Assembly: GCF_004365575.1 (NCBI RefSeq)
Contig: NZ_SOBG01000007.1
Location: forward strand, 1-64,000
Reading direction: 5' to 3'
DNA: 64,000 nt
Source of the DNA: Hypnocyclicus thermotrophus
GTDB taxonomy: Bacteria > Fusobacteriota > Fusobacteriia > Fusobacteriales > Fusobacteriaceae
Shown: positions 1 to 64,000 of the stretch, piece by piece
How positions within the stretch are numbered: the first letter of the stretch is position 1
How the letters are laid out: each line of letters opens with the position of its first letter
Notes under the pieces: generated by a model
Database searches by the model: none
What the model was told of the DNA's origin: nothing
What the model saw: only the letters and a program-made list of their open reading frames with translations
Program-made: the position numbers and the translations under genes

Positions 1-315
1 ATATTGTTTTTAGTGATTCAACATTTTAGCATAGATTCTTATTAGATGTGTCTTTTTTTTTATTTATTTGTGCAATTAATTATACAATGTTCCAAATTTT
101 AAGGATATTTTAAAAAGAAAATTATAAAATCAAAATAAAGAGAGTCTAAATTTAACATAAAAGCTTCAAATATAAAAAAATTTGATATTTATAAAAAAAT
201 ACTTTACAAAATTTTAAATATATTTTAAGCTAAGATATACTAAAAGAGTTAGAAAAAACTCAATTATTTGTTTTTACTAAAAATAAATCATAAAATATAT
301 GAATGCGGGGATAAG
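1..315. other. AT-rich intergenic stretch
   Basis: This stretch before the first gene is almost pure A/T. A run of nine T at about 52-60 could be the tail of a terminator from a gene left of the window, but I see no convincing stem before it. A TATACT at 236-241 could be a -10 box, but no -35 lies at a proper distance. No RNA gene or coding potential is visible. Confidence 0.4.
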
Positions 316-1329
316 ATGAAACATATTTTAAAAAAAAGAAATATAATTTTTGTAATAATAGTTTTTATAATAACAATATACTTCATGTTAAAAAATAATT
401 ACATACATAAAGAAATGTTTAAAAATTTGAATTATTTTTATTTGTTGATAGGAATATTGATTTCTTTTGGTGTTTGGGTTAGTGAAATTTTAATGCTAAA
501 ATCGATTTTACATAAAGATATATCAATTCATGATAGTTTTGAAAATATTGCACTTGGACAGCTATTTAATGGATTAACTCCTTTTGCTAGTGGAGGTCAA
601 GTAGTTCAAATATATCATATGAATAGTAAAAAAGTAGCATATGCAAAATCTACAGCGACTCTTTTTATAATGTTTTTTATTTATCAAATAATTCTTACAA
701 TTTTAGGAATAATTAGCATATTTTTTAAATATAGTTATTTTAAAGTCGTTTTAAAAGAAAAAATATATTTTATTTTTTTTGGATTTACATTAAATTTAAT
801 AATAGCAATATTTTTAATATCATTATTTTTTATATCTAAAAATAGTGGTAGATTTATGTTTGGAGTAATCAAAAAAATACCTTTTTTAAAAGAAAAATAT
901 AAAAATAAATTATACATAAAAATAAGAAAATTTATAAAAGAATTTTATTTAAGTATAAATATTATAAAAAATGATAAGAAAATAGTAGTAAAGTTAATAG
1001 TACTAAATTTAATAAAATTATTTTGCATGTATATAATGCCATATTTTATAATACTGTCGCTAAAAGAAAATATAAAATTGGAAATATTACTTCCTGGAAT
1101 GGCATTTTTAAATATGATAACATCATTTATTCCTTTACCAGGCGCAAGCTTGGGAGCAGAAGGTGGATTTATACTTATATTTCATAAATTTTTATTACAA
1201 AAAAATATATTTTTTATAATGTTTTTGTGGAGAGTTTTATCATATTATTTAAATATTTTAGTAGGTTCATTAATAATGATATATATTATTTTAAAAGAAG
1301 AAAAAGAGATAAAAAATTTTATTAAATAA
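316..1329 (+). CDS. Flippase-like integral membrane protein (YbhN/UPF0104 type)
   Basis: An integral membrane protein of 337 residues with about eight hydrophobic segments. It resembles the lysylphosphatidylglycerol-synthase transmembrane (AglD/YbhN/MprF flippase) family: a GQLFNGLTPFASGGQ segment near residue 85 and PLPGASLGAEGGF near residue 280 are the typical conserved loops. ATG 316 is preferred because GGGG lies just upstream; a TTG at 268 would add 16 residues without a ribosome site. A glycosyltransferase follows after 12 nt, so a glycolipid or polysaccharide role (making and moving a lipid-linked sugar) is a reasonable inference. The substrate cannot be told from sequence. Confidence 0.7.
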   Translation: MKHILKKRNIIFVIIVFIITIYFMLKNNYIHKEMFKNLNYFYLLIGILISFGVWVSEILMLKSILHKDISIHDSFENIALGQLFNGLTPFASGGQVVQIYHMNSKKVAYAKSTATLFIMFFIYQIILTILGIISIFFKYSYFKVVLKEKIYFIFFGFTLNLIIAIFLISLFFISKNSGRFMFGVIKKIPFLKEKYKNKLYIKIRKFIKEFYLSINIIKNDKKIVVKLIVLNLIKLFCMYIMPYFIILSLKENIKLEILLPGMAFLNMITSFIPLPGASLGAEGGFILIFHKFLLQKNIFFIMFLWRVLSYYLNILVGSLIMIYIILKEEKEIKNFIK

Positions 1330-1341
1330 AGAGGAGGGGTT

Positions 1342-2361
1342 ATGAAAGTACTACTTTATTCTGAAGGAAAAAATTTATTTAGTAAATCAGGAGTAGGAAA
1401 AGCATTAGAACATCAAATGAAAGCTCTAGAATTGAATGGGGTTTCTTATACTTTAAATCCAGAAGATAACTATGATATAGCACATATAAATACAATAGGG
1501 ATAAAAAGCTTGAAATTACTTAGAGAATTAAAAAAAAGAAAAATCCCTGTTATATGTCATACTCATACAACATATGAAGATTATAAAAATAGTTTCTTTT
1601 TTAGTAACTTTACATCTAAAATTATAAAATTTCAGTTAAAACTCATGTATAATATGGCTGATTTTTTAATATATCCAAGTAATTATACAAAACAATTGAT
1701 AAAGAGTTATGATATACATAAAAAAGGGGCAGTAATATCAAATGGAGTAGATATTAATGAATTTGAAAATAAAAAAGAAAAATTAATAGAAAAATTTAAA
1801 AAAGAATTTGAAATAGATAAACCGATAATAATGTCGGCAGGACTTCCATTTGAAAGAAAAGGTGTAATAGATTTCTATGAGTTAGCACAAGAGATGCCAG
1901 AGTATAACTTTATATGGTTTGGTGCTAAAATGACAAAATTATTGCCTAAAAAAATAAAAAATATTCTTGAAAACCCACCAAAAAATCTTATTTTCCCCGG
2001 ATATGTATCAAGAGAAGTTTTATTAGGAGCTTACTTAGTTGCAGATGTGTTTTGTTTTCCAAGTTATGAAGAAAACGAAGGAATAGTAGTACTTGAAGCT
2101 TTAGCAGCAAAGACTCCGATTATTATTAGAGATATACCAGTTTATAGAGATTGGTTAAAAGATAAAAAACATTGTATGAAAGCTAAAAATAAAGATGATT
2201 TTAAAAAATTAATATCTCTAATAATAGAAAAAAAAATTAAATTAAATGGATATGAAGTAGCAAAAGAAAGAGAATTAGAAACTATAGGAAAATATCTAAA
2301 ATCAATATATGAATATCTTGTATATGAAGAAAAAGAAGAAATTCATAATGGAATAATATAA
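1342..2361 (+). CDS. Glycosyltransferase family 4 (GT-B fold)
   Basis: A 339-residue GT4-type retaining glycosyltransferase. The N-terminal half begins MKVLLYSEG and has the SGVGKALEHQ loop typical of lipid glucosyltransferases. The C-terminal half carries GLPFERKGVIDF (sugar-nucleotide domain start) and the E-x7-E signature in YEENEGIVVLEALAA, which binds the donor nucleotide sugar. A strong ribosome site (GAGGAGGGG) precedes ATG 1342. Its place behind a flippase-like gene suggests a shared glycolipid pathway, for example adding glucose to diacylglycerol, but the acceptor is not identified. The last codons run into the sigma-28 promoter of the next gene. Confidence 0.8.
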   Translation: MKVLLYSEGKNLFSKSGVGKALEHQMKALELNGVSYTLNPEDNYDIAHINTIGIKSLKLLRELKKRKIPVICHTHTTYEDYKNSFFFSNFTSKIIKFQLKLMYNMADFLIYPSNYTKQLIKSYDIHKKGAVISNGVDINEFENKKEKLIEKFKKEFEIDKPIIMSAGLPFERKGVIDFYELAQEMPEYNFIWFGAKMTKLLPKKIKNILENPPKNLIFPGYVSREVLLGAYLVADVFCFPSYEENEGIVVLEALAAKTPIIIRDIPVYRDWLKDKKHCMKAKNKDDFKKLISLIIEKKIKLNGYEVAKERELETIGKYLKSIYEYLVYEEKEEIHNGII

Positions 2362-2385
2362 AGTTTTGGTAATATTCTCCGATAA
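2359..2385 (+). promoter_or_regulatory. Sigma-28 (FliA) promoter of the flgM-like gene
   Basis: TAAAGTTT at 2359-2366, 11 nt, then TCCGATAA at 2378-2385. This matches the flagellar sigma-28 consensus (TAAAGTTT-N11-GCCGATAA) at 15 of 16 positions with exact spacing. The TAA of the -35 is also the stop codon of the glycosyltransferase gene. The site lies 60 nt before the small gene at 2445 and implies it is a late flagellar gene. Confidence 0.85.
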
Positions 2386-2444
2386 AAAATATATAGATAT
2401 TCAAGGAGTGAATATTAAGTAATTAGTCCAAGGAGGGATGAAAA

Positions 2445-2663
2445 ATGAAAATCGGAAGAATAAATGGATATACTGCTTATTATAAAAGTAGTATAAAAAA
2501 AGAGCCACAAAAAACAAAAAAGCAACAATATGTTGCACCACATGTTGAAAAAAATATTGATAAACTAGCAAGTAAATTACAAAAAATAGGATTATATAAT
2601 AAACAAGGTGCCAAAATTGTTGCAAAATCCATTGTAACGGGCAATATAAATATTGTAGCTTAA
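2445..2663 (+). CDS. flgM: FlgM-like anti-sigma-28 factor (putative)
   Basis: A 72-residue protein with a strong ribosome site (AAGGAGG) before ATG 2445. The start MKIGRINGYTAYYK, a Lys/Gln-rich middle and a C-terminal helical part ending in SIVTGNINIVA fit the layout of FlgM, which binds and inhibits FliA until the hook-basal body is complete and is then exported. Similarity is weak and the usual REKVxxIKxxI pattern is only partly seen. The near-perfect sigma-28 promoter and the presence of fliA at 46954 support the call, because flgM is commonly FliA-dependent. It is a single-gene unit closed by a terminator. Another small late flagellar protein is the alternative. Confidence 0.55.
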   Translation: MKIGRINGYTAYYKSSIKKEPQKTKKQQYVAPHVEKNIDKLASKLQKIGLYNKQGAKIVAKSIVTGNINIVA

Positions 2664-2697
2664 AACTAGAAGTTTTTAAACTTCTAGTTTTATTTTT
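2663..2697 (+). terminator. Intrinsic terminator after flgM-like gene
   Basis: A perfect inverted repeat with 13-nt arms (2663-2675 and 2678-2690, core ACTAGAAG/CTTCTAGT) followed by TATTTTTATT. It overlaps the last base of the stop codon of the flgM-like gene. Confidence 0.85.
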
Positions 2698-2709
2698 ATT
2701 TATTCTATT

Positions 2710-2720
2710 AACGTTTCCAA
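2710..2720. promoter_or_regulatory. LacI/GalR-type operator-like site, upstream copy
   Basis: AACGTTTCCAA, which reads TTGGAAACGTT on the minus strand. It lies about 40 nt upstream of the -35 of the barrel gene and is the inverse of the 2889-2907 site. The WTGNAANCG core resembles cre/LacI-family operators. No regulator gene is in the window, so the binding protein is unknown. Confidence 0.45.
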
Positions 2721-2758
2721 AATATTATAAAAAAATTCCAAAAAATATAGAATGAATA

Positions 2759-2787
2759 TTGACTTTTTTGTTCTAATATGATATATA
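2759..2787 (+). promoter_or_regulatory. Sigma-70 promoter for the glucan-binding locus
   Basis: TTGACT at 2759-2764, 17 nt, TATATA at 2782-2787. It would give a 5' leader of roughly 150 nt containing the operator-like site at 2889-2907. A weaker second possibility is TTTAAT 2838-2843 with TATACT 2861-2866 (17-nt spacing). Confidence 0.55.
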
Positions 2788-2888
2788 TTATACTGTAATA
2801 AGATTTTTATTAGAATATAGTGGAAAACAAATTATTTTTTAATAAAGATTGATTTGTAATTATACTTTTAAGTTTATTTTTTTTAAAT

Positions 2889-2907
2889 AAATATTGGAAA
2901 CGATATT
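2889..2907 (+). promoter_or_regulatory. LacI/GalR-type operator-like site, leader copy
   Basis: The 19-nt AAATATTGGAAACGATATT lies just before the ribosome site of the barrel gene and recurs base for base at 3107-3125 inside the gene. Its TTGGAAACG core is shared, in inverse orientation, with 2710-2720. Three such sites around one promoter suggest repression with DNA looping, typical of LacI-family sugar regulators. Confidence 0.5.
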
Positions 2908-2942
2908 GAAAAAAGTTTTATTAAATAAAAAAGGAGGATTAT

Positions 2943-5777
2943 ATGAAAAGAAATATTAAGGCAGTATTTTTATTAGTTATTTTATTTAGTTTTGTTTTTA
3001 CTAGTTTTTCTTTTGCTGAGGAGAAACTAGTTGTTTTACCGGGGACAATACAAAGTGCACTTGGGGGAACAGATTGGGATCCAGCAGGCGATGTAACAAA
3101 AATGACAAATATTGGAAACGATATTTATCAATTTAAAGGAATTTTTCCAGCTGGAAAATATGAATATAAAGTAGCAGTAGGTGGAAGTTGGGCAGAGAAT
3201 TATGGAATGAATGGAGAACAAGATGGAAAAAATATTAAATTAGAAATTCCAGAAGATAATACAGAAGTAACATTTACATTTGATTATAATACTAAAAAAA
3301 TTACTGATAGTATTAATGGAGAAGCTGTTGTAGAAGAAACAGCACCTAAAGTAGCTGTATTAGGAGGATTAGAAATAAGATTACCAGGGACAATACAAAG
3401 TGTACTTGGGGGAACAGATTGGGATCCAGCAGGCGATGTAACAAAAATGACTCATATTGGTGATGATGTATATGAATTTAAAGCTATATTACCAAAAGGA
3501 AACTATGAGTATAAGGTAACAGTAGGTGGAAGTTGGGATGAAAACTATGGTAAAGATGGTGCAGCAGATGGAAGTAATATAGAGTTAACAGTTCCAGCTG
3601 ATAATACAGAAGTAACATTTACATTTGATTATAAAACAAAATCTATTTCTCATAATTTAGAAATAGTAGGAGTTAATTTTATACCTGTATTAACAAATAC
3701 ATTTGAAAAAAAAGGTAAAGATGCAGATATTAATGTAACAAATGAATTTGAATTTGGAATATTATCAAAAAATTTAACAGTTAATTCAAAAACTAGCTTA
3801 AATTTTGATTTAGATCATAAAAAATATACTATTGTAGATAGTTCAATAGAAAAAGAAAACTTATCATTAAAAGATGTAGAAATAGAAGATTTTTCAGCGG
3901 ATTATAAAATAGGAAACTTAACAGTTGGAGGAATGATAAATAAATCATCATATGAAAAATCTACAGATTTTTTAGGAGTAATAGATCCAAATACAGGTAG
4001 TGATGATAGAGATAATACTAAAAATCCAGAAGATATAGCAAATAATAATATAGCAGGAAAAGTATCATACAATAATGGAATAAAATTAAATGCGGCAGTA
4101 TCTAGTTATAAAGCAGATATATTTGAAGAATCAAAAACTAAAAAAACTTTTGGATATTTGAATTTAGAAAAAACATTTGCAAACGATAAAATAAAAGTAG
4201 GAACATCAAATGGTTTATATTCTGTAAAATATGATGGTAAAAAAGAAAATACAGCAATTGATTCAACAGTATATGGAGAAATTAAAGTAAATGATAAATT
4301 TTCTTTAAAAACTGAAGTAGGATATGTACCAACAGGAACAATTGAGACAGCTATTACAGGTACACATAAAAATGGAACTAATTGGGACTTTATATTTGAT
4401 CCAGCGGATTATGATATAACTGATGATATTTCAGAAGTACATTTAGTAGGTGCGTTTAATGGTTGGGATCCAGCAGATAAAACTTATACATTAACAGAAC
4501 AATCAGATGGAACTTGGACAGGAACATTTGCAGACTCAGTAGTAGGTGGAAAAGAATATAAATTTATATATGATGCAACTTCATGGAATGGAAATGAAAA
4601 AGGATTACCTGAAAGTTCTGGAAGTAATGCAAAAGTAGAAGAAACAAATAGACTTGATCCAAAATTAGATTATGGATTAAATTTATATTTTGCAGAAGCA
4701 AATTATAATTTATTTGATAAAGGAAACTTAAAAGTTGGAACTAAATTTTTAAAAGCTAATACATATATGCCATTTGCAAGTGATGATTTATTAGATGACA
4801 GCTCAACAGGGTATGTGGATAATTATTTAAACGCAGATTATAAAGTATTAAAAAATTTAAAATTATATGTAGAAAAAACTCATAAAACACAAGAAGTAAA
4901 TAGAGATAAATTATTATCAACTAGATTAAAAGCAGGATTTGAATTAACAGAAACTCCAGTAGTAAGCTATGTAAAAGGATATTATTTAGCAGATCCACAA
5001 GATTCTAATTTTAATGCAGAATTAAAAGAAATATTTATAGAAACAAAAACAGAAAAATTACCATTAGTAAAATATATAACTGTAAATACAACTCAAAGAT
5101 TTGAATCAAAAACATCTCAATACTATGTAGAATCAGAATTAAAAGAATTTAGTAAAATGATAGAATACGTAAAAGGTAACTTAACTTATGCAGTAGATGA
5201 TGTTTATTATTCTGATCAAGATGGTAAAGCAGTTCAATACTGGACAGAAGCAAAAGCGCACAATTTACCAATAGTATCATATGTAAAAGCAGGATATGAG
5301 TCAGATGATAATGGCGGAGATGGAATAGTTGAAAGAAGTGATTATAAAGATCAAGATGATAATGATTGGTTGAAAAAATTCTATGCTGAAACAAAATTAG
5401 AAGCAAAATCATTAAAAAATTGGGATGGACTTACAGTTAATTATGAAACAAGAAAATTAGAAGAAGGGAAAACTGATTATACTCCTTCTGATTTAAATCA
5501 AGATGAGCAATATTATGTAGCATCAGAAAAATCATTTATTGATTGGTATTCAATATTAACATTTACTACAGGATATAAACTTCCTTTTGATATACAAACT
5601 AATTTTACATATAAATATGATTTAGCTCATAAAAATACATCAGAATTTGAAGATGACGCAATGAAAGTAGAGTTAGAGAAAAAAATTGGTATAACTACAA
5701 TAAATGCTTCATATAATAAACAAGATGGAGATGAAGGAGAAGATTATACTAAAGTAAGCTTTAAATCAGTATTTTAA
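2943..5777 (+). CDS. Outer-membrane beta-barrel with X25 and CBM48-like glucan-binding modules
   Basis: A 944-residue exported protein. Residues 1-25 are a Sec signal peptide (FTSFSFA, then EE). Residues about 32-124 and 147-239 are two X25-type modules as found in bacterial pullulanases (LPGTIQS..GGTDWDPAGD, KYEYKVAVGGSWAENYG, TFTFDYNTKKI), exactly 115 residues apart. From about 245 to the end it looks like an outer-membrane barrel: many alternating amphipathic strands and a C-terminal Phe (SFKSVF). At about 478-560 a CBM48/AMPK-type module (EVHLVGAFNGWDPADKTY, then YKFIYDATSWNGNE) sits between predicted strands. X25 and CBM48 modules bind alpha-1,4/1,6-glucans in known enzymes. No catalytic domain is present, so a starch/glycogen-binding porin is inferred. 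It is co-directional with a lipoprotein carrying the same CBM48-like module. I do not know a described protein with this architecture. Confidence 0.7.
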   Translation: MKRNIKAVFLLVILFSFVFTSFSFAEEKLVVLPGTIQSALGGTDWDPAGDVTKMTNIGNDIYQFKGIFPAGKYEYKVAVGGSWAENYGMNGEQDGKNIKLEIPEDNTEVTFTFDYNTKKITDSINGEAVVEETAPKVAVLGGLEIRLPGTIQSVLGGTDWDPAGDVTKMTHIGDDVYEFKAILPKGNYEYKVTVGGSWDENYGKDGAADGSNIELTVPADNTEVTFTFDYKTKSISHNLEIVGVNFIPVLTNTFEKKGKDADINVTNEFEFGILSKNLTVNSKTSLNFDLDHKKYTIVDSSIEKENLSLKDVEIEDFSADYKIGNLTVGGMINKSSYEKSTDFLGVIDPNTGSDDRDNTKNPEDIANNNIAGKVSYNNGIKLNAAVSSYKADIFEESKTKKTFGYLNLEKTFANDKIKVGTSNGLYSVKYDGKKENTAIDSTVYGEIKVNDKFSLKTEVGYVPTGTIETAITGTHKNGTNWDFIFDPADYDITDDISEVHLVGAFNGWDPADKTYTLTEQSDGTWTGTFADSVVGGKEYKFIYDATSWNGNEKGLPESSGSNAKVEETNRLDPKLDYGLNLYFAEANYNLFDKGNLKVGTKFLKANTYMPFASDDLLDDSSTGYVDNYLNADYKVLKNLKLYVEKTHKTQEVNRDKLLSTRLKAGFELTETPVVSYVKGYYLADPQDSNFNAELKEIFIETKTEKLPLVKYITVNTTQRFESKTSQYYVESELKEFSKMIEYVKGNLTYAVDDVYYSDQDGKAVQYWTEAKAHNLPIVSYVKAGYESDDNGGDGIVERSDYKDQDDNDWLKKFYAETKLEAKSLKNWDGLTVNYETRKLEEGKTDYTPSDLNQDEQYYVASEKSFIDWYSILTFTTGYKLPFDIQTNFTYKYDLAHKNTSEFEDDAMKVELEKKIGITTINASYNKQDGDEGEDYTKVSFKSVF
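3042..3451 (+). repeat. Near-identical X25 module repeats
   Basis: The 65-nt segment 3042-3106 recurs at 3387-3451 (offset 345 nt, 115 codons) with one mismatch as far as I can read. The rest of the two modules is more diverged. This suggests tandem domain duplication with selection or gene conversion on the WDPAGD region. Confidence 0.8.
3107..3125 (+). promoter_or_regulatory. Intragenic copy of the operator-like 19-mer
   Basis: Identical over 19 nt to 2889-2907, located in codons 55-61 of the barrel gene. An intragenic auxiliary operator is common for LacI-family repressors. It encodes N-I-G-N-D-I of the X25 module, so chance cannot be excluded. Confidence 0.4.
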
Positions 5778-5802
5778 TCTAAAGGGGGGGATCCCCTTTA
5801 GA
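5778..5802 (+). terminator. Hairpin between barrel and lipoprotein genes (attenuating or stabilising)
   Basis: TCTAAAGGGG (5778-5787) pairs perfectly with CCCCTTTAGA (5793-5802). The stem starts right after the barrel stop codon. No U-tract follows (ATTTTAAAAAATG), so full termination is unlikely. It more likely reduces read-through or protects the upstream mRNA, so the barrel would be expressed above the lipoprotein. Confidence 0.55.
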
Positions 5803-5840
5803 ATTTTAAAAAATGAAATCAATCAAAAGGAGTGATTAGT

Positions 5841-6800
5841 TTGAAAAAAATATTAAATATATTTTTAATATTATTATCTTTAGCAATAATAGGTTGCGAA
5901 GGTATGTTAAAAGATGCAAGTGAGGCAGGAGCTGGATTTGGAGATATAATAGTAAAACAATCAAATATTTTAATAGATTCAAATTTAGAAACAACATCAG
6001 GTTCAGGAGTAACAGTAACAGAAGGCGGGATAGATTTCACAACAGCAGAAGTAAAAATAAATGGAACATCTAAAGGGATAGGTGAAAAATTTGAAGGGTT
6101 AAAATCTGGAGAATATAAAGTAACAGTAGAAGTAAAATCAATAGATAAAAAAGACTTATATTATGGAACAGAAGTAGTAAAACTGAAAGTAGCAGAAGTA
6201 TTACAACCAAAAATAACTTTAGATAGTTGGGAATCTGCTGTAAATTCATGGAAAATAACATTTAATCCGACAGAAGCAGGAGTAACAGTAGCAAATGAAG
6301 TACATTTAGTAGGTACGCTTAATGGTTGGGACCCAACAGATAAAACTTATTCGTTAGTAAAACAATCAGATGGAACATGGTCAGCAATATATGATTTAGA
6401 TGAAGGAACAGAATTTAAATTTATTTATGATAGTACAGAATGGAATGGTAATGATATAGGAAATAATGGTGCTAATTATAAATTAGGAACAAATACAGAT
6501 GGTGTAGCAGAACCAGTGCTTGCATGGAAAATAACATTTAATCCGACAGAAGCAGGAGTAACAGTAGCAAATGAAGTACATTTAGTAGGTACGCTTAATG
6601 GTTGGGACCCAACAGATAAAACTTATTCGTTAGTAAAACAATCAGATGGAACATGGTCAGCAATATATGATTTAGATGAAGGAACAGAATTTAAATTTAT
6701 TTATGATAGTACAGAATGGAATGGTAATGATATAGGAAATAATGGTGCTAATTATAAATTAGGAACAAATACAGATGGTGTAGCAACAATGGACTTTTAA
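5841..6800 (+). CDS. Lipoprotein with two identical CBM48-like glucan-binding modules
   Basis: Start TTG 5841 is chosen because AAAGGAG lies 7 nt upstream and the product then begins MKKILNIF with a clean lipoprotein signal (LAIIGC, Cys18). A GTG at 5832 overlaps the ribosome site. The 319-residue product has a segment of about 110 residues after Cys that may be a beta-sandwich (LDSNLETTSGSGVTVTEGG, then YKVTVEVKS). Two CBM48/AMPK-type modules follow (EVHLVGTLNGWDPTDKTY, FKFIYDSTEWNGND), about 88 residues each, joined by EPVLA. The modules are close relatives of the one inside the barrel protein upstream. An outer-membrane-anchored alpha-glucan-binding partner of the barrel, similar in concept to SusE/SusF, is inferred. 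No catalytic domain is present. Confidence 0.7.
   Translation: MKKILNIFLILLSLAIIGCEGMLKDASEAGAGFGDIIVKQSNILIDSNLETTSGSGVTVTEGGIDFTTAEVKINGTSKGIGEKFEGLKSGEYKVTVEVKSIDKKDLYYGTEVVKLKVAEVLQPKITLDSWESAVNSWKITFNPTEAGVTVANEVHLVGTLNGWDPTDKTYSLVKQSDGTWSAIYDLDEGTEFKFIYDSTEWNGNDIGNNGANYKLGTNTDGVAEPVLAWKITFNPTEAGVTVANEVHLVGTLNGWDPTDKTYSLVKQSDGTWSAIYDLDEGTEFKFIYDSTEWNGNDIGNNGANYKLGTNTDGVATMDF
6247..6785 (+). repeat. Perfect 263-bp tandem duplication encoding CBM48-like modules
   Basis: 6247-6509 and 6523-6785 are identical base for base as I read them (period 276 nt, 92 codons, with a 13-nt spacer). Identity at synonymous positions means a very recent duplication or ongoing gene conversion. Copy number could vary between strains. 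Confidence 0.9.
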
Positions 6801-6833
6801 TATAAAGTGACATCAAAAAAACTCCTCTTTTTT

Positions 6834-6875
6834 CCGCTAGAGTTTGAGAAATCTAACTTTAGCGGTTTTTTATTT
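6834..6875 (+). terminator. Intrinsic terminator after the glucan-binding operon
   Basis: Stem CCGCTAGAGTT (6834-6844) with AACTTTAGCGG (6855-6865, one G-U pair) and loop 6845-6854, then GGTTTTTTATTTT. It closes the barrel-lipoprotein unit. Confidence 0.9.
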
Positions 6876-6908
6876 TACTTGAAATATTTAAATATTTCAA
6901 GTAAAATA
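6871..6908. repeat. 38-bp perfect palindrome
   Basis: Two 19-nt arms, 6871-6889 and 6890-6908, with no spacer, starting inside the U-tract of the preceding terminator. It may be a second hairpin terminating either strand or a protein-binding site. It has only A/T outside two ACTTG/CAAGT blocks. Confidence 0.8.
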
Positions 6909-6991
6909 AAAATAACATTAAAAATGAGAGTATTTTATAAAAAAATCAAGTGTTATAAAAATTATTTAATAGATTTAAAAGGGGAGAAAAA

Positions 6992-8608
6992 ATGAAAAAA
7001 ATCTTAAAATTATTAATATTATTTTTATCATTATTTGAATTAAGCTTTGCAAGTAATATATCTATTTTAGAAAAAAATATAAATGAAAATGCAAAAAGTT
7101 TTATTGAAAAAACTGATTTAGCTATTTTTTATTATACTTTATCTAATGTATCAAATGAATTATCTAATGAAATAAATGCAAATGAAAAATTAAATAATAT
7201 AATATCAAATAATTTGAAATCAGAAAAAATAAATAATATGGAGATGTTTAATAAAGATTTTTTTTATAGACAGTCTATATTAGATAATCTATATTTTGGA
7301 AAACGTATAGGGAAAAAAATTCCAGAAAAATTTAAAGATTTAAATTGGAATATAACAAATGTAGATGATGATAAAGGAAATATAATATTAAATTATATTT
7401 TTAAAAGAATTTTAAATGATTTAAAATATAGAAAAATAAATATAAAAAATATGGAAAAGAATATAGAAATAGAATTAAAAAACAAACCATTTTATTATGG
7501 ATATTTTTTAACCCATATTATTTTATATGATTCAGAGTTTTTTTCTAAAAATATAAACATTTCTCCATATTATAAAATAATAAAAGAATTAGAAAATTTA
7601 GTAGATTATGTAATCAAAAATAAAGAGTATGATTTAGGTTATGAGTTGTATATGTGTCTTAGTTATTTTCAGTTATTTGAAAATAAAGAGTATAAAAAAC
7701 TAGAAAAATTTTTATTCAAAAAAAATGTATTCAAAGATACTATATTAAAAGGTGATACACATTTAAAAGTAGTATATGGTATATCATATGCAATGAAATA
7801 TGAGTATACTCCAAAAGAAAAAGGTTTTATTGAGTCAATTAATGGTAAAATTTACTATGAGGTATACGGAAGTAAAAGTAAAGAAGAACCGTTAATTCTT
7901 ATATCAGGTGGTCCAGGTTGGTCACATGAAATATTATACCCATTATTAAATCTTTCTAGAAAAAGACAAGTAATATTGTATGATCAAATCGGAACAGGAA
8001 AATCAAATAAAGTTTTAACTATAGAAAATTTATCAATAAATGATTATATTATTGATTTAAGTAATATAATTCAAAATTTAGGGTTAGAAAAAGTAAGTAT
8101 TTTAGGTCATTCATGGGGAACTATGGTAGCAATAGATTATACTTTAAAATATCCTAAAAAAGTATCAAAGTTAATTTTAGCTTCACCTGTTATAAGTGCA
8201 AGTGACTGGGCTAGAGATACAAAAATAAAATATAATACTCTCAAATCTAGTGATAAAGATGATGAATATACAGAAAAATACTTATTAAAAGATTTATATA
8301 AATATATGGATTATTTTATAGATTTTAATGAAAATATTTATTTAAAATTATGGGGTGAAAGCGAGTATAATATAAATGGATGGTCTAAAGTATATGAAAA
8401 AAAAGAAGAATTAAACAAAATAGATAAGAAAGTTCTTATAACAGCAGGAGAGTTTGATGAAATATATCCTGAAACTATAAAAGATTGGAATAATTATTTA
8501 GAAAATAGTAAATATATTATTTTTAAAAATACAAGGCATGTACATTATATAGAAGATAGAGTAAACTTTATAAATGAGGTAAATAACTTTTTAAAAGAAG
8601 AAAATTAA
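6992..8608 (+). CDS. Exported alpha/beta hydrolase, proline-iminopeptidase-like
   Basis: A 538-residue protein with signal peptide MKKILKLLILFLSLFELSFA. Residues about 20-280 are an Asn/Lys-rich helical region I do not recognise. Residues about 283-538 form an alpha/beta hydrolase fold: oxyanion-loop motif GGPGWSHE, YDQIGTGKS, nucleophile elbow GHSWG (Ser about 374), Asp in GEFDEI (about 489) and His in NTRHVHY (about 516). GGPG and DQxGxGxS are features of the S33 proline iminopeptidase group. The GGGGAG ribosome site lies 5 nt before ATG 6992. It follows the glucan-binding operon but is separated from it by a terminator, so a functional link is not shown. Exact substrate unknown. Confidence 0.75.
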   Translation: MKKILKLLILFLSLFELSFASNISILEKNINENAKSFIEKTDLAIFYYTLSNVSNELSNEINANEKLNNIISNNLKSEKINNMEMFNKDFFYRQSILDNLYFGKRIGKKIPEKFKDLNWNITNVDDDKGNIILNYIFKRILNDLKYRKINIKNMEKNIEIELKNKPFYYGYFLTHIILYDSEFFSKNINISPYYKIIKELENLVDYVIKNKEYDLGYELYMCLSYFQLFENKEYKKLEKFLFKKNVFKDTILKGDTHLKVVYGISYAMKYEYTPKEKGFIESINGKIYYEVYGSKSKEEPLILISGGPGWSHEILYPLLNLSRKRQVILYDQIGTGKSNKVLTIENLSINDYIIDLSNIIQNLGLEKVSILGHSWGTMVAIDYTLKYPKKVSKLILASPVISASDWARDTKIKYNTLKSSDKDDEYTEKYLLKDLYKYMDYFIDFNENIYLKLWGESEYNINGWSKVYEKKEELNKIDKKVLITAGEFDEIYPETIKDWNNYLENSKYIIFKNTRHVHYIEDRVNFINEVNNFLKEEN

Positions 8609-8630
8609 ATAATATTAAAATATAAAATTC

Positions 8631-8659
8631 TTGACAAAAACATTAAATAGGAATATAAT
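8631..8659 (+). promoter_or_regulatory. Sigma-70 promoter of the FMN-riboswitch transcript
   Basis: TTGACA at 8631-8636 and TATAAT at 8654-8659 separated by exactly 17 nt, a fully consensus housekeeping promoter. Transcription would start near 8666, just before the riboswitch. Confidence 0.85.
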
Positions 8660-8678
8660 TATAAAAAATAAAATATAA

Positions 8679-8813
8679 AATCTTTAGGGGCAGGGTGAAA
8701 TTCCCGACCGGCGGTAAAGTCCGCGAGTTAAATCATTTAATATTTGTCAAATGATTTAACATGAACTGGTGAAATTCCAGTACCGACAGTAAAGTCTGGA
8801 AAGGATAAAGATT
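8679..8813 (+). promoter_or_regulatory. FMN riboswitch (RFN element)
   Basis: Contains the hallmark RFN blocks: AGGGGCAGGGTGAAATTCCC, GACCGGCGGTAAAGTCCGCGAG, a variable hairpin (AAATCATTT with AAATGATTT), TGAACTGGTGAAATTCCAGTA, and CCGACAGTAAAGTCTGGA. The closing P1 helix AATCTTTA/TAAAGATT spans 8679-8686 and 8806-8813. It senses flavin mononucleotide and is followed by a terminator, so high FMN should stop transcription of the transporter gene. Confidence 0.97.
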
Positions 8814-8867
8814 AAATAAAAAATAAAATATAGATGAAGAATTTATATTTATTATTGATTTAAAATG

Positions 8868-8893
8868 CCCCGATTAAAATCGGGGTTTTTTAT
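8868..8893 (+). terminator. Riboswitch expression-platform terminator
   Basis: CCCCGAT (8868-8874), loop TAAA, ATCGGGG (8879-8885), then TTTTTTAT. It sits between the FMN aptamer and the transporter gene, as expected for transcriptional control. Confidence 0.92.
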
Positions 8894-8925
8894 TTTAAGT
8901 TTGATGATCGAAAGGAGAAATAAGA

Positions 8926-9858
8926 ATGGAAAAGAAAAAAATATGGTTAGGCTCAATATTTGTAATAATAGCAGCAGTTTTATGGGGGCTTGATGGAGTT
9001 GTTTTAACACCGAGACTTTATAATTTGCCAGTGCCATTTGTAGTATTTTTATTACATGCTATACCATTTGCACTAATGAATTTTATATTTTATAAAGAAT
9101 ATAAAAAATTAAAAGAATTTAAAATACATGATTTGATATTTATGGGGTTAATTGCTTTATTTGGAGGAGCAATAGGAACATTATCAATAGTGAAAGCACT
9201 ATTTTTAGTTAATTTTCACCAATTATCTGTAGTTGTTCTTTTACAAAAATTACAACCAATATTTGCTATTATTTTAGCTAGATTAATATTAAAAGAAAAA
9301 ACAGGTAAAGATTTTATAGTATGGGCTTCAATAGCAATAATAGCAGCATATTTTTTAACATTTGGATTAAATGCACCACATATAGATGCAGGAAATAAAA
9401 ACACAATATTAGCGGCGATGTACTCTATAATAGCGGCATTTTCATTTGGTAGTGCAACGGTTTTTGGAAAGTTTATAGTTACTAATTTTGATTTTAAAAC
9501 AGCAACATTTTTTAGATATGGATTTACTACTGTAATTATGGCAGGTATACTTTTATTTACAAAAGGATTTATTCCATTAGTAAATGTTACAAAAGCAAAT
9601 TGGATAATATTATTAATAATTACATTTACAACAGGAGCAGGTGCAATAGCACTTTATTATTATGGTTTAAAATTCATAGATGCTCATATATCTACAATTT
9701 GTGAATTAGCATTTCCTCTTTCAGCAGCATTTTTTGATGTGATAATTAATAAAAGTATATTATCTCCTGTACAATGGATAGCGGCTTTTGTATTGATGAT
9801 AACAATAGTTAAAATTAGTTTAAATCAAAATGAAATAATAGAATATAAAAAAGCATAA
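8926..9858 (+). CDS. EamA/DMT-family transporter, probable riboflavin importer (ImpX/RibN-like)
   Basis: A 310-residue protein with about ten hydrophobic segments in two EamA halves (IIAAVLWGLDGVV near residue 15; AAFSFGSATVFGKF near residue 170), typical of the drug/metabolite transporter superfamily. The start ATG 8926 has AAAGGAG 8 nt upstream. Its only regulator in view is the FMN riboswitch, so flavin or riboflavin uptake is strongly suggested. FMN-riboswitch-controlled DMT transporters (ImpX) were predicted in Fusobacterium and Desulfitobacterium by comparative genomics. Without an alignment I cannot say whether this is ImpX, RibN or another DMT branch. Confidence 0.8.
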   Translation: MEKKKIWLGSIFVIIAAVLWGLDGVVLTPRLYNLPVPFVVFLLHAIPFALMNFIFYKEYKKLKEFKIHDLIFMGLIALFGGAIGTLSIVKALFLVNFHQLSVVVLLQKLQPIFAIILARLILKEKTGKDFIVWASIAIIAAYFLTFGLNAPHIDAGNKNTILAAMYSIIAAFSFGSATVFGKFIVTNFDFKTATFFRYGFTTVIMAGILLFTKGFIPLVNVTKANWIILLIITFTTGAGAIALYYYGLKFIDAHISTICELAFPLSAAFFDVIINKSILSPVQWIAAFVLMITIVKISLNQNEIIEYKKA

Positions 9859-9859
9859 A

Positions 9860-9900
9860 AAATAACAGGAAGAAGCTTAATATTTCTTCCTGTTATTTCT
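9860..9900. terminator. Bidirectional terminator between convergent genes
   Basis: A 15-bp stem, AAATAACAGGAAGAA (9860-9874) with TTCTTCCTGTTATTT (9884-9898). T-rich sequence follows on the plus side and the complement of an A-run on the minus side. It overlaps the last codons of the diguanylate cyclase gene. Confidence 0.85.
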
Positions 9901-10977
9901 TTTATCTTGATACATCAAATTATCACTTTCTTTTAATATTTCATTTAAATTTTTAATATGCTTTAATTGTTTTATTACACTTCCAATAGAAAAATGAATA
10001 TTATTATCTTTACAAATATTTGAAATACGTTCAAGAATTAAATTATGAGTATTAATTGTACACTTAGTAATAATTAATACAAATTCATCTCCACCAATTC
10101 TAAAAATATAGTCACTATTTCTTATTTCACTTGATATTATTCGTACAAATTCTTTAATTAATTTATCTCCATTATTATGTCCTTTTAAATCATTTACTTT
10201 TTTTAGATTATCAATATCCAAAAAATTAAAAGAGATATAGTCATCTGAATCAAGTTCTAGCATTAATTTATCAAAAATTCTGAAAAGAGCTTTTCTATTA
10301 TAAGCAGTTGTAAGTGAATCATAAAGAGTTTCTTTCTCTAAAATATTTTGTAGAATTACTTTTTTTTCTATTTCTTTTTCAAGTTCTTTAGTTTTATTCA
10401 TTAAGGTTAATTTTGTAATAAAGAAAGTTTTATCTTGCTTTTTATAAAAAAAAGCAATTATTGAAAAAATAATAGAAAGTAATATTGGAAATATTAAAGT
10501 ATAAAAATGGTTTGTATTAACTTTATTGTATAAAATTAGTAAAACTAAATTTATATAAAATGGTATTATAGTTATTAATAAAATCAAAAAATAATTTAAA
10601 GAAATACTAAAAACAAATTGAAAGAAAAAAATAAATATGATTGTATGAAATAAATTATAATTTGTTTTTAAATTGTTTTCAAAGTTAAAAAAAATTAAAA
10701 AATTAAAAAATATATTTGGTAAAAAAATTAGAATAATACCCAAGAAATATGTAATTTTTTTATTTTTTTTATGAGTATAATAAAAATAAATATATATAAA
10801 AGATGAAAAAATTAAAGTTATTAAAAAATATATGTTAAAATATTTTAATTTGGTATGAAACTGTAAAAAATATATAGGAACTATAAATAAATTTAATATA
10901 GATCCTACAATTAAATTTTTAATAAAGGTTTCAAAACAATATTCTTTATATTTAAGAATAAATTTATTATTTAACAT
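9877..10977 (-). CDS. Membrane diguanylate cyclase (GGDEF)
   Basis: A 366-residue protein. The first about 190 residues hold six or so hydrophobic segments without a sensor motif I recognise, then a short coiled region (residues about 195-215). The GGDEF domain begins near ETLYDSLTTAYNRKALF. The active-site GGDEF lies at about 295-299, and the inhibitory RxxD site (RNSD) is five residues before it, so the enzyme should make c-di-GMP and show product inhibition. Ribosome site GTAGGAG precedes the ATG. It follows rqcH by 26 nt on the same strand. With the HD-GYP protein at 62305 it indicates c-di-GMP turnover in this organism. Confidence 0.88.
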   Translation of the reverse strand: MLNNKFILKYKEYCFETFIKNLIVGSILNLFIVPIYFLQFHTKLKYFNIYFLITLIFSSFIYIYFYYTHKKNKKITYFLGIILIFLPNIFFNFLIFFNFENNLKTNYNLFHTIIFIFFFQFVFSISLNYFLILLITIIPFYINLVLLILYNKVNTNHFYTLIFPILLSIIFSIIAFFYKKQDKTFFITKLTLMNKTKELEKEIEKKVILQNILEKETLYDSLTTAYNRKALFRIFDKLMLELDSDDYISFNFLDIDNLKKVNDLKGHNNGDKLIKEFVRIISSEIRNSDYIFRIGGDEFVLIITKCTINTHNLILERISNICKDNNIHFSIGSVIKQLKHIKNLNEILKESDNLMYQDKRNNRKKY

Positions 10978-11003
10978 AAAATCTCCTACTTTTTATTTTT
11001 AAA

Positions 11004-12605
11004 TTAAATTTTTAAAAAAATACTCTTGAAATTAGAATAAGTAACAAATCCTGGTTTTGAATTAGGGATTTTTTTTACATATTTTTTTTGAGTATAATCA
11101 ATGGTAATATTACCAGAATTTATTTTAGAATATTTTGCTGCAATTTTTGCAGCTTCTAAAATAATATTTTCCGAAGGATTTTCTCCTTTTATAATTACAT
11201 GACTTCCTGGGATATCTTTTATATGAAGCCAAATATCATTTTTATCGGCTAATTTAAAAGTTATATATTCATTTTCTTTGTTATTTTTTCCAAAATAAAT
11301 TTTAAAATTATCTACTATAATATATTCTATATTAATAGTATTTTTCCTTTTTTTTCTGTTATTCTTTTTTATTTTTCTTTTTAAAATATTTTGTTCAATT
11401 AATTCATCTTCTATAGAGATTAAAGTGTTTAGATTATCAGCTAAAACAATAAAATTCTTTAAAGTAAATAGATATTCTAATTCTTTTTTTATTTCTTCTT
11501 CTCTAATTATATTATACTCTAATTTTTTCTTTAATTTATTGTATTTTTTATAATAAATATTTAGATTTTCTTGAGGAGTTAAATTTTCATCTAAATGTAT
11601 AGTAATATTTTGATTATTATAAAAATCAAATAGTTCAATGTTTTTTTGATAAGGTTTTATAGAATATAAATTTGCAGCTAAAATATCGCCGATATTTTTA
11701 TATTTTTCATAATCAGAGTATTTTTCTTTTTCTTTTATTATATTTTTGATAATATTATTGTTTTTTTTGATTTTATTAGTAATGACCTTTAAATAATTTT
11801 GTTTTAATTTATTTATTTTTACTGATGAAATAGTAGTTGAAATATAATTATTTAACATATCAGAAATAGAATTAAAAGATTGTTTTTCAAAACTTTCTAA
11901 TGACTGATATCTAACAAAAGAAGCTATTTTTATTTCATTATTTTCTTTATAAAGAATTGGTGATTTTCTTTTATTTAGATTTTTAATAAATTCATTATAA
12001 GAATTACTATTAATAGATGTTAATTTACCTATACCAGATATATATTTATGTAAATTATATTGTTCTTTTATTTTATTATATTGTTCTTCAGAAATATCAA
12101 AAGGAGAAAGTTTATTGTTTGATGTAAAAAATTCAAAATCACTTCCATTAAATAAATTTCTTTTATTTTCTTCTAGAAATAAAGGTTTTAAAGAATTGAT
12201 TATTTTTAGCTTGTTATCACATAAAAAAATATTACTATGTTTCCCCATCATTTCAAATATAAGATTATAAATATTTTTTTTACCCAACTCATCTATTTTT
12301 TCAAATTTGAAAATCATTATCCTTTCAAAATTATATTGTAAAATGTCAATAAGAGTTGCTCCTAATAAATTTTTTTTTAAAATTAACGCAAAATTTAACT
12401 GTTCTTTTGGGGCGTTATCTTTATTTGCATTAATATAACAAATCGATAAATTTGGTAAAGCAGAAAAAAACAAATTATTTTTATTAAAAAATAATGATAT
12501 ATTTAATTTATCATATTGTACAATTTTTGTTATTTTTTTATTTAAAATAATTGATTTTAATTCATCAATAAGTAATTTTAAATGTATTCCTTCAAAGTAT
12601 ATCAT
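11004..12605 (-). CDS. rqcH: NFACT family ribosome quality-control protein RqcH (FbpA-like)
   Basis: A 533-residue protein of the NFACT (Rqc2/RqcH, formerly fibronectin-binding protein A) family. The N-terminal NFACT-N domain begins MIYFEGIHLKLLIDELK. The middle is a coiled coil (about residues 265-390). The C-terminal NFACT-R domain carries DIWLHIKDIPGSHVII and a conserved AAKIAAKYSK helix. RqcH binds stalled 50S-peptidyl-tRNA complexes and adds C-terminal alanine tails. ATG at 12605 is used because GAAAGGAG lies 7 nt upstream; a TTG 15 nt earlier overlaps that site. A terminator sits just upstream, so transcription may rely on read-through. Confidence 0.9.
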   Translation of the reverse strand: MIYFEGIHLKLLIDELKSIILNKKITKIVQYDKLNISLFFNKNNLFFSALPNLSICYINANKDNAPKEQLNFALILKKNLLGATLIDILQYNFERIMIFKFEKIDELGKKNIYNLIFEMMGKHSNIFLCDNKLKIINSLKPLFLEENKRNLFNGSDFEFFTSNNKLSPFDISEEQYNKIKEQYNLHKYISGIGKLTSINSNSYNEFIKNLNKRKSPILYKENNEIKIASFVRYQSLESFEKQSFNSISDMLNNYISTTISSVKINKLKQNYLKVITNKIKKNNNIIKNIIKEKEKYSDYEKYKNIGDILAANLYSIKPYQKNIELFDFYNNQNITIHLDENLTPQENLNIYYKKYNKLKKKLEYNIIREEEIKKELEYLFTLKNFIVLADNLNTLISIEDELIEQNILKRKIKKNNRKKRKNTINIEYIIVDNFKIYFGKNNKENEYITFKLADKNDIWLHIKDIPGSHVIIKGENPSENIILEAAKIAAKYSKINSGNITIDYTQKKYVKKIPNSKPGFVTYSNFKSIFLKI

Positions 12606-12618
12606 AATAACTCCTTTC

Positions 12619-12644
12619 AAAAAAAATAGGCCTAGAAAGGCCTG
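12619..12644 (-). terminator. Intrinsic terminator after the MarR-like gene
   Basis: On the minus strand AGGCCT-TTCT-AGGCCT (plus 12628-12643) is followed by A/T and a run of eight U (plus A12619-A12626). It separates the regulator operon from rqcH. Confidence 0.85.
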
Positions 12645-12647
12645 TTT

Positions 12648-13313
12648 TTAATCTTTTAATAGTAATCCAATAATATTTTTACTGTCAATAGTATCAATTT
12701 CTACTTTATTATTATCAACTAATAAAGTAATATTATATTTGTTTTTATCAAGTATTTTAACTTCTTTATTTTCTACAATACCATTTTCTTTAAAGAATTT
12801 TTTTATTAAAGTACTACCTTTTATTTCAGTAATTTTAATTTTACAACCTTTCATAAAATTATTAATAATATCAGGTTTTACAAATTCAATTTGATTTTCT
12901 AAATTAGTAAGAATTTTACCAAAAACTGTTGTAAAGGATTCTAATTCAGCATTCGATAAATTTTTAGTTATCTTAGAAATAATATCTTGATGAAAAGTTT
13001 CATGATATTTTAAAGCTTTTAGTCCTTTTCTTGATAATTCTACAAAAACTTTTCGTCTATCTTTATCACTACGTTTTCTATTTATAAATCCTTTATCATT
13101 AAGTTTATTTATTGCAACAGTGGCTGTTCCCATTGTTATACCAAGTCTATCAGAGAGTTCATTCATGGTAAGAGAATCATTTCCTATAGCTTCTACAACA
13201 TGTAGTTCTGTAGTAGTAAGACATTTTATTCCTTGTTTTAATATAAGCTCTTCTGTTTCATAAAACAATTTATAAAATTTTTCGATCATTACATTTACGT
13301 TTTCAAAAGACAT
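12648..13313 (-). CDS. MarR-family regulator with C-terminal FeoA-like domain
   Basis: A 221-residue protein. Residues about 5-145 form a MarR winged helix (ELSDRLGITMGTATVAINKL is the recognition region, KRSDKDRRKVFVELS the wing). Residues about 150-221 (KGCKIKITEIKGSTL to DSKNIIGLLL) look like a small SH3-like FeoA domain, which in DtxR/MntR-type regulators follows the DNA-binding part. A MarR-FeoA arrangement suggests a metal or small-ligand input, but ligand and targets are unknown. A strong AGGAGG site precedes the ATG. It lies 9 nt after rpe, as the last gene of the PASTA-rsgA-rpe unit. Confidence 0.75.
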   Translation of the reverse strand: MSFENVNVMIEKFYKLFYETEELILKQGIKCLTTTELHVVEAIGNDSLTMNELSDRLGITMGTATVAINKLNDKGFINRKRSDKDRRKVFVELSRKGLKALKYHETFHQDIISKITKNLSNAELESFTTVFGKILTNLENQIEFVKPDIINNFMKGCKIKITEIKGSTLIKKFFKENGIVENKEVKILDKNKYNITLLVDNNKVEIDTIDSKNIIGLLLKD

Positions 13314-13322
13314 ATATTCCTC

Positions 13323-13952
13323 CTAATCTTTTAAAGAAGAGATTCTCTCTTCGTAATCCCCATTAAAAATATATGAGCCAGCAACCAATATATTTGCTCC
13401 AGCAGTGATACACTTCTTTGCTGTTTCATTATTTATACCACCATCTACTTCAATGTCAATACTTTTACTTAAAGCTCGAACTTCTTTTATTTTATCAATA
13501 GAAAATTCAATAAAATTTTGGCCACCAAATCCTGGATTAACGCTCATAATAAGAACCATATCAATATCATTTATAATTTGTGATATATTATTTACTGGGG
13601 TACCAGGATTTATAGATACTCCAACTTTCACATCAAAATTTTTAATAAGTTGAATAGTCCTGTGCAAATGAACAGTAGATTCTGCATGTATTGTAATAAT
13701 ATCGGCACCAGCATCTACAAATTCTTTTATATATCTTTCTGGTTTATCGATCATTAAATGAACGTCAAATATTTTATCTGTTTTATCTCTTATACTTTTT
13801 ATAACTAATGGCCCAAAAGATATATTTGGTACATAGTTACCATCCATTACATCTATATGTATATAATCAGCCCCAGCATTTGATATGGCAATTATTTCTT
13901 CTCCTAATTTACTAAAATCAGCTGATAAGATAGAAGGAGCTATTTTAATCAT
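13323..13952 (-). CDS. rpe: Ribulose-phosphate 3-epimerase
   Basis: A 210-residue TIM-barrel enzyme that interconverts ribulose-5-phosphate and xylulose-5-phosphate. Family motifs are clear: APSILSADFSKL at the start, HIDVMDGNYVPNISFGP (catalytic Asp and metal His), DVHLMI, MSVNPGFGGQ (phosphate binding), EVDGGIN near the C-terminus. The ATG at 13952 is preferred over an upstream codon because it fits the family start and follows a GGTGG site. It overlaps the 3' end of rsgA by 8 nt (ATGATTAA), so translation is coupled. Confidence 0.96.
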   Translation of the reverse strand: MIKIAPSILSADFSKLGEEIIAISNAGADYIHIDVMDGNYVPNISFGPLVIKSIRDKTDKIFDVHLMIDKPERYIKEFVDAGADIITIHAESTVHLHRTIQLIKNFDVKVGVSINPGTPVNNISQIINDIDMVLIMSVNPGFGGQNFIEFSIDKIKEVRALSKSIDIEVDGGINNETAKKCITAGANILVAGSYIFNGDYEERISSLKD

Positions 13953-14856
13953 ATTTATTCCACCTTTCATTTTTTAATGTATTATAAGTTTTAATATAAA
14001 AATCATATCTTATTTTTGATAATTTATTTTTTTCAACCAAATCTTTAATATAACAATTTGGTTCGTTTATATGTAAGCAATTGTTAAATTTACAATTAAT
14101 TGAATATTCATAAAATTCACTAAAAAGTTCTAATAACTCTTTTTCATTTCTTATATTAGGAAGTTCAAGAGATGAAAAACCTGGAGTATCAATAATGTAA
14201 CCACCATAATTAAGATGAAGAATAGTTGCTCCTTTAGTTGTATGTCGTCCCCTTGATAACTTTTTACTTATTTCACCAGTTTCAAGCTCTTTTTCGTTTT
14301 GTAGTAAATTTATAATTGTTGATTTACCTACTCCACTAGGGCCACCAAAAGCAGTTACTTTATTCTTTGTGTATTCTTTAATAGTATCAATATTTTCTGT
14401 AATTGTAGAAATATAAAATACATCAATATTTAAATTTTTTAAAAAAGATAATGAATTTTTAAATATTTTTAATTCTTTGTTATTTACTAGATCTATTTTA
14501 TTAATTATTACAAAAGGTTTCACATTGTAGTAAAAACAGTCTAAAAGTAAAAGGTTAAATCTTTCCATGTCAAAATTTGGAGATTTTATTGAAAAAACTA
14601 TACCTAATAAATCGATATTTGCAACTAAAGGTCTTTTTAAAATGTTTTTTCTTTCTAAAATTTTATTTATAATTTTTTCACGTGGGTCAAATTCTACAAT
14701 ATCTCCAACAACACAGTTATCTTTACGGTTTATCCTTTTGTTTATACCTTTTAATTTACATTCAAAAATATTTTTTTCTTCATTTTCAATATAATAAAAT
14801 CCTTTGATTTTATATAAAACTCTTCCTATTGTTGATGTAGTTGAAATTTTTATCAC
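13945..14856 (-). CDS. rsgA: Ribosome small-subunit-dependent GTPase RsgA
   Basis: A 303-residue circularly permuted GTPase that checks late 30S maturation. An OB-fold N-terminus is followed by permuted G motifs: NKIDLV (G4), then GGPSGVGKST (G1), then DTPGFSS (G3). A C-terminal zinc knuckle has CKFNNCLHINEPNC. The start is unclear. GTG at 14856 is given, but AAGGAG directly abuts it; the in-frame ATT at 14847 has ideal spacing and fits the usual length. It is 16 nt downstream of the PASTA gene and overlaps rpe. Confidence 0.92.
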   Translation of the reverse strand: MIKISTTSTIGRVLYKIKGFYYIENEEKNIFECKLKGINKRINRKDNCVVGDIVEFDPREKIINKILERKNILKRPLVANIDLLGIVFSIKSPNFDMERFNLLLLDCFYYNVKPFVIINKIDLVNNKELKIFKNSLSFLKNLNIDVFYISTITENIDTIKEYTKNKVTAFGGPSGVGKSTIINLLQNEKELETGEISKKLSRGRHTTKGATILHLNYGGYIIDTPGFSSLELPNIRNEKELLELFSEFYEYSINCKFNNCLHINEPNCYIKDLVEKNKLSKIRYDFYIKTYNTLKNERWNKYD

Positions 14857-14872
14857 TCCTTAATTTATTTTA

Positions 14873-15580
14873 TTATTTAGAAACAATAATATTTATACTA
14901 CTCCCTTTTTTTATTTTTTCATTTACAGATATACTTGCGTCAAATACAATGTTAGGTTCGATTAAATCATTTTCAATATATTCAATACTTCCTATAAATA
15001 ATTGATTTTTTTCTAATTTTTTTCGAGCATCATCAATATTAAGACCTATTATATCAGGCATTCTAACAAATTCATTTATTGGGCCGCTGCTTACTAAAAA
15101 AGAAAGATGTTTATCAGAAGACATAATAGTACCTTCTTTTGGATCAGTAGTAATAATTGTGTTAATTTTTTGATTAGAATGAGTATAAACGATCTCTTTG
15201 ATAGAGAAACCTTTTTGTTCAGCCATTACTTTTGCATCTATTATATCTAGATTAGAAAAATCAGGTACAACAATTCTATTTTTACCTTTACTAACCCATA
15301 CTTTGATAGTTCGACCTTTTTTTATAGCACTTCCTGCTTCTGGAATTTGTAGATATATTTTTCCTTTTTCAAATTCTGAAAAATCTTCGTCAATTTTTTT
15401 TAATTTTATATCTGAATTTTCAAGAAGAACAACAGCTTCATTAAAAGTAAGATTTGATAAATCAGGAGTTTCTAATAAAAAATCATTAAAGAAAAACTTT
15501 AAACCTGTATTTATACTAAAATAAATTATAAATATAATCAATATAAAGTCTAAAAAAATAATTATATTTTTTTTGTTCAT
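14873..15580 (-). CDS. Membrane-anchored PASTA-domain protein without kinase domain
   Basis: A 235-residue protein with a single N-terminal membrane anchor (residues about 5-27) and three PASTA repeats: about 36-102 (TPDLSNLTFNEAVVLL), 103-171 (VPDFSNLDIIDAKVM) and 172-235 (MPDIIGLNIDDARKKL). PASTA domains bind peptidoglycan fragments or the cell-wall precursor and usually form the outer part of Stk/PrkC kinases. Here there is no kinase domain and none next to it, although in Firmicutes prkC also precedes rsgA and rpe. The neighbourhood is thus conserved while the kinase is absent. A cell-envelope sensing or scaffolding role is inferred. Ribosome site AAGGAG precedes the ATG. Confidence 0.85.
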   Translation of the reverse strand: MNKKNIIIFLDFILIIFIIYFSINTGLKFFFNDFLLETPDLSNLTFNEAVVLLENSDIKLKKIDEDFSEFEKGKIYLQIPEAGSAIKKGRTIKVWVSKGKNRIVVPDFSNLDIIDAKVMAEQKGFSIKEIVYTHSNQKINTIITTDPKEGTIMSSDKHLSFLVSSGPINEFVRMPDIIGLNIDDARKKLEKNQLFIGSIEYIENDLIEPNIVFDASISVNEKIKKGSSINIIVSK

Positions 15581-15606
15581 AAAAAAACTCCTTGCTTTTA
15601 AAATGT

Positions 15607-15635
15607 TTTATAATCAAATATATTACCAATTACAA
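15607..15635 (-). promoter_or_regulatory. Sigma-70 promoter of the PASTA-rsgA-rpe-marR unit
   Basis: On the minus strand TTGTAA (plus 15630-15635) and TATAAA (plus 15607-15612) are 17 nt apart, about 30 nt before the PASTA start codon. Confidence 0.5.
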
Positions 15636-15670
15636 ATATATCATATAAAAAAAAAAATATCAATAAATAC

Positions 15671-15699
15671 TTGATAAATATTAACCTAAATGATAAAAT
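15671..15699 (+). promoter_or_regulatory. Sigma-70 promoter of the hpt operon
   Basis: TTGATA at 15671-15676, 17 nt, TAAAAT at 15694-15699, about 40 nt before the hpt start codon. Confidence 0.5.
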
Positions 15700-15740
15700 A
15701 AATCAAGTTTATTGAAATATAATGGAGGTTTTTTATAAAA

Positions 15741-16301
15741 ATGGCTAAAAAAGATTGGGAACACGGAATAATAAAAGTATTACTTACAGAAGAGCAAATA
15801 AAATCTAGGATAAAAGAATTAGGTGAAGAAATAACTAGAGATTTTAAAGATAAAGAAGAGGAAGTTATTGTTGTTTGTTTATTAAAAGGTTCAGTTTTAT
15901 TTTTCGCAGATTTATGTAGAGAAATAAAAATACCTATGAAAATGGACTTTATGACAGTATCTAGTTATGGAAATGAGTTTGAAAGTTCAAGAGAAGTAAA
16001 AATAGTAAAAGATTTAGATGAAAATATAATGGGAAAACATGTTATAGTAGTAGAAGATATTATAGATTCAGGATTAACATTAAAAAGAGTATTAAAAATG
16101 TTAGGACATAGAGAACCAAAGTCAGTATCACTTTGTACTTTATTAAATAAAGAGGCTAGAAGAGAAGCAGAGGTAGATGTACAATATATAGGATTTGATA
16201 TAGCTGATGAATTTGTTTTAGGTTATGGGTTAGATTTTAAACAGGAATATAGAAATATTCCGTATATAGGAATAATGGGAGCGTTTGATGGAGATGAGTA
16301 A
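15741..16301 (+). CDS. hpt: Hypoxanthine phosphoribosyltransferase
   Basis: A 186-residue type I phosphoribosyltransferase of purine salvage, converting hypoxanthine (and usually guanine) with PRPP to IMP/GMP. The PRPP loop VVEDIIDSGLTLK is at about residues 98-110, KGSVLFFADL binds pyrophosphate, and GFDIADEFVLGYGLD is the C-terminal purine-binding region. A GGAGG site precedes ATG 15741. It is the first gene of a long tightly packed operon running to birA. Confidence 0.95.
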   Translation: MAKKDWEHGIIKVLLTEEQIKSRIKELGEEITRDFKDKEEEVIVVCLLKGSVLFFADLCREIKIPMKMDFMTVSSYGNEFESSREVKIVKDLDENIMGKHVIVVEDIIDSGLTLKRVLKMLGHREPKSVSLCTLLNKEARREAEVDVQYIGFDIADEFVLGYGLDFKQEYRNIPYIGIMGAFDGDE

Positions 16302-16821
16302 TACAGACTCTAAATTAAAAGAGTTATTAGATAAAAGAGAAGAAGAAAATGCAAAATTCAGGAGAAAAAAGAAAATATATCTATTTTCTTTTTTTTCCTT
16401 TTTATTTGTTTTTGTAATTTTATTTTTCTTTTATAAAATATTTATTCAAAAACCTAACATAAAAATAAAAACAAATAAAGAATTAGTAGACAATGTAGTT
16501 TATTTACCGGTTTTTGATTATTATAAATTATATTCTACTAAGAACAAAGAAACTACAATTGATAGCTATAGTAAAATTTTAAATGTAAAAATTAATAAAA
16601 AATATATTGTTCAATTAGGGATTTTTAAAGAATTTTCAAATGTTAGAAGAGAAAAAGAAAGATTAGAAAAATTAGGCTACAAAATATATTATGAAAAAAA
16701 TGGTGATTATTATAAATTGAGATTTAATGTTGAGTTTGATAATAGAGAAAAAGCGGAAAGTTTTGCAAAAAATTTAATGAAAATAAACGTTATTAATGAT
16801 TATTGGATTCGATTAAAATAA
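16294..16821 (+). CDS. SPOR-domain membrane protein
   Basis: A protein of about 175 residues with a charged cytoplasmic start, one membrane helix (KKIYLFSFFSFLFVFVILFF) and a C-terminal SPOR domain (about residues 100-175: KKYIVQLGIFKEFSNVRREK, YYKLRFNVEFDNREKAESF). SPOR domains bind denuded glycan strands at division sites. ATG 16294 overlaps the hpt stop codon (ATGAGTAA); ATG 16288 is also possible. A role in division or peptidoglycan remodelling is inferred. Confidence 0.8.
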   Translation: MSNTDSKLKELLDKREEENAKFRRKKKIYLFSFFSFLFVFVILFFFYKIFIQKPNIKIKTNKELVDNVVYLPVFDYYKLYSTKNKETTIDSYSKILNVKINKKYIVQLGIFKEFSNVRREKERLEKLGYKIYYEKNGDYYKLRFNVEFDNREKAESFAKNLMKINVINDYWIRLK

Positions 16822-16831
16822 TGGAGGATGA

Positions 16832-17638
16832 ATGAATTTTAAACATAAAAAAAAATTTGGACAAAATTTTTTGACTAATCAAGATGAAGTGTTAAATAAA
16901 ATAATAGAAGTATCTAGTGTAAATGCAAATGACTCTATTTTAGAAATTGGCCCTGGAGAAGGAGCTTTAACAGGGTATTTATTAGATATAGTTAATGATG
17001 TTATTTGTGTAGAAATAGATAAAGAATTAGAAAAAATATTATTAAAAAAATATAATACAAGAAAAAATTTTAAATTAATAATGCAAGATATTTTAAAAGT
17101 AGATTTTGATAAAGAAATTTCTAAAAAAGTTAAAGTTGTAGCAAATATTCCTTATTACATAACATCTCCAATAATTAATAAACTTATAGAAAACAGAAAA
17201 TATGTAGAAGAAATTTATATAATGGTTCAAAAAGAAGTTGCAGAAAGAATTTGTTCTAAAAAAGGAAAAAATAGAAGTATATTAACTTTATCAGTTGAAT
17301 ATTTTGGAGAAGCAGAATATTTATTTACAATACCAAAAGAATATTTTACACCAGTACCCAAAGTAGACTCAGCATTTATGTCTATAAAACTTTATAAAGA
17401 TAATAGATATTTAGATAGAGTAGATGAAAAAACTTTTTTTAGATTTGTAAAAGCAGCTTTTTCGAATAAAAGAAAAAATATAGTAAATAATTTAAAAACT
17501 TTAGGATATTCTCGAGAGATTATAGAAAAAAATTTAGAAAAATTATATTTAAGCAATAATTTAAGAGCAGAGAATTTATCAATCGATAATTTTATTGATT
17601 TAATTATTTTATTTAAAAATGGTGATGTTAATGTATAG
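16832..17638 (+). CDS. rsmA: 16S rRNA dimethyladenosine methyltransferase
   Basis: A 268-residue KsgA/Dim1 enzyme that dimethylates the two adjacent adenines in helix 45 of 16S rRNA, using S-adenosylmethionine. KFGQNFLTNQ at the start, SAM motif ILEIGPGEGALT (about 36-47) and catalytic NIPYYIT (about 107-113) are all present. GGAGG precedes ATG 16832. The 3' end overlaps the next gene by 8 nt. Confidence 0.96.
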   Translation: MNFKHKKKFGQNFLTNQDEVLNKIIEVSSVNANDSILEIGPGEGALTGYLLDIVNDVICVEIDKELEKILLKKYNTRKNFKLIMQDILKVDFDKEISKKVKVVANIPYYITSPIINKLIENRKYVEEIYIMVQKEVAERICSKKGKNRSILTLSVEYFGEAEYLFTIPKEYFTPVPKVDSAFMSIKLYKDNRYLDRVDEKTFFRFVKAAFSNKRKNIVNNLKTLGYSREIIEKNLEKLYLSNNLRAENLSIDNFIDLIILFKNGDVNV

Positions 17639-17870
17639 TTATGAATTTTTTATTAAAACAGAAAAAAAACATATAGATTTTATAAATAAAATTATAGAAG
17701 CATATGAAGGGGTAGGAGTTGTAAGAACTTTAAATCCTAAAGAAGGCGAGATAAAAATTATTACTCTAAATTATTTTATAAAAGATATAGAAAAAATATT
17801 AGAAAATTTAAGAAATAAAGGTGTTAAGTTAGAAATAACAAAACAAGGAAAATGGGGAGGAATAATATAA
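17631..17870 (+). CDS. DUF4911-like small protein
   Basis: A 79-residue protein beginning MYSYEFFIKTEKKHIDFINKI, with a predicted alpha/beta fold and Lys-rich surface, similar in length and pattern to DUF4911 proteins, which have no assigned function. ATG 17631 is chosen because GGTG lies 6 nt upstream; earlier ATG/GTG codons from 17619 would add four residues. It overlaps rsmA (ATGTATAG), and its stop shares a base with the pdxJ start. Coupling between an rRNA methyltransferase and pdxJ gives no clear functional clue. Confidence 0.7.
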   Translation: MYSYEFFIKTEKKHIDFINKIIEAYEGVGVVRTLNPKEGEIKIITLNYFIKDIEKILENLRNKGVKLEITKQGKWGGII

Positions 17871-18592
17871 TGAAATTGGGTGTGAATATAGATCATGTAG
17901 CAACACTTAGACAAGCAAGGCTTGCTAAAGAACCTGATTTAGTAAGAGCGGCAGTTTTAGCAGAAAAAGCTGGAGCTGATGGGATAACAATACATCTTAG
18001 AGAAGATAGAAGACATATCCAAGATAAAGATGTGTATATTCTTAGAGAAATAGTGACAACAAGACTTAATTTAGAAATGGCTACATCAGAGGATATAATA
18101 GATATTGCAGTAGAAGTAAAACCTGACATGGTAACTTTAGTACCGGAAAAAAGAGAAGAATTAACTACTGAAGGAGGCCTTAATATCCAAGATAAAGAAG
18201 TAAAAGAAAAAACAAAAAAAGCAATAGAAAAATTACATACAGCGGGAATAGAAGTAAGCCTTTTTATAGACGCTAGGACAGATATAATGAAAATAGCAAA
18301 AGAGATAGGTGCAGAATTTGTAGAAATACATACTGGTAAATACGCAGATGCTAAAACAGAAGAGCAAAGAAAAGAAGAATTAAAAAATATAGAAGATGCA
18401 GTAAAAGCAGCAAAAGCACTTAAATTAAAAGTAAATGCAGGGCATGGATTAGATTATAAAAATGTAAAAGATGTTGTAAAAATAGAAGACATTGTAGAGC
18501 TTAATATAGGTCATTCTATTGTAGCTAGATCAATTTTTATAGGAATAGAGGAAGCTATAAAAGAGATGAAAAGGTTAATTGAAAATGTATAA
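17870..18592 (+). CDS. pdxJ: Pyridoxine 5'-phosphate synthase
   Basis: A 240-residue TIM-barrel enzyme of DXP-dependent vitamin B6 synthesis, condensing 1-deoxyxylulose-5-phosphate with amino-acetone-phosphate. It starts MKLGVNIDHVATLRQAR, has HLREDRRHIQD (phosphate and substrate binding), MVTLVPEKREELTTEGGL, and VNAGHGLDYKNV plus LNIGHSIVARS near the end. ATG 17870 is used: GGGGAGG lies upstream, and it overlaps the preceding stop. pdxA and other B6 genes are not in the window. Confidence 0.96.
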   Translation: MKLGVNIDHVATLRQARLAKEPDLVRAAVLAEKAGADGITIHLREDRRHIQDKDVYILREIVTTRLNLEMATSEDIIDIAVEVKPDMVTLVPEKREELTTEGGLNIQDKEVKEKTKKAIEKLHTAGIEVSLFIDARTDIMKIAKEIGAEFVEIHTGKYADAKTEEQRKEELKNIEDAVKAAKALKLKVNAGHGLDYKNVKDVVKIEDIVELNIGHSIVARSIFIGIEEAIKEMKRLIENV

Positions 18593-19004
18593 CGATATTT
18601 TTCATAGAGTTTATTATAATGAAACAGACCAAATGGGAAGAGTTTATCATTCGAATTTTTTAATTTGGATGGAGAAAGCAAGAACGGAATATTTTAGAGT
18701 AAGAGGAACTAGTTATAAAGATTTAGAAAAAATTGGAGTAATGCTTCCTGTAAGTGATATTCAAATAAAGTATTTCCATGCAGCATTATATGATGATTTA
18801 ATTAGAATAAAAACTAAAATAAATGAATTTAGTAGAATAAAAATAGAATTTGAATATGAATTTTATAACGAAGAAAATATTTTACTTGCAAAAGGAAAAA
18901 GTATAAATATTTTTACAGATAAAAATGGAAAAATAAAAAGAATTTCAAAAGAAATATTTGAAAAAATAAGGGGGCAAAAATGTCAAAGAGATATACAAAA
19001 TTAG
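18585..19004 (+). CDS. Acyl-CoA thioesterase, YbgC/4HBT family
   Basis: A 139-residue hot-dog-fold protein. The 4-hydroxybenzoyl-CoA thioesterase signature YYNETDQMGRVYHSNFLIWMEK is present with the catalytic Asp. YbgC relatives hydrolyse short- or long-chain acyl-CoA; no tol-pal genes are adjacent here. ATG 18585 overlaps the end of pdxJ (ATGTATAA), and its 3' end overlaps khpA by 25 nt. Confidence 0.88.
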   Translation: MYNDIFHRVYYNETDQMGRVYHSNFLIWMEKARTEYFRVRGTSYKDLEKIGVMLPVSDIQIKYFHAALYDDLIRIKTKINEFSRIKIEFEYEFYNEENILLAKGKSINIFTDKNGKIKRISKEIFEKIRGQKCQRDIQN

Positions 19005-19231
19005 AAGAATTATTAAAATATATATTAGAGCAACTTGTAGAGGATAAAGAATCTATTCAAATAACTACTACAGAAGAAAGAGATTTGATTATATTAAAAG
19101 TAAGATTAGCTGATGGTGAATTAGGAAAAGTAATTGGTAAAAATGGTCTTACAGCTAATGCTATAAGAGGAGTAATGCAAGCAGCAGGAGTAAAAGACAA
19201 ATTAAATGTAAATGTTGAATTTTTAGATTAA
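18980..19231 (+). CDS. khpA: KH-domain RNA-binding protein KhpA
   Basis: An 83-residue single type II KH domain (YlqC/KhpA), with the RNA-binding GxxG loop in GKVIGKNGLTANAIRG. KhpA usually pairs with KhpB/Jag as an RNA chaperone. GGGGG lies 5 nt before ATG 18980. It sits before rimM and trmD as in many Firmicutes, but rpsP is missing from this place. Confidence 0.93.
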   Translation: MSKRYTKLEELLKYILEQLVEDKESIQITTTEERDLIILKVRLADGELGKVIGKNGLTANAIRGVMQAAGVKDKLNVNVEFLD

Positions 19232-19249
19232 GAGGTGGTAAAAAAAATA

Positions 19250-19780
19250 ATGGAATTATTTTATTTAGGAAGAATAAATGGAACACATCATTTAAAAGGA
19301 ACAGTTAAAGTGTATTCTTTTTTTGAAGATGTAGAAAAAATTATAAATAATAAAATTATTGCAGAAAAATCGAATGGTGAAAAGAAAATTTTAACTATAA
19401 ATAATATTGAAATTGGTGGCGATAAATTACTTTATGTAGATTTTGAAGAAATTAAAAATAAAACAGAAGCATTAAATATAATGAATGCTAAATTGTATAT
19501 TAGGAGAGATATTTTAGGAACAATAGAAGATGGAAATATTTATCAGAGTGATTATATAGGATTAAATGTTTATGATAAAGAAGATAATCTTTTAGGAACA
19601 ATAGAAGATATAATGGAAACAGCAGCTCATGATATTTTTATTATTTTAGATGAAAATAATGAAGAGATTATGATACCAAATGTTGAAGTTTTTATTAAAA
19701 AAATTGATTTTTATAATAACAAATTGATTGTAGATATACCTGAAAGTTTAAAAAATATAAATAAGAGTGAAGAAAAATGA
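19250..19780 (+). CDS. rimM: 16S rRNA processing protein RimM
   Basis: A 176-residue 30S maturation factor that binds ribosomal protein S19. The N-terminal barrel has LGRINGTHHLKGTVKVYSF, and the PRC-barrel C-terminus has YIGLNVYDKEDNLLGTIED and IMIPNVEVFI. ATG 19250 follows AGAGGTGG; GTG 19235 overlaps that site and is rejected. It overlaps trmD by 4 nt. Confidence 0.95.
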   Translation: MELFYLGRINGTHHLKGTVKVYSFFEDVEKIINNKIIAEKSNGEKKILTINNIEIGGDKLLYVDFEEIKNKTEALNIMNAKLYIRRDILGTIEDGNIYQSDYIGLNVYDKEDNLLGTIEDIMETAAHDIFIILDENNEEIMIPNVEVFIKKIDFYNNKLIVDIPESLKNINKSEEK

Positions 19781-20529
19781 AAATAAATATTTTGACTTTA
19801 TTCCCTGATATGTTTAGTGGATTTTTAAATGAAAGTATAATTAAAAGAGCGTTAGAAAAAGAACTTATAAAAATAAATGTAATAAATATACGTGATTTTA
19901 CATTTGATAAACATAAGCAGGTTGATGATACTCCATTTGGAGGCGGAGGAGGAATGGTATTAAAGCCAGAACCTCTTTTTAGAGTTTTAGAAAAATTTAA
20001 AAAGAGTAAAATAATTTATACTTCTCCACAAGGAAAGACACTTACACAAAATCTAGTAAAAGATTTATCAAAAGAAAAAGAGATAACTATAATAGCCGGT
20101 CATTATGAAGGTATTGATGAACGTGTGATAGAAGAACTTGTAGATTTGGAGATATCAATAGGCGATTATGTTCTTACTGGTGGTGAACTTCCGGCAATGA
20201 TTATAACTGATGCTATATCAAGGCTTATTCCTGGAGTTCTTGGAAATACTGCATCATATGAAAATGATTCATTTTATAATGGTTTATTAGATTATCCTCA
20301 TTATACAAGACCAGCAGAATATAATGGATTAAAAGTTCCAGAGGTTTTACTTTCTGGACATCATAAAAATATTGAAATTTGGCGAAAAAAAGAAAGTATA
20401 AAAAGAACATATATTAGAAGGCCAGATTTATTAGAAAAAAAGCTTGAAAATAAAGAATTTTCAAAATTGGAAATAAAATTATTAGATGAAATAAAAAAAG
20501 AGATAAAAGATAAAACAGAGGGTGAATAG
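19777..20529 (+). CDS. trmD: tRNA (guanine-N1-)-methyltransferase TrmD
   Basis: A 250-residue SPOUT methyltransferase that makes m1G37 in tRNA. Knot motifs include TLFPDMFSGFLNESI, VDDTPFGGGGGMV, AGHYEGIDERV and SIGDYVLTGGELPAM, with the catalytic Asp in ITDAISRLIPGVLGN. It starts with ATG overlapping the rimM stop (ATGA). Confidence 0.97.
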   Translation: MKINILTLFPDMFSGFLNESIIKRALEKELIKINVINIRDFTFDKHKQVDDTPFGGGGGMVLKPEPLFRVLEKFKKSKIIYTSPQGKTLTQNLVKDLSKEKEITIIAGHYEGIDERVIEELVDLEISIGDYVLTGGELPAMIITDAISRLIPGVLGNTASYENDSFYNGLLDYPHYTRPAEYNGLKVPEVLLSGHHKNIEIWRKKESIKRTYIRRPDLLEKKLENKEFSKLEIKLLDEIKKEIKDKTEGE

Positions 20530-20530
20530 A

Positions 20531-21058
20531 ATGAAAATATATAGTTTAGGAAATAAAAAACCTAAAATATCAAAAAAAAGCTATATATTTGAAGGAGTAA
20601 CTATAATAGGAGATGTAGAAATATCAGAAAATGTAAATATATGGCCTGGAGTAGTTATTCGAGGAGATTTTGATAAAATATATATTGGTAAAAATTGTAA
20701 TATACAAGAAAATTCTATTTTACATAATGACTATAATAAAGCAATTATTTTGGAAGAAAATATAACAATAGGACATGGAGTTATTTTACATGGTTGTTAT
20801 ATAGAAAAAAACTGTATAATTGGAATGGGGACAACTATTTTAGATAATAGTAGAATTCCTAAAAATTGTATAGTTGGAGCAAACTCTTTAGTAACTAAAA
20901 AATCGAAATTAGAAGAAGGAACTTTGATACTTGGTTCACCAGCTAAAAGCATTAGAAAATTAATAAAAGAAGAAAGAGAGCATATAGAAAAAAATTATAA
21001 AGAATACTTAGATCTTAGTAAAAAGTATAAAAAAGAATTGATTAAGGAGATAAAATGA
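20531..21058 (+). CDS. Gamma-carbonic-anhydrase-like left-handed beta-helix protein
   Basis: A 175-residue hexapeptide-repeat protein of the YrdA/PaaY/gamma-CA group, likely trimeric. Three candidate zinc-ligand histidines are present in ENSILHND, TIGHGVILHGC (two His). ATG 20531 is preferred to GTG 20522, which overlaps trmD, since GAGGGTG precedes it at suitable distance. Carbonic anhydrase or acyltransferase-related activity cannot be told apart from sequence. Confidence 0.82.
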   Translation: MKIYSLGNKKPKISKKSYIFEGVTIIGDVEISENVNIWPGVVIRGDFDKIYIGKNCNIQENSILHNDYNKAIILEENITIGHGVILHGCYIEKNCIIGMGTTILDNSRIPKNCIVGANSLVTKKSKLEEGTLILGSPAKSIRKLIKEEREHIEKNYKEYLDLSKKYKKELIKEIK

Positions 21059-21618
21059 GAGATAAAATATATTTAGCATTAGTTCATTATCCAGTATATA
21101 ATAAAAGAAAAGAAACAGTTGCAACTTCTGTAACTAATTTTGATATTCATGATATTTCTAGAAGTTGTAGAACATATGATATAAAAGAATATCATCTTAT
21201 TACTCCAGTAGATGCACAAATTGAATTAACTAAAAGAATTATAGGATATTGGCAAGATGGTGAAAGTGGTGGATTTAACAAAGATAGAGAAGAAGCATTT
21301 GAAAACACTTATATTACAGAAAGTGTAGAAAAATTAATCGAGATAATAGAGAAAAAAGAAGGAAAAAAGCCACTTATTATTACAACAAGTGCTAAAACAT
21401 TTTCTAATTCAATATCTTATATGGATTTATCAGAAAAAATATTTAATGATAACAATATTTATTTACTTTTATTTGGTACTGGTTGGGGATTAACTCAAGA
21501 AATAATGGATATGTCAGATTATATTCTTCATCCAATTAGACCTGATGGCAAGTATAACCATTTGTCTGTTAGAAGTGCGGTATCTATAATATTAGATAGA
21601 TTATTAGGAGATAATTAA
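21055..21618 (+). CDS. SPOUT-type RNA methyltransferase (PF09936-like)
   Basis: A 187-residue protein starting MRDKIYLALVHYPVYNKRKE. The C-terminal half has LLLFGTGWGLTQEI and HPIRPDGKYNHLSVRSAVSI, the knot-type SAM site of the predicted RNA methyltransferase family often found next to trmD. The modified RNA position is not known to me. ATG overlaps the stop of the upstream gene (ATGA). Confidence 0.8.
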   Translation: MRDKIYLALVHYPVYNKRKETVATSVTNFDIHDISRSCRTYDIKEYHLITPVDAQIELTKRIIGYWQDGESGGFNKDREEAFENTYITESVEKLIEIIEKKEGKKPLIITTSAKTFSNSISYMDLSEKIFNDNNIYLLLFGTGWGLTQEIMDMSDYILHPIRPDGKYNHLSVRSAVSIILDRLLGDN

Positions 21619-21629
21619 GGAGGAATAAT

Positions 21630-22346
21630 TTGAATATCATTAAATTTGATTCTCTAGATTCTACAAATAACTATCTTAAAAATTTAAAAACAGTAGTTGG
21701 AGATGAAGTTATTATAGCTAAAACTCAAACAAATGGAAGAGGAAGACGAGGCAATGAATGGGCTTCTTATGAAGGTGCAGCACTTTTTAGTTTTGTTTTA
21801 TTAAAAGATTATAATTTAAGTATAGAAAAATACACTAAACTTCCATTTATAGTAGGTATATCAGTTTTAAAAGTTTTAAAATCTATAGTTAATTTAGAGT
21901 TTAAGTTTAAATGGACAAATGATATTTATTTAAATAATAAAAAAATATCTGGAATATTAGTAGAAAATATAAATAATAGATTTATTATAGGAATTGGAAT
22001 AAATATAAATAATACAAATTTTGGAAAATTTAAAGATATAGCAACTTCTCTTAAGCTTGAAACAGAAAGAGAATTTGATATAGAAAGTATTATAAAAAAA
22101 GTTATAGAACAATTTGAAAAAGAATTTTCGAATTATAAAAATAATGGATGGAAAGAGCAACTTGAATATATAAATAATTATAATTATCTTTTTAACAAAG
22201 AAATTATAGTAAAAAATATAAATAATAGCTATCAAGCTAGAGCAAAAGAAATAGATATTACAGGTAAATTAATAATTGAAAAAGATAATAATATAGAAAA
22301 AATAGATATTGGAGAAATAAGTATAAAAAAACTAGATGAAGAATAA
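21630..22346 (+). CDS. birA: Biotin-[acetyl-CoA-carboxylase] ligase, class I BirA
   Basis: A 238-residue biotin protein ligase without the N-terminal DNA-binding domain, so enzymatic only. The opening IIKFDSLDSTNNYLK, the biotinyl-AMP loop GRGRRGNEWAS, KWTNDIYLNNKKISGILVE and IGIGININNTNF are family hallmarks. TTG 21630 is the start, with AGGAGG 8 nt upstream. Last gene of the hpt operon, closed by a terminator. Confidence 0.93.
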   Translation: MNIIKFDSLDSTNNYLKNLKTVVGDEVIIAKTQTNGRGRRGNEWASYEGAALFSFVLLKDYNLSIEKYTKLPFIVGISVLKVLKSIVNLEFKFKWTNDIYLNNKKISGILVENINNRFIIGIGININNTNFGKFKDIATSLKLETEREFDIESIIKKVIEQFEKEFSNYKNNGWKEQLEYINNYNYLFNKEIIVKNINNSYQARAKEIDITGKLIIEKDNNIEKIDIGEISIKKLDEE

Positions 22347-22362
22347 TCATCTAGTTTTTTAT
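22329..22362. terminator. Bidirectional terminator between birA and der
   Basis: AAACTAGATGA (22329-22339) pairs with TCATCTAGTTT (22347-22357). TTT-rich sequence follows on the plus side, and an A-run at 22325-22331 gives a U-tract on the minus strand. Confidence 0.9.
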
Positions 22363-22364
22363 TT

Positions 22365-23678
22365 TTAGCTTCCCTTTTTATTAACAATAAAAGATATAGG
22401 AGAACCTTCGAAACCAAAAGCTTCTCTAAATTTATTTTCTAAATATCGCATATAGGAAAAATGTAATAATTCTGGATAATTACAGAATAATACAAATTTT
22501 GGTGGTGCAGTACTAATTTGTGTTACAAAGTTTATCTTAATAGCATGTCCTTTTCTAGTAGGTGGCGGATTAAGAATAAGAGCTTCATTTAATACTGTAT
22601 TTAAAAGTCCTGTAGTAATTCTTTTTGTGTATTCTTCATATATATTTATTGAAAGAGTTAAAATATCTAAAACCTTTTCACCGTTTTTAGCTGAAATAAA
22701 AAGTATAGGGGCGTAACTTAAAAATGGTAAATGACTTTCTAAAATTTGTCTATATGTTTTTTTATTTATTTCACTTTTATCAACAGCATCCCATTTATTT
22801 ACACAAATAATAATAGGTTTTTGTTCTTCATGGGCAACTCCAGCAATCCGTTTATCCTGTTCAGAAATTCCTTCTACTCCGTCAATCATAAGTACACATA
22901 AATCAGCTCTTTTTATTGATTTTAAAGCACGAAGAACAGAATAATATTCTAGATCTTCTTCAATTTTTGATTTTCTTCTAATACCAGCTGTATCAATAAG
23001 AACAAAATTTTGATTGTTAAATACTAAAGGGGTATCAATAGCATCTCTAGTAGTTCCAGCTAAACTACTTACAATTGTTCTTTCTTCACCAACAAGTGTA
23101 TTAACAAGAGAAGATTTACCAGCATTTGGTTTTCCTATAATTGCAAGCTTTAATCCTTCTTCTTCTTCAGGTAAATTTATATGTTCTAAATCTTCGACTA
23201 CAGCATCTAGCATATCACCTAAATTTGTATTATGTTCAGCAGAGACAGGAACAAGTTTTTCAAAACCAAGGCCGTAAAACTCATAAGTATCTTCTAATTG
23301 ACTGATATAATTATCAATTTTATTTACAGCTAAAACAATAGGTTTATTTTTTTTTCGTAAAATAGTTGCGATTTCTTCATCAAGAGCAGTAATTCCAGCC
23401 CTTCCATCAACTACAAAAATTATAACATGTGCTTCATTCATAGCAACTTCAGCTTGTTTTTTAATGTTTTCCATTATAAAGTCACTATTTCTAGGTTCTA
23501 GCCCTCCGGTATCTACTAACATAAATTCTTTTCCTGTCCATTCACACTCTCTATATAATCTATCCCGTGTAACTCCAGGTGTATCAGCAACAATTGAAAT
23601 TTTATCTCCAATAAGTCTGTTAAATAAAGTTGATTTACCTACATTAGGTCTACCAACAATTGCAACAATTGGTTTCAT
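22365..23678 (-). CDS. der: Ribosome biogenesis GTPase Der (EngA)
   Basis: A 437-residue double-GTPase needed for 50S assembly. The first G domain has GRPNVGKSTLFN, DTPG and NKID; the second has GKPNAGKSSLVN, DTAGIRRKSK and NKWD. The C-terminal KH-like domain begins near KRITTGLLNTVLNEAL. The start codon overlaps the stop of the upstream radical SAM gene by 4 nt, so the two are co-translated. Confidence 0.97.
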   Translation of the reverse strand: MKPIVAIVGRPNVGKSTLFNRLIGDKISIVADTPGVTRDRLYRECEWTGKEFMLVDTGGLEPRNSDFIMENIKKQAEVAMNEAHVIIFVVDGRAGITALDEEIATILRKKNKPIVLAVNKIDNYISQLEDTYEFYGLGFEKLVPVSAEHNTNLGDMLDAVVEDLEHINLPEEEEGLKLAIIGKPNAGKSSLVNTLVGEERTIVSSLAGTTRDAIDTPLVFNNQNFVLIDTAGIRRKSKIEEDLEYYSVLRALKSIKRADLCVLMIDGVEGISEQDKRIAGVAHEEQKPIIICVNKWDAVDKSEINKKTYRQILESHLPFLSYAPILFISAKNGEKVLDILTLSINIYEEYTKRITTGLLNTVLNEALILNPPPTRKGHAIKINFVTQISTAPPKFVLFCNYPELLHFSYMRYLENKFREAFGFEGSPISFIVNKKGS

Positions 23679-25399
23679 TTATACCTCCTTTTTTTTCTAA
23701 AATTATTAGAATTTATTAAAATGTTTTTTTGATTATATTTTTTATTTATATTTTTTTCTACAAATATTTTTTTCCCAGTAAAAGGATCGATTTCAGTATA
23801 ATACATAAGGGTAGAATAAGTAGAAGGTGTCGGAGTGAATATTTGTACTTGTTCTGGATTTACACGTAATTCTTTACTAGCAAATTTTTTTAACTTTTTC
23901 ATTTCATTTTCATCACATCCGGGGTGAGCAGCAATAAGATAATATGTTAAAAATTGTTTTTGATTGTATTCCCTATTTAGTTCATAAAATTTATTTTTGA
24001 ATTCAACTAATACATTTTTAGATTGTTTTCCCATTTTATTTAAAATATTATCTTCGCTATGTTCAGGAGCAATTTTTAATTGTCCTGAAATATGATATTT
24101 AATTAAATTTTCTAAAAATTTATTACCAAAGTTCTTATCACTTAAAATTAAATCATATCTTATACCAGATGCTATAAATATTTTTTTTATATTTTTAATT
24201 TTACGTGCTTTTGTAAGTAATGAATTATATTTTTTATGACTTGGCTTTAGTGATTTACAAGTATTAGGAAACATACATCTTTTATTTTTGCAGCTACCTA
24301 GTTTTAATTTTTTTTCGCACTCAATACCATACATATTTGCAGTAGGACCACCAATATCATTAATATATCCTTTAAAGTTTTTTTCAGAAGCAATGGATTC
24401 AATTTCTTTTAAAATAGATTCTTCACTTCTTTGAATAATAGTTCTTCCTTGATGGACTGCAATAGCGCAAAAATTACATTCACCATAGCATCCTCTATGA
24501 GTAGTTACAGAATTTTTAATAGTATCAAGAGCTTTTACTATTCCATCTTTTTTATAAAAAGGATGAACATCTTTTTCATATTTTAAATCATAAACAAAAT
24601 CAATTTCTTTTGTAGTCAAATGATATGCTGGAGGATTTTGAATAAGATATCGATTATCATGTTTTTGATAAAGGCCTTTTGCAGTTAAAGGGTCATTATT
24701 TAAATAAAATTTATTAAAAGCATCAATAAATTTATATTTATCGCTTTTACATTCTTCAAAGCTAGGTAATTCAATAAAGTTATTTTTAGGTTTATTTGAT
24801 ATATAACAAAGCCCTCTTATATCGTTAGGAGAAGTATTATTTTCAATAGCTTTCGAAAATTCTAATATAGGTTTTTCGCCCATTCCATAAATTAAATAAT
24901 CAGCTTTTGAATTAAATAGTATAGATTTTCTAAGAGAGTTCGACCAAAAATCATAGTGAACAATTCTTCTTAAACTAGCCTCAATTCCACCGATTAAAAT
25001 AGGTCTTTTATTTTCACCTTTGAAATATCTTTGAATAAGATTAACATATTTTATAACAGCCCTATCAGGTCTTTTGTTATTGATACCTCCAGGGGTAAAA
25101 TCATCATTTTGTCTTTTTTTCTTTGTAGCGGTATAGTTTGCTACCATAGAATCTACACAGCCACTAGACACCCCAAAATAAAGTTTTGGGACACCCAATC
25201 TTGTAATATCTTTATCAGAATTTATATCAGGTTGCGCAATTATTCCTACTTTATATCCTTGACTAATAAGATATTTTCCAATAACGGCACTTCCATTATA
25301 AGAACTATCAATATATGTGTCGCCAGATATTAAGATAATATCCAGTTGATTCCATTTTAAAAATTTTAATTCTTCTTTAGTTGTTGGGATAAACATCAT
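23675..25399 (-). CDS. YgiQ-type radical SAM protein
   Basis: A 574-residue radical SAM protein of the UPF0313/YgiQ family: N-terminal B12-binding-like segment (LDIILISGDTYIDSSYNGSA), then the 4Fe-4S motif RGCYGECNFCAIAVHQG (CxxxCxxC, about residues 302-309), and IASGIRYDLIL, LKIAPEHSE and YLIAAHPGC. The reaction is not established for the family. ATG 25399 or 25396 both follow AAGGAG. First gene of a two-gene unit with der, divergent from the flagellar cluster. Confidence 0.88.
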   Translation of the reverse strand: MMFIPTTKEELKFLKWNQLDIILISGDTYIDSSYNGSAVIGKYLISQGYKVGIIAQPDINSDKDITRLGVPKLYFGVSSGCVDSMVANYTATKKKRQNDDFTPGGINNKRPDRAVIKYVNLIQRYFKGENKRPILIGGIEASLRRIVHYDFWSNSLRKSILFNSKADYLIYGMGEKPILEFSKAIENNTSPNDIRGLCYISNKPKNNFIELPSFEECKSDKYKFIDAFNKFYLNNDPLTAKGLYQKHDNRYLIQNPPAYHLTTKEIDFVYDLKYEKDVHPFYKKDGIVKALDTIKNSVTTHRGCYGECNFCAIAVHQGRTIIQRSEESILKEIESIASEKNFKGYINDIGGPTANMYGIECEKKLKLGSCKNKRCMFPNTCKSLKPSHKKYNSLLTKARKIKNIKKIFIASGIRYDLILSDKNFGNKFLENLIKYHISGQLKIAPEHSEDNILNKMGKQSKNVLVEFKNKFYELNREYNQKQFLTYYLIAAHPGCDENEMKKLKKFASKELRVNPEQVQIFTPTPSTYSTLMYYTEIDPFTGKKIFVEKNINKKYNQKNILINSNNFRKKRRYK

Positions 25400-25438
25400 T
25401 ACTCCTTAAAAATTAATTGTTTCTACAAAACATTTCAT

Positions 25439-25447
25439 ATTATACCA
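25439..25447 (-). promoter_or_regulatory. Extended -10 promoter of the ygiQ-der unit
   Basis: Minus-strand TGGTATAAT (plus ATTATACCA) is an extended -10 (TGnTATAAT) about 40 nt before the radical SAM start codon. The -35 is weak. Confidence 0.45.
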
Positions 25448-25489
25448 CAAATTTTAAGAAAAAATAATAATAATTTTATAAAAAAGAAG

Positions 25490-25516
25490 TAAAAAAAAAA
25501 TCTTATATGTCGATAA
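25490..25516 (+). promoter_or_regulatory. Sigma-28 (FliA) promoter of the flagellar cluster
   Basis: TAAA at 25490-25493, 15 nt, GTCGATAA at 25509-25516: seven of eight -10 positions of the flagellar sigma consensus and exact spacing. It lies 28 nt before fliK. The -35 extension (GTTT) is not present, so this is weaker than the flgM promoter. Confidence 0.65.
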
Positions 25517-25543
25517 TTGGAATGGGTATATAGGAGGTGAAGT

Positions 25544-26767
25544 ATGGAAGCAAACATATTGCAAACTCCCAATATATCTGGTGTAGAAAAAGTTACTAGT
25601 AGTAAAGTGAGTACTAAAGATATTAAGAATGGTAAAAAGATATTTGATTTTACTAAAATATTTAACACTACTAAAAATAAAAAAAGTTTACTTGAAGCAA
25701 ATAAAAATAACATTCTTAATATCACAAATAAAGAACTAGTTGATGCTAAAAAACACACAGATAAAGATGTTACAAAAGAAGTTTTAGCAGGAATTTTATT
25801 AGCAAACGCTAATGAAAAATCAAGTGATACGAAAATAGCAGAGATAAAAACTACTAGTACAAAGGACATTGGCAATAGAATATCTAGAGCTCAATTAGGA
25901 ATTAAACTCGCTAACTCTAATGAAATTTTATCAAAAGATGAAGGTCTTAAGATAAAAGAATTAAGTTCTGAAAAACAAAAAGTTGCAACAGAATTAATAG
26001 CAGGGAAAGAACTAGCAACTAAATCTAAAGTAAAAAATAATGATGATATTTTTCAGAAAAATAAAATTAGAGTAAAAAAACATGAAAATAATAAAGATGT
26101 TTTTATAGGTGAAGGTTTAAATTCTGATAGCCAAGTTCAATTTTCTAAAACAGATGTAAAAGGGAGAAATGATTTAGCATTTATATCATCTTATGGATTA
26201 AAAAAAGTAAACAAAAAAAACAAAGATGATGAGATTCAAATAACTAATATTGATTCAAAAAATATGAATTTTGAATTAAAAACAAAAGAAGGAACAGAAA
26301 AAGTATTTGCACCTAATCAAAGTATTACATATGAAACAGTAATGGAGCAAATAGAAAATGGTTTAAAAGTTAATTATAATTCTCAATTAAAAGAGATGAA
26401 AATTAAATTAAAACCAGAAGAACTTGGAGAAGTAGAAGTAAAGTTTAAAATCGAGAATAATATAATGAAAGCAGAGTTTGTAGTACAAAATCAAACAGTA
26501 AAAGAAATAATAGAAAACAAGTTTAATGATTTAAAAGAAAATCTTTTAAAACAAGGAATTGATGCACAAGAAGTAAATGTATATGTATCTTCCGATAATC
26601 AAAATAATCAAAATAATCAAAATAATTTTAGAGAAAGATATCAATTTTTAGCAAACGATAACAATACTAATACTCCAATTATAAATGATATACATTTAAA
26701 TGCTGTAGAATCAACAGCAAGATTAAATAATAATATCACTAAAAATGGAGTAAATATAGTAGTTTAG
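25544..26767 (+). CDS. fliK: Flagellar hook-length control protein FliK
   Basis: A 407-residue protein with a long low-complexity Lys/Asn/Ser-rich N-terminus and a conserved C-terminal Flg_hook domain (about residues 275-350): YNSQLKEMKIKLKPEELGE then KAEFVVQNQTVKEII. A short NNQ repeat (about 352-360) follows. FliK is exported and measures hook length, switching the export gate through FlhB. GGAGGTG precedes ATG 25544. First gene of the flagellar cluster, directly behind a sigma-28-like promoter. Confidence 0.88.
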   Translation: MEANILQTPNISGVEKVTSSKVSTKDIKNGKKIFDFTKIFNTTKNKKSLLEANKNNILNITNKELVDAKKHTDKDVTKEVLAGILLANANEKSSDTKIAEIKTTSTKDIGNRISRAQLGIKLANSNEILSKDEGLKIKELSSEKQKVATELIAGKELATKSKVKNNDDIFQKNKIRVKKHENNKDVFIGEGLNSDSQVQFSKTDVKGRNDLAFISSYGLKKVNKKNKDDEIQITNIDSKNMNFELKTKEGTEKVFAPNQSITYETVMEQIENGLKVNYNSQLKEMKIKLKPEELGEVEVKFKIENNIMKAEFVVQNQTVKEIIENKFNDLKENLLKQGIDAQEVNVYVSSDNQNNQNNQNNFRERYQFLANDNNTNTPIINDIHLNAVESTARLNNNITKNGVNIVV

Positions 26768-26776
26768 GAGGTAATA

Positions 26777-27283
26777 ATGCAAATAACAAATACAGGATTA
26801 AAAATACCAAAAGAATTACAAGAAAGCTCTCCAGTAGTTAATGAATCTCAACAATTAGGAAAAGATGATTTTATGAAGCTTTTAGTAGCTGAAATGACTA
26901 ATCAAGACCCTTTAGACCCTAAAACAAATACAGAATCAATTGCTCAAATGGCTCAATTTTCAGCGCTTGAACAAGGAGAAAATTTAAATAAATCTTTTAA
27001 TTCAATGTTAAGATTTCAAACATTAAATACATTAAGTTCAAGTGCTCAAATGATAGGGAAATATACAAGAGCAAAAATAGACGGTGAAGAAGTAGTAGGT
27101 CAAATTAAAAGTACGCATTTGGAAAATGGTCAAGTGTTTGCTAATGTAATTGATTCAGAAAACCAAGAAATAAAAATACCGTTAGAAACTATTGTAGCAT
27201 TGTCAAAAGAAAAATTTGAAGAAAAAGGCAAAACTGATAGTAAAAAAGAGTCGCTTCCTAAAAATGTTATAGACCTTTCTTAA
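26777..27283 (+). CDS. flgD: Flagellar hook-capping protein FlgD
   Basis: A 168-residue hook scaffold protein. The N-terminal FlgD signature is clear: QLGKDDFMKLLVAEMTNQDP, DPKTNTESIAQMAQFSALEQ (about residues 26-66). It is short, with a Tudor-like part (GKYTRAKIDGEEVVGQI) but no full FlgD Ig-like domain, as in several low-GC lineages. AGGAGG precedes the ATG; 9 nt behind fliK. Confidence 0.93.
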   Translation: MQITNTGLKIPKELQESSPVVNESQQLGKDDFMKLLVAEMTNQDPLDPKTNTESIAQMAQFSALEQGENLNKSFNSMLRFQTLNTLSSSAQMIGKYTRAKIDGEEVVGQIKSTHLENGQVFANVIDSENQEIKIPLETIVALSKEKFEEKGKTDSKKESLPKNVIDLS

Positions 27284-27303
27284 GTTAGATAAGGAGGTGT
27301 GTT

Positions 27304-27687
27304 ATGGCTAGGCTTTTAAATTCAACTTATATTCAGGGATTGAAGAGTGTAAATAATAACATAGACAATAGCAATAAAAACAACCACGGAAACAAGCCAT
27401 CAGTGGCTTTTGAAAATGTTTTAGAAAATGAAAAAAAATTGAAATTTTCTGCACACGCACAAAAAAGAATAGAGAGCAGAAGAATGGAGATAAAAGAGGA
27501 AGAACTTAAGAAGGTACAAGAAGGAGTGAAAAAACTAAGAGAAAAAGGGTGTAGAGATTCAGTTGTTATAGCAAAAAATAGAGCTTATGTAATAAGTATA
27601 AAAAATAATACTGTTGTAACTATCGTGGATGAACCAAATTTAAAAGACAATTTATTTACTAATATAGATAGTCTAGCATTAGTTTAA
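27304..27687 (+). CDS. Flagellar operon protein (TIGR02530-like)
   Basis: A 127-residue protein with FSAHAQKRIESRRMEI, EGVKKLREKGCRDSVVI, AYVISIKNNTVVTIVDE and the end DNLFTNIDSLALV, the pattern of the small conserved protein found between flgD and flgE in Firmicutes and Thermotogae. Its role in hook assembly is not established. AAGGAGG precedes ATG 27304. Confidence 0.88.
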   Translation: MARLLNSTYIQGLKSVNNNIDNSNKNNHGNKPSVAFENVLENEKKLKFSAHAQKRIESRRMEIKEEELKKVQEGVKKLREKGCRDSVVIAKNRAYVISIKNNTVVTIVDEPNLKDNLFTNIDSLALV

Positions 27688-27731
27688 TTCTGTATTGTTT
27701 AAATTATTACCTTGTTTTTCTCTAAAATGAA

Positions 27732-27782
27732 TAGGCTGGACCTGAAAAGGAAGCCTTTAATCATTGAACGACTGAGATGATA
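27732..27782 (+). ncRNA. Structured leader of flgE (unclassified hairpins)
   Basis: AGGCT (27733-27737) pairs with AGCCT (27752-27756), enclosing CCT-GAAA-AGG with a GNRA tetraloop (27741-27750). A second hairpin ATCAT/ATGAT (27760-27764 and 27777-27781) ends beside the ribosome site. It could regulate hook protein translation or stabilise mRNA after processing. It does not match the c-di-GMP-I, c-di-GMP-II or guanidine aptamers I can recall. Confidence 0.35.
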
Positions 27783-27796
27783 AAAGGAGGAAAAAT

Positions 27797-29563
27797 ATGT
27801 TAGGAGCATTATATTCAAGTATTAGTGGATTGAAAGCCCACCAAACTAAACTTGATGTAGTTGGAAACAACATTGCAAACGTAAATACAGCTGGGTTTAA
27901 GAGATCTAGTGTTAATTTTGAAGAAACAATGACAAGAACTTTGAAAGGAGCTAGAGGACCTGTAGAGGGAAGAGGAGGTACAAATCCTTCAGCAATTGGC
28001 CTTGGAACATCTGTATCTAGTATTAATACGGATTTTAAATCTGGGGCTCAACAAACTACAGGAAGAAAAACAGATTTAAGAATTGATGGAAATGGTTTTT
28101 TTATTTTAAAAGAAGGAAATAGTAGATTTTATACAAGAGCAGGAAATTTTAATTTAGATGCAAATGGGAATCTAGTAACCCCTAGTGGAATGAAAGTACA
28201 GGGTTGGCAAGCTACAGTAAGAGAAGATGGAACTATGGGGATAGACTCAACTACACCATTAGGTGATTTACAGATTAGAGTAGGGAGTTCTCTTCCAGGA
28301 AAAGCTACAGATACTTTAAATTATACAGGAAATTTACAACAAAAAGCAGGGATATCAGATCTTACTTTATCAGTAGATGATCTGAGTGGAACAGGGAAAA
28401 AGGTAGATGTAGGTATAAAGTTTTCTTATGATAAAAATTCAGATAAATGGTATTGGAAAGCTCAAGGAGAAGGAATAGTAGGACAAGGAGCTTTTCAACT
28501 TGATGAAGATGGAAATATTAAAAGAAGTTTTCCAAGTGAAACAATCCCTATTCAAAACGCAAATGGAGTATTAATAAATTCACCAGTAGCTGGTAAAATA
28601 ACATTCTCTGAAATAGCTGATGTGAAAAATAAAAAGACTGCTTCATTTACAGAAAACTCTTATGTTACATCTAGTGAAGTTTATGATTCGCTAGGGAAAA
28701 CACATACTTTGGGTATTAAATATACTAAATTAGCAGAGAATGTATGGGATTTTGATGTTACTTCAGGAAGTGGTGAACCAGTGAAAAATGGTAAAGGATT
28801 TGTTACGTTTGATTCGGTAGGACAAATAAACGGAAAATATAAGTATGCAGATCCAAATGATCAAACAACTTGGCCAGAAGGGGTAACAGCAATGTATTTT
28901 GAGAATGGAGTTGTAGATCCAACAACAGGACAAGTTACATATGGAGATGTAAATAGTGAATACAGTATGGATGCAAATGGAGTAGTAAGATTTAGAGGCG
29001 CAGAAGTTCCAGGCGGACCTAAAAAAGGACAAATAATGAACAGTCAATTTGATGAAAAACTTATATTTGACCCAGCAGAAAAAGGATCAGCGCCACCGCC
29101 AGAAGGAGGAGCATCACCACTTGAAATTAGTTTAAACTTTAATAATGTTACTCAATTTGCAGCACAAACAACAATTACATTAGAATCTCAAAATGGATAT
29201 GGAATGGGAGAATTAGAAACGTTCAATATTACAGATTCTGGAGATATTATGGGATTCTATTCTAATGGATATGAACAAACAATAGGTAAGATTGCATTAG
29301 CTAAATTTACTAATTCAGAAGGATTACAAAATATAGGTGGAAGTGCATTTAAACAAACTTCAAATTCAGGAGAAGCAATGGTTCTTTCGCCGGGAACGGC
29401 AGGAACAGGAAAAGTTGTTGCAGGAGCTCTAGAGATGTCTAATGTCGATTTAGCACAAGAATTTACTGATATGATTATTGCTCAAAGAGGATTCCAAGCA
29501 AATTCAAAAACAATCTCTACATCAGATCAAATATTAGAAAATGTAATTAATTTAAAAAGATAA
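27797..29563 (+). CDS. flgE: Flagellar hook protein FlgE
   Basis: A 588-residue hook subunit. The N-terminal rod-like motif MLGALYSSISGLKAHQTKLD with VGNNIANVNTAGFKRS, FlgE-type TRAGNFNLDANGNLVTPSGM and the C-terminal SNVDLAQEFTDMIIAQRGFQ coiled segment are diagnostic. The variable central part makes it longer than the roughly 400-residue enteric type. AAAGGAGG precedes ATG 27797. Terminator follows. Confidence 0.96.
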   Translation: MLGALYSSISGLKAHQTKLDVVGNNIANVNTAGFKRSSVNFEETMTRTLKGARGPVEGRGGTNPSAIGLGTSVSSINTDFKSGAQQTTGRKTDLRIDGNGFFILKEGNSRFYTRAGNFNLDANGNLVTPSGMKVQGWQATVREDGTMGIDSTTPLGDLQIRVGSSLPGKATDTLNYTGNLQQKAGISDLTLSVDDLSGTGKKVDVGIKFSYDKNSDKWYWKAQGEGIVGQGAFQLDEDGNIKRSFPSETIPIQNANGVLINSPVAGKITFSEIADVKNKKTASFTENSYVTSSEVYDSLGKTHTLGIKYTKLAENVWDFDVTSGSGEPVKNGKGFVTFDSVGQINGKYKYADPNDQTTWPEGVTAMYFENGVVDPTTGQVTYGDVNSEYSMDANGVVRFRGAEVPGGPKKGQIMNSQFDEKLIFDPAEKGSAPPPEGGASPLEISLNFNNVTQFAAQTTITLESQNGYGMGELETFNITDSGDIMGFYSNGYEQTIGKIALAKFTNSEGLQNIGGSAFKQTSNSGEAMVLSPGTAGTGKVVAGALEMSNVDLAQEFTDMIIAQRGFQANSKTISTSDQILENVINLKR

Positions 29564-29569
29564 ATTAAG

Positions 29570-29600
29570 TAGCGGGTAAACGCTCCCGCTATTTTATTAA
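29570..29600 (+). terminator. Terminator-like hairpin after flgE
   Basis: TAGCGGG (29570-29576) pairs with CCCGCTA (29585-29591), followed by TTTTATT. It probably lowers but does not abolish read-through into flbD-motA. A TATAAT at 29629-29634 with a poor -35 might restart transcription. Confidence 0.7.
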
Positions 29601-29648
29601 AATGCTAGATTTTGATAATAAATAATGATATAATATAGGGGGAGTAAA

Positions 29649-29840
29649 ATGATACTCTTAACAAAATTAGGCAAAGAAAAAAAAGAAATTGTAATAAATG
29701 CTGAATTAATTGAAACAATAGAAGAAAATCCAGATACAGTGATAAATTTAACTACAGGTAAAAAGTTTTTAGTTAATGAAAAAAAAGAAGAAATTATAGA
29801 AAAAATAATTAAATATAGGAAAAGTATACAGCTTATATAG
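29649..29840 (+). CDS. flbD: FlbD/SwrD family flagellar protein
   Basis: A 63-residue protein, MILLTKLGKEKKEIVINAEL then NPDTVINLTTGKKFLVNEK, the conserved FlbD (SwrD) pattern found before motA in many Gram-positive and related genomes. SwrD raises motor torque in Bacillus. GGGGGAG precedes ATG 29649. Confidence 0.9.
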   Translation: MILLTKLGKEKKEIVINAELIETIEENPDTVINLTTGKKFLVNEKKEEIIEKIIKYRKSIQLI

Positions 29841-29852
29841 GAGGCTAAGAAT

Positions 29853-30623
29853 ATGGATATTGCTACAATAGTTGGATTTGTTTTAATATTTGCACTAATG
29901 TCAATGGGAATGGGATTTAATTTTGGACCATTTATAGATCCACCTTCATTTTTAATAGTTGCGGGAGGAACGTTTGGAGCATTATTTATGTCATTTCCTT
30001 TAAATGTAGTATTAGGACTTCCAAAAATTGGGATGAAAGCAATTAAAAATCAAGTTCCAGACTCTGCAGGACTTATAGCAACATTAGTTAGTTTTTCTGA
30101 AAAAGCTAGAAAAGAAGGATTATTAGCAATTGAAGCAGATATAGAAACAATAGAAGATGATTTTTTGAAAAAGGGAATTCAACTTGTTGTAGATGGGACA
30201 GATCCGGAGCTTGTAAAAAATATTTTAGATACAGAAGTAGGTTTTACAGGAGAAAGACATGAATTGGGTAAATCTATATTTAAATCGATAGCATCATTAG
30301 GTCCAGCATATGGAATGATAGGAACACTTATTGGACTTATTCTAATGCTTGGTAGTTTGGATGATCCGAGTACAATAGGGCCTAAAATGGCAATAGCATT
30401 AATAACAACTTTATATGGATCAGTTTTAGCAAATGCACTAGGCGATCCTATTGCGAATAAACTAGAATTTTATAATACTAAAGAACTTGCTTTTAGAGAA
30501 TTGGCAATAGAAGGTATATTATCTTTACAAGCGGGAGATAATCCAAAAGTTTTAGAGGAAAAGTTAAAATCATTTTTATCGCCAGATGAAAGAGCTTCTT
30601 TATCTAAAGAAGAAGGTGAATAA
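29853..30623 (+). CDS. motA: Flagellar motor stator protein MotA
   Basis: A 256-residue four-helix membrane protein. MDIATIVGFVLIFALM and DPPSFLIVAGGTFGALFM form helices 1-2, a long cytoplasmic loop carries charged residues that contact FliG, and PAYGMIGTLIGLILML plus ALITTLYGSVLANALGDPI are helices 3-4. AGGAGG precedes the ATG. motB follows after 2 nt. Confidence 0.95.
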   Translation: MDIATIVGFVLIFALMSMGMGFNFGPFIDPPSFLIVAGGTFGALFMSFPLNVVLGLPKIGMKAIKNQVPDSAGLIATLVSFSEKARKEGLLAIEADIETIEDDFLKKGIQLVVDGTDPELVKNILDTEVGFTGERHELGKSIFKSIASLGPAYGMIGTLIGLILMLGSLDDPSTIGPKMAIALITTLYGSVLANALGDPIANKLEFYNTKELAFRELAIEGILSLQAGDNPKVLEEKLKSFLSPDERASLSKEEGE

Positions 30624-30625
30624 AT

Positions 30626-31486
30626 ATGGCAGAAAAAAAATGTCCACCTGAAGGTTTACCTGGATGGATGGGAACTTATGGTGATTTAGTTACGTTATTA
30701 CTTTGTTTTTTCGTTCTTTTGTTTGCTTTTTCTACAGTGGATTCTCAAAAGTATAAAAATTTAATTATGTCTTTTAAAGGTACAATGGGAGTAATGAAAG
30801 GTGGAAAAACAATAAGTCCAGATGAATTACTTACAAATAGTAGAATAGAATATAAAGGTAGTGAATATAGATATCAATATCTTTCAAAAAAAATTGATGG
30901 TGAATTAAAAAAGTACTCGGGTGATGAATATACACAAAATAGAAATGAAAATTCTAGTGAATCTACGGAAAATCAAAACAAAGAAAATCAAACTAAACAA
31001 ACAAAAAAGAATTTAGGAGAAATAACAAATGAAGACACAAATGTAAAAGTAACTGAAAGAGGAATAGAAATTAGTTTAGGAGATAGAGTGTTATTTGATT
31101 TAGGAAAAGCTTTTTTAAGAAAAGAAGCGAAGCCTATTTTAGATATAGTGTATAATAACATTAAAGATATAGAAAATAATATTATTATAGAAGGAAATAC
31201 AGATAACCTTCCAATAAATAATAAAGAATTTAAAAGTAACTGGGAATTGTCAACAGCTAGAGCTATCGCAGTTCTTAGATATTTTATTTCAAAAAACAGT
31301 AATATAGAAAAAAGAATGTCTGTAGCGGGATATGCAGACACTAGACCAATAGCTACAAATGATACGAAAGAAGGAAGACAAAAAAATAGACGAGTTGTAA
31401 TAGTAATACTTAAAAGTTTAGATGAGCGCTTTCAAGAAAAAGTAGCATCTGAAAATCCCGTAGTAAGTGACCAAGGAGGAAATTAG
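30626..31486 (+). CDS. motB: Flagellar motor stator protein MotB
   Basis: A 286-residue stator subunit. One membrane helix, GWMGTYGDLVTLLLCFFVLL, contains the ion-binding Asp20. A polar linker follows (about residues 60-140), then an OmpA-like peptidoglycan-binding domain (NNIIIEGNTDNLPI, NWELSTARAIAVLRYF, AGYADTRPIATNDTKEGRQK). The helix resembles PomB/MotS-type stators more than enteric MotB, so sodium coupling is possible. fliL starts just behind it. Confidence 0.93.
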   Translation: MAEKKCPPEGLPGWMGTYGDLVTLLLCFFVLLFAFSTVDSQKYKNLIMSFKGTMGVMKGGKTISPDELLTNSRIEYKGSEYRYQYLSKKIDGELKKYSGDEYTQNRNENSSESTENQNKENQTKQTKKNLGEITNEDTNVKVTERGIEISLGDRVLFDLGKAFLRKEAKPILDIVYNNIKDIENNIIIEGNTDNLPINNKEFKSNWELSTARAIAVLRYFISKNSNIEKRMSVAGYADTRPIATNDTKEGRQKNRRVVIVILKSLDERFQEKVASENPVVSDQGGN

Positions 31487-31487
31487 T

Positions 31488-32024
31488 ATGGCAGATGAAG
31501 CTAAAAATAATGTTCAAGAACCAGAAAAAAAAGGAACTCCTTTTTTGGTAAAAGCATTAATAATTGCTACTTTAGCGATTCTTGTAGTTGTTATTTCTAC
31601 AGCGACAGCCTTTTTTGTTGCAACTAAAATAAGTAGTAAAGCAAATAATCAGCAAGAGCTGGTTCAAAAGGATACAAATGTTGATAGTGTTGAAAAAATA
31701 GAATATGGACAAACAGCTTATTTTGGAGATTATACTGTAAATTTAAATGAAGATAATCCTAGATATTTAGTTGTTAGTATATATTTTGAATATAGTCCAA
31801 AAATAAAAGCTAAAGAACTTGAAAAAATTAAAGCAGAAGTAGAAACGAATAAAGTGATACTTCAAGATAGAGTTATCTCTATTTTGATGAGTAAAAGTAT
31901 TGCTGATTTAAAAGCTGATAATGATTTTATTAAACTTAGAGAATTGATAAAAGACGAAGTAAACAAAGTTTTAGGGAAAGAATATTTAATTAATATAAGA
32001 TTTAGTAATGTACTAATTCAATAG
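31488..32024 (+). CDS. fliL: Flagellar basal-body-associated protein FliL
   Basis: A 178-residue protein with one N-terminal membrane helix (VKALIIATLAILVVVISTAT) and the FliL periplasmic domain (DYTVNLNEDNPRYLVVSIYF, LIKDEVNKVLGKEYLINIRF). FliL surrounds the stator and supports torque. The start ATG 31488 has AAGGAGG upstream, inside the end of the motB region; an earlier in-frame GTG lies within motB and is rejected. Confidence 0.92.
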   Translation: MADEAKNNVQEPEKKGTPFLVKALIIATLAILVVVISTATAFFVATKISSKANNQQELVQKDTNVDSVEKIEYGQTAYFGDYTVNLNEDNPRYLVVSIYFEYSPKIKAKELEKIKAEVETNKVILQDRVISILMSKSIADLKADNDFIKLRELIKDEVNKVLGKEYLINIRFSNVLIQ

Positions 32025-32046
32025 CCAACGTTAGGTGGTGAGGTAA

Positions 32047-33036
32047 ATGGCAGATGTATTATCACAAGATGAGATTGATGCACTATTATCAGCAATCTCC
32101 ACAGGTGAAGTTGATATAGATAAAGCAAAATCTGAAGAAGAAGAAAAGAAAATAAAGCTTTATGATTTTAAAAGACCAGATAAATTTTCTAAAGATCAAT
32201 TAAGAACATTACAAATGATACACGAGACATTTTCTAGATTAATAACAACAATGTTATCAGGACAATTAAGAACTAGTGTTCAGATCCAAGTTACTTCAGT
32301 AGATCAAATATCATATCAAGAATTTATTAGATCTATTCCAGAATTAACTTTATTGACTATTTATGAAATGGGAACTTTAGAAGGAAGTGCAATTCTTGAA
32401 ATTAATCCAAGTATAGCGTATACTATTATAGATAGGCTATTTGGTGGAAATGGATTTAAAGAATTAGAAATTTATCGAGAGCCAACAGATATAGAATCAA
32501 AAGTTATGGAAAAAATATTATCTAAAATTTTAGGGTATTTAAGTGAAGCATGGAAAGATGTAACGGAAGTAATGCCAAGGATAGAGCAAATGGAATCAAA
32601 TCCTCAATTTATTCAAATTGTGGGACCAAATGAAATGGTAGTAGTAATAAGTTTTGAAATAAAAGTTGGAAATAAATCAGGAATAATGAATATTTGCTAT
32701 CCATCACCTTTAATTGATCCTATAGTATCTAAACTTTCAGCACAATATTGGTTCTCAAATCTAAAAAAAGAAAAAACAGAAGAAAATTTTGAAATTATTA
32801 GAGAAAGATTAAATAAAGTAAAAGTACCATTGATTGTAAATTTAGGAGAAATAGATATTAATTTTAATGAATTTATAAAGTTACAAGTTGGAGATGTATT
32901 ATCATTAAATACATCAATTGATAAATCGTTATCGGTATTAGTTGGAAATAAAGAAAAATTTAAAGCTTTACCTGGATTACAAGGGAAAAAAATGGCGATA
33001 TCAATTGAAGAAGTTATAGAAGAAGGGAGTGAATAA
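32047..33036 (+). CDS. fliM: Flagellar motor switch protein FliM
   Basis: A 329-residue C-ring protein. The start MADVLSQDEIDALLSAI is the CheY-P-binding segment. The CheC-like middle domain includes YQEFIRSIPELTLL and IIDRLFGGNGFK. The C-terminal SpoA domain (about 255-325) includes VPLIVNLGEIDINFNEFIKLQVGD. Ribosome site GGTGGTGAGG. Confidence 0.96.
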   Translation: MADVLSQDEIDALLSAISTGEVDIDKAKSEEEEKKIKLYDFKRPDKFSKDQLRTLQMIHETFSRLITTMLSGQLRTSVQIQVTSVDQISYQEFIRSIPELTLLTIYEMGTLEGSAILEINPSIAYTIIDRLFGGNGFKELEIYREPTDIESKVMEKILSKILGYLSEAWKDVTEVMPRIEQMESNPQFIQIVGPNEMVVVISFEIKVGNKSGIMNICYPSPLIDPIVSKLSAQYWFSNLKKEKTEENFEIIRERLNKVKVPLIVNLGEIDINFNEFIKLQVGDVLSLNTSIDKSLSVLVGNKEKFKALPGLQGKKMAISIEEVIEEGSE

Positions 33037-33039
33037 GCT

Positions 33040-34251
33040 GTGGAAGGAGTATTATCACAAGAAGAAATAAATGCCTTGCTTGCTGGAACGGACTTAAGTG
33101 ATGAACCGGAAGAAAGTAATAGCTCTGGGTATAACTTGACAAAAGAAGAAGCTGATGCAATAGGAGAAATAGGAAATATTTCGCTAGGGTCATCTTCTAC
33201 GGCTTTATCAACTTTACTTTCTAAAGAAGTTCAGATAACAACACCAAAAGTAAGTGTGATGTCATATAATGATTTTATTTCAGAAAGTGGAGCAGATGAG
33301 AAAGTACTTTGTCAAATAGAATATAGAACAGGGTTTATAGGATTAAATATATTAATTATTGATAAAAAAGATGCAATATTAATTGGTGATTTAATGATGG
33401 GAAATGATGGGTCAAATCCACCTGCAGAATTAGATGATATTTATTTAAGTGCAGTAAGTGAAGCAATGAACCAAATGATGGGTTCTTCAGCAACTTCTTT
33501 AGCTGGAATGTTCTCAAAAGAAGTAGATATTTTACCCCCCCAATTAACAGTTACTGATCCAGAAGAGATAAAAAATCAGACAGAATTTTTTAAATCAAAT
33601 GATGAATTTATAGCAGTATCATTTGATATGGAAATTGAAAATTTAATAAAAACAAAAATATATCAAATTATGGATATAAATTTTGCAAAAGAATTAATAG
33701 ATGAAATGTTTGGTATGATGAATGCGACTTCAGAACCGCCAAAAGAAGAAAAATTAGAACCACAAGCGCAGCCGACATATCAAGCGCCACCACAACCACA
33801 AGCGCAGCCGACATATCAAGCACCACCACAATCACAAGCACAACCAATGTATCAAGCGCCACCACAACCACAAGCACAGCCAATGTATCAAGCGCCACCA
33901 CAACCACAAGCACAGCCAATGTATCAACCAAATTATAATGTACAACCAGCACAATTTCAAAATTTTGGGACAGCATCACAAGCAAGCATTGATGCAAATT
34001 TAGATATGATAATGGATATTCCGTTAAGAGTAACAGTAGAATTAGGGAGAACAAAACTTCCTATAAAAGAAATACTTGACTTAGGTGCGGGCTCTATAGT
34101 AGAATTAGATAAGCTGGCTGGTGAACCGGTAGATATACTAGTTAATGGTAAATTAATAGCAAAAGGTGAAGTTGTTGTAATTGATGAAAGTTTTGGTGTT
34201 AGAATAACAGATATTGTAAGTAAAATGGAAAGAATTAATAAAGTACAGTAA
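33040..34251 (+). CDS. fliY: Flagellar motor switch protein FliY (CheC-like plus FliN)
   Basis: A 403-residue switch protein. The start EGVLSQEEINALLAG binds CheY-P. A CheC-type phosphatase domain follows, with two active-site patterns (EADAIGEIGNISLGSSSTAL and SAVSEAMNQMMGSSATSL). A Pro/Gln-rich 12-residue tandem repeat (about 242-295) leads to a C-terminal FliN/SpoA domain (MDIPLRVTVELGRTKLPIKE, VDILVNGKLIAKGEVVVIDE). FliY is both a C-ring part and a CheY-P phosphatase in Bacillus and Thermotoga. Start is GTG 33040. Confidence 0.94.
   Translation: MEGVLSQEEINALLAGTDLSDEPEESNSSGYNLTKEEADAIGEIGNISLGSSSTALSTLLSKEVQITTPKVSVMSYNDFISESGADEKVLCQIEYRTGFIGLNILIIDKKDAILIGDLMMGNDGSNPPAELDDIYLSAVSEAMNQMMGSSATSLAGMFSKEVDILPPQLTVTDPEEIKNQTEFFKSNDEFIAVSFDMEIENLIKTKIYQIMDINFAKELIDEMFGMMNATSEPPKEEKLEPQAQPTYQAPPQPQAQPTYQAPPQSQAQPMYQAPPQPQAQPMYQAPPQPQAQPMYQPNYNVQPAQFQNFGTASQASIDANLDMIMDIPLRVTVELGRTKLPIKEILDLGAGSIVELDKLAGEPVDILVNGKLIAKGEVVVIDESFGVRITDIVSKMERINKVQ
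33763..33924 (+). repeat. 36-bp tandem repeat in fliY linker
   Basis: Four and a half copies of a 36-nt unit encoding QAQPTYQAPPQP-type peptides (33763, 33799, 33835, 33871, 33907). The third base varies between copies, so the repeat is maintained as protein. Likely a flexible linker between the CheC and FliN domains. Confidence 0.88.
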
Positions 34252-34265
34252 AGGGAGGATTTATA

Positions 34266-34634
34266 ATGTCTAAAGGTAAAATCTTAATAGTAGATGATGC
34301 TGCTTTTATGAGAATGATGATTAAAAACATATTAACAAAAGAGGGATATGAAATAGTTGGCGAAGCAGAAAATGGAGCTATCGCAGTAGCAAAATTTAAA
34401 GAACTTAATCCTGATTTAGTAACAATGGATATAACAATGCCGGAAATGGATGGAATAAGCGCTGTAAAAGAGATTATGTCATCAAACCCAGGAGCAAAGA
34501 TTATAATGTGTAGTGCTATGGGTCAACAAGCTATGGTAATTGATGCTATTCAAGCTGGAGCAAAAGATTTTATTGTAAAACCATTTCAACCGGATAGAGT
34601 TATAGAGGCAGTATCTAAAGTAATGGGAAGCTAG
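34266..34634 (+). CDS. cheY: Chemotaxis response regulator CheY
   Basis: A 122-residue single receiver domain: acidic pair in ILIVDDAAFMRMMI, phosphoacceptor Asp55 in TMDITMPEMDG, switch Ser/Ala in IIMCSAMGQQ and Lys in DFIVKPFQPDRV. Placed between fliY and fliO, as in Bacillus and Thermotoga. AGGGAGG precedes the ATG. Confidence 0.95.
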   Translation: MSKGKILIVDDAAFMRMMIKNILTKEGYEIVGEAENGAIAVAKFKELNPDLVTMDITMPEMDGISAVKEIMSSNPGAKIIMCSAMGQQAMVIDAIQAGAKDFIVKPFQPDRVIEAVSKVMGS

Positions 34635-34635
34635 T

Positions 34636-35019
34636 ATGGGGAATACCTACTTTTTAAATTTGATATTATTTTTGATTTTAATGTTACTTGTAATAATCTC
34701 GTACACATTAAAAAAAAATGGTATTAAATTAAATAAAAAAAGTAATGTAATAAATGAAATTACCAGATATTATTTTAATGCAAAATGTTATATTTCATTA
34801 ATAGAAATCAATAAAAAATATATTTTAGTAGGTATATCAGAAAACAGTATTGTAAAAATTGATGAATTTGATGAGTTATTTTTAAAAGATGAATTTGAAA
34901 AAAAAGAGTTTACCTCTTTTTTAGACAGTTATAAAAATAAAAATTCGAATATCGAGATTAATAATTTTAAAGAAAAACTTAAAAAGATGAGGGAAGCAGA
35001 AAATGAGAAAAAAAATTAG
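34636..35019 (+). CDS. fliO: Flagellar export gate assembly protein FliO
   Basis: A 127-residue protein with one N-terminal membrane helix (NLILFLILMLLVIISYTL) and a small cytoplasmic domain with the FliO-type ISLIEINKKYILVGISENSI. FliO helps FliP oligomerise. The call rests largely on position before fliP and on layout, because FliO sequences are poorly conserved. ATG follows the cheY stop by 1 nt; its end overlaps fliP by 17 nt. Confidence 0.82.
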   Translation: MGNTYFLNLILFLILMLLVIISYTLKKNGIKLNKKSNVINEITRYYFNAKCYISLIEINKKYILVGISENSIVKIDEFDELFLKDEFEKKEFTSFLDSYKNKNSNIEINNFKEKLKKMREAENEKKN

Positions 35020-35740
35020 TAGTATTTTTTATGTTTTATTTGCTATTAGTAGTTATGCAGCAATTGAATTTCCACAAATAGAATTGAAAGTTGGAAGTGG
35101 TGCTGGGAATAATAACTTAGTTGCAAGTTTACAAATACTACTAATTATGACAATACTAACTCTTGCTCCCTCAATAATTATATTAACGACAGCTTTTGTG
35201 AGGATAATAATCGTTTTACATTTTATTAGACAAGCTTTAGGATTACAACAAATGCCTCCGAATCAAGTCTTAGTAGGATTAGCCTTAGTACTAACGTTTT
35301 TTATTATGCAACCTACTTTTAATGATATTTTAGAAAATGCAGTTAATCCTTATTTAGATAACAAAATAAGTGAACAATTATTTTTTAAAAATATAGAAAA
35401 ACCTTTAAAAACATTTATGTTAAAACAAACAAAAACAGAAGATTTAGAATTGTTTTTAAAAATTTCAAAAAGTAATATACCTAAAAATAGAGAAGAAATT
35501 TCTATTTTTGTAGTAACACCAGCATTTTTAATAAGTGAATTAACGAGAGGGTTTGAAATAGGAATACTTATTTTTATACCATTTATCATAATTGATATGA
35601 TTGTTGCAACAGTACTCATGTCTTTAGGGATGATGATGCTCCCACCAGCTATGATATCCATGCCGTTTAAATTAGTTGTTTTCGTTATGGTAGATGGATG
35701 GAATTTAATATTAGATTCCTTAGTAAAAAGTTTCTTTTAG
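35003..35740 (+). CDS. fliP: Flagellar export gate protein FliP
   Basis: A 245-residue membrane protein with a cleavable signal (MRKKISSIFYVLFAISSYA) and four helices. Conserved FliP blocks: LTLAPSIIILTTAFVRIIIV, ALGLQQMPPNQVLVGLALVL, PAFLISELTRGFEIGI, ATVLMSLGMMMLPPAMIS. Core of the type III export gate with FliQ and FliR. Confidence 0.96.
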   Translation: MRKKISSIFYVLFAISSYAAIEFPQIELKVGSGAGNNNLVASLQILLIMTILTLAPSIIILTTAFVRIIIVLHFIRQALGLQQMPPNQVLVGLALVLTFFIMQPTFNDILENAVNPYLDNKISEQLFFKNIEKPLKTFMLKQTKTEDLELFLKISKSNIPKNREEISIFVVTPAFLISELTRGFEIGILIFIPFIIIDMIVATVLMSLGMMMLPPAMISMPFKLVVFVMVDGWNLILDSLVKSFF

Positions 35741-35749
35741 GAGAAGATA

Positions 35750-36016
35750 ATGACAGAAGAAATGATAATGGAGCTTATAACTAGTGCTCTTATGACGATT
35801 TTAAAAATAAGTTTGCCTATACTAATTGTAGGATTATTAGTAGGTTTGATTGTAGGAATATTTCAAGCGACTACACAGATCCAAGAAATGACACTTAGTT
35901 TTATACCTAAGATTATTTCAATATTCATTGTGGTATTTGTATTGGGACAATGGATGCTTGTAACTCTAATAGAATACACTAAAGATTTAATAAAAATGAT
36001 ATCTAGATTGGGGTAA
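35750..36016 (+). CDS. fliQ: Flagellar export gate protein FliQ
   Basis: An 88-residue two-helix protein, MTEEMIMELITSALMTILKI, then GLIVGIFQATTQIQEMTLSF, typical for FliQ. AGGAGA precedes the ATG. fliR starts 2 nt after its stop. Confidence 0.95.
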   Translation: MTEEMIMELITSALMTILKISLPILIVGLLVGLIVGIFQATTQIQEMTLSFIPKIISIFIVVFVLGQWMLVTLIEYTKDLIKMISRLG

Positions 36017-36018
36017 CA

Positions 36019-36801
36019 ATGGAAAATTTTTATGTAAAAGTTATAATATTTCTTTTGATTTTTTCTAGGATAGCAGGAATATTTATTATTTCTCCAGTAT
36101 TTAGCCATAATGCGATTACTCAAAAAGTTAAAATAGGTATATCTGCTTTTATTGCTTTATTATTATATAATTCTCTAGCAATACAGGAATCAAAATTTTA
36201 TGATATAACTTTTTCAAATCTTACATCATTTTTAATAAAAGAGATGTTGTTAGGAGCTATTTTAGGCTATGTAATATTATTAATATTTTCTATTGTTCAG
36301 ACAGCATCGCAAATATATAGTGTAAATATGGGATTAGTAATGGCAAGTGTTTTTGACCCTATTTCTCAATTTCAGATACCTGTTTTAGGACAAATAAAGT
36401 ATTTGGTTTTGATGGGTCTTTTTTTTATTTATGGAGTACATAGAAAAGTGTTATTTTTGCTAGCTGATACATTTTATAAATATCCAATTGGTGATTTAAA
36501 TTATAATATTAATGGGATAACAGAATTTTTAATAAAATTTTTTATATATAGTTTTATTCTATCTATACAGGTCGCAATGCCTATTTTAATGGTATTATTA
36601 GCTGTAGATGTAGTTTTAGGTGTAATGTCAAGAATAGCACCTCAAATGAATGTATTTTTTATAGGAATGCCTTTAAAAATTATAGTAGGATTAATATTAT
36701 TAATTAAATTTATACCAATTTTTATCTTGTATTTTAATAATGTTTTTGAAAAAATGTATTTGCATTTAGGAGAAATTATTAAAATAGCATTTAATAGTTA
36801 G
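36019..36801 (+). CDS. fliR: Flagellar export gate protein FliR
   Basis: A 260-residue protein with about six membrane helices. FSRIAGIFIISPVFSHNAIT and VNMGLVMASVFDPISQFQIP are the conserved FliR motifs, and MSRIAPQMNVFFIGMPLKI lies near the C-terminus. FliR completes the FliPQR gate; flhB follows at once. Confidence 0.95.
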   Translation: MENFYVKVIIFLLIFSRIAGIFIISPVFSHNAITQKVKIGISAFIALLLYNSLAIQESKFYDITFSNLTSFLIKEMLLGAILGYVILLIFSIVQTASQIYSVNMGLVMASVFDPISQFQIPVLGQIKYLVLMGLFFIYGVHRKVLFLLADTFYKYPIGDLNYNINGITEFLIKFFIYSFILSIQVAMPILMVLLAVDVVLGVMSRIAPQMNVFFIGMPLKIIVGLILLIKFIPIFILYFNNVFEKMYLHLGEIIKIAFNS

Positions 36802-37899
36802 ATGTGGTTAATTATGAGTAAAAAAATATTAAAAATAAAAATAAATCTTCAATTATTTGCAGATAGCAGTGGAGATAAAACAGAAGAAGCAACACCGAAG
36901 AGAAGACAGGAAGCTAGAAAAAAAGGACAAGTAGCTAAAAGTCAAGATTTAGGTCAAATCGCAACATTATTAGTTGGAATAATTGTATTAAGATATTCAA
37001 ATACTTTTTTTTTAGTAAATATAAATAATTACGTTTCCAAGCAGCTTAGTAATTTAACTTTTAAAGAATTAACTCAAGAAAAAATTTTAGAAATAATTAG
37101 TGAATTTACAGAAATGTTTTTTACAACAGTTTTTCCTATTTTGATAAGTGTATTAGCAATTGGGCTTATTATAAATTATGTTCAAGTTGGTTTTATATTT
37201 ACATTAGAATCATTGAAAATTGATTTAAATAAAATAAATCCTTTAAATGGACTTAAACAATTGTTTTCAATTAAGAAAATCATTGAATTAACTAAAACAA
37301 TCATTAAATTAATTTTAATAGGTTTTTATGCTTATTATGAAATAAAAGATAAGCTAGAAGAAAGTTTAAAAGCACCTTTTTTTAGTGTAGAAAATGACTT
37401 TATTTTAATGTTAAATTTATGTTTTTCGGTTATAATAAAAATTTCAGTAGCTTTATTAATAGTTGCTTTAATAGATTATATGTATCAAAAATGGGAATTT
37501 GAAAAAGGGTTGAAAATGACTAAGCAAGAAGTAAAAGATGAATTTAAACAAACTGAAGGAGACCCTCAGATAAAATCAAAATTAAGACAAATGCAAAAAG
37601 ATTTATTGAATAAAAAAATGATAGAAAAAGTACCAGAAGCAACGGTGATTATAACAAACCCAACACATATTTCAATTGCATTGAAATATGAAAGAGGAAT
37701 GGGAGCACCAGAAGTAGTAGCAAAAGGAATAGACTTTATGGCTTTAAGAATAAGAGAAATTGCAAAAGAACATAATGTTCCATTAATTGAAAATAAACCT
37801 TTAGCAAGAGCAATGTACCCTATTGTTGAAGTAAATCAAGAAATACCAGAAGAATACTATCAAGCGGTAGCTGAAATTCTAGCAGTAATTTTAGAGTAA
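36802..37899 (+). CDS. flhB: Flagellar export switch protein FlhB
   Basis: A 365-residue protein with four helices and a cytoplasmic autocleavage domain. The N-terminus has DKTEEATPKRRQEARKKGQV, the middle MTKQEVKDEFKQTEGDPQIK, and the self-cleavage site is the NPTH in VIITNPTHISIAL (about residue 288). It changes export specificity from hook to filament together with FliK. ATG 36802 touches the fliR stop; ATG 36814 is the alternative. Neither has a strong ribosome site. Confidence 0.95.
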   Translation: MWLIMSKKILKIKINLQLFADSSGDKTEEATPKRRQEARKKGQVAKSQDLGQIATLLVGIIVLRYSNTFFLVNINNYVSKQLSNLTFKELTQEKILEIISEFTEMFFTTVFPILISVLAIGLIINYVQVGFIFTLESLKIDLNKINPLNGLKQLFSIKKIIELTKTIIKLILIGFYAYYEIKDKLEESLKAPFFSVENDFILMLNLCFSVIIKISVALLIVALIDYMYQKWEFEKGLKMTKQEVKDEFKQTEGDPQIKSKLRQMQKDLLNKKMIEKVPEATVIITNPTHISIALKYERGMGAPEVVAKGIDFMALRIREIAKEHNVPLIENKPLARAMYPIVEVNQEIPEEYYQAVAEILAVILE

Positions 37900-37915
37900 T
37901 GTTAAGGAGAGTAAT

Positions 37916-39985
37916 ATGGCAATTTTAGATAGTGGTATAAAAAATGCTTCGATTAGCACTTTAATACCAATAGGTCTTATAGGTGTTATATTGATGTTTT
38001 TTATGCCTATACCTACTTTTTTACTAGATACATTTCAAGCGTTTAATATAACTATTGCAATAACGATATTTTTATTGTCTATGTATATAAAAGAACCGCT
38101 TGATTTTTCTGTTTTTCCATCTGTTTTATTAGTAACAACATTATATAGATTAGCTTTAAATATGTCATCTACAAAACTTATTTTATTACAAGGATTAAAT
38201 TTTAATGGGAAACTAATTAAAACTTTTGGTGATTTTGTTGTAGGTGGAAACTATGTAATAGGGATTATTGTTTTTGTAATATTAGTTGTAATAAATTTTA
38301 TAGTTATAACAAAAGGTTCTGAAAGGGTAGCAGAAGTAGGAGCTAGATTCACGTTAGATGCTATGCCTGGGAAACAAATGAGTATTGATGCAGATTATAA
38401 TGCAGGAATAATATCAGAAGAAGAAGCAAAAGAAAGAAGAAAAAAAATTCAAATGGAATCTGATTTTTATGGTTCTATGGATGGGGCATCTAAATTTGTT
38501 AAAGGAGATGCTATTGCAGGGATAATAATTACTATTGTAAATATATTAGGAGGATTCTTAGTAGGAATTTTAAGAGGAGAAGGATTAGCAGAGGCAGCTT
38601 CTACGTACACTATACTAACTATAGGTGATGGACTAGTCAGTCAAATACCAGCATTATTGATTTCAGTAGCTACAGGTATGGTTGTTACAAGAAGTGCTTC
38701 AGAATCAGATTTTGGAACTGATATAATTGAGCAATTTTTTCAAGAGCCTAAAATTTTATACCTTATATCAGGAGCATTATTTATTTTAGGTGTAATACCA
38801 GGGATGCCTAAATTATCATTTTTTTCACTTTCGATTTTTTTAGGCGGACTAGGATATATATTAACAAAATCAATAAAAGAAGCAGAAGCAAAATCAGAAG
38901 AAGAAGAAATTGAAAATGTATCAAATACTGAAGAAAATCAAATTGAAGAAGTTAAAAATTTATTAAAAGTAGATCCAATGGAATTAGAATTGGGATATAG
39001 TTTAATACCGATTGTAGATAAAGAACAAGGTGGAGATCTTCTTGAAAGAATAACAATGATAAGAAAACAATTGGCAATGGAATTGGGAATAATGATTCCT
39101 TATATGAGGATAAAAGATAATATGCAGTTAAATCCAAATGAATACAACATAAAGATAAAATCTTCTGTTGTTGCAGTTGGAGATATTATGATAGGGAGTT
39201 ATTTAGCCATGAATCCTGGAAATATAGAAGAAGAAATAGTAGGAGTTCCTACTATTGAACCAGCTTTCAAACTTCCTGCTATTTGGATAAATGAAGAGCA
39301 AAGAGAAAAAGCAGAATTATTAGGATACACTGTTGTAGATCCAACTTCTGTATTAGCAACACATATTACAGAAACCATAAAAAGACATGCAGCAGATATT
39401 TTAGATAGAGAAGCTGTAAAAGAATTGATCGATAATATTAAAGATGAATATAATGTGATTGTAGAAGAAGTATATCCTAAAAAATTTGATTTAGGAGAAA
39501 TTCAAACAGTTTTACAAAATTTACTTAATGAAGGAATTTCAATACGAAATTTACCTTTGATTTTAGAAGCTATGGCTGATGCTTCAAAATTAACACAAAA
39601 TATTGAAACTTTATCAGAATATGTAAGAATAGGATTAGCTAGGCAGATTTGTAATGAATTTAAAGGCCCAGATGGAAAATTAAGAGTTTTAACTTTGTCA
39701 CCAGAAACAGAAGAATTTTTAAAAAACAATTTACAAGAAACAGAATTAGGGAATTATATATCACTAGATCCGGTATCAAATAATAAATTATTATCGAGTA
39801 TTTCTGAAGAAAATAATAAATGTGTTATGTCAGGATATCCGACAGTAATATTAGTAGCACCGGAAATAAGAAAACCACTTAGAGGATTAATAGAAAGAGA
39901 TTTTAAAGGGATAGCAATAATTTCATATAATGAAATAATAGCAGATATTGAACTTGAAGCAATTGGGATGGTGAGTGTTGAGTAA
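37916..39985 (+). CDS. flhA: Flagellar export apparatus protein FlhA
   Basis: A 689-residue protein with eight helices (residues about 15-310) and a large cytoplasmic ring domain. The FHIPEP-type region appears as SVFPSVLLVTTLYRLALNMS and EVGARFTLDAMPGKQMSIDA. The C-terminal domain has IRKQLAMELGIMIPYMRIKD and VLQNLLNEGISIRNLPLILE. AAGGAGAG precedes ATG 37916. Its stop overlaps the flhF start. Confidence 0.96.
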   Translation: MAILDSGIKNASISTLIPIGLIGVILMFFMPIPTFLLDTFQAFNITIAITIFLLSMYIKEPLDFSVFPSVLLVTTLYRLALNMSSTKLILLQGLNFNGKLIKTFGDFVVGGNYVIGIIVFVILVVINFIVITKGSERVAEVGARFTLDAMPGKQMSIDADYNAGIISEEEAKERRKKIQMESDFYGSMDGASKFVKGDAIAGIIITIVNILGGFLVGILRGEGLAEAASTYTILTIGDGLVSQIPALLISVATGMVVTRSASESDFGTDIIEQFFQEPKILYLISGALFILGVIPGMPKLSFFSLSIFLGGLGYILTKSIKEAEAKSEEEEIENVSNTEENQIEEVKNLLKVDPMELELGYSLIPIVDKEQGGDLLERITMIRKQLAMELGIMIPYMRIKDNMQLNPNEYNIKIKSSVVAVGDIMIGSYLAMNPGNIEEEIVGVPTIEPAFKLPAIWINEEQREKAELLGYTVVDPTSVLATHITETIKRHAADILDREAVKELIDNIKDEYNVIVEEVYPKKFDLGEIQTVLQNLLNEGISIRNLPLILEAMADASKLTQNIETLSEYVRIGLARQICNEFKGPDGKLRVLTLSPETEEFLKNNLQETELGNYISLDPVSNNKLLSSISEENNKCVMSGYPTVILVAPEIRKPLRGLIERDFKGIAIISYNEIIADIELEAIGMVSVE

Positions 39986-41313
39986 TGTTAGATATAAAAA
40001 ATATTAAATTAAAAAAAGTAAAAACATATATAGAAGATGAATACAGAATAGCCTATGCAAAAGCAAGAAAAGAATTAGGAAATAATTTGATATTGATTGA
40101 TAAGAAAGAAATAAAACAAGGTGGAGTATTTGGATTTTTTGGGAAGAAAAAAATAAAAGTAACTTATGGTTTAGAAGAAACACAAGATTATATTCAAAAA
40201 AAAGAGATAAAAGCAGGGAGTAATGTTGAATTATTGCAAGCATTAAAAGATGCAGCAAAAAAAACTATAGAGAATAATACTGAAAATAATGCTGAAGAAA
40301 AAAAAACTGGTATTTATTCACCATTTAAAAAAGAAAATTTTAAAAGTATTGATAAAATTAAAGAGGAAATCTCAATAAAAGAAGTAAATAATTTTAAACC
40401 ATTAAGTGAAACTTTAAAAAATAATGAAAAAACAGAAAGTTTTACATTTATTGAAAAAACAGATGAACCTAATCTTGAAGATATAAAAAAAGAAATTCAA
40501 AAAGAATTATCAAGAGAGTTAAGAAATGAAAAAACAGAATTTTTTAATGTTGATGATGAAACAGAAGAATTTATTGAAAAACTAAGGGAAAATGATATCC
40601 CAAAAGATATAGCGATAGAAATAAATAATTTTTTTACTGAAAAAGGATATTCTAAAAAAAATTTTAAAGAAGGGTTAGGAGAATATTTTTTACAACATAT
40701 AAAAACTTCTGAAAATGTACTAGATAAAAAGTTTTTAATGCTTGTAGGACCTACGGGGGTAGGAAAAACAACATCTTGTGCCAAAATAGTAGCAAATAAT
40801 TGGAGAAATGAAAAAGAAGTGGCTTTTATAACAGCTGATACATATAGGCTGGAAGCAGTTAGTCAAATAAAAGCATATGCTAATATAATGAGAGTTCCGG
40901 TAGAAGTAGTTAAAAGGCCAGAGGATTTAATTAAAGCGGTAGAAAAATTTAAAGATAAAGATATTGTTCTCATGGATACAGCGGGAAGAAGTCCGAAAAA
41001 TACAGAACAAATGAATGAACTTAAAGAGTATGTAGAAAATATAGGAAGTGAAATAGAAGTTGTTCTTGTAATGAGTGCAACCTCAAAGTTAAAAGTGTTA
41101 TATGAAACAATTGAAAAATTTAAATATATAGGATTTTCAAGTATTATTTTTACAAAAATAGATGAAACAAGTAGTGTAGGCTCAATACTTACAATAATGA
41201 AAAAATATAATATACCAATATCGTTTATTACTACAGGACAAACAGTGCCTGATGATATAGAAATAGCAACGAAAGGGAAATTAAAAGAAATATTTATTGA
41301 GGGGATAAATTAA
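39985..41313 (+). CDS. flhF: Flagellar placement GTPase FlhF
   Basis: A 442-residue SRP-type GTPase. A basic, variable N-terminal region is followed by the NG domain: P-loop LVGPTGVGKTTSCAKI, ITADTYRLEAVSQIKAYANI, DTAGRSP and TKIDETSSVGSI. FlhF sets flagellar position and number together with FlhG. Start ATG overlaps the flhA stop (TAATG). Confidence 0.95.
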   Translation: MLDIKNIKLKKVKTYIEDEYRIAYAKARKELGNNLILIDKKEIKQGGVFGFFGKKKIKVTYGLEETQDYIQKKEIKAGSNVELLQALKDAAKKTIENNTENNAEEKKTGIYSPFKKENFKSIDKIKEEISIKEVNNFKPLSETLKNNEKTESFTFIEKTDEPNLEDIKKEIQKELSRELRNEKTEFFNVDDETEEFIEKLRENDIPKDIAIEINNFFTEKGYSKKNFKEGLGEYFLQHIKTSENVLDKKFLMLVGPTGVGKTTSCAKIVANNWRNEKEVAFITADTYRLEAVSQIKAYANIMRVPVEVVKRPEDLIKAVEKFKDKDIVLMDTAGRSPKNTEQMNELKEYVENIGSEIEVVLVMSATSKLKVLYETIEKFKYIGFSSIIFTKIDETSSVGSILTIMKKYNIPISFITTGQTVPDDIEIATKGKLKEIFIEGIN

Positions 41314-41314
41314 A

Positions 41315-42196
41315 ATGGCAATAGATCAAGCAGCTAATTTAAGAAGAATAGTTAAAGAGAAAGATTTAAATTTAGATAAAAATAGTTTTAAACATGCAAA
41401 AATATTGGCTGTTACTTCTGGAAAAGGAGGAGTAGGAAAAACTAGCCTAAGTGTTAATTTGGCAGCTCTTTTAGCTAAAAGCGGGAAAAAAATATTAGTT
41501 ATAGATGCTGACTTAGGTTTATCAAATGTAGAAATAATGTTAGGAGTAACACCTTCATATACATTAAATGATATTATAACAAATAAAAAAAAGATAGAAG
41601 AAGTAATAATAAAAGGACCATTTAAAATAGATTTTATATCAGGGGGGAATGGTTTTTTAGAATTAGCAGAACTAACAGATATAGAAAGAGAAGAAATTTT
41701 AATAAAAATTCAAAAATTAGATGAAATTTATGATATAATAATTATAGATACAGGCGCTGGAATCTCTAAAAACGTTACTGCTTTTTTAGAAATAGCAGAT
41801 GAAATATTAGTAATAACAACGTCAGAACCAACTTCATTAACAGATGCATATAGTATAATAAAAATATTAAAAGAAAATGGTAATTTAGAAAAAGTTGGAT
41901 TAATTATAAATAGAGTTAAGAGTGAAAATGAATATATACAAGCTTCTAAAGTTTTGATTAACACAACAAAAAGATTTTTAAAAGTTGATATAAAAGATAT
42001 TGGATATATCTTTGAAGATGTATCAGTAAGAAAAACAATATATAAAAAGACACCGTTTACGATATATTATCCAGATTCAAAAGCAAGTACATGTGTAAAA
42101 AATATATTGTCGAAAATTACAGATACTAAAATTGTTGGAAAAGAGGAGACATTAATTGATAAATTTAGAAAATGGTTTAAAAGTTCGAGTGGGTGA
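41315..42196 (+). CDS. flhG: MinD-like ATPase FlhG (FleN/YlxH)
   Basis: A 293-residue ParA/MinD-type ATPase. DQAANLRRIVKEK at the N-terminus is the FlhG segment that stimulates FlhF. Deviant Walker A SGKGGVGKTSLSVNLA, VIDADLGLSNVEIMLG and IDTGAGIS follow. The C-terminal amphipathic helix (EETLIDKFRKWFK) suits membrane binding. It limits flagellar number. It begins 1 nt after flhF. Confidence 0.94.
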   Translation: MAIDQAANLRRIVKEKDLNLDKNSFKHAKILAVTSGKGGVGKTSLSVNLAALLAKSGKKILVIDADLGLSNVEIMLGVTPSYTLNDIITNKKKIEEVIIKGPFKIDFISGGNGFLELAELTDIEREEILIKIQKLDEIYDIIIIDTGAGISKNVTAFLEIADEILVITTSEPTSLTDAYSIIKILKENGNLEKVGLIINRVKSENEYIQASKVLINTTKRFLKVDIKDIGYIFEDVSVRKTIYKKTPFTIYYPDSKASTCVKNILSKITDTKIVGKEETLIDKFRKWFKSSSG

Positions 42197-42201
42197 TGAA
42201 A

Positions 42202-43278
42202 ATGATAAAAGTTCTAATAGTAGATGATTCTTTATTTATGAGGAAAATAATAGGAAAAATATTAGAAGAAGATGATGAAATAGTAGTAGTAGGTAGTGCT
42301 AAAAATGGAAAAGAAGCAGTTGAAATGAATTTAAAATTAAATCCAGATGTTATTACTTTAGATGTAGAAATGCCAATTATGAATGGATTAGAAGCTTTAA
42401 AAGAAATTATGAACACAAAACCAACAAAAGTGATAATGCTAAGTAGCTTAACAACAGAAGGCGCAAAGGAAACAATAGAAGCTCTCGAAAATGGAGCGTT
42501 TGATTTTTTATCAAAGCCAGATGGGAAAAGTGTATCTTTAAATATAGAAAAAATATCTGATGAACTTATCCAAATGGTAAAGGAAGCTAAAAAGGCTAAT
42601 ATTAATTTATTAAAAGTTAATAAAGTCAAAAAAAGTAAAGAAGAAAAAATTAGTTTTTCAAGTATATTAAAAAAGAAAGCTAAAAAAGAATTACATAAAG
42701 GACATAAGAAACCTTCTAAAATAGTAAGTATAGGAATATCAACGGGCGGTCCAAAAGCATTACAAACGATTATACCTAAAATACCAGAAGATATTGATGC
42801 AGGTATATTAATAGTTCAGCATATGCCACCTAAATTTACAAAATCTTTAGCTGATAGATTGAATGAATTATCAAATATCGAAGTTAGAGAAGCCCAAGAT
42901 GGAGATAAAGTTGAAAGAGGTGTAGCATATATTGCCCCAGGAAGCCATCACATGACTTTATCAAAAGATAAAGAAACAATAAAATTAAATTTAGATCCGC
43001 CAAGTCAAGGGCATAGACCTTCGGTTGATGTTATGTATAACTCATTAATTAAAAATTATGATATGAAAAAATTAATTGCTGTAATTATGACTGGAATGGG
43101 TAAAGATGGAGCAGAAGGTATTAAAAAAATTAGAGAATTAGGAGGTATTACTATAGGTCAAAGTAAAGAAACTTGTGTGGTATATGGAATGCCTAGAGTA
43201 GCTGATGAATTAGGTGGTGTAGAATACGTCGCTGATTTAGAAAAAATACCTGAGTATATTTTAAAACATATTAAATAG
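42202..43278 (+). CDS. cheB: Chemotaxis protein-glutamate methylesterase CheB
   Basis: A receiver domain with phosphoacceptor Asp54 (LDVEMPIMNG), a Lys-rich linker (about 130-170), and a methylesterase domain with catalytic Ser in GISTGGPKAL (about 178), His in VQHMPPKF and Asp in MTGMGKDGAEG. ATG 42202 fits the family start (MIKVLIVDDS) and has GGGTGA 5 nt upstream; ATG 42196 overlapping the flhG stop is also possible. It demethylates chemoreceptors. CheR is not in the window. Confidence 0.95.
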   Translation: MIKVLIVDDSLFMRKIIGKILEEDDEIVVVGSAKNGKEAVEMNLKLNPDVITLDVEMPIMNGLEALKEIMNTKPTKVIMLSSLTTEGAKETIEALENGAFDFLSKPDGKSVSLNIEKISDELIQMVKEAKKANINLLKVNKVKKSKEEKISFSSILKKKAKKELHKGHKKPSKIVSIGISTGGPKALQTIIPKIPEDIDAGILIVQHMPPKFTKSLADRLNELSNIEVREAQDGDKVERGVAYIAPGSHHMTLSKDKETIKLNLDPPSQGHRPSVDVMYNSLIKNYDMKKLIAVIMTGMGKDGAEGIKKIRELGGITIGQSKETCVVYGMPRVADELGGVEYVADLEKIPEYILKHIK

Positions 43279-43296
43279 TAATAGGGGGAATATTTT

Positions 43297-45336
43297 ATGA
43301 GCATGTCACAATATATGTCAGTATTCATTGATGAATCAAGAGAACATTTACAACTTATGAATGATTCATTATTAGAATTTGAACAAGATACAGAAGATGT
43401 AAAAATAGTAAACGAGATTTTTAGAGCAGCACATACGTTAAAAGGTATGTCTGCAACAATGGGTTTTAATAGAATAGCAGAGCTTACACATCATATGGAA
43501 AATGTATTAGATAATATAAGAAATGGTGTTTCTATTGCAGATGGGACAACAGTGGATATTTTATTTGAATGTTTAGATACTTTAAATTTATTAGTCGATG
43601 AAGTAATTGAAACAGGACAAGAAACAACAGAGGTATCTGATTTGATGTCTAAATTAGACGAAATGGTAAAAGGAGCGGGTAAAACCACAACAAAACCATC
43701 GTCTAAAATAGAAAAAAAAGAAACACCAGAAGAAAAAAAAGAAGAAATACAAGCTGAAAAAGAAATCGATGAGCAAGTAGAATTTAATGAATATGAAAAA
43801 GAGATTTTAGCAGCAGGTAAAGGGAAAGAGATGGCACCGTATTTAATAAAAGTAGAATTAGATGAAGGGTGTTTATTAAAAGCAGCTAGAACTTATATGG
43901 TTTTTAGAAATTTAGAAGAAATAGGAGAAGTAATTAAATCTATTCCTAGTGTTCAAGAATTAGAAGAAGAAAAATTTGATAATAGTTTCTTAGTTGCATT
44001 TATATCAAAGAAAAGTATAGAAGAAATAAAAAATTCTATTTTAGAAGTAAGTGAAGTAAAAGATGTCTTAGTATCAGATATTGATATAAATATGTCGGAA
44101 AAAACAGAGGCTAGAGAAATTAAAGCAGTTAAAAAAATATCTGAAAAGCAAAATAAAGTTAAAAAATCAAAAAGTATGGTTAAGAAAACAACAACAACTG
44201 TAAGAGTAGATACAGAAAAGCTGGATTTATTAATGAACTTAGTGGGAGAATTAGTTATAAATAAAACAAGACTTGCACAGTTAGGTTTAGAGTATAATCT
44301 TCAAGATCTTTCAGAAACGTTATCACATGTAGATAGAGTGACTTCTGATATACAAGCAGTTGTAACAAAAGTAAGAATGGTACCAATAGAAACTGTATTC
44401 AATAGATTCCCTAGAATGGTCAGAGATCTCTCAAAAGATTTAGGAAAAGATATAGATTTGATAATAGAAGGAAAAGAAACAGAATTAGATAGAACAGTTA
44501 TTGATGAAATTGGAGATCCATTAGTGCATCTTATTAGGAATTCAGTTGATCATGGAGTAGAGCTTCCTGATAAAAGAGAAAGTAAAGGGAAACCAAGAAC
44601 AGGAACTATTTTATTGAAGGCAGAACATGAAGGAAACTCAGTAGTAATTACTATTAAAGATGATGGTAAAGGAATGGATACAGAAGTATTAGCAAATAAA
44701 GCAATAGAGAAAGGAATTCTTACTCTAGAAGAAGTTGAAAAATTGTCTCATGAAGAAAAATTGAATTTAATTTTTGCACCAGGTTTTTCAACAGCTTCAG
44801 AAATTACAGATTTATCTGGGCGTGGAGTAGGTATGGATGTTGTAAAAACAAAAATAGAAGCTTTAAGTGGTAGTATTGAAATGAGTTCCGAAGTTGATAA
44901 AGGAACTGAAACTAGAATTAAATTACCATTAACACTTGCAATTATAGAAGCATTAATGATAAAATTAGAAGAAGAAGTTTATGCAATACCACTTGCGAAC
45001 ATAGTTGAAACAATTGATATAGCTAAAGAAGATATTAGAACAGTTCAAAATGAAAAAGTTATACTTTTAAGAGGTGAAATTGTACCAATTTTAAATCTTT
45101 CAAGTATTTTAGAAGTAAAAACAGAAAAACCAGAAATAGAAGATAGAAATACTGTAGTCATAGTAAAAGCGGGAAATAAAAAAATTGGGTTTATAGTAGA
45201 TGTGCTTATTGGGCAACAAGAGATAGTAATAAAATCTCTTGGAAAAATGTTCCAAGGAACTAAAGGTATAACAGGAGCAACTGTACTAGGAAATGGAGAG
45301 GTTGCGCTCATATTAGATGTGTTAACTTTAGTTTAA
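43297..45336 (+). CDS. cheA: Chemotaxis histidine kinase CheA
   Basis: A 679-residue kinase. P1 has phosphoacceptor His46 in AAHTLKGMSATMGF. A CheY-binding P2-like domain spans about 185-265. P3 dimerisation (VDTEKLDLLMNLVGELVINK) is followed by a P4 ATPase with N box HLIRNSVDHGVELP, DDGKGMD and SGRGVGMDVV. The C-terminal P5 CheW-like domain includes VYAIPLANIVETIDI. GGGGGA precedes ATG 43297. Confidence 0.97.
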   Translation: MSMSQYMSVFIDESREHLQLMNDSLLEFEQDTEDVKIVNEIFRAAHTLKGMSATMGFNRIAELTHHMENVLDNIRNGVSIADGTTVDILFECLDTLNLLVDEVIETGQETTEVSDLMSKLDEMVKGAGKTTTKPSSKIEKKETPEEKKEEIQAEKEIDEQVEFNEYEKEILAAGKGKEMAPYLIKVELDEGCLLKAARTYMVFRNLEEIGEVIKSIPSVQELEEEKFDNSFLVAFISKKSIEEIKNSILEVSEVKDVLVSDIDINMSEKTEAREIKAVKKISEKQNKVKKSKSMVKKTTTTVRVDTEKLDLLMNLVGELVINKTRLAQLGLEYNLQDLSETLSHVDRVTSDIQAVVTKVRMVPIETVFNRFPRMVRDLSKDLGKDIDLIIEGKETELDRTVIDEIGDPLVHLIRNSVDHGVELPDKRESKGKPRTGTILLKAEHEGNSVVITIKDDGKGMDTEVLANKAIEKGILTLEEVEKLSHEEKLNLIFAPGFSTASEITDLSGRGVGMDVVKTKIEALSGSIEMSSEVDKGTETRIKLPLTLAIIEALMIKLEEEVYAIPLANIVETIDIAKEDIRTVQNEKVILLRGEIVPILNLSSILEVKTEKPEIEDRNTVVIVKAGNKKIGFIVDVLIGQQEIVIKSLGKMFQGTKGITGATVLGNGEVALILDVLTLV

Positions 45337-45361
45337 TAAAATTTTTCTAGGGAGGAATATT

Positions 45362-45817
45362 ATGTCAGAAAATAGTAAAAATGAGACATTACAAATAATA
45401 GGTTTTAAATTAAATGATGAGGAATATGCACTTGAAATTGAAAATGTCCAAGAGATAATTAAAAAAACTAAAATGACAAGAGTAGCAAGATCAAAAGATT
45501 ATATTAAAGGAGTTATTAATTTAAGAGGAATAGTATTTCCTATTATAGATTTAAAATATAGGTTTAATATGTCTAGTCAAACTTATGATGATAATATGAG
45601 AATAATTATATTAGAAGTCAATGGTGTATCAGCAGGAATTATGGTAGATTCAGTTTCAGAAGTAATAGAGGTAGATAAAAGTAAAATACTAGCAAATCCA
45701 CAGCAATCTAATTCTGAAATTAATACTGATTACTTAAAAGGTGTATGTAAAGTTAATGAAGATAGACTTATGACATTATTAAACATTGAAAAAGTTTTAG
45801 AAATAAAGAATAATTAA
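45362..45817 (+). CDS. cheW: Chemotaxis coupling protein CheW (first copy)
   Basis: A 151-residue CheW fold: IIGFKLNDEEYALEIENVQE, YIKGVINLRGIVFPIIDLKY, and a C-terminal TDYLKGVCKVNEDRLMTLLN. It links receptors to CheA. It lies 25 nt after cheA with GGGAGG upstream. A second CheW is at 58744. Confidence 0.94.
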   Translation: MSENSKNETLQIIGFKLNDEEYALEIENVQEIIKKTKMTRVARSKDYIKGVINLRGIVFPIIDLKYRFNMSSQTYDDNMRIIILEVNGVSAGIMVDSVSEVIEVDKSKILANPQQSNSEINTDYLKGVCKVNEDRLMTLLNIEKVLEIKNN

Positions 45818-45834
45818 TTTTTAGGAGAGATAAG

Positions 45835-46458
45835 ATGTCAATAACAATTGATAAATTAGGAGAAAGAGAATTAGATATACTAAAAGAATTGGGAAATATA
45901 GGAGCTGGAAATGCTGCAACAGCTCTTTCTCAAATTCTTGCTAGAAAAGTAGATATGAATGTACCACAGGTAAAAGTTTATAATGTTACAGATGTTCCAG
46001 AACTTTTAGGCGGAGCTGAAAACATTGTAGTTGGAGTATTATTAAAGATGTTTGGAGATTTACAAGGGAATATTATGTTTTTACTTCCTGAGGATTCTGC
46101 AAGAAAACTTTTAGGGATGATGGTGGGACAAGAAGTTGAAGATGTTACCGATGATATGTCAAGATCTGCTATTATGGAAGTAGGTAATATTATTGCGAGT
46201 TCTTATTTAAATTCTTTAAGTTTTTTTTCAGAATTAACTTTGATACCATCAACACCAGCTTTTGCGTATGATATGGCAGGAGCATTATTGAGTGCTGTAT
46301 TATTTGAAGTCAGTGAATTAAGCGATCAAGTAGTATTAATAGAAACAGATTTTTCTGGAAATGGTGAAGCAATAAAAGGACACTTCTTTGTACTACCTAA
46401 TTTAGAATCATTGAATGCTTTACTAAAATTGGTGGTGGCAAAAGTAGATGGAAAATAA
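45835..46458 (+). CDS. cheC: CheY-P phosphatase CheC
   Basis: A 207-residue protein with both CheC active-site motifs: ELDILKELGNIGAGNAATAL and SRSAIMEVGNIIASSYLNSL (E...N pairs). It dephosphorylates CheY-P and binds CheD. AGGAGA precedes the ATG. It overlaps cheD by 11 nt, matching the known CheC-CheD partnership. Confidence 0.95.
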   Translation: MSITIDKLGERELDILKELGNIGAGNAATALSQILARKVDMNVPQVKVYNVTDVPELLGGAENIVVGVLLKMFGDLQGNIMFLLPEDSARKLLGMMVGQEVEDVTDDMSRSAIMEVGNIIASSYLNSLSFFSELTLIPSTPAFAYDMAGALLSAVLFEVSELSDQVVLIETDFSGNGEAIKGHFFVLPNLESLNALLKLVVAKVDGK

Positions 46459-46930
46459 TGTAATAAAAGTAGGAATGGCTGATTATAAAGTGGGAAGCGC
46501 ACCTGCAAAACTTATTACATTAGGACTAGGATCATGTATCGGAATTACTTTATATGATAAAAGAAAAAAAGCAGGAGGAATGGCTCATATAATGCTTCCT
46601 AAAAATAATACTAAAGATCAAAATTCGCTTAAATTTGCAGATACAGCAATAACTCTTATGATAAAAGACCTTGAAAAAATGGGATTAAATAAAAGAAATA
46701 TGGAAGCTAAAATAGCTGGTGGAGCACAAATGTTTTCTTTTGGGAAATCCGATCAATTAAATAGTATAGGATCAAGAAATGCAATAGCTGTAAAAGAAAT
46801 TTTAAAAGAAAATAATATACGAATAGTAGCAGAGGATACAGGTGGAAACAAAGGAAGAACAATAGAATTAGATTTAGATACAGGGAAGTTAAGAATTAAA
46901 ACAATTGGTCAGGGAGAAACGTATATTTAA
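46448..46930 (+). CDS. cheD: Chemoreceptor glutamine deamidase CheD
   Basis: A 160-residue protein with catalytic Cys in ITLGLGSCIGITLYD and His in GGMAHIMLP, plus NIRIVAEDTGGNKGRTIELD. It deamidates receptor glutamines and is regulated by CheC. ATG 46448 overlaps the end of cheC (ATGGAAAATAA). Confidence 0.96.
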   Translation: MENNVIKVGMADYKVGSAPAKLITLGLGSCIGITLYDKRKKAGGMAHIMLPKNNTKDQNSLKFADTAITLMIKDLEKMGLNKRNMEAKIAGGAQMFSFGKSDQLNSIGSRNAIAVKEILKENNIRIVAEDTGGNKGRTIELDLDTGKLRIKTIGQGETYI

Positions 46931-46953
46931 GGGCTACTTATTTGGAGGTTGAC

Positions 46954-47727
46954 ATGATAGACGATAAAGAGCTATGGATAGAATACAAAAAAACAGGAAA
47001 CTTAGAAGTTCGTGAGCAACTTATTATAAAATATATTCCATTAGTGAAATATGTAGTTGGGAAAATGATAACGAATCTCCCTAGAACTGTTGAATATGAT
47101 GATTTAGTTGAGTACGGAATCATTGGATTGTTAGATGCTGTAGAAAAATATGATTTATCTAAAAATATTAATTTCAAAACCTATGCCGTAACAAGAGTAC
47201 GGGGTTCTATTTATGATGAATTAAGATCTCAAGATTGGGTTCCACGTTCTGTAAGAAAATTAGCAAAAGATATTGAAAAAGCTTATATTCAATTAGAAAA
47301 AGAAACTGGAAAAGAACCAACAGAAGAAGAAATAGCAGTTTTTTTAGGGATACCACAAAAAAAAATAGAAGAGTTATATTCAAAAGTTGATTTAGGAAAC
47401 ATTTCTTCTTTGGACGATATAGTTTATGATAATGGAGAATCAAAAACAACGTTGGTTAATTTAATAGAAGATAAAAATGTAGAAAGTCCAGAAGAAAAAT
47501 TACAAAAAGAAGAAGTGAAGCAATTATTGATAGAAAAATTAAAAGAATTAAAAGAAAAAGAAAGACTGGTATTAACATTATATTATTATGAAAAATTAAC
47601 TTTAAAAGAAATAGGGGAAATATTATCAATTTCTGAATCAAGAGTATCTCAAATACATTCAAAGGCAATATTAAAATTGCGATCTAAAATAGCTACTAAG
47701 TTTGGAAATTATGCAGAATTTTTTTAA
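46954..47727 (+). CDS. fliA: Flagellar sigma factor FliA (sigma-28)
   Basis: A 257-residue sigma-70-family factor of the FliA/SigD/WhiG group. Region 2 contains EYDDLVEYGIIGLLDAVEKY and TYAVTRVRGSIYDELRSQDW; region 3 begins VPRSVRKLAKDIEKAY; region 4 has LTLKEIGEILSISESRVSQI. ATG 46954 has GGAGG 5 nt upstream; TTG 46942 overlaps that site. It should recognise the sites at 2359-2385 and 25490-25516. Terminator follows. Confidence 0.95.
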   Translation: MIDDKELWIEYKKTGNLEVREQLIIKYIPLVKYVVGKMITNLPRTVEYDDLVEYGIIGLLDAVEKYDLSKNINFKTYAVTRVRGSIYDELRSQDWVPRSVRKLAKDIEKAYIQLEKETGKEPTEEEIAVFLGIPQKKIEELYSKVDLGNISSLDDIVYDNGESKTTLVNLIEDKNVESPEEKLQKEEVKQLLIEKLKELKEKERLVLTLYYYEKLTLKEIGEILSISESRVSQIHSKAILKLRSKIATKFGNYAEFF

Positions 47728-47732
47728 TGATT

Positions 47733-47780
47733 AACCTAAAACATTCTACTAATCTTTAGTTGAATGTTTTAGGTTATTTA
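47733..47780 (+). terminator. Terminator-like hairpin after fliA
   Basis: A perfect 14-bp stem, AACCTAAAACATTC (47733-47746) with GAATGTTTTAGGTT (47762-47775), then ATTTATATATTT. The U-tract is broken, so termination may be partial. Confidence 0.75.
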
Positions 47781-47800
47781 TATATTTAAGGAGAATAATT

Positions 47801-48070
47801 ATGAAAAAAATAGATTTTGGTTTAATTTTTAAAAATTCAGAAATAATATCTAAATTATTTACTAGTCAAGAAAAAATATTATTTAATCAACAAAAAAATA
47901 TAAAACTTAATATAGAAAAATCAAAGAATTTAAAAAAAGAAGAAATAAATAGAATAGAAAAAATAGAATTGAGTAAAATAAATACTAATATAAGGAAAAA
48001 TAAAAAACAAAAAAATAAAAATAGATATAGAGATAATAATAATGGAAGATGGATAGATTTTGAAGGGTAG
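47801..48070 (+). CDS. Uncharacterised Lys/Asn-rich small protein
   Basis: An 89-residue, highly basic protein (MKKIDFGLIFKNSEII, ending NNNGRWIDFEG) with AAGGAG before the ATG. I recognise no domain. It has no signal peptide or membrane segment and is predicted helical in the middle. It starts a three-gene set behind fliA, and its stop abuts the next gene. A flagellar link is suggested only by position. Confidence 0.6.
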   Translation: MKKIDFGLIFKNSEIISKLFTSQEKILFNQQKNIKLNIEKSKNLKKEEINRIEKIELSKINTNIRKNKKQKNKNRYRDNNNGRWIDFEG

Positions 48071-48078
48071 TGATATGG

Positions 48079-48594
48079 ATGAATATAGGTTATTTTAAAT
48101 TTATTAATAATAGAGATAGCTATATATCGGGGTTGCTTATAGTGGATAATAGAGGTATACCGATAGAGTTTAAATATACAAATGAAATAATTCCAAGTAA
48201 GAAACAAAAATTGTTATATGGAACTACATTAAAAAGTTATTTAAAAGAAGAGTTGATGTTTAAAAACCTTGTTACTTCATTAGAAAATATAGTAGATATA
48301 GTTATAGTAGATAGTATAGAAGATATTTCATTAAATAAATATATAGATAATAAAGTTGTTGTAATAAGAAAAACACAAGAAAGGCAACTTAAAGATTTAA
48401 AAGAGTTTCAATTTGTGGCAAAAGATGAGCTGTTATATCAATATGAAGAAAAAGAAAATCCAATAAGAGTAATATTTAAAGAAGAATTTTCAGAAGAAAT
48501 AATAGATATCTTAAATGAAATAAAAATAGAAGACATATTAGAACCGATAAATAGAATAGAGGAGGTTTTAAATGAAATATGCAATGGAAATTAG
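48079..48594 (+). CDS. Conserved protein of unknown function
   Basis: A 171-residue soluble alpha/beta protein. The part GLLIVDNRGIPIEFKYTNEI, then QKLLYGTTLKSYL, resembles a pattern I recall from uncharacterised proteins in several phyla (xxDxxGxPxEF..T..I.P...Q..LYG..L). I know no function for it. ATG 48079 is preferred; GTG 48070 overlaps the previous stop and is too near the GAAGGG site. It contains no catalytic motif that I can name. Confidence 0.65.
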   Translation: MNIGYFKFINNRDSYISGLLIVDNRGIPIEFKYTNEIIPSKKQKLLYGTTLKSYLKEELMFKNLVTSLENIVDIVIVDSIEDISLNKYIDNKVVVIRKTQERQLKDLKEFQFVAKDELLYQYEEKENPIRVIFKEEFSEEIIDILNEIKIEDILEPINRIEEVLNEICNGN

Positions 48595-48845
48595 AAAAAA
48601 TTTTTAATAAAAAAAATAAAAAAGATGAAAAAATAAAAATAGAAATTAAAAACAAAGAAATCAAAAAAAATATTTTAAATATAAATAATGTGAAATTTAA
48701 TAACAAAGAGATAGAAATAAAAGATGGATTTAATAAGATAAAAACTATAAGAATAAGAGGATATAAATTTAAAAAAAATACAAAAATTAACAAAGAAGAG
48801 GATATAAAAATAACTAATTTAATAATAAATAAGAAAAAAATTTAA
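48579..48845 (+). CDS. Small basic protein, uncertain
   Basis: An 88-residue Lys/Ile/Asn-rich open frame starting inside the end of the preceding gene, with GGAGG 13 nt upstream, which is rather far. About a third of the residues are Lys, and no domain is recognised. In such AT-rich DNA this composition can arise by chance, but the frame fills the gap and overlaps like other genes here. Confidence 0.4.
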   Translation: MQWKLEKIFNKKNKKDEKIKIEIKNKEIKKNILNINNVKFNNKEIEIKDGFNKIKTIRIRGYKFKKNTKINKEEDIKITNLIINKKKI

Positions 48846-48869
48846 ATTTAACTATTGTGAAATATTTGT

Positions 48870-48898
48870 TTGAAAAATGCTTGTATTTATGATAAAAT
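48870..48898 (+). promoter_or_regulatory. Sigma-70 promoter of tpiA-gpmI-secG
   Basis: TTGAAA at 48870-48875, 17 nt, TAAAAT at 48893-48898, about 35 nt before the tpiA start codon. Confidence 0.6.
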
Positions 48899-48934
48899 TT
48901 AAAAGGTGATTAAAACATTAGGAGGAATGAATAA

Positions 48935-49690
48935 ATGAGAAAAACAATAGTAGCAGGAAATTGGAAAATGAATAAAACGAATGCAGAAGCTGTAGAGACT
49001 TTAAAGAAATTAGCAGAATTAACTAAAGATATAGATGGAGTAGAAATAGTAATAGGAGCACCTTTTACAGCACTTTCTGATGCTGTAAAAGCAGTAGAAG
49101 GAAGTAAAATTAAAATAGCAGCACAAAATATGAACCCAAATGAAAAAGGAGCTTTTACTGGAGAAATATCTCCATTAATGTTAAATGCTATTGGAGTAAA
49201 ATATGTAATATTAGGACATTCTGAAAGAAGAGAATATTATGGGGAAACAAATGAATTTATAAATTCTAAAGTTAAGACAGCTTTAGCGCATGATTTAACT
49301 CCTATTTTATGTGTAGGTGAAAAATTAGAGGATAGAGAAGCTAATAAAACAGAAGCAGTAGTAGAAGACCATGTAAAAGGAGGGTTAAAAGACCTTACTA
49401 AAGAAGAAGCTAAAAAAGTAGTTATTGCATACGAACCAGTATGGGCAATTGGAACAGGGAAAACAGCTTCTCCTGAGCAAGCACAAGAAGTACATAAATT
49501 TATAAGAAATTTATTAACTGATATGTATGGAGAAGAAATAGCAAATGAAATAACTATTCAATATGGGGGGTCAATGAAACCTGAAAATGCAAAAGAATTA
49601 ATGAGCCAAAAAGATATAGATGGTGGATTAGTAGGGGGAGCTTCATTAGAAGCAGATAGTTTTGCAAAAGTTGTAAAAGCAGGACTTTAA
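48935..49690 (+). CDS. tpiA: Triosephosphate isomerase
   Basis: A 251-residue TIM barrel: N-terminal VAGNWKMNKT (catalytic Lys), ILGHSERREYYGE (His electrophile), catalytic Glu in VIAYEPVWAIGTGKTA (also the flexible loop), and IQYGGSMKP. AGGAGG precedes ATG 48935. Glycolysis; followed by gpmI. Confidence 0.98.
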   Translation: MRKTIVAGNWKMNKTNAEAVETLKKLAELTKDIDGVEIVIGAPFTALSDAVKAVEGSKIKIAAQNMNPNEKGAFTGEISPLMLNAIGVKYVILGHSERREYYGETNEFINSKVKTALAHDLTPILCVGEKLEDREANKTEAVVEDHVKGGLKDLTKEEAKKVVIAYEPVWAIGTGKTASPEQAQEVHKFIRNLLTDMYGEEIANEITIQYGGSMKPENAKELMSQKDIDGGLVGGASLEADSFAKVVKAGL

Positions 49691-49744
49691 TTATTACTAC
49701 AACAAACTTATGGCATATTATATGTTTAAAGAAAGGGTGAAAAA

Positions 49745-51283
49745 ATGGCTAAGAAACCTTTAGTATTAATGATATTAGATGGTTGGGGGATAAATCCTCA
49801 TAAAAATGAAAAAAATGCAATAGAAGAAGTACATCCAAAAAATTATTATGATATTTTAGAGAAATATCCAAATACTCAAATATTAGCAGCAGGAGAAGCA
49901 GTAGGACTTCCTGATGGTCAAATGGGGAATTCTGAAGTAGGACATTTAAATCTTGGAGCAGGTAGAGTAATATACCAACCATTGGTAAAAATTAGTAAAG
50001 ATATAAAAGATGGTGTATTATTTGAAAATAAAGTATTAAAACCAGCATTTGAAAGAATAAAAAAAGAAAATAAAGCATTACATTTAATGGGTTTATTATC
50101 TGACGGAGGAGTACATTCTCATATCGAACACTTATTTGGATTACTAGAAATGGCAAAAAGAGAAAATTTAGAAAAAGTATATATTCATGTAATAACAGAT
50201 GGAAGAGATACTCCACCTAAATCTTCTCTTATATATATCGAACAATTAGAAAATAAAATAAAAGAATTAGGAGTAGGGAAAATAGCTACTGTATCAGGAA
50301 GATACTATGCTATGGATAGAGATACTAATTGGGAAAGAACAGAAAAAGCATATAGAGCTATTATATTTGGAGATGGTGAAAAACACCTTTCAGCTAAAAA
50401 AGCTGTAGAAACATCTTATATGGAAGAGTTAACAGATGAATTCGTAAAACCAACAGTAATCACAGATATGGCGGGAAATGCACATTCAAAAGCTGAAAAT
50501 GGAGATTTATTTGTATTTTTCAACTTTAGACCGGATAGAGCAAGACAAATTACTAGAGCAATAAATGATAAAGAATTTAAACATTTTGTAAGAGGTAATA
50601 ATTCGGAAGTTGAATTTATATGTATGAGACAATATGATTCGACGATTGACGCTAAAATAGCATATGAAGATGATGATATTAATAATACGTTTGGAGAAGT
50701 TATTTCAAAAGCAGGATTAAAACAATTAAGAACAGCTGAAACTGAAAAATATGCACATGTAACTTTCTTTTTCAATGGAGGAGTAGAAACAAGTTTTGAA
50801 GGTGAAGAAAGAGTGTTAGTAGATTCACCAAAAGTAGCAACTTATGATTTACAGCCTGAAATGTCCGCATATGAAGTAACTGATAAATTAGTTGAATCAA
50901 TAGAAAATGAATTATATGATGTAATAATAGTAAATTATGCAAATCCAGATATGGTTGGACATACTGGTATATTTGAGGCAGCAAAAAAAGCAGTAAGCGT
51001 AGTTGATGAATGCTTAGGAAAAGTAAAAGAAAAAGTATTAGAAAAAGATGGAGTTTTATTAATTACTGCAGACCATGGGAATGTAGATTTGATGGAAGAT
51101 CCGAAAACACATGTACCATTTACAGCACATACTACTAATCCGGTTCCATTTATAGTTGTAACAAATGATAAAGGAATTGAATTAAAAGATAGTGGGAAAT
51201 TAGCAGATGTTGCACCTACTATGTTAAAATTATTAGGAATAGAAAAACCTAAAGAGATGACAGGTGAATCTCTAATAAAATAA
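49745..51283 (+). CDS. gpmI: 2,3-bisphosphoglycerate-independent phosphoglycerate mutase
   Basis: A 512-residue manganese-dependent mutase of the alkaline-phosphatase fold. MILDGWGINP and GNSEVGHLNLGAGRV (phosphoserine Ser about 62), HVITDGRDTPP, FFNFRPDRARQITRA, NYANPDMVGHTG and TADHGNVDLM carry the metal ligands. AAAGGGTG precedes the ATG. It converts 3- to 2-phosphoglycerate in glycolysis. Confidence 0.98.
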   Translation: MAKKPLVLMILDGWGINPHKNEKNAIEEVHPKNYYDILEKYPNTQILAAGEAVGLPDGQMGNSEVGHLNLGAGRVIYQPLVKISKDIKDGVLFENKVLKPAFERIKKENKALHLMGLLSDGGVHSHIEHLFGLLEMAKRENLEKVYIHVITDGRDTPPKSSLIYIEQLENKIKELGVGKIATVSGRYYAMDRDTNWERTEKAYRAIIFGDGEKHLSAKKAVETSYMEELTDEFVKPTVITDMAGNAHSKAENGDLFVFFNFRPDRARQITRAINDKEFKHFVRGNNSEVEFICMRQYDSTIDAKIAYEDDDINNTFGEVISKAGLKQLRTAETEKYAHVTFFFNGGVETSFEGEERVLVDSPKVATYDLQPEMSAYEVTDKLVESIENELYDVIIVNYANPDMVGHTGIFEAAKKAVSVVDECLGKVKEKVLEKDGVLLITADHGNVDLMEDPKTHVPFTAHTTNPVPFIVVTNDKGIELKDSGKLADVAPTMLKLLGIEKPKEMTGESLIK

Positions 51284-51296
51284 ATTGGAGGGAAAA

Positions 51297-51524
51297 ATGC
51301 TATTACTTTTTAAAATAACACTTTTTATAATTTCAATATTTTTAATTGGACTTGTATTAATTCAACCCGATAAAAGCCACGGAATGTCTGGAAGTATAGG
51401 TGGAGGGGCAGTTAATACAGTATTTGGTGTTAATGAAGATGGTGGTCCATTAGCTAAAGCAACACAAATAGTTGCAGCATTGTTCATAATAAATGGATTG
51501 ATTGTTTATTTATTAACTTTATAA
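51297..51524 (+). CDS. secG: Protein translocase subunit SecG
   Basis: A 75-residue two-helix protein: LFKITLFIISIFLIGLVLIQ, KSHGMSGSIGGGAVNTVFG (conserved loop) and a second helix TQIVAALFIINGLIVYLLTL. ATG 51297 has GGAGGG directly upstream. Auxiliary part of SecYEG. Confidence 0.93.
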   Translation: MLLLFKITLFIISIFLIGLVLIQPDKSHGMSGSIGGGAVNTVFGVNEDGGPLAKATQIVAALFIINGLIVYLLTL

Positions 51525-51553
51525 AAAGTATGCCATTTTGGCATACTTTTTTT
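51523..51553 (+). terminator. Intrinsic terminator after secG
   Basis: AAAAAGTATGCCA (51523-51535) pairs with TGGCATACTTTTT (51539-51551) with loop TTT, then further T. It overlaps the last base pairs of the secG stop codon. Confidence 0.92.
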
Positions 51554-51565
51554 GTAGTACAGTAC

Positions 51566-51594
51566 TTGAGAGTAGATAAAAATTATGATATAAT
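51566..51594 (+). promoter_or_regulatory. Sigma-70 promoter of rarA, very close to the start codon
   Basis: TTGAGA at 51566-51571, 17 nt, TATAAT at 51589-51594. The predicted start of transcription (about 51601) is next to ATG 51603, so the mRNA would have almost no leader. Confidence 0.7.
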
Positions 51595-51602
51595 TTGGTG
51601 AT

Positions 51603-52844
51603 ATGATGAATAATTTATTTGAAATTAATTACAAGAGAAAACAACCACTCGCTTATAGAATTAGGCCAACAACTTTAGCTGAATTTTTCGGGCAAAAAAA
51701 TATTATTGCTGAAGGGAGTCCTTTAAGAGAACTTATAAAAAAACAAAAATTTATAAATTCTATTTTTTATGGTGAAAGTGGGACGGGAAAAACAACTTTA
51801 GCTGAAATTATTGCAAAAGAATTAAAGTTTTATTTTGTAAAACTAAATGCAACTAATTGCAGCATAAGTGATATAAAAAAAATATCTGAAGAATCAGAAA
51901 AAAGATTGAAAATAGAAGGAAAGGAAACACTTTTGTTTTTAGACGAAATACATAGATTTAATAAATTACAACAAGATAGTTTGCTTAGTTTTATCGAAGA
52001 AGGAATATTCAAAATTATTGCGGCAACAACAGAAAATCCTTTTTATAATTTGAATAATGCGTTATTATCTAGATGTTTGAGTTTTAAATTTGAAAAATTA
52101 AAAAAAAATGATATTATTAGTATTATTAATAGAGCCGAAGAAATAGAACAGATTAAGATAGAAAATGAAATAAAAGAATTTATTGTAGAAACATCAAATG
52201 GGGATGCACGTATAGCATTAAATTATTTGGAGCTTATTCTAGAAGTTTATGATAATATAGATAAAAATGAATTAAAAAAAATAATTATTACAGAAGAATT
52301 TTTTCATAAAAAAGAAGATAAATATAATTTGATATCAGCTATGATAAAAAGTATAAGAGGAAGTGACCCCGATGCTAGTGTATATTGGCTGGGAAGACTA
52401 TTAAAAGGAGGAGAAGATCCTAGATATATAGCAAGACGTCTTGTTATTTTGGCAGCTGAAGATATAGGATTAGCAAATCCAGAAGCACTTAATTTATCAA
52501 CGAGTGCATATATAGCAAGTGAAAAAATAGGAATGCCAGAAATAAGGATAATATTGTCAGAAGTAGTGATATATTTAGCAATTTCAAGTAAATCAAATAG
52601 TGTATATAATGCGATAAATAGTGTATTTCAAGATTTAGAATCAGAAGAAACATTAGAAGTGCCTAAATATTTAACAAAAGAGTATTCTAAGAATTATAAG
52701 TATCCACATAATTATGATAATAACTTTGTAAAACAAGATTATTTGAAAAAAAACAAACGTTTTTATATTCCTGGAAACAATAGGATGGAAAATAAGATAA
52801 AAGAAAAATTAATAAAATTATGGGGGAAAAAGTATGGAAAATAA
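51603..52844 (+). CDS. rarA: Replication-associated recombination protein A (AAA+ ATPase)
   Basis: A 413-residue clamp-loader-like ATPase (RarA/MgsA). PLAYRIRPTTLAEFFGQKNI, Walker A GESGTGKTTLAEII, Walker B LLFLDEIHRFNKLQQDSLL, sensor ATTENPFYNLNNALLSRC and the C-terminal MIKSIRGSDPDASVYWLGRL are characteristic. It acts at stalled replication forks. ATG 51603 or 51606 are both possible; the transcript is probably leaderless. Overlaps the next gene by 11 nt. Confidence 0.95.
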   Translation: MMNNLFEINYKRKQPLAYRIRPTTLAEFFGQKNIIAEGSPLRELIKKQKFINSIFYGESGTGKTTLAEIIAKELKFYFVKLNATNCSISDIKKISEESEKRLKIEGKETLLFLDEIHRFNKLQQDSLLSFIEEGIFKIIAATTENPFYNLNNALLSRCLSFKFEKLKKNDIISIINRAEEIEQIKIENEIKEFIVETSNGDARIALNYLELILEVYDNIDKNELKKIIITEEFFHKKEDKYNLISAMIKSIRGSDPDASVYWLGRLLKGGEDPRYIARRLVILAAEDIGLANPEALNLSTSAYIASEKIGMPEIRIILSEVVIYLAISSKSNSVYNAINSVFQDLESEETLEVPKYLTKEYSKNYKYPHNYDNNFVKQDYLKKNKRFYIPGNNRMENKIKEKLIKLWGKKYGK

Positions 52845-53625
52845 GATAGGTGAAATACTAAAAAAAGCAAGAGAAGAAAAAGGTTTTGATATAGCTTATA
52901 TAGCAGAACAAACTAAAATACAAAAACGATATTTAATAGCGTTAGAAGAAGGAAATTACAATGAATTACCGGGCGAAGTTCATATAAAAGGATTTTTAAG
53001 GAATTATTGTCGTGAAGTTGGATTAGATAGTAATAAAATAATAGAAATGTATAATCAATATAAAAATGAAAATTTTGAAGAAGAAGAAAATGAAGTAGAT
53101 GATAAAAATGGGATATTAAATCTAATTATTGCAGGGATCGTTATTATTTTTTTAGGGATTATTTTATTAAATATTATTGACAAAAAAGATGAAAATATAG
53201 TACAAGAAAAACAAAATATTAGTAATAATAAAAATTCAAATATAAAAAAAATAGAAAAAGAAGCATTAAAAACAAATAAAGAAAATAATAAAGAAGAAAA
53301 AAATGTAGAAAACGAAAATAAATTAATAAAAAAAATTGAGATAATAGAAGAAAAAAAAGTTGCAAAAGAAGAAAAAAATGATAAAATAGATATCTATAAA
53401 GAAATAAAAATAATTGCTAATGGAATATCATGGATAGAAATCAAGAAAAATAATAAAGAATATTTTACAGGGTTTTTAAAAAATGAAGAAAAAATAATAA
53501 AAGTTAAAAAAGAAGAAAAAATATATATAAAAATTGGCGATGCAGGAGTTGTAAAATTAATAAATGATGGAAAAGATTTAGGAAAAATAGGAAATAAAGG
53601 TGAAGTTAAGAAATTTAATTTTTAA
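52834..53625 (+). CDS. RodZ-like helix-turn-helix membrane protein
   Basis: A 263-residue protein. Residues about 5-75 are a RodZ-type HTH (ILKKAREEKGFDIAYIAEQT, KGFLRNYCREVGLD), about 92-112 a membrane helix (LIAGIVIIFLGIILLNII), then a Lys/Glu/Asn-rich linker and a C-terminal DUF4115-like beta domain (ANGISWIEIKKNNKEYFTGF, KIGDAGVVKLINDGKDLG). RodZ links MreB to the elongation machinery. ATG overlaps the rarA end (ATGGAAAATAA). Confidence 0.85.
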   Translation: MENKIGEILKKAREEKGFDIAYIAEQTKIQKRYLIALEEGNYNELPGEVHIKGFLRNYCREVGLDSNKIIEMYNQYKNENFEEEENEVDDKNGILNLIIAGIVIIFLGIILLNIIDKKDENIVQEKQNISNNKNSNIKKIEKEALKTNKENNKEEKNVENENKLIKKIEIIEEKKVAKEEKNDKIDIYKEIKIIANGISWIEIKKNNKEYFTGFLKNEEKIIKVKKEEKIYIKIGDAGVVKLINDGKDLGKIGNKGEVKKFNF

Positions 53626-53642
53626 TATAGATAGGAGCTAGT

Positions 53643-54896
53643 ATGAATATTAGAGCGGTTAGAGGAACAAAAGATATATTTAATGACGATGCTATAAAAT
53701 ATAATTATATTACAGAAATAGCTAAAAGAATTTTTGAAAATTTTAATTATAATAGAATAATTACTCCAATATTTGAAGAAACAGCTTTATTTAAAAGAGG
53801 AATTGGTGAAGGAACCGATATAGTAGAAAAAGAAATGTATACTTTTTTAGATAAAGGAGAAAGAAGTATAACATTAAGACCAGAAGGAACAGCCTCTGTA
53901 GTAAGAGCTTATTTAGAACATAAAATATATGGAAATGAAGAAATTACAAAATGGTATTACTATGGACCAATGTTTAGATATGAAAGACCACAAGCAGGAA
54001 GATATAGGGAATTTAATCAATTAGGAGTAGAAGTATTGGGGAGTAAAAATCCTAAAATTGATGCAGAAGTAATTTATATGGGATATAAGTTACTTGAAAA
54101 AATAGGAATATCAGATTTAAGAGTAGAAATAAATTCTGTTGGTGGAAAAGAAACTAGATTAAAATATAGAAAAGATTTATTAAAATATCTAAAAGATAAA
54201 AAAGAAAATTTATGTAATGATTGTCAAACAAGATATGAAAAAAATCCATTAAGAGTACTTGATTGTAAAGTAGAAAAATGTAAAGAAATTGTTAAAAAAG
54301 CACCAATTTTAACAGAATATTTATCAGAAAAAGAAAAAAAACATTATGAAGAAGTAAAAAGATTATTAAATATATATAATATACCTTTTTCAGAAAATCC
54401 TAAATTAGTAAGAGGGTTAGATTATTATTCTAATATTGTTTTTGAAGTAATAACAGAGAAATTGGGAGCACAAGGAACAGTTCTTGCTGGCGGAAGATAC
54501 GATGGACTTATATCTACTATGGGTGGAAAAGATACTCCAGCTGTAGGATTTGCAGCAGGAATAGAGAGAATAATGCTCTTGATGAATGAGAAAAAAACAA
54601 AAAAAAATAGAATTGGAATTGTGTGGCTGGGAGAAGAAAGTAGTGATTATGCTTTACTATTAGCTAACGAATTAAGAGTAAATAATTTTGATGTATATAT
54701 GGAATATGAAAAAAAATCTTTAAGAGCACAAATGAAAAAAATAGATAAAATAAACGCAAAATATGCTATAATAGTAGGAGAAGAAGAAGTAAAAGAAAAT
54801 AAATTAGTAGTGAAAAATTTAAAAACAGGAGAGCAAATAAAAATAAAAAGAGATACAATTTGTGAATACATGAAAGGAGAAATTAATGAAATATAG
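53643..54896 (+). CDS. hisS: Histidyl-tRNA synthetase
   Basis: A 417-residue class II synthetase. Motif 1 region [20 protein letters not shown], motif 2 [20 protein letters not shown], HisA motifs [15 protein letters not shown] and [13 protein letters not shown], motif 3 [15 protein letters not shown], and a C-terminal anticodon-binding domain. Ribosome site AGGAGC precedes the ATG. Overlaps aspS by 11 nt. Confidence 0.98.
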
Positions 54897-56649
54897 AACT
54901 CACTTATTAGGCGAACTTAGAGAAAAAAATATAGAAGAAAAAGTAATCTTAACTGGATGGGTTGATAATAGAAGAGATTTGGGAGGATTAATTTTTCTTG
55001 ATTTAAGAGATAGAACTGGTATTACTCAAATTGTATTTAATCCAGAAGATTTGTCAGAAAATATAATAAATATAGCGCATAAAGTAAAATCAGAATATAT
55101 AGTAAAAGTAGAAGGTACGGTAAAAGAAAGATTTAGTAAAAATCCAAATATACCTACTGGAAATATAGAAGTAATTGCAGATAATATTAAAATAATTAAT
55201 AAATCTGAAGTTTTACCATTTGAAATAAAAGATGATATTAAATTAAATGAAGCAATTAGATTGAAATATAGATATTTAGATATAAGAAGACCTAAAATAT
55301 TAAATAACTTATTAAAAAGAAATCAAATGATGTTTTCAATGAGAGAATTTTTAACAAAAAAAGGATTTATTGATATAGAGACACCTATTCTTACTAGATC
55401 TACACCAGAAGGGGCAAGAGATTTTATAGTACCAACTAGAACTGAAAATGGTAAATTTTATGCTCTTCCACAATCGCCACAATTATTTAAACAAATACTT
55501 ATGATTGCTGGAGTAGATAAATATTATCAAGTAGCTAAATGTTTTAGAGATGAAGATTTAAGAGCAGATAGACAGCCAGAATTTACTCAATTAGATATAG
55601 AGATGTCTTTTGTTGATGAAAATGATATAATGGAAATGATAGAAGAACTTGCAAAAAAAGTATTTTTAGATATTGTAGGCAAAAAAATAGAATATAAATT
55701 TGATAGATTAAGTTATTATGATGCTATGGAAAGATATGGGAGTGATAAACCAGATACTAGATTTGATTTAGAATTAAAAGATTTATCAGATATAGCAAAA
55801 GAATGTAATTTTAAAGCATTTAAAAATGTAGTAGAAAATGGAGGAGTTTTAAAAGGGATAAATGTAAAATCTGCTGCAAAAGATTATTCTAGAAAATTAA
55901 TAGATGAATTAACAGAATTTGTCAAAATATATGGCGCTAAAGGGTTAGCATGGATAAAAATAGAAGAAAATTATGAAATAAAATCTCCAATAGCAAAATT
56001 TTTTACTAAAAAAGAATTGGACGAAATTATAGAAAAAATGGATGCGAAAGAAGGCGATATATTATTTTTAGTTGCTGATAAGCTAAAAATAGTGTATGAT
56101 AGTTTGGGGGCTTTAAGATTAAAAATAGGAAAAGAAAGAAAATTAATAGATGAAAATCAATACAATTTCTTATGGGTAGTAGATTTTCCTTTATTAGAAT
56201 GGTCTGAAGAAGAAAAAAGATATAAAGCACAACATCATCCGTTTACTGCTATAAAGGATGAAGATATAGAATTAATAGAAAATTCACCTGAAAAAGTTAG
56301 AACTAAAAGTTATGATTTAGTATTGAATGGATATGAAATAGGTGGTGGAAGTGTTAGAATACATCAAGAAGAAATTCAAGAAAAGATTTTTAAACTTTTA
56401 GAATTATCAGAAGAGGAAATTCAAGAAAAATTTGGATTTTTCTTAGAAGCATTTAAATATGGAGCACCGCCTCATGGGGGGATTGCTTTTGGAGTAGATA
56501 GATTTTTAATGGTTCTGTTAAAAGAAAATTCGATAAGAGAAGTTATACCATTTCCAAAAACAAATAAAGGACAATGCTTATTAACGGAAGCACCAAATTA
56601 TATTGATGATAGTCAACTTAATGATGTTGGAATCAACTTGAAAAAATAA
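54886..56649 (+). CDS. aspS: Aspartyl-tRNA synthetase (bacterial type)
   Basis: A 587-residue class IIb synthetase: N-terminal OB anticodon-binding fold ([20 protein letters not shown]), motif 2 [20 protein letters not shown], bacterial GAD insertion domain (about 290-415) and motif 3 [15 protein letters not shown]. Starts within the hisS end, and AAAGGAG precedes the ATG. Confidence 0.98.
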
Positions 56650-56655
56650 AATAAT
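56627..56655 (+). promoter_or_regulatory. Candidate promoter for the structured RNA
   Basis: TTGGAA at 56627-56632, 17 nt, AATAAT at 56650-56655. The predicted start (about 56662) coincides with the first base of the closing helix of the RNA at 56663-56846. It overlaps the aspS 3' end. Confidence 0.45.
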
Positions 56656-56662
56656 AATTTTC

Positions 56663-56846
56663 ATAGACTGTTCGAGATTATGGAAATATTTTGGCCTAAC
56701 AATTTATTTCCGGGGTTGGCTCTGTAATTGGTAAATCAGGTAAATCACGAAAAACTTAGTTTTTACGGATTCTGTATGCCAGTTATATCTGACTACCACT
56801 TTGTGTCGTATTAGCGACCAAAATTTTTATAATTTACGGCAGTCTG
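56663..56846 (+). ncRNA. Structured ncRNA, 6S-like candidate
   Basis: No open frame spans this segment, and it is clearly less AT-rich than other gaps. The ends pair (TAGACTG 56664-56670 with CAGTCTG 56840-56846). Inside are a 5' hairpin (GGAAATA with TATTTCC), a long apical hairpin (CAG-GTA-AATC..CG-AAAAAC closing on GTTTTT..CG-GATT-CTG), AATTGG with CCAGTT below it, and a small 3' hairpin (GTCG with CGAC). Length about 184 nt, one rod with a central interrupted region and TGTTCG/CGGCA at the closing stem, resembles 6S RNA, which sequesters sigma-70 RNA polymerase. Alternatively it is a leader controlling argS. It lacks the T-box AGGGTGGNACCGCG signature. Confidence 0.5.
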
Positions 56847-56850
56847 GGAT

Positions 56851-56920
56851 TTTTAATTAAAAATTTAAGATTTAGATATAAATTGTCTTAATCTTTAATT
56901 TTTAATTTTAAAATTTGCTT
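56851..56920 (+). other. A/T-only imperfect hairpin before argS
   Basis: ATTAAAAATTTAAGATT pairs imperfectly with AATCTTTAATTTTTAAT across a loop of about 17 nt. It is followed by T-rich sequence. It may end the upstream RNA or act as a weak attenuator for argS. Confidence 0.4.
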
Positions 56921-56937
56921 ATAGAAGGAGTATAAAG

Positions 56938-58650
56938 ATGACATTATTAGAAAAAAAGATTGAGTCATATTTATTAGATGCAATAAAAGAAACATTTAAA
57001 AATATTGAAATAGATGAAGTGAATATTCAACCTTCAAATAATGAAAAATTTGGGGATTATCAAACAAATTTTGCGATGGTAAATTCAAAAAAAATAGGAG
57101 ATAATCCGAGAAAAATAGCAGAAAAATTAATTAATAATATTAAAAAAAATGAAATTTTTGAAAAAATAGAGATAGCAGGACCTGGATTTATAAATATTTT
57201 TATAAGAATAGATTATTTAGCAGAAGAATTGAAAAAAATAGGAGAAAAAATAGAATTTCAATTTTTAGATACAGCCGGAGATGTAGTTATAGATTATTCA
57301 TCTCCTAATATTGCTAAAAGAATGCATATAGGACATTTAAGAAGTACAGTAATAGGAGATTCTATAAAAAGAATATATAAATTTTTAGGATATAATGTTA
57401 TAGCAGATAATCATATAGGAGATTGGGGAACACAATTTGGGAAACTTATAGTAGGTTATAAAAATTGGTTAAATAAAGAAAATTATAAAAAAAATCCTAT
57501 AGAAGAATTAGAAAGGATTTATGTTGAATTTTCTAAGAAAAGCGAAGAAAATGAATCACTAGAAGATTTAGCTAGAGAAGAACTAAAAAAATTGCAGCAA
57601 GGCGATAAAGAAGCAAGAAATTTATGGAAAGAATTTATAAAAGTTTCTTTAGAAGAGTATGAAAGAATATATAAACGGATGAATATAGAGTTTGATACAT
57701 ATTATGGTGAATCATTTTATCATGATATAATGCCACTAATAATAGAAGAATTAAAAGAAAAAAATATTGCAAAAGAAGATGAAGGGGCCTTAGTGGTATT
57801 TTTTGATGAAAATAAGAATTTACATCCGTGTATAGTCCAAAAAAAAGATGGAGCTTATTTGTACTCAACTTCTGATTTAGCCACTATAAAATATAGAAGA
57901 GAAAATTATAATTTAAATAAAATAATATATGTAACAGATGAAAGACAACAAGATCATTTTAGACAAATATTTGAAATTACAAATATGCTAGATTGGAAAG
58001 ACGAAAAACATCACATTTGGTTTGGAATAATGAGGTTTGCTGATGGGATTTTTTCTACAAGAAAAGGTAATGTAATCAAATTAAATGATTTATTAGATGA
58101 ATCTGTAGAAAGAGCCTATAAAATAGTATCAGAAAAAAATCCTAGCCTTAACGAAGATGAAAAAAGGAATATCGCTGAAGTAGTTGGGATAGGAGCTGTA
58201 AAATATGCAGATCTTTCTCAAAATAGAACAAGTCCGATTATTTTTGAATGGGATAAAATATTAAGTTTCGAAGGAAACACTTCTCCATATTTACAATATA
58301 GTTATGCTAGAATAAAGTCAATAATGAGAAATGCAAATGAAAATAATATTAAAATAGATTATAATAAAAAATTGATATTTACTGAAAATAGTGAAATTAA
58401 TTTAATTAAATTTGTATATCAATTTCCTAGAATAGTGATGTTAGCGGCAACAACTTTTAAGCCGAATTTATTAGCAGATTATATATTTGAATTATCTAAA
58501 AAATTTAATACTTTTTATAATGCGGCACCTATTTTAAAAAGTGAAAACAAAGATATAATAAATTCAAGGCTTATATTATGTGATAAAGTATCGTTTATAA
58601 TAAAAGAAGGGTTAAATTTATTGGGAATAAGTACAGTAGATAGAATGTAA
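56938..58650 (+). CDS. argS: Arginyl-tRNA synthetase
   Basis: A 570-residue class Ia synthetase: N-terminal Add1 domain, DYSSPNIAKRMHIGHLRSTV with the HIGH motif (about 126-129), GDWGTQFGKLI, FSTRKGNVIKLNDLL in place of KMSKS as usual for ArgRS, and a C-terminal DALR anticodon-binding domain ending LLGISTVDRM. GAAGGAG precedes ATG 56938. It lies behind the structured RNA. Confidence 0.98.
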   Translation: MTLLEKKIESYLLDAIKETFKNIEIDEVNIQPSNNEKFGDYQTNFAMVNSKKIGDNPRKIAEKLINNIKKNEIFEKIEIAGPGFINIFIRIDYLAEELKKIGEKIEFQFLDTAGDVVIDYSSPNIAKRMHIGHLRSTVIGDSIKRIYKFLGYNVIADNHIGDWGTQFGKLIVGYKNWLNKENYKKNPIEELERIYVEFSKKSEENESLEDLAREELKKLQQGDKEARNLWKEFIKVSLEEYERIYKRMNIEFDTYYGESFYHDIMPLIIEELKEKNIAKEDEGALVVFFDENKNLHPCIVQKKDGAYLYSTSDLATIKYRRENYNLNKIIYVTDERQQDHFRQIFEITNMLDWKDEKHHIWFGIMRFADGIFSTRKGNVIKLNDLLDESVERAYKIVSEKNPSLNEDEKRNIAEVVGIGAVKYADLSQNRTSPIIFEWDKILSFEGNTSPYLQYSYARIKSIMRNANENNIKIDYNKKLIFTENSEINLIKFVYQFPRIVMLAATTFKPNLLADYIFELSKKFNTFYNAAPILKSENKDIINSRLILCDKVSFIIKEGLNLLGISTVDRM

Positions 58651-58743
58651 GGAATATTTTTCTGTACTTTTGAAAAATTACAAGGTATAATTTAGTAAAG
58701 GATGAACTTATAAAAAGTATATTATTAGAAGGGGGACTTAAGT

Positions 58744-59226
58744 ATGGAAAAAGAAAAAAATATGTCTGATGAACTTCAGGTTGTAGTATTTATTTTAGAT
58801 AAGAATTATTATGGGGTTCATATTTTGCAAGTCCAAGAAATTATAAAAATGACAGAAATAACACAGCTTCCAAATACTCCAGATTTTATAAAAGGGATTG
58901 TAAATTTAAGAGGTAATATAGTTCCGATTATGAATCTTAGAAAAAGATTTGGGCTAACAGAACAAAAAGAAAATGAGAATGCTAAAATTTTAATTTTAAA
59001 ATTAGAAGAGTTACAATTTGGTATAATTGTTGATGAAATATCAGAAGTTGAGAAAGTTTCGGTTTCGTCTATAGAAGCTCCACCTAAAATTGTTTCTGGA
59101 GTAAGAGGAGAGTTTATAAATGGAATAGCTAAAACTAATGATAGATTATTAATCTTATTAAACATTGAAAAAATATTAACATTAGAAGAAAAAGAAATAT
59201 TAAAAGAAATAGAAGAAACAAATTAA
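58744..59226 (+). CDS. cheW: Chemotaxis coupling protein CheW (second copy)
   Basis: A 160-residue CheW-fold protein: VVVFILDKNYYGVHILQVQE, FIKGIVNLRGNIVPIMNLRK, GEFINGIAKTNDRLLILLN. It is diverged from the copy at 45362, so it may couple a different receptor set. It is a stand-alone gene with a hairpin after it. GAAGGGGG precedes the ATG. Confidence 0.92.
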   Translation: MEKEKNMSDELQVVVFILDKNYYGVHILQVQEIIKMTEITQLPNTPDFIKGIVNLRGNIVPIMNLRKRFGLTEQKENENAKILILKLEELQFGIIVDEISEVEKVSVSSIEAPPKIVSGVRGEFINGIAKTNDRLLILLNIEKILTLEEKEILKEIEETN

Positions 59227-59250
59227 GGCGGATAGAATCCGCCTTTAAAT
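59225..59250 (+). terminator. Hairpin after the second cheW
   Basis: AAGGCGGA (59225-59232), loop TAGAA, TCCGCCTT (59238-59245), then TAAATATAT. The stem is strong but the U-tract weak, so it is a likely partial terminator. It overlaps the cheW stop. Confidence 0.65.
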
Positions 59251-59269
59251 ATATACAAATGGGGGAGAT

Positions 59270-60130
59270 ATGAAAAGTTTTGAAATATTAATAATAACTG
59301 GTATGTCCGGAGCAGGAAAATCTAGTGCTATAAGATTTTTTGAAGATAGAGGATATTTGACAATAGATAATTTGCCAGTAAAACTATTGAGTAATATGTA
59401 TAAATTATTTTTTAAATCTAGTAAAATAAGAAAAGTAGCTTGTGTAATAGATAGCAGATCGTGGAATAGTGCAAAAGAGTTTATAAATGAATGTAAAAAA
59501 TTAAAAAAATTAGAAATTAATTTTAAAATACTTTTTTTAGATTCGGCTAATGAAGTAATTTTGAACAGATATAATTTAACAAGAAGAAAACATCCAATTA
59601 AAGAGTTTAATACACTTTTAGAAAATATAAAAGAAGAACGAAAACAATTAGAAGAGATAAAAGATTTAGCAAATGAAATAATAAATACGTCAAATATAAC
59701 ACCAAAAGAATTAAATAAAGAGTTGGAAAAATTATTAACAAGTGAAACTAAAAAAATAACAATAAGCATTTCTTCATTTGGATTTAAATATGGAATACCA
59801 ATTGATTTAGATCTTATGTTTGATGTGAGATTTTTACCGAACCCATATTATGTAGAAGATTTAAAAAATAAAACAGGTAATAATAGAGAAGTATTTGATT
59901 ATGTATTCAATTTTGATTTAACAAATGAATTTTATTTAAAACTTAAAGAGATGTTAATATTTTTAATACCACAATATATAAATGAGGGTAAATCACATTT
60001 ATCAATAGGTATAGGATGTAGCGGTGGGAAACATAGATCGGTAAGTATAGTGAATAAACTATATGATGAACTTAAAGAAAATGATACAATAGAAGTATTA
60101 AAATCCCATAGAGATATAAGAAAAAATTAG
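59270..60130 (+). CDS. rapZ: RNase adaptor / nucleotide-binding protein RapZ (YvcJ)
   Basis: A 286-residue protein with P-loop ITGMSGAGKSSAIRFF, FEDRGYLTIDNLPVKLL, DSRSWNSAKEF, DVRFLPNPYYVEDLKNKTG and the C-terminal IGIGCSGGKHRSVSI. Enteric RapZ guides decay of GlmZ RNA; in other phyla the role is in cell-wall and carbon balance. GGGGGAG precedes ATG 59270. uvrC follows after 11 nt. Confidence 0.95.
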   Translation: MKSFEILIITGMSGAGKSSAIRFFEDRGYLTIDNLPVKLLSNMYKLFFKSSKIRKVACVIDSRSWNSAKEFINECKKLKKLEINFKILFLDSANEVILNRYNLTRRKHPIKEFNTLLENIKEERKQLEEIKDLANEIINTSNITPKELNKELEKLLTSETKKITISISSFGFKYGIPIDLDLMFDVRFLPNPYYVEDLKNKTGNNREVFDYVFNFDLTNEFYLKLKEMLIFLIPQYINEGKSHLSIGIGCSGGKHRSVSIVNKLYDELKENDTIEVLKSHRDIRKN

Positions 60131-60141
60131 ATTGGAGTTAT

Positions 60142-61941
60142 ATGAGTAATATAGATTTAAATGAATTTCCAGATATGCCTGGAGTTTATTTAATGAAAAA
60201 TATTAATAAAAAAATAATATATATTGGAAAGGCTAAAAATTTAAAAAAAAGGGTAAGTTCTTATTTTCAAAAAAAACATGATAGAAAAAAAACAGAAGAA
60301 TTAGTTAAAAATATTTCTACTATTGATTATATTCTCTGTAAAACAGAGTTAGATGCTTTAATATTAGAAAATAATTTAATAAAAAAATATAAACCAAAAT
60401 ATAATATTGCTTTAAAAGATTCTAAAACTTATCCATATCTTTTTATTTCAAATGAAAAATTTTCAAAAATTTCAGTTATTAGAAATACAAAATATTTAAA
60501 TAAAAATGGAGATTATTTTGGTCCATATCCAGGAACTGCATTTGAGCTAATAAAAATTATAAAAAAAATATTTATGATAAGAGACTGTAATAGAGATATG
60601 AATAAAAAGTATGATAGACCGTGTTTGAAATATTATATGAAAATGTGTTTAGGACCATGTGTGTATAAGAATATTGAAGCAAAATATAATGAAAATAAAG
60701 AGCAATTAAAACTTTTTTTAAAAGGGAATTATAAAGAGATACTAAAAAAATTAGAACAACTGATGAATAGTTATAGTGAAAAAATGGATTTTGAGACAGC
60801 TATTATATATAGAGAAAAAATAAAAAATATAAAAAATGCAATGAAAAATCAAATTGTTGAATATGGGAAAGATATTGATGAAGATGTTTTTTTAATAAAA
60901 GAAGAGTATGGTAATATTTTTATACAAGTACTTAATATAAGAAATGGTATAATTATTGGGAAAAATGAACAAATAATAAGCCTGGAGAATAATATAGAAG
61001 AGAGGAAAATAGAAGAATTTTTTTTAGAAATTTTTATTCAATATTATAATAATTATGTAATACCTAAAAATTTAATATTAGATAAAAAATTTAAAAAACT
61101 AGATAAATTAATAAAAAAATGGATTTTTATTGAGAAAAAAATAAAAATAAATCTATATTACCCTGAAATAAAAAGCAGAAGAAAAAAATTAATTGAAATG
61201 GGGTATTTAAATTTAGAAAAAGAAATAAAAAATTTTTATAATCGAAAAACAATACTAGAAATAGGAATAAAAAATTTATTTACGATATTAAAATTAAAAA
61301 AAATACCTAGAAGAATAGAATGTTTTGATATATCTAATATTCAAGGGAAAGATGCAGTAGCTTCAATGAGTGTAGCATTAGAAGGAAAACCATCTAAAAA
61401 AGAATACAGAAAATTTAAGATAAAAACAAAAGATACTCCTGATGATTTTCATATGATGAGAGAGGTTTTATTTAGAAGATATTCGAAATTAAATGACAAT
61501 GAGCTTCCAGAGCTTATATTAATTGATGGAGGAAAAGGTCAATTAAATTCTGCTGCAGAAATATTGCAGAAATTAGGAAAAATTGATAAAATAGATTTAA
61601 TAAGTATAGCAAAACGAGAAGAGGAGATATTTAAATATGGAGAATCTGTTCCGTATATTATATCTAAAAGAGATGAAACACTTAAAATACTTCAAAGATT
61701 AAGAGATGAAGCGCATAGATTTGGGATTACTTATCATAGAAAATTAAGAACTAAAAGAATAATAATAAGTGAACTTGATAAGATAGAAGGAATTGGACCT
61801 AAAAGAAAAGAAGTTTTATTAAAAAAATATAAATCAATTGAGAATATAAAAAAACAAAGTTTAGCTGAATTAAAATCCATTTTACCAGAAAAAATAGCAA
61901 TAACTCTGTATAATTCACTAAATAATGAAAGGAGTGAATGA
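60142..61941 (+). CDS. uvrC: UvrABC system protein C
   Basis: A 599-residue excision nuclease: GIY-YIG domain (PGVYLMKNINKKIIYIGKAK) for the 3' cut, Cys-rich CLKYYMKMCLGPCVY, UVR motif (MDFETAIIYREKIKNI), RNase H-like endonuclease for the 5' cut (IECFDISNIQGKDAVASM, LILIDGGKGQLNSA) and a C-terminal helix-hairpin-helix pair (IEGIGPKRKEVLLKKY). Nucleotide excision repair. Confidence 0.97.
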   Translation: MSNIDLNEFPDMPGVYLMKNINKKIIYIGKAKNLKKRVSSYFQKKHDRKKTEELVKNISTIDYILCKTELDALILENNLIKKYKPKYNIALKDSKTYPYLFISNEKFSKISVIRNTKYLNKNGDYFGPYPGTAFELIKIIKKIFMIRDCNRDMNKKYDRPCLKYYMKMCLGPCVYKNIEAKYNENKEQLKLFLKGNYKEILKKLEQLMNSYSEKMDFETAIIYREKIKNIKNAMKNQIVEYGKDIDEDVFLIKEEYGNIFIQVLNIRNGIIIGKNEQIISLENNIEERKIEEFFLEIFIQYYNNYVIPKNLILDKKFKKLDKLIKKWIFIEKKIKINLYYPEIKSRRKKLIEMGYLNLEKEIKNFYNRKTILEIGIKNLFTILKLKKIPRRIECFDISNIQGKDAVASMSVALEGKPSKKEYRKFKIKTKDTPDDFHMMREVLFRRYSKLNDNELPELILIDGGKGQLNSAAEILQKLGKIDKIDLISIAKREEEIFKYGESVPYIISKRDETLKILQRLRDEAHRFGITYHRKLRTKRIIISELDKIEGIGPKRKEVLLKKYKSIENIKKQSLAELKSILPEKIAITLYNSLNNERSE

Positions 61942-62308
61942 TATAAAAACAGTATTAATTATTGATGATGAGCCTACTATTAGATTTTTATTAAAAGAAA
62001 TAATATCTGATATGGGGTATAAAGTTTTAGAAGCGTCTAGAGCAGAAAAAGGACTACAGCTAATAAAAAAAGAAAAAATAGATTTGATATTATTAGATAT
62101 TCAGCTTCCAAATATGAATGGATTAGAAGCTATACAGCAAATAAGAAAAATAAATATGGAAGTTCCAGTATTTATGATAACAGCTTTTCATAATATGAAA
62201 AATGTGGTAGAGATGTTAGATGTTGAGATTCAAGGTTTTATACCGAAACCTTTTGAAATATTAGAATTAAAAGATAAAATTTCAAAAATATTGGAGGCAA
62301 AAAAATGA
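61925..62308 (+). CDS. Single-domain response regulator
   Basis: A receiver-only protein of about 121-127 residues: VLIIDDEPTIRFLLKEI, phosphoacceptor Asp in LLLDIQLPNMNG, VFMITAFHN and GFIPKPFEILEL. The start is unclear. ATG 61925 lacks a ribosome site, GTG 61934 overlaps AAAGGAG, and an ATA at 61943 has good spacing and fits the family length. It overlaps uvrC, and its stop overlaps the HD-GYP gene start (ATGA), so the two are probably a pair. Spo0F/CheY-like. Confidence 0.88.
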   Translation: MKGVNDIKTVLIIDDEPTIRFLLKEIISDMGYKVLEASRAEKGLQLIKKEKIDLILLDIQLPNMNGLEAIQQIRKINMEVPVFMITAFHNMKNVVEMLDVEIQGFIPKPFEILELKDKISKILEAKK

Positions 62309-63351
62309 TGGTTAAAACTATTGATTTAAAAGAAAATATGGAATTAAAAGAGGGAATAGTTGTAAATAATATTGTACTTATAGAAGAGGGGACAAAATTA
62401 ACAAAAGAGCTTATTGAAAGAATAAAAAAATTTAATATAGAAGAAGTCTCTATTAAAGATGAGGAAAAAAACATAGAGGATATTTTACTTGAAGAAGAAA
62501 AAATAAAAGAAGAGTTTAAAAAAGAATATTTAGAAAGTATAGAAGACACAAAAGAAGTATTAGAAGATGTTTTAAATAATAAAATTGATGATACTACATT
62601 AGAATTAATTGTAGATAAAACAATGGGTAATATAGAAAAGGATAAAAATATATTACTATCATTAATGGATATGAAATCTGAAGGAGAATATTTATTTGAT
62701 CATAGTTTAAAAACTACAATGTTAGCTATTATGTTAGGGAAAGAATTAAATTATACTGATGAAGAATTGGAAATATTAGGAAAAGCTGCAATATTACATG
62801 ATGTAGGAATGCTTAAAGTAAAAAAAGAAATAATTGATAAAAAATCAAAATTAACTTTAGAAGAGATGGAAGAAGTAAAAAAACATATAGATATTACTTT
62901 GGATTTGTTAAAAAATGAAGAAAAAGAAGTATTAGAAATAATAAAATATCATCACGAAAGAATAGATGGAAAAGGTTATCCAAATGGACTTAAAAGCGAG
63001 GATATACCAGATATGTCTAAAGTATTAAAAATAGCAGATATATATGCGGCACTTGTATCAAATAGAAGTTATAGAAAAGCTTTTAATGCAAATGAAGCAA
63101 TAAAAGAGATGGTTCATGCTTCTGGAAAAGAAATAGATTTAATTTTATTTAAGAAATTTTTAAAAATCATGTCAATGTTTCCAATAGGAAGTAAAGTTAG
63201 ATTAAGTAATGGGAAAATAGCTATAGTAAAACAAATTACAGAAAATATTTTTAGACCTGTAATAGATATTGAGGAGAATGGGAAAATAGAAAGAATAGAT
63301 TTATCAAAAAAAGAAAACTTTTTATTGCATATAATGGGGTTAGCAGAATGA
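62305..63351 (+). CDS. HD-GYP domain protein, probable c-di-GMP phosphodiesterase
   Basis: A 348-residue protein. Residues about 1-50 resemble the N-terminal module of stand-alone HD-GYP proteins (KTIDLKENMELKEGIVVNN), then an acidic helical linker. The HD-GYP domain spans about 125-300: FDHSLKTTMLAIMLGKEL, ILHDVGMLKV (metal His-Asp), YHHERIDGKGYPNGL (GYP), IADIYAALVSNRSYRKAF. A short barrel-like tail follows (GSKVRLSNGKIAIVKQI). All metal-binding His/Asp motifs are present. Ribosome site GGAGG. The partner receiver upstream could act in trans, like an RpfG split in two. Confidence 0.9.
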   Translation: MMVKTIDLKENMELKEGIVVNNIVLIEEGTKLTKELIERIKKFNIEEVSIKDEEKNIEDILLEEEKIKEEFKKEYLESIEDTKEVLEDVLNNKIDDTTLELIVDKTMGNIEKDKNILLSLMDMKSEGEYLFDHSLKTTMLAIMLGKELNYTDEELEILGKAAILHDVGMLKVKKEIIDKKSKLTLEEMEEVKKHIDITLDLLKNEEKEVLEIIKYHHERIDGKGYPNGLKSEDIPDMSKVLKIADIYAALVSNRSYRKAFNANEAIKEMVHASGKEIDLILFKKFLKIMSMFPIGSKVRLSNGKIAIVKQITENIFRPVIDIEENGKIERIDLSKKENFLLHIMGLAE

Positions 63352-64000
63352 AAAAAGCTTTATTTTTTTTAATTTTAATTATAGTAGGATGTAGTCGAGA
63401 GATAATTTTAAGAAAGGAACCTTTAGAAAAGGTTCCTTTTAAAAGTGAATTAAAAAATACAGGAAATGTAATTAAAATATTTTATATTGAATACCCAAAA
63501 ACAATAAATGAAAAAAATAAGTTTTGGACAGAATTTAGTAATATATCTAAAAAATTAATTGCTACTCAAGAAAAAAGAAACATTATTTTAACAAAAGAAT
63601 TTTTTGATGATTTAAAAATTTTAACTCAAGAAAAAATATTTAAAGAAGAAAAAATATTTATTAAAATAGCTTCAGATTTAACGGAAGAAGAGAAAAAAGA
63701 ATTAGTAAAATATTTTAAAGAATCCGAGAAAGAAACTGTTGATGATTATTTGAAGTTACAGATCAAATATTGGTTAACAAGATTACATAAAATAGGTGAA
63801 TTTAAAGAAGAAAAAATATACAATGAGAAAATTAAAAACGATTTAATTTTAGAAGTAATAGAAAAAAGAAAAGAACAATTAAAATATATAATCAATGCTA
63901 ATTATAACTATATAGCTAAATTGGATAATATTAATGTAGATAGTAAAATATATTTTAATGATAAAAATGTAAATATAGAATATGAAAGTATTTTAAAAAA
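63348..64000 (+). CDS. Lipoprotein of unknown function (cut by window end)
   Basis: The open frame runs from ATG 63348, overlapping the HD-GYP stop (ATGA), to the window end without a stop, at least 217 residues. The first 16 residues form a lipoprotein signal with LIIVGC (Cys16). The rest is Lys/Glu-rich and mostly helical (YFKESEKETVDDYLKL, IKYWLTRLHKIGEF). I recognise no domain. A perfect 11-bp inverted repeat lies in codons 22-31. Confidence 0.75.
   Translation, partial: MKKALFFLILIIVGCSREIILRKEPLEKVPFKSELKNTGNVIKIFYIEYPKTINEKNKFWTEFSNISKKLIATQEKRNIILTKEFFDDLKILTQEKIFKEEKIFIKIASDLTEEEKKELVKYFKESEKETVDDYLKLQIKYWLTRLHKIGEFKEEKIYNEKIKNDLILEVIEKRKEQLKYIINANYNYIAKLDNINVDSKIYFNDKNVNIEYESILK
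63413..63439 (+). repeat. Intragenic perfect hairpin in lipoprotein gene
   Basis: AAAGGAACCTT (63413-63423), loop TAGAA, AAGGTTCCTTT (63429-63439). The stem is strong for this AT-rich DNA and is followed by one more T and AAAA. It might be a terminator or attenuator embedded in the 5' coding part. Confidence 0.7.

Follow-up and report, generated by a model that had tools for sequence, protein, structure and literature searches.

The window (the whole stretch of 64,000 nucleotides that was analysed, positions 1 to 64,000 of contig NZ_SOBG01000007.1 of Hypnocyclicus thermotrophus) carries two neighbouring genes that encode a protein of 944 residues and a lipoprotein. Two ORFs had been claimed at positions 2943-6800, and both are found there and are intact. 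They are 54 bases apart and would form a single transcription unit, which is parted from the side of the glycosyltransferase and the 72-residue ORF by the terminator at 2661-2692. About 40 nucleotides 5' of the start codon of the first gene lies an inverted operator-like site. In the lipoprotein gene, the ribosome-binding site AAAGGAG shares bases with the GTG at 5832, and translation therefore probably starts at the TTG at 5841. The features of the locus are as follows.

2661..2692, plus strand, intrinsic terminator of the upstream gene (14-pair stem, T-run)
2711..2722, plus strand, LacI-type operator ACGTTTCCAAAA (the genome has four exact copies, this one included)
2894..2904, minus strand, second, inverted operator-like site (reads TTGGAAACGAT on the plus strand)
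2943..5777, plus strand, gene of the 944-residue X25-X25-barrel-CBM-barrel protein, candidate alpha-glucan porin
2943..3017, plus strand, signal peptide, residues 1-25 (..SFSFA/EEK; sequence, and a helix in the AlphaFold model)
3030..3302, plus strand, X25 module a with Trp45 and Trp83 (profile match, pLDDT >90)
3375..3644, plus strand, X25 module b with Trp160 and Trp198 (profile match, pLDDT >90)
3654..4376, plus strand, first part of the putative beta-barrel, residues 238-478 (strand pattern)
4380..4640, plus strand, CBM20/48-type module, residues ~480-566, with Trp508, Trp525 and Trp548
4650..5774, plus strand, second part of the putative beta-barrel, residues 570-944, ending in Phe (strand pattern)
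5780..5803, plus strand, intergenic hairpin CTAAAGGGG..CCCCTTTAG lacking a T-run (sequence)
5832..6800, plus strand, lipoprotein gene (start probably at TTG 5841; a beta domain at the N-terminus and two CBM modules)
6247..6509, plus strand, lipoprotein CBM module 1 (profile, self-comparison)
6523..6785, plus strand, lipoprotein CBM module 2 (identical in DNA to module 1 across 263 nucleotides)
about 6834..6872, plus strand, probable terminator CCGCTA...TAGCGGTTTTTT at the end of the bicistron (sequence)

The N-terminal part of the 944-residue protein corresponds to what had been predicted for it. The signal peptide is visible in the sequence, as is the C-terminal Phe, and the two X25-like modules match Pfam PF22058 with 98.0 bits (3030-3302) and 95.9 bits (3375-3644) at a cut-off of 27 (E 5.7e-58 for the whole protein). 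The pair is modelled by AlphaFold with a pLDDT above 90, and its best fold match is 7rpy, the X25-2 of Ruminococcus bromii Sca5 (E 2.2e-11), which is also recovered by sequence profile (E 8.2e-9). Trp160 and Trp198 align with Trp620 and Trp661 of Sca5, which are 41 residues apart both in the numbering of the paper and in the chain. Aromatic glucan-binding residues had been named as a test of the module alignments, and all four tryptophans (W45, W83, W160, and W198) are present and invariant across seven of seven aligned X25 pairs. In R. bromii the tandem Sas20d2 binds maltoheptaose with a Kd of 0.61 uM via four tryptophans, and for maltooligosaccharide binding the equivalent of Trp661 is indispensable (PMC9112005). 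The X25 pair described here thus shares with Sca5/Sas20 the tandem arrangement, and it retains the four tryptophans of their maltooligosaccharide clamshell. The difference lies in the context, because in R. bromii the modules belong to Gram-positive amylosome proteins whereas here they are fused to a putative outer-membrane barrel. Among species-representative genomes the relatives of the 944-residue protein are confined to the X25 modules, nearly all of them on pullulanase-type GH13 enzymes. The X25 modules of pullulanases and amylopullulanases from Bacillota and Actinomycetota are 38-49% identical to those found here, and mostly form an N-terminal pair after a signal peptide as they do here, but these enzymes carry a GH13 catalytic part where the 944-residue protein has its strand-rich region.

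The module in the middle of the strand-rich region and those of the lipoprotein had been called CBM48-like. The mid-barrel module is real, being 49% identical in protein sequence to the lipoprotein modules (E 1e-21), but on its own it scores 21.1 bits against CBM_48 (PF02922), just below the cut-off of 22.4. The lipoprotein does contain two modules, duplicates of 263 nucleotides with 100% DNA identity at a spacing of 276. For these the CBM48 label is overly specific, because the CBM20, CBM48, CBM53, and X25 models all match weakly: the whole lipoprotein reaches 29.1 bits with CBM20 (PF00686, cut-off 23.3) but one copy alone only 19.9, and a six-frame search of the genome with PF00686 gave no matches. 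The CBM modules retain NGW and a second Trp (508 and 548 in the mid-barrel module), which is the glycogen-binding pattern of AMPK-beta, in an alignment that is weak. By homology all modules of the two proteins would bind alpha-glucan.

Between them, the two X25 copies share 72% of their residues (82% identity in DNA), against 42-62% for the copies in the X25 pairs of other species. The mid-barrel CBM and the lipoprotein modules have 86% DNA identity across a stretch of 97 nucleotides. Given this high X25 copy identity, the exact repeat in the lipoprotein, and the likeness of the mid-barrel CBM to it, the module set looks as if it had been assembled by recent duplication in place. Base composition gives no support to a recent foreign origin of the unit, with a third-position G+C of 0.04-0.11 across all modules and 0.10-0.13 in the neighbours.

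The lipoprotein had been proposed to be Sus-like, which stands as a functional analogy but not as family membership. Its lipobox (IIGC) is visible, and it combines a beta domain at the N-terminus with two CBMs of the starch type, as in SusE/SusF. Its best match beyond its own genome is a SusE/SusF-type protein, and a stretch of 43 residues aligns with a SusE-type protein at 44% identity. However, the SusE and SusF_SusE models (PF14292 and PF16411) do not match it in a Pfam search, while both match a SusE-like control protein. Its AlphaFold model (mean pLDDT 58) is too weak for use. One apparent lipoprotein relative, in the genome G045, is a SusE beside a SusD on one contig and is probably Bacteroidota contamination. 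Also different from SusE/SusF is the partner, here a barrel-like protein devoid of TonB-receptor domains, and there is no SusC or SusD homologue adjoining the two-gene unit.

The two-gene unit shares its operator with starch-degrading enzymes. The 12-base sequence RCGTTTCCAAAA occurs in exactly four copies in the 2.2-Mb genome, with 0.33 copies expected from a first-order model and none found for the backwards control. All four lie upstream of genes, namely that of the 944-residue protein and, at distances of 77-169 nucleotides, those of three lipoprotein GH13 amylases or pullulanases. The first of these, a lipoprotein GH13 that matches SusG_C weakly, opens an operon resembling a maltodextrin ABC transporter, which also contains a sugar-binding protein and two transporter-permease-like ORFs. 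The second is another lipoprotein GH13 (an amylase), and the third a lipoprotein PUD/CBM48 pullulanase. Two of those loci, the second amylase and the pullulanase, have counterparts in the sister species that are likewise preceded by sites with the core CGTTTCC. The form of the operator fits LacI-family regulators, and three LacI-family genes adjoin GH13 genes, one of them also next to a MalK-like ATPase. With about 14 GH13 genes the genome is rich in starch-digesting enzymes. The common operator, the conserved tryptophans, and the LamB gene that the sister species has in the corresponding slot (see below) are three independent lines of evidence and give good support to the alpha-glucan capture role that had been suggested for this locus, and it is very likely that the two-gene unit binds alpha-glucans and has a role in the starch regulon.

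It is harder to say what the strand-rich region is, which spans about 600 residues between about 238 and 944 with the CBM-like module in its middle. Structure prediction had been proposed as a check, and it supports the X25 pair but gives a pLDDT below 50 and no barrel for residues 242-944. The barrel is a putative one, with which the sequence pattern is consistent. The region has a C-terminal Phe, an alternating last strand, hairpins with short turns, long polar loops, and no Cys. We scored alternating strands, short turns, and long loops with a home-made semi-Markov model against shuffles. The region obtained a z of 2.5, within the range of 26 LamB proteins (0.07 to 5.0), while 80 mostly soluble proteins of this genome had a mean of -1.5 and a maximum of 2.1. 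Shuffles and controls rule out that the beta pattern arose by chance. However, the soluble X25 pair scores 4.6, so the test shows a barrel-like beta pattern and not membrane insertion. That soluble all-beta modules score equally well, and that AlphaFold builds no barrel, would also fit a secreted or surface-layer beta-structure that carries the CBMs as an extracellular starch-binding scaffold. We regard such a scaffold as very doubtful given the terminal Phe and the strand, turn, and loop features listed above, and given that the score lies within the LamB range. By our estimate, an outer-membrane barrel is quite likely. No Pfam outer-membrane family matches the 944-residue protein, there is no Pfam match to a SusC-type plug or TonB-dependent barrel at E up to 10, and neither SusC nor any Pfam or PHROGs barrel family could be assigned to the beta region. 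LamB is an 18-strand trimeric barrel with a greasy slide. The semi-Markov model counts 21-23 strands in LamB and therefore overcounts, so that the 31 strands it finds here may correspond, as a guess, to roughly 24-28.

The original prediction placed the CBM in a surface loop of a porin and the X25 pair in the periplasm. When the module is excised at its natural cut, 0.82 of the samples of the topology model indeed have it in a long outer loop, vs 0.16. However, this preference is not robust because it vanishes with another excised linker, where the outer loop receives 0.40 and an inner, periplasmic turn 0.46. Domains that precede the first strand of a porin are usually periplasmic. We give an arrangement with the CBM outside and the X25 modules in the periplasm about an even chance. 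The same porin could also have its CBM in a periplasmic turn, as the one linker choice slightly favours, or the X25 pair outside, or both on the same side. The outer-loop result for the natural cut and the usual place of N-terminal porin domains speak against these other topologies, to which we give a rather small chance.

A hint at the function of the barrel comes from a sister genome of the same genus (G039), whose flanking glycosyltransferase is 88% identical. There, the slot between the 72-residue ORF and an alpha/beta hydrolase holds a LamB gene (PF02264, E 3.7e-37), the only one of that genome, while in H. thermotrophus the same two flanks enclose the two-gene unit and the LamB profile has no match in the genome. 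A functional replacement of LamB by the two-gene unit is the simplest reading of this, and it may have been a direct, one-for-one exchange. The replacement could also be a coincidental insertion, because the LamB gene of the sister species points the other way and has no copy of the operator. The two proteins would have a probable role in outer-membrane maltodextrin entry in common, but they have no clear sequence relation (the best hhalign probability is 20%, so homology of the barrel to LamB was rejected), and LamB has neither CBM nor X25, whereas the 944-residue protein carries three such modules and its beta region is larger.

The 944-residue protein might instead be a surface starch anchor. 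In this case a closed or narrow barrel would do no more than hold the glucan-binding modules on the outer membrane, so that the cell or its amylases adhere to starch, and uptake would need another porin. The modules alone account for the membership in the regulon, no transport family was matched, and the tandem X25 and CBM proteins of R. bromii are parts for adhesion (PMC9112005). However, with about 600 residues the region is larger than anchoring alone would suggest, and it is found in a genome lacking LamB, at the very slot in which the sister species has it. An anchor that does not transport is thus unlikely.

The search for the gene pair in other Fusobacteriota genomes, which had been proposed, found it in none of the 95 others of the order, neither the 944-residue gene nor the lipoprotein gene having a counterpart. 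Searches with the whole protein and with the barrel alone (E up to 0.001 and 1) gave one chance-level match in 95-97 genomes of the order or phylum. The system is therefore lineage-specific and not widespread, and the architecture is for now known from one genome. X25 matches in other genomes of the order were weak, and the three that were opened turned out to be CBM48-type domains of GH13 enzymes that lack a signal peptide. We found no description of a porin fused to starch-binding modules in the open-access literature, which is weak evidence of absence.

We therefore favour, with a probability of roughly 0.6, that the 944-residue protein is a porin of the starch regulon that carries its own glucan-binding modules and has replaced LamB. 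In this model, a candidate LacI-family regulator would control the regulon via the CGTTTCCAA operators, and the lipoprotein amylases and the pullulanase would cut starch. The lipoprotein would be a surface starch binder in a role analogous to SusE/SusF, and the mid-barrel CBM in its surface loop would hold alpha-glucan near the pore. The outer-membrane beta-barrel would then pass malto-oligosaccharides into the periplasm in the place of LamB, where the N-terminal X25 pair, most likely periplasmic, would act as a maltodextrin clamshell that takes the chains as they emerge. The co-regulated MalEFG-type ABC transporter would import the cleavage products. The system would work like LamB plus SusE/F, although by the tests made it is a member of neither. 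The wider proposition is that, in one lineage of Fusobacteriota, the maltoporin gave way to a porin equipped for starch capture on both faces, independent of TonB and unrelated to SusCDEF, whose modules arose in place by recent duplication from one adjacent gene to the other. It might hold or fail with similar odds.

If this is true, Sus would be joined by a second way of coupling starch binding at the surface to entry into the periplasm, namely glucan-binding modules within a passive porin, and a protein unrelated to a maltoporin could take its place. Because LamB occupies the same site in the sister species, the idea can be tested directly by comparison, and the motif of the regulon supplies a list of partner genes.

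The LacI-type operator RCGTTTCCAAAA occurs at four sites in the genome under study, which, judged from sequence, would form a regulon of secreted starch enzymes (stretches L060, L064 and L067):

C7:2711, operator upstream of the gene for the 944-residue X25/CBM protein (candidate porin)
C1:45947, operator
C5:193071, operator
C8:89271, operator

Sites of this putative regulon are also retained in the sister species. There, a small lipoprotein gene (L124:3832-4368) separates an operator from the pullulanase gene, and the same interval holds another copy of the operator.

In a separate pair of adjacent lipoproteins (L066:6531-9413), one bears an alpha-amylase N-terminal domain and the other matches PF09985, the C-terminal domain of glucodextranase; the sister species has retained both (L125). 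In the sister genome, the hydrolase and LamB are separated by some 700 bases of unusual repeats of the ACCACTAAGA / CACAGAG type (L077:6820-7560), which are possibly linked to exchange at this locus. One contig of another Fusobacteriota genome, G045, carries both SusE and SusD genes (C62, L128) and is probably Bacteroidota contamination.

Within the CBM lipoprotein gene a CBM module is duplicated in tandem (window 6247-6785; 263 nt perfect, period 276). The repeat itself could reflect a very recent event, or alternatively it could be a site of copy-number change or an assembly error. The intergenic region upstream contains one further feature:

window 5780-5803, GC-rich hairpin without a T-run, between the barrel and lipoprotein genes

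This hairpin may lead to unequal expression of the barrel and the lipoprotein.
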